This document shows positions 1 through 40,628 of a DNA stretch of 40,628 nucleotides, piece by piece. A program made the translations under genes and the position numbers. Below the pieces are notes generated by a model that saw only the letters and a list, made by a program, of their open reading frames with translations, searched no databases and had not been told where the DNA came from. The stretch is from Pseudomonadota bacterium (GTDB taxonomy: Bacteria > Pseudomonadota > Gammaproteobacteria > Steroidobacterales > Steroidobacteraceae), in contig JAJZVF010000005.1 in assembly GCA_021845825.1 (NCBI GenBank), positions 1 through 40,628 of the forward strand, written 5' to 3'. Positions within the stretch are counted from its first letter, which is position 1, and each line of letters opens with the position of its first letter.

Positions 1-602
1 TCGCGGGCCGGGGCGGGCTCGGTCACGCGGGTCCGTCCCGCGGCACGCAGCCCCGCCAGCAGCACGGCGGATTTCACCTGCGCGCTCGCCACGGGCAGGC
101 GGTAATCGATCGCCTGCAGAGCGGGCGTGCCGTGGATATGGACCGGCGGGCGTCCGTCGCGGGTCTCGATGCGCGCTCCCATCGCCCGCAGCGGTCCCGC
201 CACCCGCTCCATGGGGCGGCGCATGAGCGACTCGTCCCCGATCAGCACCGAATCAAACCGCTGGGGAGCGAGCAGACCCATGAACAGGCGCATGGCCGTG
301 CCGGCGTTGCCCATATCGAGGGGCGAGGAGGCCCTGCACAACCCCTCGGCGCCCACGCCATGCACCAGGACGTGCTGCGGCTCAGGGTGCGCGATGCGCA
401 CGCCGAGCGCTCTGAGGGCCCGCAGTGTCGAGAGGCAGTCCTCCCCGGTGAGAAACCCCGTGATTTCGCTCACGCCTTCGGCTAGCGCCCCGAGCATCAG
501 CGCCCGGTGCGAGATCGACTTGTCGCCGGGCACGGTGATCTGCCCGCAGATCTCGCCGCCGGGGGCGACCCGGTAATGCATCCCCTTGTCACTCACGGTC
601 AT
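1..602 (-). CDS. aroA: 3-phosphoshikimate 1-carboxyvinyltransferase (EPSP synthase), N-terminal part, truncated by window start
   Basis: Minus-strand reading from 602 gives MTVSDKGMHYRVAPGGEICGQITVPGDKSISHRALMLGALAEGVSEITGFLTGEDCLSTL, the EPSP synthase N-terminal signature, open to the left edge. The start could instead be the internal ATG at 579..581. Confidence 0.93.
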   Translation of the reverse strand, partial: MTVSDKGMHYRVAPGGEICGQITVPGDKSISHRALMLGALAEGVSEITGFLTGEDCLSTLRALRALGVRIAHPEPQHVLVHGVGAEGLCRASSPLDMGNAGTAMRLFMGLLAPQRFDSVLIGDESLMRRPMERVAGPLRAMGARIETRDGRPPVHIHGTPALQAIDYRLPVASAQVKSAVLLAGLRAAGRTRVTEPAPAR

Positions 603-809
603 GCTCGTCAATTGCCAGCCTAATCTGCATGATTCACGCACTGTGACCCCGGGCGGCGGCGAGGGCCTCGCTTCGCCGGGCATCGCCCGGGCCGCCGCGG
701 ATACGCCCCTGGAGGCTGCGCGCAAGAGATCCGATTTTTCACGCGCCCGGACATGCCCGGCGAATCAGGTCCGCGCCGAATGCTCGTGCCGTTCATGAAT
801 GATCCGGGC

Positions 810-1949
810 TTAAAGAACCGCCCGTGGATAGGAGCCCAGCAACCGGAACAGCGAGGCGCGCTGCTTCAACGCGGCCAGAGCGCGCGCCACATGGGGTTCC
901 TCGGCGTGCCCATCGACGTCGATGAAGAAAACATAATCCCACTTGCGCCGGTGCGACGGGCGTGACTCGATGCGCGTCATGCTCACCCGGTGGCGTGCCA
1001 GGGGCTCGAGCAGCCGGTGCAGCGCCCCCGGCGCATCGGTGTGTCCGACCGACACCAGCAGCGTCGTGCGGTCCCGGCCGCTCGGGGCGAGGAGCCTGCG
1101 GCCGAGCACGAGGAAACGCGTGGCGTTGTCGGCGCGGTCTTCGATCTGCGCCGCCAGCACTTTCAGACCGTAGACCTCGGCGGCCGTCTCGCCGGCGACG
1201 GCCGCCGTCCCGCGCTCGTCGCGCGCGCGGCGCGCGGCCTCGCCGTTGCTCGAGACCGGGATCTGCTCGACCTCGGGCAGGTGCTCGTGCAGCCAGACGC
1301 GGCACTGGGCGAGCGATTGCGGGTGCGAGCAGATGCGGGCGATGCGTCCCAATGCGCTCATGCTGCCCATCAGGTGATGGTGGATTCGCAGCTCCACCTC
1401 GCCGCAAATCCTCAGCGGCGAGGCGAGGAAGCGATCCAGGGTGTGATTGACGGTGCCCTCGGTGGAGTTTTCGATCGGCACCACACCGAAATCAGCCGCC
1501 GCCGACTCCACTTCGTGGAAGACCTCATCGATCGAGCCGAGAGGCAGGGAGCGCACAGAGTGCCCGAAGTGAGTGAGCACCGCTGTCTGGCAGAAAGTGG
1601 CCTCGGGGCCGAGGTAAGCGACCTTCAGCGGCTCCTGCTGCGCGAGGCACGCCGACATGATCTCGCGAAAGAGCCGCAGCACCTCCTCGTCACGCAGCGG
1701 TCCGCGGTTGCGCTCGCGCGCCCGGCGCAACACCTCGGCCTCGCGCTCGGGACGGTAGAAATCCACCGTTCGGCCGTCGCGGCTCTTCGACAGGCCGACC
1801 TGCTGGGCGAGCCGCGCCCGCTCGTTCAGCAACTGGTGGATCTTCTCATCGACCGCATCGATCCGGTCCCGCATCGCAGCCAGGTCCGCGCCGGGCGCCG
1901 TCATGCCGGTACGTGCTCGCGCTCTGCGAGGAGGGGTTTTTCGTGCCAT
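810..1949 (-). CDS. pheA: Bifunctional chorismate mutase / prephenate dehydratase (P-protein)
   Basis: 379-aa ORF with an AroQ-type N-terminus (MRDRIDAVDEKIHQLLNERARLA), a prephenate dehydratase domain (VAYLGPEATFCQTAV, GVVPIENSTEGTV) and a C-terminal ACT region (ESRPSHRRKWDYVFFIDVDGH). Confidence 0.95.
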   Translation of the reverse strand: MARKTPPRRARARTGMTAPGADLAAMRDRIDAVDEKIHQLLNERARLAQQVGLSKSRDGRTVDFYRPEREAEVLRRARERNRGPLRDEEVLRLFREIMSACLAQQEPLKVAYLGPEATFCQTAVLTHFGHSVRSLPLGSIDEVFHEVESAAADFGVVPIENSTEGTVNHTLDRFLASPLRICGEVELRIHHHLMGSMSALGRIARICSHPQSLAQCRVWLHEHLPEVEQIPVSSNGEAARRARDERGTAAVAGETAAEVYGLKVLAAQIEDRADNATRFLVLGRRLLAPSGRDRTTLLVSVGHTDAPGALHRLLEPLARHRVSMTRIESRPSHRRKWDYVFFIDVDGHAEEPHVARALAALKQRASLFRLLGSYPRAVL

Positions 1950-1954
1950 GTTCG

Positions 1955-3124
1955 TCAGATGATGTACGCTGAGAGGACGCCGTCGATGAGGCGCAATTTC
2001 CCGAGCAGCTCCTCGCCGGCCGCTCCGACGAGGTCGATCAGGGTATAAGCGTACTCGCCCCGCGACTTGTTGAGCAGGTCCTCGATATTGAGCCCCGCAT
2101 CCGCAAGGCAGGTGCAGATCCGCCCGAACCTGTTCGGCACGTTGCGGTTGACGATAGCGAGGCGAGTGGCTCCGGGCAGCCGGGGCAGCAGCGCTTCCGG
2201 ATAGTTGACGCTGTTGCGGATGTTGCCGTTCTCCAGGAAATCGCGCAGCTGATCCGCGGCCATGATGGCACAGTTGTCGGCCGCCTCGGCGGTCGAGGCG
2301 CCGAGGTGCGGCAGGGTGATCACCCGCGGGTGGCCCTTCAGCAGGCTGCTCGGGAAATCGCAGACATAAGCGTGCAAGCGTCCGCCGTCGAGCGCGGCGA
2401 CCACCTGCGGATCATCGACGATGCCGGGTCGCGAGAAGTTCAGCAGCACCCCGTCCTTCTGCATGAGCTTCACGCGGTACTCGTTGACGAGGCCCCGGGT
2501 CTGCTCATTGAGCGGCACGTGCACCGTAACGAAGTCCGAGCGCGCAAACAGGTCATCGAGCGAGAGAGCCTGCTCGACGCGCGGGGAGAGCTGCCCGGCC
2601 CGCTGTACGGTGATCTTGGGGTCGTAGCCCAGCACCCGCATGCCGAGAGCCGCGGCGGCATTGGCCACCTCGACACCGACCGCCCCGAGGCCGACCACCC
2701 CGAGGATGCGCCCGGCGAGCTCGAAGCCGAAGAACGCCTGGCGGCCGCTGTGCACCTGCGCATCGATCGAGGCATCATCTCCCTCGAGCGCGCGCGCGAA
2801 CGCCCATGCCTGACAGATATTGCGCGCCGCGAGAAACAGGCTGGCGAGCACCAGCTCCTTGACCGCGTTGGCATTGGCCCCGGGGGCGTTGAACACCGGG
2901 ATGCCGCGGCGGCTCAAGTCCTCGACCGGAATGTTGTTGACGCCCGCCCCCGCACGGGCCACCGCGCGCAGCGTCTGCGGGACCGCCCACCGGTGCATGT
3001 CCGCGGAGCGCACGAGGACGGCGTGCGGATCATCGAGGCCGGCGGCGACCTCGTAGCGCTCGCGCGGCAGCCGCTCGAGCCCCCGGGCGCTGATGTGATT
3101 GAGCGTGAGGATTCGGTATTTCAT
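1955..3124 (-). CDS. serA: D-3-phosphoglycerate dehydrogenase
   Basis: ATG at 3124 gives MKYRILTLNHISARGLERLP; Rossmann motif GVVGLGAVGVEVANAA, LPHLGASTAEAADNCA and a C-terminal ACT domain. The longer 727-aa ORF upstream runs through serC out of frame. Confidence 0.93.
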   Translation of the reverse strand: MKYRILTLNHISARGLERLPRERYEVAAGLDDPHAVLVRSADMHRWAVPQTLRAVARAGAGVNNIPVEDLSRRGIPVFNAPGANANAVKELVLASLFLAARNICQAWAFARALEGDDASIDAQVHSGRQAFFGFELAGRILGVVGLGAVGVEVANAAAALGMRVLGYDPKITVQRAGQLSPRVEQALSLDDLFARSDFVTVHVPLNEQTRGLVNEYRVKLMQKDGVLLNFSRPGIVDDPQVVAALDGGRLHAYVCDFPSSLLKGHPRVITLPHLGASTAEAADNCAIMAADQLRDFLENGNIRNSVNYPEALLPRLPGATRLAIVNRNVPNRFGRICTCLADAGLNIEDLLNKSRGEYAYTLIDLVGAAGEELLGKLRLIDGVLSAYII

Positions 3125-3135
3125 ACAGGCCGAAC

Positions 3136-4218
3136 TCAGCCGTGGCGGCGCTCGAACTCCCTCATGAAGGCGACCAGCGCCTCGACGCCCTCGATCGGCA
3201 TGGCGTTGTAGAGGCTTGCGCGCATGCCGCCGGCGGAGCGATGCCCCTGCAGATGCGTGAGGCCCGCGGCATGCGCCTCGGCGAGAAACAGCGCATCGAG
3301 CTCGGGCCGCGCCAGCGTAAAGGGCACATTCATCCGCGAACGGCACTCCCTTGCCACCGGATTGCGGTAGAAATCCGAGGCGTCTATCGCGCCGTAGAGC
3401 AGCCCGGCCTTGGCGCGATTGCGCGCCTCCATCGCCGCGAGCCCTCCCTGCCTTTCGAGCCACTCGAACACGAGCCCGGCGATGTACCACGCGAAGGTCG
3501 GCGGAGTGTTGAGCATCGAGCCATGCGCGGCCATCTGCGTGTAATCGAGGATCGAGGGAGTGGCGGGCCGTACCCTGCCGAGCAGGTCCTCGCGGACGAT
3601 GACGATGGCGAGCCCCGCGGGTCCGATGTTCTTCTGCGCACCGGCATAGATCAGCCCGAAGCGGGCTGTCTCGATCGGGCGTGACAGAATGTTCGAGGAC
3701 ATGTCGGCGACCAGCGGCACCGTGCCCGTATCGGGCACGTACGGAAACTCCACGCCGCCGATGGTCTCGTTGGTCGTGTAATGCACGTACGCGGCGCCCG
3801 GAGCGAGGCGCAGAGCCTCCCGGGCCGGCACGGTAGTGTAATGGGACGACTGCTCGTCGGCCGCCACGTTGACCTTCACCCCCAGCCGGCGGGCTTCTTC
3901 GATGGCTTTGCCCGACCAGCTGCCGGTGTTGAGGTAGTCGGCCGGGGCGCCAGAGGCGGCGAGATTCAGCGGCACGGCGGCAAACTGCGCCGTGGCCCCG
4001 CCCTGCAGAAAAAGTACCTTGTAGCCGGCGGGAATCGCCAGCAAGGCGCGCAGGCGCGCCTCGGCCTGCTCGGCGAGCCGTACGAAGGCCTCGCCGCGGT
4101 GGCTCACCTCCATCACCGACATGCCGCTGCCCTGCCAATCGGTGAGCTCATCGCGGGCCTGCTCGAGGACCTGCAGCGGCAGCGCCGCGGGGCCGGCGGA
4201 GAAATTGAAGACGCGCAC
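3136..4218 (-). CDS. serC: Phosphoserine aminotransferase
   Basis: 360 aa, MRVFNFSAGPAALPLQVLEQARDEL, SHRGEAF, YAGAQKNIGPAGL, MRASLYNAMPIEGVEALVAFM. Confidence 0.96.
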   Translation of the reverse strand: MRVFNFSAGPAALPLQVLEQARDELTDWQGSGMSVMEVSHRGEAFVRLAEQAEARLRALLAIPAGYKVLFLQGGATAQFAAVPLNLAASGAPADYLNTGSWSGKAIEEARRLGVKVNVAADEQSSHYTTVPAREALRLAPGAAYVHYTTNETIGGVEFPYVPDTGTVPLVADMSSNILSRPIETARFGLIYAGAQKNIGPAGLAIVIVREDLLGRVRPATPSILDYTQMAAHGSMLNTPPTFAWYIAGLVFEWLERQGGLAAMEARNRAKAGLLYGAIDASDFYRNPVARECRSRMNVPFTLARPELDALFLAEAHAAGLTHLQGHRSAGGMRASLYNAMPIEGVEALVAFMREFERRHG

Positions 4219-4477
4219 CTTGAAGGCCGCCTCGCATGGGACTTCGGGGAACGGTGGATAGTATCAAGCGGCAGGGCCGGCTTGAGAACTTTTGGCCGTC
4301 ACGGCCCGCGCGACCGTCGGTATTACGTCCGAAATGTTCACTTGAGCCGATCCTTGCGGGTCCGCGCCTGAACGTCTCGGTGGCGCCTCCCGGTGCACGG
4401 CACCCCGGCGGGAAACACTCTGCAACCGGTCCTCGCGCCGCAAGCGCCCGCGCACGCCAGGCTCTGCGCTCGGCTGC

Positions 4478-7057
<2,580 letters not shown>

Positions 7058-7234
7058 GGACCGGGACGGAGGCGGCAATGGCGGACATCAAGCTCTCGGG
7101 CCTCAGGCTCTCGGGAAGCACCAAAACGTCAATGTTAGCACGACGGATACATTCGGCGCTGCGCCGGGACGCAAGATGATCGATAATGCGCCGCAGGGCG
7201 GCCGGCGCTTTCGGCCGCGACCCAAAGGGTTCGT

Positions 7235-7972
7235 ATGCCAACCGTATCACACCGTCCCGACCCGGACGCCCGCGGCCGCAACGCCGCGCAGGGCGAGCTC
7301 GCCAAGTTCGATGCCCTCTCGGGCCGCTTCTGGGACGAGCACGGACAGTTTCGGCCGCTGCATCTGCTGAACCCGGTCCGGCTGCGCTTCGTGGCTGAGC
7401 GATGCACTCTGGCGGGCGCGCGCGTGCTCGACGTCGGCTGCGGCGGCGGGCTGCTCGCCGAAGCGCTCACGCGCGCGGGCGCGCGTGTCACGGCGATCGA
7501 TCTGGCTCCCGGGATGATCGAGGTCGCGCGCATGCATGCCAGCGCCCACGGCCTGTCGATCGATTACCGGGTGGCCGCCGCCGAAGAGCTCGCCGGCAGC
7601 GAGCCCGCCGGCTTCGATGTGCTCACCTGTATGGAAATGCTCGAGCACGTGCCCCGGCCGCAGACGATGCTCGCGACGCTCGCGACATTGGTGCGGCCCG
7701 CAGGCTCGCTGTTCATTTCCACTCTGAATCGCAACCCGAAGTCATTTCTCGTGGCCATCCTCGGGGCCGAATACCTGCTCTCGCTCGTGCCGCGCGGCAC
7801 CCACGAATATGAGCGTTTCATCCGCCCGAGCGAGCTCGCCGGCTGGGCCCGCTCGGCGGGCCTGAGTGCGCGCGCCTTGGCCGGCATCGCGCTCAATCCC
7901 TTGACCGGCACCGCTCGTCTCACGAAGGACCCTGCGGTGAATTACCTGGCGCACTTCCTACGCGAGGCCTAG
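7235..7972 (+). CDS. ubiG: Ubiquinone biosynthesis O-methyltransferase
   Basis: 245-aa SAM methyltransferase with ARVLDVGCGGGLLAEALTRAGARVTAIDLAPGMIEVA, divergent from gyrA as is common in gammaproteobacteria. Confidence 0.92.
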   Translation: MPTVSHRPDPDARGRNAAQGELAKFDALSGRFWDEHGQFRPLHLLNPVRLRFVAERCTLAGARVLDVGCGGGLLAEALTRAGARVTAIDLAPGMIEVARMHASAHGLSIDYRVAAAEELAGSEPAGFDVLTCMEMLEHVPRPQTMLATLATLVRPAGSLFISTLNRNPKSFLVAILGAEYLLSLVPRGTHEYERFIRPSELAGWARSAGLSARALAGIALNPLTGTARLTKDPAVNYLAHFLREA

Positions 7973-8766
7973 TCCGGCAGCAGCCCAGCGAGTTCGCGCG
8001 CCTCGAGCGCCCGGAAGTGTCCACGGGCAAGGGAGCGCTCGAGCGACAGCGTGCCGAGCCGAGTGCGCATTACCCGGCTGACGAGCGCCCCCTGGCGCTC
8101 GAACAACTGCCGCGCCTCCTTGCCGCTCGCGCCTTGCACGCTGAGCGCGTACCAGCGGTTGGCGGCCTCCCCGCCGGAGCTCTCGCAGCCGAGCACTTGC
8201 AGACGCTCACCGCTGTCGAGCACGCCTGCCAGGATCCCCTGCCGCTGCGACTCGGTGAGCTCGCCGCGAATCCTTACGCTGAAGTCGCTGACCCAACGGT
8301 GCACGCTGCGCTGCAGCCGCGCGGCGAGCGCGCCATCGCCGCAGATCAGCTCAAGTCCCCCGTCGATCCTCGGCATGGGGCTCACCACCACAAAACGCCG
8401 ACCGGCACGCCTGGGCAGGCGCGAGAGCAGCGGACTCGCCCCGGCCTCATCCGTCGCCGGCCTGTCCAGGCTCTCCCCGCTCGAGCGGTGATAGATGAAC
8501 GTGCGCCCGCCGCCTTGCGGCTCGCGCTGGCGGATAAGGCGGCCGTCGAGGCGCACCTGGTCTGCCGGGCCAACCTTCATGCCGAGCGTGGCCGGCCGGC
8601 CGTTGACGCTCAACCGCCCCGCCCTGATCCAGTCCTCGGCCTCGCGGCGCGAGGCAAGCCCCGCCTGCGCGAGCACCTTCTGCAGCCGTTCGGGCTCCGC
8701 GCCGGGCTCGCTGCGCTCGGCGGCGCGGCGGCCCGAGCGGCGCCCGACAGGCTCACTCGGACGCAT
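7969..8766 (-). CDS. rluB: RluB-family 23S rRNA pseudouridine synthase homologue with atypical catalytic motif
   Basis: S4 domain PERLQKVLAQAGLASRREAEDWIRAGRLSVNG and RluB-type fold in the scpA-scpB-rluB context. Catalytic region reads SPMPRIDGGLELICGDGALA. Confidence 0.8.
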   Translation of the reverse strand: MRPSEPVGRRSGRRAAERSEPGAEPERLQKVLAQAGLASRREAEDWIRAGRLSVNGRPATLGMKVGPADQVRLDGRLIRQREPQGGGRTFIYHRSSGESLDRPATDEAGASPLLSRLPRRAGRRFVVVSPMPRIDGGLELICGDGALAARLQRSVHRWVSDFSVRIRGELTESQRQGILAGVLDSGERLQVLGCESSGGEAANRWYALSVQGASGKEARQLFERQGALVSRVMRTRLGTLSLERSLARGHFRALEARELAGLLPD

Positions 8767-9502
8767 CGTCCGAGGCGGCGAGCATCTTGCGGGCCGGCGA
8801 CTCTTGCGCATCGAAAGCCTCGTCCTCACCCGGCTCCGCCCCGTCCTCTCGACCGTCGATCGACCCGCCTGCCGGGGCGTCGGCCTCGCCGGTAACGGGC
8901 GCGGCATCGGCCTCGAAGGAGCCGTCCGCGCCGACCCGCCCGCTGCCGGGCAGATCGAGCTGCAGGTTCGGATCGCCCACCGCCTTCAGGTGCGAGAGCG
9001 GCGGCAGCTGATCGAGGCTCGTGAGGCCAAAATAATCGAGAAAATCACTCGTGGTGCCCAGCAGCTCCGGGCGGCCCGGGACATCGCGGTGGCCGACGAT
9101 CCGCACCCAATTGCGCTCGAGCAACGTTTTGATGATGTTGGGATTGACGGCGACGCCGCGCACGTCCTCGATCTCTCCCCGGGTGATCGGCTGGCGGTAG
9201 GCGATGAGGGCCAGCGTCTCAAGCAGTGCCCGCGAGTAGCGCGCAGGCCGCTCGGGCCAAAGCCGCGAGACTTCTGCGGCGAACTCGCGGCGCACCTGGA
9301 TGCGCAGCCCCGAGGCGGTCTCCTTCAGCTCGATGCCGCGCCCGTCGTATTCTGCGCCGAGGACATCGAGCGCCTCGCGCAGCGCCGCCTCGCTCGGCCG
9401 GACCGACTCATCGAACAGCTGCGCGAGTTCCTCGCGCTTGAGCGGTCGGCCGGCGGCGAGCAGCGCCGCCTCGATCACATTCCTCAGATAAAACTCACTC
9501 AT
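8753..9502 (-). CDS. scpB: Segregation and condensation protein B
   Basis: MSEFYLRNVIEAALLAAGRPLKREELAQLFD, RYSRALLETLALIAYRQPITRGEIEDVRGVAVNPNIIKTLLERNWVRIVG. Confidence 0.94.
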   Translation of the reverse strand: MSEFYLRNVIEAALLAAGRPLKREELAQLFDESVRPSEAALREALDVLGAEYDGRGIELKETASGLRIQVRREFAAEVSRLWPERPARYSRALLETLALIAYRQPITRGEIEDVRGVAVNPNIIKTLLERNWVRIVGHRDVPGRPELLGTTSDFLDYFGLTSLDQLPPLSHLKAVGDPNLQLDLPGSGRVGADGSFEADAAPVTGEADAPAGGSIDGREDGAEPGEDEAFDAQESPARKMLAASDDASE

Positions 9503-10556
9503 CGGACGTCTCTCGGGGAGAATGACCCGGCTCACCCTGAGCCTCGTCCCCAGGGGGGCGAGGCGTCGCCACATCAAAAACGGCTCCCGGCAATTTTTCC
9601 ATCGCCGGCTCTTCGCCGGACGGCCCGCCCGGCGCCGGGCTCTGTTCGATCTGCGGCCCGGAATTGTCGGCGACGAGGTGCAGGCTGCGCCCCCGCCCCC
9701 CCGCCCGAACGTGCAGCGCAGCGTACGGCTCCGCCTGCACGATGTCGATCAACCCCTCGCGCACCAGCTCGAGGATCGCCATGAAGGTGACCGTCACCCC
9801 CATGCGGCCCTCCTCGGGCCTGAACAGGCGAATGAACTCCACGAAGCTCGCTTGCTCGAGCGAGGCGAGAATGTTGCCCATGCGCTCGCGCACCGAAAGC
9901 GCCTCGCGCTGGATGTGATGGCGCGCGAACATCTGTGCGCGCACCACGACCTCCTGGAATGCCGCCAGCATCTCCTTGAGTGTGATCTGCGGCAAAGTCC
10001 GCACGACCTGGCGATCCTTGAGCTCCGCCCCGGCGGTCCAGTGATCGCGCTCGAGTCTCGGCAGCGCATCGAGGTCCTCCGCCGCACGCTTGAAGCGCTC
10101 GTACTCCTGCAACCGGCGTACGAGCTCCGCCCGCGGGTCCTCCTCCACGTCCTCCCCGGCAGGTTTCGGCCGCGGCAGCAGCATCCGGGACTTGATCTCC
10201 GCGAGAGTCGCGGCCATCACGAGGTACTCGCCCGCAAGCTCGAGCTGCAGCTCCTGCATCAGCTCGATGTACTGCATATATTGCCGGGTGATCTCGGCGA
10301 GCGGGATATCCAGGATGTCGAGGTTCTGGCGGCGGATAAGGTACAGCAGAAGATCGAGCGGTCCCTCGAAGGCCTCGAGAAACACCTCGAGGGCTTGCGG
10401 CGGTATGTACAGATCGCGCGGCAGCACCGTGACCGCCTCGCCGTTGACGACGGCGAAGGGCATTTCCACCTGCTGCGGCCCATTCCTGTGGGGATCCGGC
10501 TCCCCGGGCGGATCCGGGGCATCGGGCACGATCGACAATTGAGGCTTCGGATCCAT
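9495..10556 (-). CDS. scpA: Segregation and condensation protein A
   Basis: 353 aa; EAFEGPLDLLLYLIRRQNLDILDIPLAEITRQYMQYIELMQELQLELAGEYLVMAATLAEIKSRMLLP. Confidence 0.95.
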   Translation of the reverse strand: MDPKPQLSIVPDAPDPPGEPDPHRNGPQQVEMPFAVVNGEAVTVLPRDLYIPPQALEVFLEAFEGPLDLLLYLIRRQNLDILDIPLAEITRQYMQYIELMQELQLELAGEYLVMAATLAEIKSRMLLPRPKPAGEDVEEDPRAELVRRLQEYERFKRAAEDLDALPRLERDHWTAGAELKDRQVVRTLPQITLKEMLAAFQEVVVRAQMFARHHIQREALSVRERMGNILASLEQASFVEFIRLFRPEEGRMGVTVTFMAILELVREGLIDIVQAEPYAALHVRAGGRGRSLHLVADNSGPQIEQSPAPGGPSGEEPAMEKLPGAVFDVATPRPPGDEAQGEPGHSPRETSDE

Positions 10557-10562
10557 GGCAGC

Positions 10563-11777
10563 TCAGTCGCTGCGCAGATGCATCGCCCGGCGCACTTCTT
10601 CGAGCGTCGCCCGGGCCGCATCGCGCGCCTTTTCCGAACCCTCGGCGACGATGTCACGCAGCAGCTCGGGGTTCTCGAGGTACTCCTGTGCTCGGCGCCG
10701 CAGCTCGGTGACTTCTGCGACGATTTTCTCGATGAGCGGCTGCTTGCACTCGAGGCAACCGATGCCGGCAGAGCGACAGCCCTCGGCCGCCCATTTGCGC
10801 GTGTCCTCGCCGGAATAGATCTTGTGCAAGTCCCACACCGGACAGCGCTCAGGCTCGCCCGGGTCGGTGCGCCGCCCCCGCGCCGGATCGGTCTTCATGG
10901 CCCGCAGCTTGCGCTCGACCGATTGCGGCTCTTCGCGCATCTCGATGGTATTGCCGTACGATTTGGACATCTTGCGCCCATCGAGCCCCGGGACCTTGGG
11001 CGTCTCGGTGAGCAGCGCCTGGGGCTCGGGCAGGATGGCAATGCCGGTGCCCTCCAGGTACCCGAGCAAGCGGTCGCGGTCGGCCACGGTCAGACGGTTG
11101 TTGCTGTGCACGAGTGCACGACCGCGCTCGAGGGCCTGCTGCTCGCCGGCCTCCTGGAATTTTCGCCGCAGCTGGCGGTAGAGCGTGGTATTGCGCCCGC
11201 CGAGGCTCTTGATCGCTCGCTCGACCTTCTCCTCGAAGTCCGGCTCGCGGCCGTAGAGATGGTTGAAACGGCGTGCGGTCTCGCGTGTGAGCTCCACATG
11301 CGCCACCTGATCATCGCCCACGGGCACATGCTGCGCCCGATAGATCAGGATGTCGGCGCTTTGCAACAGCGGATAGCCCAGGAATCCATACGTTGCCAGG
11401 TCCTTGTCCTTGATCTGCTCCTGCTGGTCCTTATAGCTCGGTACCCGCTCAAGCCATCCAAGCGGGGTGATCATGGACAGCAGCAGGTGCAGCTCGGCAT
11501 GCTCGGGCACGTGCGATTGGACAAACAGCGTCGCCACCCCCGGATTGAGACCCGCCGACAGCCAGTCGATCAGCACCTCGTGCACGAATTCCGGCAACCG
11601 GGAGGGATCCTCGTAGCCGGTGGTGAGCATGTGCCAGTCGGCGATGAAGAAAAAGCACTCGTGCTCGTACTGCAGACGCACCCAGTTGCGAAGCGCCCCG
11701 TGGTAATTGCCCAGGTGCAGCCGGCCCGTGGGCCGCATGCCGGACAGGACGCGGCCGCCGGGGTGAGGTGTGCTCAT
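10563..11777 (-). CDS. trpS: Tryptophanyl-tRNA synthetase with inserted and Cys-rich C-terminal region
   Basis: 404 aa; RVLSGMRPTGRLHLGNYHGAL (class I HIGH region) and GRKMSKSYGN (KMSKS). Contains C-x21-C-x6-C-x2-C. Confidence 0.95.
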   Translation of the reverse strand: MSTPHPGGRVLSGMRPTGRLHLGNYHGALRNWVRLQYEHECFFFIADWHMLTTGYEDPSRLPEFVHEVLIDWLSAGLNPGVATLFVQSHVPEHAELHLLLSMITPLGWLERVPSYKDQQEQIKDKDLATYGFLGYPLLQSADILIYRAQHVPVGDDQVAHVELTRETARRFNHLYGREPDFEEKVERAIKSLGGRNTTLYRQLRRKFQEAGEQQALERGRALVHSNNRLTVADRDRLLGYLEGTGIAILPEPQALLTETPKVPGLDGRKMSKSYGNTIEMREEPQSVERKLRAMKTDPARGRRTDPGEPERCPVWDLHKIYSGEDTRKWAAEGCRSAGIGCLECKQPLIEKIVAEVTELRRRAQEYLENPELLRDIVAEGSEKARDAARATLEEVRRAMHLRSD

Positions 11778-11890
11778 CGAAGCTGTTCTCGCATTCTCAA
11801 ACGCTCAGTATACCGTGTTCGCCCCTTGCCCCCAGCGCAAGCCGCGCCAGCGGCAAGCTGGCTTGCCCTCGATGGGCCGCCAGGAAGCGA

Positions 11891-12541
11891 TCATCCGGGC
11901 CGGTCGCTCGCAGAACGGCTGGCCGTGATGGCAGCCAACGGCCCCCTCCCGGCGCGGATCACGACCGGCGGCGTCACGGACAGATCCACCACCGTGGTCG
12001 GCTCCACCCCGCAATCTCCCCCATCGAGCACTGCATCGATCTCGTTCTCGAGGCGCCGCTGGATCTCTTGCGCCGAGGTGAGCGGAGTCGGCTCATCCGG
12101 CAGCAGCAGAGTGCTGCTCATGAGCGGCTCGCCGAGTTCCTTCAGCAGCAGCCGCGGTACCGGGTGGTCCGGGATGCGCACCCCGATGGTGCGCCGCCGC
12201 TCGTGCTGCAGCCGCCGGGGCGTCTCGCGCGTGGCCTTGAGCAGAAAGGTGTACGGGCCCGGCAGGCAGCTGCGCAGCATGCGAAATTGCCAAGTCTCGA
12301 TCCGGGCAAACCGTCCGACCTCGGCGAGGTCCGCGCAAACCACGGTGAAATGATGGTGCCGGTCCGCCCGGCGGATGCGCCGCACCCGCTCGATCGCCCG
12401 GGCATCGCCCAGGCGCCAGCCGAGCGCATAGCATGAGTCGGTGGGATAGGCGATGATGCCGCCGCCGCGCACGATGTCGACCGCGATGCGGATCAGGCGG
12501 GCCTGTGGCGTGACCGGATGCAGCTTGAGGTAACGGCTCAT
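11891..12541 (-). CDS. YrdC/Sua5/YciO-family protein (L-threonylcarbamoyladenylate synthase-like)
   Basis: 216 aa; VRGGGIIAYPTDSCYALGWRLGD, GPYTFLLKATRETPRRL, TIGVRIPDHP. Looks closer to YciO than TsaC. Confidence 0.85.
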   Translation of the reverse strand: MSRYLKLHPVTPQARLIRIAVDIVRGGGIIAYPTDSCYALGWRLGDARAIERVRRIRRADRHHHFTVVCADLAEVGRFARIETWQFRMLRSCLPGPYTFLLKATRETPRRLQHERRRTIGVRIPDHPVPRLLLKELGEPLMSSTLLLPDEPTPLTSAQEIQRRLENEIDAVLDGGDCGVEPTTVVDLSVTPPVVIRAGRGPLAAITASRSASDRPG

Positions 12542-12618
12542 GTGCTCGTCCGCTCCGGGAGGAGCACGAGTGCGATATCATACGCAACCTTGAACAATAC
12601 CTGTGACCACCGCGGCGG

Positions 12619-12915
12619 ATGAGCGCCACACCGAAAAACACGATCATCGATGAGATGCGCGCCGCTTTGGAACGTGCCTTCTCACCGCTGTCACTCGAGA
12701 TCCTCGACGACAGCGCCCGGCATGCCGGCCACGCGGGAGCCCGATCCGGCGGACACTTTCGCGTCGCGCTGGTTTCGCGCTCATTCGCCGGCCGGCCGGC
12801 GCTCGAGCGGCACCGCATGGTCTACGAGGCGCTCGCGCCGCTGATGGGCCACGGCATCCACGCGCTGAACATCTCGGCCACCGCGCCGCGCAACGCGCCG
12901 CGGCCGGCGCCCTGA
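12619..12915 (+). CDS. bolA: BolA family protein
   Basis: 98 aa; LSLEILDDSARHAGHAGARSGGHFRVALVSRSFAGRPALERHRMVYEALAPLMGHGIHALNI. Confidence 0.9.
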   Translation: MSATPKNTIIDEMRAALERAFSPLSLEILDDSARHAGHAGARSGGHFRVALVSRSFAGRPALERHRMVYEALAPLMGHGIHALNISATAPRNAPRPAP

Positions 12916-12964
12916 CGGCCTGCCGGCCAATTTTTTCGCCCCACCACAACCGAACGAGCCTCTC

Positions 12965-13861
12965 ATGAAGCAACTCAGGATCCTCTGCCTCGTGTGCGCC
13001 CTGGCGACGCTGGCCGCCTGCCATCCCCAGTCCTCCGCGCCGGGCAAACCCTCTACCTCCGTGGTCGCCACGGTCAACGGGACGCCGATCAGCCGCCAGT
13101 TCTACGAGTTCTACATCAAGGGAATCACCGGCGGCCGCGACTCGAGCGCCCTTACACCGCGCCAGCGCGCCATGGTGCTCGACAGCCTGATCCGCGCCGA
13201 AGCCGTGGCGCAACAGGCGACCAGGGAAGGGCTGCAGAAGCAGCCGAGCACCGCCTCGCTCCTCAGGCTCTCCCGGCTGCACATCCTCGAGCAGGCTGCC
13301 TCGGATAAGTTTCTCGCCGGCAAGACGCCGAGCGACGCGCAGCTGCAGGCCGAATACAACGCCGAAGTGGCGCAGATGCCGAAAACCGAGTACCACGCGG
13401 CGCACATCCTGGTCAAGAGCAAGGCGCTCGCCGAAAAGGTTATCCAGGACCTCGGGCGCGGCGGGAACTTCGCCACGCTGGCCAGGAAATACTCCATCGA
13501 CCCCTCCAAGGCCAACGGCGGGGATCTCGGCTGGTTCACGCTCAATCACATGGTCAAACCCTTCTCTGACGCCGTCGCGCAGCTGAAGGTCGGGGAGTAC
13601 ACCCACACGCCGGTGCACACGCAGTACGGCTGGCACGTCATCAAGCTGCTCGGCACCAGACCGCTTACTCCGCCGCCGTTCGACCAGGTCAAGGAGCGCC
13701 TGGTGCAGATCGTCGAGGCCAAGCAGTTCCGTGCCTACACCGACACGCTGATCGGCAAGGACAAGGTCGTGACCTATCTCGACCCCCAGACCGACCAGCT
13801 GACCAAGGGTGAGGCGGGCCCGCCGGCGGTTGCCGCCGCCGCGCCCGCCAACGCCGACTGA
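12965..13861 (+). CDS. Peptidyl-prolyl cis-trans isomerase, parvulin type, predicted lipoprotein
   Basis: 298 aa; lipobox LAAC after a hydrophobic signal, parvulin core EYHAAHILVKSKALAEKVIQDLGRGGNFATLARKYSIDPSKANGGDLGWF. Confidence 0.9.
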   Translation: MKQLRILCLVCALATLAACHPQSSAPGKPSTSVVATVNGTPISRQFYEFYIKGITGGRDSSALTPRQRAMVLDSLIRAEAVAQQATREGLQKQPSTASLLRLSRLHILEQAASDKFLAGKTPSDAQLQAEYNAEVAQMPKTEYHAAHILVKSKALAEKVIQDLGRGGNFATLARKYSIDPSKANGGDLGWFTLNHMVKPFSDAVAQLKVGEYTHTPVHTQYGWHVIKLLGTRPLTPPPFDQVKERLVQIVEAKQFRAYTDTLIGKDKVVTYLDPQTDQLTKGEAGPPAVAAAAPANAD

Positions 13862-13882
13862 TTCGAGACCAGCCCATCGAGC

Positions 13883-17140
<3,258 letters not shown>

Positions 17141-17160
17141 GGCGAGAGCCTCCCGGAGCG

Positions 17161-20100
17161 TTAAACCGCGGCCAGCCGGACCGCCTCATCCACATCCACG
17201 GCCACCAGCCGCGAGACCCCCGCCTCCTGCATGGTCACGCCGAGCAACTGCGCGGCGAGCTCCATGGTGGTCTTGCTGTGGGTAATGAAGATGAACTGCA
17301 CCCGCTGCGACATCTCGCGCACGATGTCGCAGAACCGGCCGATGTTGGCTTCATCGAGCGGCGCATCCACCTCATCGAGCAGGCAGAACGGCGCCGGATT
17401 CAGATCGAAGATCGAGAACACCAGCGCCACGGCGGTGAGCGCCTTCTCCCCGCCCGAGAGCAGATGGATGGTGCTGTTTTTCTTCCCCGGCGGGCGCGCC
17501 ATCACCGCCACGCCGGCATTGAGCACGTCCTCCCCGACCAGCTCGAGATAGGCGTGCCCGCCCCCGAACAGGCGCGGGAATTTCTCTTTCATGCCGGCGT
17601 TGATCTTCTCGAAGGTGTCCTCGAAGCGGCTGCGCGTCTCCTTGTCTATGCGCCGCATCGCCTCCTCGAGCGTGTCGAGCGCCGAAGTCAGATCGGTGAA
17701 TTGCCGGTCGAGGTACTCCTTGCGCTCGGTCTGTTCCGTCAACTCATCGATGGCCGCCAGGTTCACCTGACCGAGCTTGTCGATGCCGGCACGAACCTGC
17801 GTGAGCCTGCCTTCCCAGGCGGACAGTTCGGCATCGGCGGGCAGGCTCTCCTCGACCGACTCGAGCGTAAAGCGCGTCTCGATGAGCTGCTCGAGCAGCC
17901 CCTCGCGCCGGATACGGTTCTCCTGGGCCGCGAGCCGGGCCGCCTCCATTGCCTCGCGTGCGTGCTCGACCCGCTGCTCCGCCTGTGTGCGTTGCTCCTC
18001 GAGAGCCCGCCGGGCCAGGTCGACCTCCTCCAACGCCGCACGCGCCGCGGCAAGATCCGCCTCCACGGTGAGCCGTTGGGAAAGCGTGCTGTCGAGGCGC
18101 GTCTCGAGCTCGACGATTGGGACATCGCCGGCAGAGAGCTCCGTTTCGAGCTCCTCGCGCCGCCGTGCGGCCTGGGCACGCTGCTCGCCCATGCGCGCGA
18201 GACTCAAGCCGATCGAACTCTCCAGCGAGCGCCGAGACTCGACCCGGATCAGCAGGTCGCGGGCCGCGATCTGGGCCGCCTGGGCGCGAGCGCGCGCCCC
18301 CGCGAGCGCTTCCCGGCGCACTTCGCGCTCCGCCTCGAGCACTTCCCGCTGGGCGTTGAGCTCGCCGACCCGCATCGCTCCCTGCTCGCGCGCCTCGCGC
18401 GCCTGGTACAACGCCGCCTGCGCAGCGGCGATCTCCTGCGAGAGCTCCTCACGCTCCGCCTCGAGGCGGCAGCGGCGCTGCATCGTCTGCTCGAGGCGAG
18501 CGCGCGCCGCCTGCAGTCGCCCGGTGAGCTCGGTTTGGTGCCGGTGCGCATCCTGAATCGCAGCCTGCACGCTGTCCCGCTCGACTTCGGCCTGGGAGAG
18601 CGCATCACGCACCTGCACGAGGTGCGCCTCGGCGATGCGCGCTCGATCCTCGGCGGCGTCGGCAGCGGCACGCAGGCTCTTCAGGCGATGCCCGCGCTCG
18701 ATGATGCCGGCATGCGGGTCGACGCCGCGGCTGACGCGCAGCCATTGGCGGCCGAGCCACTCGCCGGCACGGGTGATGACCGACTGTCCCGACTCGAGCG
18801 TGACCCGAATTTGCAGCGCCTCGGCCAGGGAGTCCGCGACGCGCACGCCCGCCAGCTGCGCCAGCGCCGCGGGCGGTCCCGACACCTTGCGGGCCAGGGT
18901 AGCGCCCCCGGCACCGGCGGAGACGGCGCCATCCTCAACCAGCGTGAGCTGCCCCTCGGTGAGCTGCTCGAGCGGCCGGGCAAGCGCATCGAGGCCATCG
19001 ACACACACCGCCTCCAGGTAATCCCCAAGGGCGGTCTCGACCGCGCGCTCCCAGCCGGGCTCGACCGCAAGACGTTCGGCGAGCCGCGGACACCCGGCAA
19101 GGCCGGCGCCGGCAAGCCATTCGAGCGCCTCTCCGGCGCTGGCCGAGAGCGCGGCCCTTTGCACCGCCTCGAGCGAGGTGCATTCGGCCCGCGAGCGCTC
19201 GCGGTCGGCGCGAGCCGTCTCGAGCTCTTTTTCCGCAGCGAGCCGTCCGGCGCGTGCGCCCTGCACGCGCTCGACGGCAAGCCGCAGACTCTCCGCGAGC
19301 GTCTCGCCGGCGGCGCGCGCGGCGCTCTCCTCGCCGGCGAGAAGATCGAGCTGCTCGCCCACGTCCTGAGCGGCGAGCGAGTCGCGCTCGAGGGCAAGCC
19401 GCTCGGTCTGCGCTTCTAGGCGCCGCAGTTGACTCTCGAGCTGCTCGCTGCGCGCCCGCTCGACCTGAGTGGTGCGGTCGGCGTCGCCGAGCGCACCGTT
19501 CAACCGCTCCCAACGCTCCTGCCAGGCGGCAAGCTCTGCCTGGCTCGTCTCGAGCGCCTGCGCCGTCGCCTGCTCGGCCCGCCGGGCGTCCTCGAGCTGC
19601 GGGAGCGCAGCGCTGAGCTCCGCGCGGACGGCGGCAAGCTCGCGCTCGTCGCGCCCGATGTGCGCGGCGAGCTCGGCCAGCGTCGCGCTCGCCTGGGCGA
19701 GATCGGCCCGCTGGCGCTCGCGCAGCTGCCGGGTATGCTGAATCGCCTGCTCGAGGCGGGAGATCTCCGCGCCGATCTCATAATGGCGAGCCTGGACGGC
19801 CGAGAGCCGCTCGGCGCAGGCGGTGTGCTGCGCGCGCCGGCTCTCGATGGCCGCCTCTGCGGCCCGCTGATCGGCGAGCGCCGATTGCATCTGCAGCTCG
19901 CGTTCGCGGGTGGCGCTGTCGTGAACCTCGGCTCCGCTGTCGAGCTCGCGTATGCGCAGCGCCAACAGCTCCGCGCTCACGCGCCGTTCCTCCTCCTTCA
20001 GACCCTGATAGCGCCGTGCGGTCGCCGCCTGGCGCTGCAGGTGGCGGATCTGTTTCTCCACTTCATCGCGCACGTCCTGCAGCCGATCGAGATTCTCGCG

Positions 20101-20661
20101 CGTATCGGCGATGCGACTCTCGGTCTCACGGCGGCGCTCCTTGTAGCGGGAGATGCCGGCGGCTTCCTCGACAAAAGCGCGCATATCCTCGGCCTTCGCC
20201 TCGATGATGCGCGAGATGGTGCCCTGCTCGATGATGGCGTAGCTGCGCGCGCCGAGGCCCGTGCCCAGAAAGAGATTGGTGATGTCCTTGCGCCGGCAGC
20301 GCGCCCCGTTGATGTAGTAGCCCGAGGAGCCGTCGCGCGCGACCTGGCGCCTGAGGGAGATCTCGTTATAGCCGGCGTAGGGACCGCCGATCTTGCCGTC
20401 GGAGTTGTCGAAGACAAGCTCGACCGAGGCGCTGCCGACCGGCTTGCGGGCCGATGAGCCGTTGAAGATCACATCGGCCATGTTGTCACCGCGCAGGTGC
20501 TTGGCCGAGAGCTCCCCCATCACCCAGCGCACCGCGTCGATGACGTTCGACTTGCCGCAGCCGTTCGGACCGACGACGCCGGTGAGGTTGCTCGGAAAGT
20601 TGACTTGTGTCGGGTCGACGAAGGATTTGAAGCCGGCTAGCTTGATCTTGGTCAGCCGCAT
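17161..20661 (-). CDS. smc: Chromosome partition protein Smc
   Basis: 1166 aa; MRLTKIKLAGFKSFVDPTQVNFPSNLTGVVGPNGCGKSNVIDAVRWVMGE, hinge, LLSGGEKALTAVALVFSIFDLNPAPFCLLDEVDAPLDEAN. Confidence 0.97.
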   Translation of the reverse strand: MRLTKIKLAGFKSFVDPTQVNFPSNLTGVVGPNGCGKSNVIDAVRWVMGELSAKHLRGDNMADVIFNGSSARKPVGSASVELVFDNSDGKIGGPYAGYNEISLRRQVARDGSSGYYINGARCRRKDITNLFLGTGLGARSYAIIEQGTISRIIEAKAEDMRAFVEEAAGISRYKERRRETESRIADTRENLDRLQDVRDEVEKQIRHLQRQAATARRYQGLKEEERRVSAELLALRIRELDSGAEVHDSATRERELQMQSALADQRAAEAAIESRRAQHTACAERLSAVQARHYEIGAEISRLEQAIQHTRQLRERQRADLAQASATLAELAAHIGRDERELAAVRAELSAALPQLEDARRAEQATAQALETSQAELAAWQERWERLNGALGDADRTTQVERARSEQLESQLRRLEAQTERLALERDSLAAQDVGEQLDLLAGEESAARAAGETLAESLRLAVERVQGARAGRLAAEKELETARADRERSRAECTSLEAVQRAALSASAGEALEWLAGAGLAGCPRLAERLAVEPGWERAVETALGDYLEAVCVDGLDALARPLEQLTEGQLTLVEDGAVSAGAGGATLARKVSGPPAALAQLAGVRVADSLAEALQIRVTLESGQSVITRAGEWLGRQWLRVSRGVDPHAGIIERGHRLKSLRAAADAAEDRARIAEAHLVQVRDALSQAEVERDSVQAAIQDAHRHQTELTGRLQAARARLEQTMQRRCRLEAEREELSQEIAAAQAALYQAREAREQGAMRVGELNAQREVLEAEREVRREALAGARARAQAAQIAARDLLIRVESRRSLESSIGLSLARMGEQRAQAARRREELETELSAGDVPIVELETRLDSTLSQRLTVEADLAAARAALEEVDLARRALEEQRTQAEQRVEHAREAMEAARLAAQENRIRREGLLEQLIETRFTLESVEESLPADAELSAWEGRLTQVRAGIDKLGQVNLAAIDELTEQTERKEYLDRQFTDLTSALDTLEEAMRRIDKETRSRFEDTFEKINAGMKEKFPRLFGGGHAYLELVGEDVLNAGVAVMARPPGKKNSTIHLLSGGEKALTAVALVFSIFDLNPAPFCLLDEVDAPLDEANIGRFCDIVREMSQRVQFIFITHSKTTMELAAQLLGVTMQEAGVSRLVAVDVDEAVRLAAV

Positions 20662-20746
20662 CTACTGTGTCTTCCGGTCTCTGAAATGGCCGCCCTAGCC
20701 CGGCGGACTGGTGCTCGCCGCAGCGAGTGCGGCTAGTGTAGAGTAA

Positions 20747-21142
20747 ATGCCCATGCCCTCACAGCCTTCGGCCACGATCGAGACCTTCCCGAATCCGCGC
20801 CCCGGACAGGATTACACCATCCGCATGCGCATCCCGGAATTCACCTGCCTTTGCCCGCGGACCGGCCAGCCGGACTTCGCCACCCTGGAACTCGCCTATG
20901 TGCCGGGTGCACAGTGCGTGGAGCTGAAGTCCCTGAAGCTGTATGTCTGGTCTTTCCGCAATCGGGGCGTGTTTCACGAGGCGGTGACCAACGAGATCGC
21001 CGACCTTCTCGCCGGGGAACTCTCGCCGCGGTTTCTGCGGCTCGAGGCGCGCTTCAAGGTGCGAGGGGGGATCTACACCCGCGTGATCGTGGAGCGACGT
21101 CAGGCAGGCTGGCAGCCGGCCCCGCCGGTCACCCTCCCCTGA
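20747..21142 (+). CDS. queF: NADPH-dependent 7-cyano-7-deazaguanine reductase, short type
   Basis: 131 aa; [54 protein letters not shown]. Confidence 0.92.
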
Positions 21143-21187
21143 CCGATCCGCTTCCTTGGCTGGCCGCGGCAGGGGCGCATATTGAGA

Positions 21188-21216
21188 CTGTACAGCGCTC
21201 GGCGCGCCGGTATAAT
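21188..21216 (+). promoter_or_regulatory. Putative sigma70 promoter of dksA
   Basis: Perfect -10 TATAAT at 21211..21216 with a weak -35 about 17 bp upstream, followed by a GC-rich discriminator CGCGCGTCC. Confidence 0.5.
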
Positions 21217-21256
21217 CGCGCGTCCTGCACGAGGCTTAAAGCTTTAGGAGCAACTG

Positions 21257-22066
21257 ATGCCGGCCAAAAAACCCGCGCCGAAGGCCGCGAAGGGTAAAAA
21301 GGCCGCACCTGGCAAACCGGCAGCCAAGCCCGCCGCCAAGAAGTCCGCGGCCCACAAACGCGCGGCCGATCACAAGGCGGCTCCACAGATTCACCACAAG
21401 GCGGAGACTGCGGCGCGGGAAGCCCGCCGTGCCCGCCTCGACCCGACTCCTCACCACATGACGGACGCAGTTGAAGACATCCGCAAGCCGGGCGCGAGCG
21501 CACCGGCCACGGTCAAATCCACAGCCAATGCGAGGGAAATCGCCGCCGGGGCGCGCTCCGCGGCGACGGCGCCGATGAGCAGCGCCGCATCGGATGGCGA
21601 CGACAGCGATGCGATAGAGCCCGGCAGTCTTCTCGCCGGTCCGCGCAACGTCAAGCCTTATATCCCCAAGCGTGGCGAGCAATACATGAGCAAGGAGCAG
21701 CTCGACCACTTCCGCAACATCCTAAACAGCTGGAAACGCGACCTCATGATCGAAGTAGACCGCACGGTCTCGCACATGAAGGACGAGGCCGCCAACTTCC
21801 CCGACCCCTCGGACCGGGCCACCCAGGAAGAGGAATTCAGCCTGGAGTTGCGCACACGCGACCGCGAGCGCAAGCTCATCCGTAAGATCGATGAGGCGCT
21901 GAAGCGCATCGAGGACGGCACGTACGGGTACTGCCTGGAGACCGGTGAGGAGATCGGCATCAAGCGTCTGGAGGCCCGTCCCGTGGCCACTCTCAGCATA
22001 GAGGCCCAGGAGCGCCGGGAGCGGCGTGAAAAGCAGTACGGCGACCGCGACGACCGCTACCGCTAG
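21257..22066 (+). CDS. dksA: DksA/TraR-family transcription factor with long basic N-terminal extension and degenerate zinc finger
   Basis: 269 aa; the C-terminal ~130 aa match DksA (YMSKEQLDHFRNILNSWKRDLM...DGTYGYCLETGEEIGIKRLEARPVATLSIEAQERRERREKQ); preceded by an Ala/Lys/Pro-rich extension. Confidence 0.92.
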   Translation: MPAKKPAPKAAKGKKAAPGKPAAKPAAKKSAAHKRAADHKAAPQIHHKAETAAREARRARLDPTPHHMTDAVEDIRKPGASAPATVKSTANAREIAAGARSAATAPMSSAASDGDDSDAIEPGSLLAGPRNVKPYIPKRGEQYMSKEQLDHFRNILNSWKRDLMIEVDRTVSHMKDEAANFPDPSDRATQEEEFSLELRTRDRERKLIRKIDEALKRIEDGTYGYCLETGEEIGIKRLEARPVATLSIEAQERRERREKQYGDRDDRYR

Positions 22067-22979
22067 CAACAACCCCTACCCGCCGGACAGTGGTTACACC
22101 GGGCGCTTTGCGCCTTCGCCGACGGGCTCACTACATCTTGGCTCGCTGCTCGCCGCCGCCGGCAGCTTCCTCGATGCGCGCTGCCGCGGCGGCCGCTGGC
22201 TGGTCCGGATGGAAGACCTGGACAGCGCGCGCATCATTCGCGGCAGCGCCGAGGAGATCCTGAGAACGCTCGAGCGCTTCGGTCTTCACTGGGACGGAGC
22301 GATCGAGTACCAGAGCCGCCGCACAACTCATTACCTGGAGGCACTCGCTGGCCTGCGAGCCGCCGGGGCCACCTACGAGTGCAGCTGCTCCCGACGTGTG
22401 CTCACTGCCGGCGACGCCCGTCTCGCGGGCCCCGACGGCCGGATCTACCCGGGAACCTGCCGCTCGGGCCCTCGCCGACCGGGCCCCACCTCCACGCGAT
22501 TCAGGATGGATGGCGGCACGATCACGCTCGAGGACCGTTTTCAAGGCTCCATCACCTTCTCGTCCGGCTCGCTCGGCGATGTCGTTGTGCGGCGCCGGGA
22601 CGGCGTGATCGCCTACCAGCTCGCAGTCGTCGTCGATGACGCTCTTCAGGGCATCACGGACGTTGTGCGCGGCTCGGACCTGCTGGCAAGCACCGGCTGG
22701 CAACTCGCGCTGCAACGGGCCCTCGGGCTGCCGACGCCCCGTCACGGGCATCTGCCCGTGCTCACCGAGCCGGGCGGCGCCAAGCTTGCCAAATCACGCC
22801 GCTCGGTGGCCATCGAGCCTGCCCATGCCGGTGCGGAGCTGTTGACGGTGCTCCGGCTGCTCAACCAGGCCCCACCGGCGGCGCTCTGCGGCGCCCCGGC
22901 ACCGGAGGTGCTGGGCTGGGCCATCGCCCATTGGAACCCTGGCGCCTTCCGGCTGACTCGTCAAATCGAAGTGAAATAG
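22026..22979 (+). CDS. gluQ: Glutamyl-Q tRNA(Asp) synthetase
   Basis: GRFAPSPTGSLHLGSLLAAAGSFLDAR, WLVRMEDLDSARI, KLAKSRRSVAI; short GluRS-like, directly downstream of dksA. The exact start is uncertain because the N-terminus overlaps dksA. Confidence 0.93.
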   Translation: MKSSTATATTATASNNPYPPDSGYTGRFAPSPTGSLHLGSLLAAAGSFLDARCRGGRWLVRMEDLDSARIIRGSAEEILRTLERFGLHWDGAIEYQSRRTTHYLEALAGLRAAGATYECSCSRRVLTAGDARLAGPDGRIYPGTCRSGPRRPGPTSTRFRMDGGTITLEDRFQGSITFSSGSLGDVVVRRRDGVIAYQLAVVVDDALQGITDVVRGSDLLASTGWQLALQRALGLPTPRHGHLPVLTEPGGAKLAKSRRSVAIEPAHAGAELLTVLRLLNQAPPAALCGAPAPEVLGWAIAHWNPGAFRLTRQIEVK

Positions 22980-23070
22980 CCGCAGCGCTCCTCCTCGGCA
23001 GGAAACGCCGCTTCATGGACGGGGTTCGCCGCTTCAGACGAACCCCGCACGGCCCACGTGCAACGCCTGA

Positions 23071-25158
23071 TTACGCCGCCTCGACGTCGCGCATCGAGAG
23101 GCGGATACGGCCCTGGCGGTCGATCTCCAGCACCTTCACCCGAACGATGTCGCCTTCCTTGAGCTTGTCGCTCACGCGCTCGACGCGCTCGTTGGAGATC
23201 TGCGAGATGTGCACCAGGCCGTCACGGCCCGGCAGAATGGTCACGAACGCGCCGAAGTCCATCAGGCGCACCACCTTACCCTCGTAGATACGACCGACTT
23301 CCACATCGGCGGTGATGAGCTCGATGCGCCGCTGCGCCTCGCGGCCGGCGGTGCCGTTGACCGAGGCGATCTTCACCGTGCCATCGCTCTCGATGTCGAT
23401 GGTGGTGCCGGTCTCCTCGGTGATCTGGCGAATCACCGCCCCGCCCTTGCCGATGACGTCGCGGATTTTCTCCGGATCGATCTTCAGCGTGATGATGGAG
23501 GGTGCCCATTCGGACATGCTCGCGCGCGGCGCGCTGATGACCTTGTTCATCTCGCCGAGGATGTGCAGCCGGCCCTCGCGCGCCTGCTCGAGCGCGGCCT
23601 TCATGATCTCGGGGGTGACGCTGTCGACCTTGATGTCCATCTGCAGCGCGGTAACGCCGTCCCGGGTGCCGGCCACCTTGAAGTCCATGTCGCCGAGGTG
23701 ATCCTCGTCGCCGAGGATATCGGTCAACACCTTGTAGCGGCCGCCTTCGAGCACGAGGCCCATGGCGACGCCCGCCACCGGCGCCTTGATCGGCACGCCG
23801 GCGTCCATAAGCGACAGCGAGGAGCCGCACACGCTCGCCATGGAGCTCGAGCCGTTGGATTCCAGAATCTCCGAGACGATGCGGATCACGTACGGAAACT
23901 TCGTCATGTCGGGCATCATGGCGTTGACGCCGCGGCGGGCGAGATTGCCATGGCCGATCTCGCGGCGCTTGGGCGAGCCCATCATGCCCGTTTCGCCAAC
24001 CGAGAACGGCGGGAAGTTGTAGTGCAGCATGAACGGCTCGCGGCGCTCGCCTTCCAGCGCGTCGATGATCTGCGCATCGCGGGTGGTGCCCAGCGTGGTG
24101 ACCACGAGCGCCTGGGTCTCGCCCCGGGTGAACAGCGCCGAGCCGTGTGTACGCGGCAAGACACCGACCTTAACGGTGATCGGACGCACCGTTTTGCAGT
24201 CGCGCCCGTCGATGCGCGGCTCGCCGTTGAGAATCCGCTGGCGCACGATGTCGCTTTCGAGCTTGAACAGCGCTCCCTCGACCTGTTCGGACGCCCATTT
24301 GGGCGCCTCACCGCCGCTCAGCGCAGCCAAGGCCTGCGCCTTGATCTCCCCGATGCGCGCATAGCGCTGCTGCTTCTCAGTGATGGTGTACGCCTGCGCG
24401 AGCGCTTCCCGCGCCTGCCGCGCCACGGCGGCCACGAGCTCAGCGCTCTCGGCCGGCGGTTGCCAATTCCAGCGCGGCCTGCCGCTCTCGCGGGCCAGCT
24501 CGCGGATCGCGCGGATGGCCGCCTGCATCTGCTCGTGCCCGAACACTACGGCGCCGAGCATCACGTCCTCGGACAGCCCCTTGGCTTCCGATTCGACCAT
24601 CATCACGCCTTGCTCGGTGCCCGCGACCACCAGATGAAGGTCCGATTCCGTCAGCTGCGCGGCGGTCGGATTGAGCAGGTACTGGCCGGCCTTCCAGCCG
24701 ACGCGCGCCGCGCCGATCGGTCCGTTGAACGGAATACCGGAGAGCGCCAGGGCCGCCGAAGCGCCCAACAACGCCGGAATATCGGAGTCGACCTGCGGGT
24801 CGAGCGACAGGACCGTCGCGACCACCTGCACTTCGTTGTAAAAGCCGTCCGGAAACAGCGGCCGGATCGGCCGATCAATCAGGCGCGAGGTGAGCGTCTC
24901 CTTCTCCGTCGGACGACCCTCGCGCTTGAAAAACCCGCCGGGGATGCGCCCGGCGGCATAGGTCTTCTCGACATAATTGACCGTCAGGGGGAAGAAATCG
25001 CGACCCGCCGCAGCGGTCTTTTGCGCACACGCGGTGACCAGCACCACCGTATCGCCCATGGAAACGCGTACGGCGCCGTCGGCCTGGCGGGCGAGTTCGC
25101 CGCTCTCCAGGGTGACTGTGTGGGATCCGTAGGAAAACGACTTTCTGACAACGCTCAA
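23071..25158 (-). CDS. pnp: Polyribonucleotide nucleotidyltransferase
   Basis: 695 aa; two RNase PH domains, KH ([26 protein letters not shown]) and S1 ([33 protein letters not shown]). Confidence 0.97.
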
Positions 25159-25202
25159 TCTTCGGTCCTCGTAATGTTAGGTTCAGGCAGAAACACCAGT
25201 GG

Positions 25203-25234
25203 AAAAATAAAGGGCCGCTCTGTGCGGCGGCCCT
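25203..25234 (-). terminator. Intrinsic terminator between rpsO and pnp
   Basis: Minus strand AGGGCCGC-CGCACAGA-GCGGCCCT followed by TTATTTTT. Confidence 0.8.
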
Positions 25235-25243
25235 CTGGTGTCG

Positions 25244-25513
25244 TCAGCGGCGCAGCCCCAGGCGCTCCACGAGCTCCTGGTATTTCTGCGGCTTCGTCGC
25301 CTTGAGATAATCGAGGAGCTTACGGCGCTGATTCACGAGCTTCACGAGCCCGCGGCGCGAGGAGTGATCACGACGATGCGTCGTGAAATGCCCGCCCAAG
25401 CCGCTGATGCGCTCGGAGAGCAGCGCAACCTGGACCTCGGGGGAACCGGTGTCAGCGGGTCCGCGCCGGTATTGCGCCAGAATCCCGCTCTTTTTCTCGG
25501 TGGTTAAAGCCAT
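25244..25513 (-). CDS. rpsO: 30S ribosomal protein S15
   Basis: 89 aa; [71 protein letters not shown]. Confidence 0.97.
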
Positions 25514-25753
25514 TGCACAATGGTCCTAAGTTACTGTATCAGGTATCCTTTTGAGGAAGCGGGCGATTCTACCCGGTGAGCTGCCTCCACCACAAGTTTA
25601 CCCGGCCGGTCCCCGACCTCGCCGCTTCGAACGGCCAAGCGTAGCCTCCGGCGGCTGTCAGTGCACGACCCCTTGCGCGCAGGACCGCGAGCCCGCAGCA
25701 CCGTGGCCGTGCCGAGCGCAATCCTTCCGGACGATTTTTTGCGCTATGATGCA

Positions 25754-26029
25754 ATGGTCATGATCCGATCGATTCTCATCGTCATCGGCTCTGCCTTCGC
25801 ACTTGCAGCGTGCTCGAGCCTGCCGGCACCACGGCCGCACAGCCGCCTCGCCGCCACCACACCGGCCGGTTGTGTCCGCAGCGCAGACAGCCTGATACCC
25901 TCCAAGAGTCCGTGCATGACTCCAGGCAGCTCGTATTCGCAACGGCAGATTCGCCAGACCGGCCACACCAATCTGGCGCGGGCACTGCAGAGCCTCGACC
26001 CGGACGTCACCGCGGTAGGAACCCCCTAG
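25754..26029 (+). CDS. Small predicted lipoprotein of unknown function
   Basis: MVMIRSILIVIGSAFALAACSSLP has a lipoprotein signal and lipobox; mature part CVRSADSLIPSKSPCMTPGSSYSQRQIRQTGHTNLARALQSLDPDVTAVGTP. The start may be the second ATG at 25760. Confidence 0.65.
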   Translation: MVMIRSILIVIGSAFALAACSSLPAPRPHSRLAATTPAGCVRSADSLIPSKSPCMTPGSSYSQRQIRQTGHTNLARALQSLDPDVTAVGTP

Positions 26030-26099
26030 GGTAGGCGGCGCCGCTTCCCGAACGGGGCCCGCTGCGGGGGGGAGCCCCGGCGGACGGGGGCAGGATCGC

Positions 26100-26975
26100 T
26101 CAAGTAAACAGCCGCTTCGGCCGCACGCCTGCACGGCCATCGGCCTCGCCTATGCCAAGGAAGCGCCCATCCTCGTACAACCTGACCTTGCCGGCGGCGA
26201 TATTTGCCTTTTCGAGCTCCACCGGCTGTCCGTGGCGGATGCGCCCGGCCTGCAAAGCGCTGAGATTCACCGCCGGAAGGTGCTGCAGCGGCCAGTCCGC
26301 CGGCAAGATCCGTGGTGTCTGCCCGCGCTCGCAAGCAAGCGCGATGGACGCCAGGGTCTGCATCGGCTCTAGATCAAAAGGCTCGACGCTCGAGCGTCGA
26401 AGCGACGCGACGTGACCGCAGGTGCCGAGCTCCCGGGCGATATCCTCGGCGAGCGTGCGCACATAAGTGCCCTTGGAGCAGTGCGTCTCCAGCTCGATCT
26501 GCCCGGTCCGCTGCCCGAGGAGCCGCAACTCGAAGATTTCGATGGGGCGTGCCTCCCGCTCCACCACCACACCCGAGCGGGCCAGCTGGTAAAGCGGCCG
26601 GCCAGCGCGCTTCAGGGCAGAGTACATCGGGGGAACCTGACGCCCCGGCCCGAGGAATCCCCTGAGGACTGCACCGATCCGCTCGGCCGCGAGCTCCGGC
26701 ACGGCGCAGCGCTCGAGGATCGCTCCTTCGCGGTCGCCGGTGGCCGTGCGCACACCGAGTGTGAGGGTGAATCGATAGCGCTTGCGGCTCGAGAGAATCT
26801 CCCCGGCGATCTTGGTGGCCTCGCCGAGGCAGATCGGCAGCATGCCCGTCGCCAGCGGGTCAAGGCTGCCGGCATGACCCGCCTTTGCCGCTCCGAGGAG
26901 CCGGCGCACGCGCTGCAGCGCGCCATTTGAGGAAAGCCCCTCGGGCTTGTCGAGCAACACGATGCCGGTGAGCAT
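26100..26975 (-). CDS. truB: tRNA pseudouridine(55) synthase
   Basis: 291 aa; GIVLLDKPEGLSSNGALQRVRRLLGAAKAGHAGSLDPLATGMLPICLGEATK. Confidence 0.96.
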   Translation of the reverse strand: MLTGIVLLDKPEGLSSNGALQRVRRLLGAAKAGHAGSLDPLATGMLPICLGEATKIAGEILSSRKRYRFTLTLGVRTATGDREGAILERCAVPELAAERIGAVLRGFLGPGRQVPPMYSALKRAGRPLYQLARSGVVVEREARPIEIFELRLLGQRTGQIELETHCSKGTYVRTLAEDIARELGTCGHVASLRRSSVEPFDLEPMQTLASIALACERGQTPRILPADWPLQHLPAVNLSALQAGRIRHGQPVELEKANIAAGKVRLYEDGRFLGIGEADGRAGVRPKRLFT

Positions 26976-27003
26976 GGGCAGTCTGCGTACGCTCCCGGGC
27001 GCG

Positions 27004-27384
27004 CTAGGAAAGCTTGTGCTTGGCCTGATCCTGTTCCACCGCCCGATTGATCAGACCGGTGAGCCCGGCGGCCCTATCGGCCGTGTCGTCCAATACGAAT
27101 TCGAGCCGCGGCGCATGCCGCAGCCCGAGCGAGCGGCCCGCCTCCCCGCGCAGGAAGCCCCCCGCGTGCGTCAGGCCGCGACGCACCTCCTCGGGCGGAT
27201 GCGTACCGGCGAAGGGAATGAAAAACACGCGGGCGAGCCCCATGTCGGCCGAAAGACTGACGGCCGTGATGGTCACGTTGCCCACCCGCGGGTCCTTGAC
27301 CTCGCGAGTGATCAGTGCCGCAAGCACCCGCTGCAGCTGTGCCTCGATCTTGCGCCCCCTCGAGCTGGTCTGACTCACGGGCAC
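27004..27384 (-). CDS. rbfA: Ribosome-binding factor A
   Basis: 126 aa; RKIEAQLQRVLAALITREVKDPRVGNVTITAVSLSADMGLARVFF. Confidence 0.94.
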   Translation of the reverse strand: MPVSQTSSRGRKIEAQLQRVLAALITREVKDPRVGNVTITAVSLSADMGLARVFFIPFAGTHPPEEVRRGLTHAGGFLRGEAGRSLGLRHAPRLEFVLDDTADRAAGLTGLINRAVEQDQAKHKLS

Positions 27385-27387
27385 CGC

Positions 27388-29964
27388 TCACAGGCTCCGG
27401 GCGACCTCAACGCGCGCGAAGCACTCGATTTGATCGCCCACACGCACGTCCTGGTAGTTCTTCACGCCGATACCGCACTCGGTGCCGGCGCGCACCTCGC
27501 TCACATCGTCCTTGAAGCGGCGCAAAGACTCCAGCGCGCCTTCGAAGATCACCACGTTGTCGCGCAGCACGCGGATGGGGTTGTTGCGCCTCACCAAGCC
27601 CTCGGTCACGAGGCAGCCGGCGACGACGCCGAATTTGCTGGAGCGGAACACTTCGCGCACCTGTGCCACGCCCACGATCTGTTCCTTGATTTCCGGGCGC
27701 AGCAGCCCGGTCATCATCTGCTTCACGTCGTCGATGGCTTCGTAGATGATGCTGTAGTAGCGAACTTCGACGCCGGTCTCCTTCATGGCCTCGCGCGCGC
27801 CGGAATCGGCGCGGACATTGAAGCCGATGATGAGCGCCTTCGATGCCGCAGCCAGCTGCACGTCCGAGACCGTGATGCCGCCGAGGCCGCTCGCGATCAG
27901 TTTGACTTGGACTTCGTCCGTAGAGAGATTGGTGAGCGCCTCGCGCAACGCCTCAGCGCTGCCCTGCACGTCCGCCTTGATCAGGATCGCTACGACCCCG
28001 GCCTTTTCTTCGCCCAGCTGCGAGAACACGTCCTCCGCACGCGTCGCCTGGCGCGCAAGCTTCACGTCGCGAGACCTGCCCTGGCGATAGAGCGCCACCT
28101 CGCGAGCCTTGCGCTCACTCTCGAGCACCAGGATCTCGTCCCCCGCGTTCGGCGCGCCGGAAAGACCCAACACGACCACCGGCATGGAAGGCGGAGCCTC
28201 CTCGACGGGCCGGCCGTTCTCGTCGAACATGGCGCGCACGCGACCGAACTCCGGACCGGCGATGATCGGATCGCCGAGGCGAAGCGTGCCCTTCTTCACG
28301 AGCACGGTGGCGACCGCCCCCCGGCCCTTCTCGACGCTCGATTCGATCACCACGCCGCTTGCAAGCCCGGCGCGCGGCGCGCGCAACTCGAGCACCTCCG
28401 CCTGCAGCAGCACCGCCTCGAGCAACGCATCGATCCCCTGGCCGGTGTGCGCCGAGACGTTGACGAACATGTTCTGCCCGCCCCATTCCTCGGGAATGAC
28501 CTCTTGCTTGGCGAGCTCCGTGCGCACCCGATCCGGATCCGCCCCGCTCTTGTCTATCTTGTTGACCGCCACGACGATCGGCACCCCCGCCGCACGGGCG
28601 TGCTGGATCGCCTCGATCGTCTGCGGCATGACCCCGTCGTCGGCCGCAACCACCAGGATGACCACATCGGTCGCTTTCGCGCCGCGCGCGCGCATGGCGG
28701 TGAACGCGGCATGACCGGGTGTGTCGATGAAGGTCACCACTCCCTTCGGGGTCTCGACGTGATAGGCGCCGATGTGCTGAGTGATCCCGCCGGCCTCGCC
28801 GGCCGCAACCTTGGTGCGGCGGATGTAATCGAGGAGCGAGGTCTTGCCGTGGTCGACGTGGCCCATCACCGTCACGACCGGCGGACGGGCTTCGAGCTGG
28901 ACCTCCTCGGCCTTCTCGCCCTGCAGATCGACCTCGATCTGGTTTTCCTGCAGCAGCTTCGGCGTATGGCCCATTTCCTCCACGACCAGCACCGCGGTAT
29001 CCCGGTCGAGCGGCTGGTTGATGGTGGCCATGACACCGAGGTTCATCAATGTCTTGATGACCGCAGGAGCCTTCACCGCCATCTTCTGGGCGAGCTCGGC
29101 CACAGTGATCGTCTCGCCGATGCTGACCTCGCGCACCACCGGGGCGGTGGGTCTCTCGAAACCATGACGGCCCTCGCCCGCGCTCGGCACGGGGCGCGTC
29201 TTGGCGTGACGCTTTTTCTTGAAGCGCGAGCTGACATCCGTGGCGACGTGCAGCTCTTCCCTGCCATAACGGGTATGGCGGTCGTCCACCAGCGGCTTGC
29301 CGCGCACCGGCGCCGGCGCCGGTGCCGGCGGAGCCTGCCCCTCGGCCTCTGCCTCCGGCGGCGCCAGGGTCGCCTTGACCTCTTCCCGAGCGCGGCGCTC
29401 GCGCTCCTCGCGCTCCCGGTCTTCACGCTCCCGGCGCTCCTGCTCCTCCTGGGCACGCTGCTCGGCCTGATGCCGCGCCTCCTCTTGAGCACGTCTGCGA
29501 GCGGCTTCTTCCTCCTCGATTCGGCGACGATTCTCGGCTTCCAGCCGCTCATTTTCCCGGCGCTCGGCCTCGGCGCGCTCGGCCTCTTCGCTTTCGCGCC
29601 GCTTCTGCTCGATCTCGTCGTGCTGCTTGCGGGCCTGCTCCTCGAGGACGTCTCGCTTGATGTAGGTGCGCTTGGTACGCACTTCCACATTGACGGTGCG
29701 AGAGCGTCCCTGCGCGCTCGCGAGCTTCAGTTCGCTCTGGGTCTTGCGCTTCAACGTGATGCGACGGGGCGCGGCATCGCCTTCGGCCGCCGCTCCCGCG
29801 CCATGACTGCGCCGCAGATGGGTCAGGAGCTCCAGCTTGGCATCATCGCTGATGCGATCCTCAGGGCCGTTGACCTGGATACCCGCCTGATCGAGCTGCA
29901 CGAGCAGCCGGTCCACGGGCACCTTCAGGACTTCGGCAAACTGGGCTACCGTCACTTCCGCCAT
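27388..29964 (-). CDS. infB: Translation initiation factor IF-2
   Basis: 858 aa; [60 protein letters not shown], charged N-terminal coiled coil. Confidence 0.97.
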
Positions 29965-29983
29965 ATGTCATGCACCCCTGAGA

Positions 29984-31480
29984 TCAGTGGCCGGGCGCGA
30001 ACCAAGGCGCCCGCGCGGTCATGATGAGTTTGCCTGCCTTTTCCGGAGCCAGGCCCTCGATATCGGCAAGGTCGTCCACCGACTGCTCGGCCAAATCCTC
30101 GCGCGTACGCACCCCGTGACGCGCAAGCGCCAGCGCCAGATCCGGGCTCATGCCCTCGAGCAACAGCAGATCGTCGGCCGGCATGGCCTGATCCAGCGAT
30201 TCCTCGCTGGCAATGGCCTGCGTGAGCAGCACATCGCGCGCACGGTTGCGCAACTCCTTGACGATCTGCTCGTCGAACTCTGCAATGGACGCGAGCTCGC
30301 CCTGCGGCACGTAGGCAATTTCCTCGATGGTCGAAAACCCTTCCTGCGCCAGGATGGTGGCGACGTCCTCGTCGACATCGAGCTGCTTCATGAACAGCTG
30401 CACCAGTGCCTTGGCCTCGGACTCGCTCTTCGCATCCGCGTCCGACTCGGTCATGACATTGAGCTCCCAGCCGCTCAGCTGGCTCGCCAGACGGATGTTC
30501 TGCCCGCCGCGGCCGATCGCCTGGGAGAGCTTGTCCTCGGCAACCGCGATATCCATGCTGTGGGAGTCCTCATCGACCACGATGGACAGTACCTCGGCCG
30601 GCGACATGGCGTTGATAACGAACTGCGCGGGGTTCTCGTCATAGGGAATGATGTCCACACGCTCGCCGGCGATCTCGTTGGACACCGCCTGCACACGCGA
30701 CCCGCGCATGCCGACGCATGCGCCCACCGGGTCGATACGCGGATCGGTGCTGCGCACGGCGATCTTGGCGCGCACGCCAGGATCGCGCGCCGCCCCGAGG
30801 ATATGGATCAGACCCTGGCCAACCTCGGGTACCTCGAGCTTGAACAGCTCGATGAGAAACTCCGGCGCGGTGCGCGTGAGAAACAGCTGCGGCCCGCGCA
30901 GCTCCGAGCGCACCTCGCGCAGGTAGGCCTTGATGCGGTCCTGAGCCTTGACCTGCTCCCGCGGGATCATGTCGGTGCGCGGCACGAACCCCTCTGCATT
31001 GGAGCCGAGGTCGATGTAGATGCCGTTGCGATCGACACGCTTGACGACGCCGCTGACGAGCGTACCGACGCGATCGCGGTAGGCGTCCACCACCTGCTGG
31101 CGCTCGGCCTCGCGCACCTTCTGAACGATGACCTGCTTGGCCTGCTGCGCCGCGATGCGCCCGAAGGACACCGATTCAATCGGCTGCTCGACGAAGCCGC
31201 CGACTTCAACCTTCGCATCGAGGTCGCGCGCATCCTCCAAACGCAGCTCCCGATCGGGCGCCTGCAGCTCGTTGGAGTCGTCCGCGAAAACTTTCCAGCG
31301 GCGAAACGTCTCGTAATCGCCGCTCTTGCGGTCGATGGCCACGCGCACGTCCCATTCCTCACCGTGCTTGCGGCGCGTCGCAGAGGCGAGCGCCGCCTCG
31401 AGCGCCTCGAAAATCACTTCTTTGTCGACGCCCTTCTCATTCGAGACGGCATCCACAACCATCAGGATTTCCTTGTTCAC
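29984..31480 (-). CDS. nusA: Transcription termination/antitermination protein NusA
   Basis: GTG start giving (M)[51 protein letters not shown]1, KH ([28 protein letters not shown]) and C-terminal acidic repeats. Confidence 0.95.
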
Positions 31481-31535
31481 TACTGTCACCTCTGCAACCG
31501 GCGGTCCGTGCGGACCGCTCGCCCGACTCGCCAAC

Positions 31536-31988
31536 CTAACCTGCCAACCTGGCCTTGGCCACGTCCCCAAAACCCACCGCAACCCGCTCGCCGTCGACCT
31601 CGAGCTCGATCCCCGTATCGCCTACCGCGCGCAGCGTCCCGGTGTAGCGGCGCCGTCCCTCGCGCGCAGCGGCGAGCTCCACGAAGACCCTCGCGCCCAC
31701 GAAGCGCTCGAAGTGCGCCCTCGTGCGCAGCACCCGGTCGAAGCCTGGCGAAGACACCTCAAGGGTGTAGGCCGTTGGCATAGGGTCCTCGACGTCAAGC
31801 AGCGCCGATACCTCACGGCTGACGCGCTCGCAGTCCTCGATACCTACCCCGCCCGGATGATCGATGTAAAGCCGCACCACGGCGCTGCCTCGGCCCCCGC
31901 CGTGCTCCAGGTCGACCAGTTCAAAGCCGAGCCGCCCGACCAAGGGCTCAATGAGGGCGATGAGCCGCTCTCGCAACGTCGCAGACAT
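31536..31988 (-). CDS. rimP: Ribosome maturation factor RimP
   Basis: [87 protein letters not shown]; upstream of nusA-infB. Confidence 0.94.
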
Positions 31989-32010
31989 CGATGCTCCCGC
32001 GCCCCGGGCC

Positions 32011-32037
32011 AAAAAAAAGAATGGGCCCCGCGGCCCA
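32011..32037 (-). terminator. Intrinsic terminator in the rimP leader, just upstream of rimP
   Basis: Minus strand TGGGCC-GCGG-GGCCCA followed by TTCTTTTTTTT; ends about 22 bp before the rimP ATG. Confidence 0.7.
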
Positions 32038-32075
32038 CCCACGCCCGAACGGCCTCAGCCTGTTCGGGCCAACCA

Positions 32076-32106
32076 TAAAAACGCAAAAAGCCCCTCGGGG
32101 GGCTTT
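32076..32106 (-). terminator. Second (upstream) intrinsic terminator in the rimP leader
   Basis: Minus strand AAAGCCCC-CCGA-GGGGCTTT continuing TTGCGTTTTT. Confidence 0.75.
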
Positions 32107-32108
32107 CT

Positions 32109-32160
32109 GGCTATTCTCCTGTTGAACAGGCTTCGGGGCGCTAGCCCCGAGGGCATAGCC
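32109..32160 (-). ncRNA. Structured leader or small RNA candidate: closing stem enclosing two hairpins
   Basis: GGCTAT (32109..32114) pairs with ATAGCC (32155..32160); inside are CCTGT-TGA-ACAGG (32118..32130) and CTTCGGGGC-GCTA-GCCCCGAGG (32131..32152). Strand assigned from the terminator and rimP direction; the shape is near-symmetric on both strands. Confidence 0.45.
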
Positions 32161-32315
32161 ACTCCGATCCCCACGGCCGAGGCACTGCGAAGGCGTGCAT
32201 TGTACGCCGACACGAGTGGGCAAGTATAGGATTTTCTGCCGTCCGCGGTTTTATAGGGGCCTCGAGGCTTGCGCCGCCCGCGACGCAAGCCCGCCGACCC
32301 CGGTACCATGCGCCG

Positions 32316-32732
32316 ATGAGTCCCTACGAGGCAGCTGCGCGGGGCACCGGAGGCGCTGCGGCGCGAGTCGATCGCTGGCTCTTCGGGGTGCGCCTCTTCA
32401 AGTCCCGCTCCCTGGCCGCTCAGGCGGTGAGCGGCGGCAAAGTCCGCGTCAACGACCGGCGAGTCAAACCGGCACACACGCTACGCCCGGGAGACCGGCT
32501 GAGCTTCGTGCGGGCGGAAGCGCTGTTCGAGTGTGTGGTGGCGCAGATTCCGGCACGCCGGGGACCCGCTCCGGAGGCGCGGCACTGTTATCAGGAGACC
32601 GGCGCCAGCCAGGCACGCCGGGCCGAGCTTGCCGGGCGAATGCGCCTGGCATCAGCGCACCCCCCACGACCGCAGCAGCGTCCGGATAAGCATCAGCGGC
32701 GTGAGCTGCGCCGATTGCGCGGTCGTGGTTGA
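32316..32732 (+). CDS. hslR: Ribosome-associated heat shock protein Hsp15 (S4 domain)
   Basis: 138 aa; RVDRWLFGVRLFKSRSLAAQAVSGGKVRVNDRRVKPAHTLRPGDRLSFVR. Confidence 0.88.
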   Translation: MSPYEAAARGTGGAAARVDRWLFGVRLFKSRSLAAQAVSGGKVRVNDRRVKPAHTLRPGDRLSFVRAEALFECVVAQIPARRGPAPEARHCYQETGASQARRAELAGRMRLASAHPPRPQQRPDKHQRRELRRLRGRG

Positions 32733-32903
32733 TCCGGTCGCTGTCGCCCCAAGACAAGTGCTCGGGTGGCCCTGCGGCCGATAATGTGGCCGATCGTCAT
32801 GAGCGTGCGCCGGACGGCACCGGGGGCGGCGAAGATTCGAGCCCGGGCGCCCTTGATCACCATGCAGCGCCCTCTGTATCACCGCGGGCGCGAGGTTCCC
32901 TCA

Positions 32904-34271
32904 ATGTCTCTTAGCGTGTTTGACATCTTCAAGATCGGCATCGGACCGTCGAGCTCGCACACCATGGGCCCGATGCGCGCCGCGCGTGAATTCCTGTTGA
33001 GCCTCGAGCAGGAAGGTCTGTTGCCCGCGGTGGAGTCACTCACCGTGCGCCTGTACGGCTCGCTTGCCCTGACGGGCCTCGGCCATGGCACTGATCGGGC
33101 GGTGCTCATGGGCCTTACGGGAGCCGAGCCCGAGACAGTCGATCCGGATCGCATCGAGCCGGCCCTGCAGTGCATCCGCGCAAACGGCCGCATCCGCCTG
33201 CTCGAGCGACACGAGATCAGGTTCGATGAGAGGAAAGATCTCTTGCTTCTGCGCACCGAGCGCCTGCCCGGGCACTCCAACGGCATGCGCTTCACGGCGA
33301 GCGGGGCCGGCGGCCAGTGCCTGCGCGAGGAGGATATCTACTCGGTCGGCGGCGGCTTTATCGTGCGCGCCGGCGAAACGCAGGCGCACGAGGCCGCCAT
33401 GCGCGCGCCCGCGCCCTACCCCTTCAACAACGGCCGCGAGCTGCTCAGCCAGTGCCGCGAGAACGGCCTGGAGATTTTCGAGCTGATGCTGGCCAACGAG
33501 CGCGCATGGTCCGGCGAGGACGAAGTGCGCGCGGGGGTGCTGCACATCTGGCAGGTGATGCAGGCGTGTGTCGAGCGAGGCTTTCGCCAAAACGGCGTGC
33601 TCCCCGGTCCTCTGAAGGTGCGCCGCCGCGCCCCGAAACTGTATCGGCAGCTCACCGAGAGCGCAGCGACCCGGCCGCTCGAGGCCATGGACTGGGTGGA
33701 TGCGTTTGCACTCGCGGTGAATGAGGAGAATGCCGCCGGCGGCCGGGTGGTCACGGCCCCGACCAACGGCGCGGCCGGCATCGTGCCGGCCGTGCTGCAC
33801 TACTACCGGAGGTTCGAGCCCGGCGCGAGCGAAGACGGTGTGATCCGCTTCCTGCTCACGGCGGCGGCTATCGGCATGCTCTACAAGCAGAATGCCTCGA
33901 TCTCGGGCGCAGAGATGGGCTGTCAGGGCGAGGTGGGCGTCGCCTGCTCCATGGCGGCGGCGGGCCTGGTGGCAGCGCTTCAGGGCAGCAATGAACAGGC
34001 GGAAAACGCCGCCGAGATCGGCATGGAGCACAACCTGGGGCTCACCTGCGACCCGGTGGGCGGGCTCGTGCAGATCCCGTGCATCGAGCGCAACGCCATG
34101 GGCGCGATCAAGGCGATCAACGCGGCCCGCCTGGCGATGCGCGGCGACGGCACCCACAAGGTCTCGCTCGATCACGTGATCCTCACCATGCGCCAGACCG
34201 GCGAGGACATGTCGACGATCTACAAGGAAACCTCCCAGGGAGGGCTCGCGGTGAACGTGCCGGAGTGCTAG
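32904..34271 (+). CDS. sdaA: L-serine ammonia-lyase, single-chain
   Basis: [88 protein letters not shown]. Confidence 0.95.
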
Positions 34272-34395
34272 GCGGCTGCGGACAGCTTGCCCGGCCCGGG
34301 TGAGCGTCGGGCAAAAGGCGCGGCTTGCGTCCGATGTTGCGCCGCCTGTGGCGGCGGACCGGGTCGCTGCGCCTGAGCAAGCGGTGCGCGCCGCA

Positions 34396-35427
34396 TCAGG
34401 ACGTCAGTCTGTCGGCGGCGAGCACCACGCGATTGCGGCCGGCGGCCTTGGCGCTGTAGAGGGCGACATCGGCGTTGTGTCGCAAGGACTCGAGCGTGTC
34501 GCCCGGACATCCCGCCGCCGCGCCGATCGACAGGGTCACCTCTCCGGCAAAGCGGCCGCCGTCGGCCCGCACGATCAAGGTGCGCTCGGCGCTGGCGCGG
34601 ATTTTCTCGGCAAGCGAGGCGGCTGCCGCCAGCGTCCTGGCGGGCAGGAAGACCACGAACTCATCCCCTCCCACACGGGCGGCGACGTCCTCGACGGCAA
34701 GCTGCCCGGACAGGATCTCGGCGATCTTCTGCAGCACCTTGTCCCCGATGACATGGCCATGGGTGTCGTTGACGCGCTTGAAGTTATCGACGTCCACGGC
34801 CAGGAACGCCGCTGCCGACAAATCGGCCGACTGCGCCCGCATCTCCACCGCGCGTTTGAAGCCGTACAGGTTGTTGAGGCCCGTGAGCGGGTCGCGCAGC
34901 GGCTCTGCCTGCGCCCGCTCCAGCCGCTCCATCACCACGGCGAACTGCTCGCGCTGCCCGATGAGCTGCTCATGCAGGCTCTTCAACGTCGTGCGTGCCT
35001 GCCACGCCCGCTGCAGCACCTCTGAAATCACGCGGCGAGCCGCCTGCGCCCCTTCGGGGCCGCTCAGCTGTTGCTTGGCCTCTTCCAGGCAGACGGTGAA
35101 GCGCTGTACCGTGGTCTCTGCCTCCAGGGTATCCTGCCCGGCCTTGCCGAGCAGCTCGCGCAGCTCCCTGCCCGCGAGCTCGAATGTCTCAACATCCCGG
35201 GCCGCGATGTGCAGAGCGTGCAGGCGGCAGATCTCGGCATCCGACAGCAAGCCTTCGGAGGCAAGCAGCTTCTTGAGTTCCTGAGTGAGCGCCGGATTGA
35301 GTTCGGCGACGTGCTCGTACCAGACGGCATAACTCAAGGGATGGTAGCCGGCCCGGTGCGGTGACATGAGCTGCAGGGCTCGACGCAGGATGGCGGCGCT
35401 TTCTTCCCTCGACTGCTGGTAGCGCAT
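34396..35427 (-). CDS. GGDEF-domain diguanylate cyclase with helical N-terminal domain
   Basis: 343 aa; DPLTGLNNLYGFKRAVEMR, FLAVDVDNFKRVNDTHGHVIGDKVL, VAARVGGDEFVVFLPA. Confidence 0.92.
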   Translation of the reverse strand: MRYQQSREESAAILRRALQLMSPHRAGYHPLSYAVWYEHVAELNPALTQELKKLLASEGLLSDAEICRLHALHIAARDVETFELAGRELRELLGKAGQDTLEAETTVQRFTVCLEEAKQQLSGPEGAQAARRVISEVLQRAWQARTTLKSLHEQLIGQREQFAVVMERLERAQAEPLRDPLTGLNNLYGFKRAVEMRAQSADLSAAAFLAVDVDNFKRVNDTHGHVIGDKVLQKIAEILSGQLAVEDVAARVGGDEFVVFLPARTLAAAASLAEKIRASAERTLIVRADGGRFAGEVTLSIGAAAGCPGDTLESLRHNADVALYSAKAAGRNRVVLAADRLTS

Positions 35428-35466
35428 GCGGCGGGTGCTGAGCGGTGTTTTTTACTTATTGTTACA

Positions 35467-35495
35467 AATATAGCATCCTCCAAGAGAGTATTGAA
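35467..35495 (-). promoter_or_regulatory. Putative sigma70 promoter of the diguanylate cyclase gene
   Basis: Minus strand TTCAAT-N17-TATATT in an AT-rich patch immediately upstream of the GGDEF gene. Confidence 0.4.
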
Positions 35496-35723
35496 CCCCT
35501 ACGCAGGAGGGCAAACGCCGTTGAGGAGCGCCACGGGCAATGCCCGCGGCGCTTGCCGGCATGCGTTGGCCCCGCAAGGACACGGTCGCGGGATCGGCGC
35601 TTCGCTCCGCCGGTCCGGTGGTCCAAGGAGCGTCCGGCCGGGTGTGCGCGCCGGGACGCGGGCGCGCGGGGCAGTCCGTTCCGCGCTTCTCAATGGTGCA
35701 GCCGCGACCGCCTCCGGCCGGCC

Positions 35724-35954
35724 TCAGTTCCCCGGCGGCGCGAAGCTCGGCACAGGCTTCGGCGGCTCCCCGTCCGCCGCCGCGGCCCGCTGCTCCCTTT
35801 TGATTCGCTCGTAGATCTCCTCGCGGTGCACCGCGATGTGTTTCGGCGCGTTGATGCCGATACGGACCTGATTGCCCTTGACGCCGAGCACCGTAATAGT
35901 GACCTCGTCCCCGATCATCACGGTCTCGCCGACCCGCCTTGTAAGTATAAGCAT
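35724..35954 (-). CDS. csrA: Carbon storage regulator CsrA
   Basis: [55 protein letters not shown], with AGAGGAA ribosome-binding site upstream. Confidence 0.96.
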
Positions 35955-36030
35955 CTGCTGTTCCTCTGTATGTTTTGATTCCAAAGAACGGTCCGATTCG
36001 CCGCCGTACCCGGCTCGATCTTCCCGAAAG

Positions 36031-37065
36031 TCAGGGCATGGTCCGCCCGTCTCCCCGATGCGATCGATAACCCACGATGACCTCCCCGCGCCGTTGCGTG
36101 ACGGTGATGGGCTCGATTGCGGCAATTCGCTCGAGCGTGGCGTCGACGTTGCGAACGCTGAACGCTCCGCCGATCCTCATGCGCGCGGCGCGTGGATCGG
36201 CGATGACGATGCGCTGGGAAGTGTAGCGGCTCAGATCGCCGATGAATTGCGATAGCCGCTCGCCCCGGGTCTCGATGATGCCCTCGCGCCAGCGAATGGC
36301 ACTCCGTGCCCGCACGGAGTGCACATCGGCCACCAAGCCGACCGCGGAGTACTCGATCTGCTCATTGCCGGTCAGTCGACGGCTCCAGGACGGCCGTGCG
36401 GCCGGCCCGTTGCCCAGCCCCTCGACCGACACCCTGCCGCTCACCACGGTGACGACGACATTGCCGTCGGCCTTTTGGTAGACGTCGAACCGCGTACCGA
36501 GCACTTGCACCTCGCTGTGCGCAAGCAGGATACGGAATGGGCGCCGGCGCTCGTGCACCACCTCGAAGTACGCCTCGCCGCTGAGCAGCCGAACCCGCCG
36601 ATTCTCGGGACTACCTACCCATTCCAGCCGCGTATGCGTATTGAGGTAGGCGACGCTGCCGTCAGGCAGCACGAAACTGCGCATCTGCCCGACCCGGGTC
36701 CGATACGTTCGAGGCAGATAGCCCCGATCGCTCAACCACAGCCACCCGACCGTCAGGGCGGCACACACGGCGATCACTGTCACCGCCGAGAGCCACCCCG
36801 CTCCCGGCCGCCCGCGCTCGCACGCGGCTCGCTCGGCTATGCTCTGCAGTACCTCGGCCTTCGCGGGTCCCGACAGGTCGGCCGCGACATCGCATACGGT
36901 CCGCAGCTCGCGGAATTCGCGTGCCTGCAGAGGCTCGGCGAGCCAAGCGGTGAAGGCGCGCTGGCACTGCGGGGCCAAGGGCTCGTCCATGATAGTCAGC
37001 CACGCTGCCGCCTGCGCACGCGCACGACGGCGCCGCCACCTGCAAAGGAATCCGCGAGACCTCAA
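36031..37065 (-). CDS. FecR-family anti-sigma factor
   Basis: 344 aa; N-terminal [36 protein letters not shown], FecR core [26 protein letters not shown]...[44 protein letters not shown]-terminal STN-like segment. Apparent TTG start overlapping the fecI-like stop (TTGA). Confidence 0.9.
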
Positions 37066-37631
37066 TCCACCTCCGCCAAATCAATACCTTGGGACGATAA
37101 CTTCACACGACACTGCTTCAGCGCCCGGGTCATGCGCTTATCGACCCTCTTCTCCGAGATGCCGAGCCGCCCGGCGATCTCCTTGCGCGATTTGCCCTGC
37201 ACATGCGCCATGACGAACACCTCACGCAGTGCCGGGCGCAGACCCTTGATGACCTGCACGAGGTGGCCTGTGATCTGATCGGCGAGGACTCTGCGCTCCG
37301 GATCCAGGTCGTGGTCGGGGATCTCCTCCATGCCCGCAGAACCTGCGAACAGCTCACTCTCCAACCGGCGCCGACGCAGACGCATGAGAGCAAAATTGGT
37401 CGCGATCTTGAACAGCATCGCGCGCGGAAATTGCAGCTGCTCCGGGCGATACATCCGCTGCAGCTTTTCATAGGCATCCTGCGCCACCTCACGGGCCAGA
37501 TCCGCTCTGCCGAGAATCTGGGTGAGGTACGCAAGCAGCTGCGCCTCGTGGTTCCGGCACAGCCTCGCGAAAAACTCGTTACCCCCCCCTGTTCCGGGAA
37601 AACGTCTCACTTCGCCCAAAGTCTTGTCCAT
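37062..37631 (-). CDS. ECF (FecI-like) RNA polymerase sigma factor
   Basis: 189 aa; region 2 AREVAQDAYEKLQRM...FPRAMLFKIATNFALMRLRRRR, region 4 GLRPALREVFVMAHVQGKSRKEIAGRLGISEKRVDKRMTRALKQCR. Confidence 0.92.
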   Translation of the reverse strand: MDKTLGEVRRFPGTGGGNEFFARLCRNHEAQLLAYLTQILGRADLAREVAQDAYEKLQRMYRPEQLQFPRAMLFKIATNFALMRLRRRRLESELFAGSAGMEEIPDHDLDPERRVLADQITGHLVQVIKGLRPALREVFVMAHVQGKSRKEIAGRLGISEKRVDKRMTRALKQCRVKLSSQGIDLAEVD

Positions 37632-37803
37632 TCCCTAATTCCCTATGTGCCTAGATGCCGAAGTGGCGTCCATCCCCCACCTCGGCAAGAAATTTTGCGG
37701 TCTGCGCCGCCTGCGTTAAGCTGGAATTGAACATAATGTTGCTGAACCTAGCGCATGCTTAGAAGTAATGAGTGTGGCGCACAACGGTTGGAGATACAGA
37801 GCC

Positions 37804-37971
37804 ATGAATAGTCCCAAGAGTGACGACCGGAAGCCGCCTAGTGAGACGGAGCGCGTGGAGCAGACGGCTTCGGATGAGGAAGCGGGGAGCCTGACGGAAC
37901 TCGGCAAGGTATCCGGCACCGAGGGGGGCATCGTCGGCTATAAAGTCGACAGTGGTCTTGGCTGGCATTAA
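37804..37971 (+). CDS. Candidate lasso-peptide precursor (40-aa leader + 15-aa core GGIVGYKVDSGLGWH)
   Basis: 55 aa MNSPKSDDRKPPSETERVEQTASDEEAGSLTELGKVSGTEGGIVGYKVDSGLGWH; GGAG Shine-Dalgarno-like site 10 nt upstream of the ATG. LTELGKVS...T-x-G leader end, Thr at -2, Gly1, only one acidic core residue (Asp9). Flanked by ECF sigma/FecR and a TonB receptor. Confidence 0.7.
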   Translation: MNSPKSDDRKPPSETERVEQTASDEEAGSLTELGKVSGTEGGIVGYKVDSGLGWH

Positions 37972-38168
37972 TCCTAGTAATACCAGAAGCGCCGGAGCCG
38001 CACAGCGCGCCAGGTCCGGCACGACGGCGCTCAAAAAACGGGGCTTTCCCCGGCCGCTCGCCGCCTGTGGCGGCCGGCTGGTCCGCGTGGCTGTGGCGCG
38101 CCGTCGCTTCAATCCGTGGAGTCCGGCCGCCTCGGACGGCAAACCACTCAGCAGCGCCACTGTGCGCC

Positions 38169-40628
38169 TTACCACTGCTCGCTGAGATTCACGCTGAGCA
38201 CGCGTCCGAGAGCCTGGAAATTGGCGATGTCGTAGCCAAATTGGCTGTCGACGAAAGGAGGTGCGCGGTTCAGAATGTTTACGACATTCAGCGACAGGTC
38301 CGTACTGCCTGACTCGAGCACACCGGCCATCCGGTACGCCACCCGAGCATCCACGGTGGTCCAGGCCGATACGCTCGGCAGCTTGGTGCTGCTGGGATCG
38401 CGGTACGCACCCATGTAGTTGAGCGCCAGATGGAGCGACCACCCCGGGCGACCGGGGCCGCGGCGGCTCCAGCCGGCCGTACCCCGCAATCGCAGCGCCA
38501 AGGGGTTGGCCACGGTGTTCAGGATGCTGACGGGCGGGGAAGCGGGGGTCACCGACTGCAGGAAGCGGAACACGTAGTTGCCCGCAAGCCCCAACGTGAA
38601 ATGACCCCGGCGCCGGCTGTCGAAACGCTCGCGGGCTTCCAGGTCGAGCCCGCTCGTGCGGGTGGCGGCGAGATTGGCGAGGCGCAGATCGACGATGGCC
38701 GCCGGCCGGCTCGTCAGACAGCTCGAGGTCGAGCCGACGAACACGGGACTTTCGCACACCGCCGCGATCTGTGCCTGGGTGGGATCGAATGTGATCACCG
38801 GCGCCCACTCGCTCGCGTGCGCGAGGATACCGAGAGGATCGTCGGCGGCAGGCTGTTCGATGCGGTTGAAGTAATCGATGGCATAGTAGGTCAAGGACAC
38901 CTCCGCGCCTCGCCCGGGCGCCATATCAAGCCCCACGGTCCAGGTCCGGGCGGTCTCCTGGCGCAGGTCCGGGTTGGCGCCCTGCTCACCCAGTACGAGG
39001 GATCGGCCCGTTGGAGAGTTGGGGTCGGCCAGCACCGTCATGAAAGCGATGTTTTGTGAGGTGTCGTAGAGATCATCGAGCTTGGGCGCGCGGAACGAGC
39101 GGCCCCAGCTACCGCGCAGCTTCAGCCAGTGCGCCGCGGTCCACCGCAGGCGCGCGGTGGGATTGAAGGTGCCGCCGAAATCGCTGTAGTGATCGTACCG
39201 GCCCGCGAGGCCCAGCGTCAGCCGCGGAGTCGCGCGCCGGTTGTGCGCATCGCCGACCAGCGGCACATCCAACTGGGAGAACACCGACCAGACGTGACGG
39301 CCGTACCGCTCGGCGGTGAGCAACCCCTGTGGATCCGGCACGTCTTCGTGCAGTGTCTCACTCCTGCGCTGCACGCCCACGGCGAGCTTGGCCTCGCCCG
39401 CCGGCAAGCGCACGAGGGGCCCATCCGCGACGAGCTCGGTCTGCTCGATGCCATCGCTCGAATGCAGCCGGTAATCACGGCGGATGATGGCCAGGGTGGC
39501 CGGGCTGGTGAACGAGCCGTCACCGAAGGGATCGAACGCGGTGGCTGGATTGGGGTCGGCCAGGGCAGCCGCAAGTTGCGCCGGATCCGGCACGTTATAT
39601 TCATCGTCCAGCAGGGATTGGTCGCCGTCGGACTCGCTGAGCGTGGCCTGCCAGCCGGCGCCCAGCCGGGCGGTGCCGCCGAGCGTGCCCATGTACAGGC
39701 GCGAGCGCGAAGCAAGCCGGGTCGGACCGAAGTCGCTTTGGAAGCTGTAGGCGACCAGCGTGTACGGTGCGCCCGCATAGGGATTGACGTAGAAGGGGTT
39801 GGAGGCGGGGACCGTCAGCACCTGCTGGTCCGGCAGAGTGCTCAGCTGCGTTGCCCGCCGCGTGTACCGGGCCTGCACGAACAGCTTCAGTCCGCGGAGC
39901 AGGTCCTCGGAGGCCGCGGCATAGAATTCATGCGCGGTGCGCTCGGGAAAGATCTGGAATTGAGCGAAGGGGTTCTGCAGGTTGATGCTCGAGGTGAGCT
40001 CGCCCACACTCAGCGCCTTGCCGTCCTGATCGGCGGGGATGCCGTAGGCCGGTTGCAAGGTCAGAGGATCGAGAATGTTTCCGGGGTCGCTGTAATAGCT
40101 GTCGTAATTGGTGCCGCCGTAAGGAACCTTGTCGGCGTTCGCCGCATACGGCCGGTCGGCTGCCGTGAGCGGCGTAGCGTCGGAATACTCGTAAGCCAAC
40201 ATCGCATGCCCGCCCGGCCAGTCGGTGCCGAGCAGCTGCGAGACCATCGTCTCGGCGCGCCCACCCGGCGCCGTGGTGTACCTGAGGTCCGTTTCGGCGC
40301 CTTTGAACCGATTGCGCATGATGATATTGACAACGCCGGCGATCGCGTCCGAGCCGTACAATGCCGAGGCGCCATCGGGCAACACCTCGATGCGCTTGAC
40401 GGCGCTCCACGGGATGGTGGATACGTCGACAAAATCGCCCGTCAATCCTCCGAGCGGCTGACGATACCCGTTCACCAGTACCAGCGTGGCCCCCACCCCG
40501 AGGCCGCGCAGGTTGATGCCGGCCCCATACTGGTAGTTGTCATCGACACCCAGGTCCTCCCGCGGACCGTCCATCGACACCAACGGCAGCTCGTACAGGG
40601 CGTCCTGCACCGTGGCGTAAGCCGCCCC
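38169..40628 (-). CDS. TonB-dependent outer-membrane receptor, N-terminus beyond window end
   Basis: Plug INLRGLGVGATLVLVNGYRQPLGGLTGDFVDVSTIPWSAVKRIEVLPDGASALYGSDAIAGVVNIIMR, beta-barrel to the C-terminal ALGRVLSVNLSEQW; open to the right edge. Confidence 0.93.
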   Translation of the reverse strand, partial: GAAYATVQDALYELPLVSMDGPREDLGVDDNYQYGAGINLRGLGVGATLVLVNGYRQPLGGLTGDFVDVSTIPWSAVKRIEVLPDGASALYGSDAIAGVVNIIMRNRFKGAETDLRYTTAPGGRAETMVSQLLGTDWPGGHAMLAYEYSDATPLTAADRPYAANADKVPYGGTNYDSYYSDPGNILDPLTLQPAYGIPADQDGKALSVGELTSSINLQNPFAQFQIFPERTAHEFYAAASEDLLRGLKLFVQARYTRRATQLSTLPDQQVLTVPASNPFYVNPYAGAPYTLVAYSFQSDFGPTRLASRSRLYMGTLGGTARLGAGWQATLSESDGDQSLLDDEYNVPDPAQLAAALADPNPATAFDPFGDGSFTSPATLAIIRRDYRLHSSDGIEQTELVADGPLVRLPAGEAKLAVGVQRRSETLHEDVPDPQGLLTAERYGRHVWSVFSQLDVPLVGDAHNRRATPRLTLGLAGRYDHYSDFGGTFNPTARLRWTAAHWLKLRGSWGRSFRAPKLDDLYDTSQNIAFMTVLADPNSPTGRSLVLGEQGANPDLRQETARTWTVGLDMAPGRGAEVSLTYYAIDYFNRIEQPAADDPLGILAHASEWAPVITFDPTQAQIAAVCESPVFVGSTSSCLTSRPAAIVDLRLANLAATRTSGLDLEARERFDSRRRGHFTLGLAGNYVFRFLQSVTPASPPVSILNTVANPLALRLRGTAGWSRRGPGRPGWSLHLALNYMGAYRDPSSTKLPSVSAWTTVDARVAYRMAGVLESGSTDLSLNVVNILNRAPPFVDSQFGYDIANFQALGRVLSVNLSEQW

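Follow-up and report, generated by a model that had tools for sequence, protein, structure and literature searches.

A lasso-peptide precursor gene beside a TonB-dependent receptor system that may have outlived lasso production in several members of one bacterial genus

A lasso locus with an unusual gene order

Isopeptidase-type lasso-peptide clusters carry a TonB-dependent receptor (TBDT) and a sigma/anti-sigma pair, and a siderophore-like role has been proposed for them (PMC9266682). The isopeptidase-class lasso peptides known so far, with the exception of astexin-1, lack antimicrobial activity (reviewed in PMC9266682). The locus described here (type 1) resembles the astexin/benenodin/sphingopyxin-type systems in its precursor (Thr-2, Gly1 and an acidic ring residue), in its B and C proteins and in its TBDT with a sigma/anti-sigma pair (PMC9266682), here FecI/FecR. 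Unlike them, it has no recognised isopeptidase: a partner of this kind was sought with NF033523 and rejected, as the model had no match at the type-1 locus and none above cut-off in 58 genomes of the genus. Gene order differs as well. Astexin-type clusters place lasA upstream of B and C with a divergent isopeptidase-TBDT pair, whereas here lasB, lasC and the TBDT gene follow one another and lasA lies antisense between the TBDT gene and fecI.

Other described systems show similar partial likeness. The rubrinodin cluster is likewise linked to a TBDT and FecI/FecR (PMC9266682) but has both an ABC transporter and an isopeptidase, whereas the type-1 locus lacks an isopeptidase and has an ABC exporter-like gene only in some clades. 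Metanodin, from a soil metagenome (Steroidobacterales), comes from the same order or family and its precursor was also missed by automatic annotation, but it has Asn1 and an isopeptidase instead of Gly1 and none (PMC12670498). In the sphingocin cluster of Sphingomonas BPH, lasso genes also sit beside a TBDT with a proposed siderophore-like role, but an isopeptidase is present, the precursor lies in the B-C operon and the core is unrelated (PMC11006600). Microcin J25-type systems share the class-defining A, B, C logic; unlike them, the clade studied here has a TBDT and FecI/FecR and no dedicated immunity exporter beside the cluster.

The window, that is, the whole 40,628-nucleotide stretch analysed, is the complete contig C40 of a 255-contig MAG (90.5% complete), and its right end cuts the TBDT gene. 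The relevant features are:

35724..35954, minus strand: csrA, an anchor neighbour outside the lasso system (genus-wide synteny)
36031..36990, minus strand: fecR-like anti-sigma factor (81% identity to the G003 orthologue, which itself matches PF04773)
37062..37631, minus strand: fecI-like ECF sigma factor, divergent from lasA (NCBIfam sigma70-ECF above cut-off, Pfam Sigma70_r4_2, synteny)
37727..37737, no strand assigned: TTGAACATAAT box between fecI and lasA, conserved in many relatives
37804..37971, plus strand: lasA, lasso precursor with a 40-aa leader and a 15-aa core GGIVGYKVDSGLGWH (Gly1, Asp9), from translation, homologues and alignments
38169..40628, minus strand: 3′ part of the TBDT gene, running off the window (PF07715 and PF00593 in the window copy)

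C40 ends with the same 127 bases with which contig C124 begins. A de Bruijn assembler run at k = 127 would leave a perfect overlap of just this length at a branch, which suggests that the two contigs are adjacent. When joined, they encode an uninterrupted TBDT of 999 residues plus stop with an N-terminal STN-like region (PF07660 matches weakly in the G003 orthologue), and the remains of the lasso processing genes lie on C124, just beyond the window's end. In intact relatives (G003, G045, G014, G021, G049, G041 and others), csrA-fecR-fecI is followed by an oppositely oriented lasA and, beyond it, by TBDT, lasC and lasB. In the window's clade lasB, lasC and the TBDT gene share one strand with gaps of 5–20 bp, in operon-like fashion. 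Because the TTGAACATAAT box persists where lasA has been lost, it is more likely a fecI promoter or operator than an element of lasA alone, and its candidacy as the lasA promoter is weakened.

The same antisense order occurs in another genus of the family (G217, locus L133), the sole such case among taxa with a related LasC; in the others, the candidate precursor is usually encoded upstream of lasB or next to the B-C genes on the same strand. One clade within the genus (G055, G031, G034 and G035) is split: lasB-lasC-fecI-fecR lie at csrA, while lasA and the TBDT gene lie together elsewhere (in G031, on contigs of 62 kb and 280 kb), and no lasA-like ORF was found near lasC in this clade. The pairing of precursor and receptor at a site apart from the other genes suggests that the two are functionally linked. 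The split loci (L040, L083, L038 and L042/L043 versus L092, L084, L093 and L091) amount to a lasso system in trans that could escape cluster finders.

Lasso precursor and processing proteins in intact relatives

The 55-aa ORF at 37804–37971 (+) translates to MNSPKSDDRKPPSETERVEQTASDEEAGSLTELGKVSGTEGGIVGYKVDSGLGWH*. A GGAG lies upstream of its start; an alternative in-frame start exists at 37768, and homologues share the start at 37804 (MN[ST]P...). We searched with the 55-aa protein across 100 relatives, and all 26 matching genomes belong to one genus of Gammaproteobacteria, in which about 25/57 genomes carry a homologue that agrees in start, length, leader motif and core (best E 5e-22 with the single query, 3.5e-26 with a profile). 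Its position within the locus is also conserved among relatives. In a profile search of 397 genomes from 72 genera of the order, lasA was found only in this genus and one other genus of the same family. Thr-2, Gly1 and Gly5 are invariant in 20/20 aligned copies, Asp9 is present in 19/20, and Gly2 and Lys7 are nearly invariant. The rough consensus of these copies is L-x-x-L-G-x-[VI]-[ST]-x-T-[QE], the cleavage point, then G-G-[ILW]-x-G-x-K-x-D-[ST]-[GA]-x-G-[WF] followed mostly by Q-[YF]-aromatic. The exception at position 9 is G048 (Asp to Gly), whose lasB and lasC are broken too. Comparison with two relatives gave lasA dN/dS of 0.33 and 0.52, from a small sample of 55 codons. No Pfam or NCBIfam family model matched the precursor; short precursors often escape family models.

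The family thus has the hallmarks of class II lasso precursors (Thr-2, Gly1 and Asp/Glu at positions 7–9), and conservation in about 25 genomes rules out a chance or non-coding ORF. Judged by these motifs and their conservation, the ORF is a genuine lasso-peptide precursor gene, conserved across one genus. This bears out the earlier note, which had read the ORF as a lasso precursor with Thr-2, Gly1 and a ring-closing Asp9 and had proposed homologues as a check on these residues; in relatives, lasA is accompanied by a genuine lasso B protein and cyclase. The leader is indeed acidic, as had been remarked, with 10 acidic and 5 basic residues.

LasB of intact relatives combines an RRE (B1) with a transglutaminase-like peptidase (B2). 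It matches NF033537 lasso_biosyn_B2 at 74.8 bits (cut-off 33) as well as PF13471, and C198, H230 and D242 are conserved as the Cys-His-Asp of B2. A profile of the N-terminal part matches TfuB1 (6jx3), a lasso RRE solved with its leader, by sequence (E 7e-4). Foldseek with the predicted structure (pLDDT 89) placed the lasso B1 structures TbiB1/TfuB1 at the top of its list with probabilities of 0.90–0.96, at E-values of only 0.05–0.2. LasC of relatives matches PF00733 at 81.8 bits and has the P-loop SGGLDS, a form of the cyclase motif SGGxDS. It scores 60 bits against the curated NCBIfam cyclase model NF033535, far below the cut-off of 525, which points to a divergent cyclase; its profile had no match among PDB sequences. 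Type-1 LasC forms a single clade that tracks the species tree, suggesting vertical inheritance.

Several side observations concern these and nearby genes. LasC of G025, G022 and G019 (L036, L037 and L080) shares a common TGA a few codons before the usual end, a tolerated C-terminal shortening. An aminotransferase-like gene beside lasB is degenerating both in the window's genome and in that of G045 (L026:2054-2293; L028:15911-16256) and is intact at L027:2413-3591. A type-2 lasso cluster, its lasC showing about 30% identity, sits a few kb away from type 1 at L077, L078, L079, L080, L081, L086, L099 and L108. The L078 copy has a precursor at 10627–10734 (+), ...LGNVSTQTK followed by the core GTPGSALEQGVIVGFDPR (a Gly1–Glu8 candidate), and a 750-aa isopeptidase-like ORF with its own TBDT (10811–18923); the type-2 cluster of G022 likewise has its own TBDT, an isopeptidase-like ORF and a precursor. 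The presence of type-2 clusters with isopeptidase-like ORFs near type 1 suggests that both kinds coexist. G010 has five lasC homologues (L102, L103, L104), several with FecR/TBDT neighbours. Finally, L144 (titled Nostoc sp. CHAB 5836) and L146 (Paucibacter) have near-identical precursors and similar lasC genes, and the Nostoc assembly is probably contaminated.

Broken lasB-lasC and a truncated core in the window's genome

On C124, a single 363-aa ORF joins LasB residues 1 to ~122 to LasC residues ~276–372 and ~441–608, with two in-frame deletions of about 1.24 kb and 0.21 kb. The fusion has neither the Cys-His-Asp residues of B2 nor the P-loop and N-terminal domain of the LasC cyclase. An 11-bp direct repeat, GCGCGCGCCGC, lies at the first and larger breakpoint and is found at both ends in the sister species; a GC-rich partial repeat marks the second. 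A second lasso B or C acting in trans was sought and rejected: PF13471 had no match in the MAG, and PF00733 and LasC searches found only the C124 fusion and weak, unrelated N-terminal matches.

The precursor carries a lesion of its own. Close relatives have a 17-residue core ending W-Q-Y-Y, and the window's core has 15 residues ending W-H. In the DNA alignment, CAG-TAC-TAC of relatives corresponds to CAT-TAA in the window (Gln15His, Tyr16stop), so the short W-H tail is a truncation, a nonsense allele of the ...GWQYY core.

One alternative is that the organism is a producer after all, its deletions being an assembly artefact or the state of one strain in a mixed population, and that the 15-residue W-H core is matured. 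The source is a draft MAG (90.5% complete, 255 contigs) whose contig breaks off at a k-mer branch point. Neither deletion shifts the reading frame, and dN/dS of the LasC remnant pieces is low (0.16–0.21). Yet a recent loss would leave dN/dS low as well, the lesion is internal to C124 and not at a contig end, and collapse of an 11-bp repeat, far shorter than the 127-bp contig overlap, is unlikely in assembly. Furthermore, Y16stop is a second, independent lesion on a different contig, and the assembly holds no intact B2 or cyclase sequence elsewhere. We therefore consider a producing organism unlikely. Instead, its genome has probably lost lasso production recently, leaving a truncated precursor beside an intact TBDT and FecI/FecR; what doubt there is lies with the assembly itself.

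The truncated W-H peptide is thus probably not matured in this organism, unless the MAG assembly is wrong. The earlier note's inference of a novel lasso peptide ending in Trp-His is not supported, given the two in-frame deletions, the lack of another lasB/lasC copy in the MAG and the nonsense allele. The note had held that a genome with no lasso cyclase or B1/B2 would refute its reading. The lasso locus does exist, just off the window on C124, but with B2 and the cyclase P-loop deleted, so that as far as the 90.5%-complete draft shows the genome has neither in working form.

Repeated loss across the genus and the retained receptor

Comparable decay occurs elsewhere in the genus. In G029, G048 and G008, lasB and lasC are in pieces, with frameshifts and large deletions. 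G056 and G004 share a 1-bp deletion in the lasA Gly2 codon and retain fragments of lasC, the only proven case of a common inactivating lesion. G006 and G036 have lost lasA, and lasC/lasB are gone or not found beside the receptor; the same is true of G013, an incomplete genome left out of the tree. On a species tree built from SdaA, DGC and CsrA, non-producers occupy separate positions, implying at least four lasB/lasC losses, the window included. All named genomes of the genus are MAGs, with deletions read from assemblies, and G008, G036, G028, G023 and G037 are interrupted by contig ends or runs of N.

The receptor side shows the opposite pattern. Wherever contiguous, the TBDT gene is open, without internal stops, as are FecI and FecR, and no genome of the genus pairs a damaged receptor with intact lasBC. 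G019 and G039 yielded no receptor, possibly due to contig ends, and an apparent receptor deletion in G036 was rejected, the gap being a run of N. The TBDT of G056 and G004 differs by 79 nonsynonymous and 96 synonymous changes (74% nonsynonymous expected; P = 5e-16), and that of G029 and G048 by 89 and 107 (74% expected; P = 1.5e-17), binomial values that ignore alignment and mutation-bias effects. FecI and FecR of both pairs show a similar nonsynonymous deficit. TBDT dN/dS is 0.27 in the non-producer pairs and 0.13–0.22 in intact pairs, suggesting constraint that is slightly relaxed but clear. Conversely, the lasB/lasC remnants diverge by 12–14% (G029-G048) and 11% (G056-G004), values near the synonymous rate of TBDT (pS 0.155 and 0.127), as expected of near-neutral sequence. 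TBDT, FecI and FecR are thus under purifying selection in two non-producer pairs while lasB/lasC remnants drift. Because the lesions of G029, G048 and G008 differ, part of the divergence among these three may predate loss.

Together, one-sided decay and a selected receptor suggest that the receptor is useful without own production. Our preferred reading, to which we assign a probability of about 0.72 on comparative sequence evidence, is that lasA belongs to a vertically inherited lasso cluster whose production was lost in the window's genome while the receptor and its regulators were kept, and that one-sided decay of this kind occurred at least three more times.

By analogy with the known lasso pathway, the RRE domain of LasB in producers would bind the leader and its transglutaminase-like domain would cut after Thr-X; LasC would adenylate Asp9 and close a Gly1–Asp9 ring around a tail ending W-Q-Y-Y, held by W/Y plugs. 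Gene linkage and FecA-like anatomy suggest that the adjacent TBDT probably recognises the peptide and signals through FecR to FecI. Receiver strains would most likely take up or sense the lasso peptide of neighbours, or another ligand. It is plausible, though somewhat short of an even chance, that TBDT-FecR-FecI is a dedicated lasso uptake or sensing system and that non-producers exploit or eavesdrop on their neighbours' peptide, a public good or signal much like a siderophore.

Another possibility, on balance doubtful, is that TBDT-FecR-FecI serves an unrelated nutrient or metallophore, with the lasso genes mere neighbours whose loss says nothing of lasso function. TBDTs with STN domains and FecI/FecR are generally known to regulate nutrient uptake, purifying selection acts on the receptor where lasBC is missing, and the TTGAACATAAT box survives loss of lasA. 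Such a role fits poorly with the operon-like arrangement of lasB-lasC-TBDT in the window's clade, with the pairing of lasA and TBDT at a separate locus in the split clade and with the same gene order in G217. It is very unlikely that the peptide is a narrow-spectrum antimicrobial entering through the TBDT, with TBDT/FecIR as immunity or cannibalism machinery. Several antimicrobial lasso peptides are generally known to enter through TBDTs (titles given in PMC13352647 name cloacaenodin and ubonodin), but non-producers keep the receptor intact, the opposite of what is expected for a toxin's entry route. Moreover, clusters of the window's clade lack an adjacent ABC exporter of the type seen in relatives, the usual self-immunity gene: G003 and G045 have no ABC gene beside lasB, whereas in other clades lasB has an ABC exporter-like neighbour (e.g., L078).

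An antisense or distant precursor without an isopeptidase is a new arrangement within TBDT/FecIR-linked lasso clusters. Cluster finders that expect A, B and C in a row may overlook a precursor encoded antisense at a distance of about 3 kb from lasC or, as in one clade, at a separate locus. To specialists, the peptide itself is of less value than the pattern of decay from producer to receiver and the gene order, whether antisense or split. A search of mostly non-subscription literature for lasso public goods or non-producers found nothing on this point. The genus supplies matched producer and receiver-only sister species in which the natural role of TBDT/FecIR-linked lasso peptides can be tested. 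That selection has preserved the receptor where production was lost time and again argues, on evolutionary grounds, that having the receptor is an advantage in its own right.
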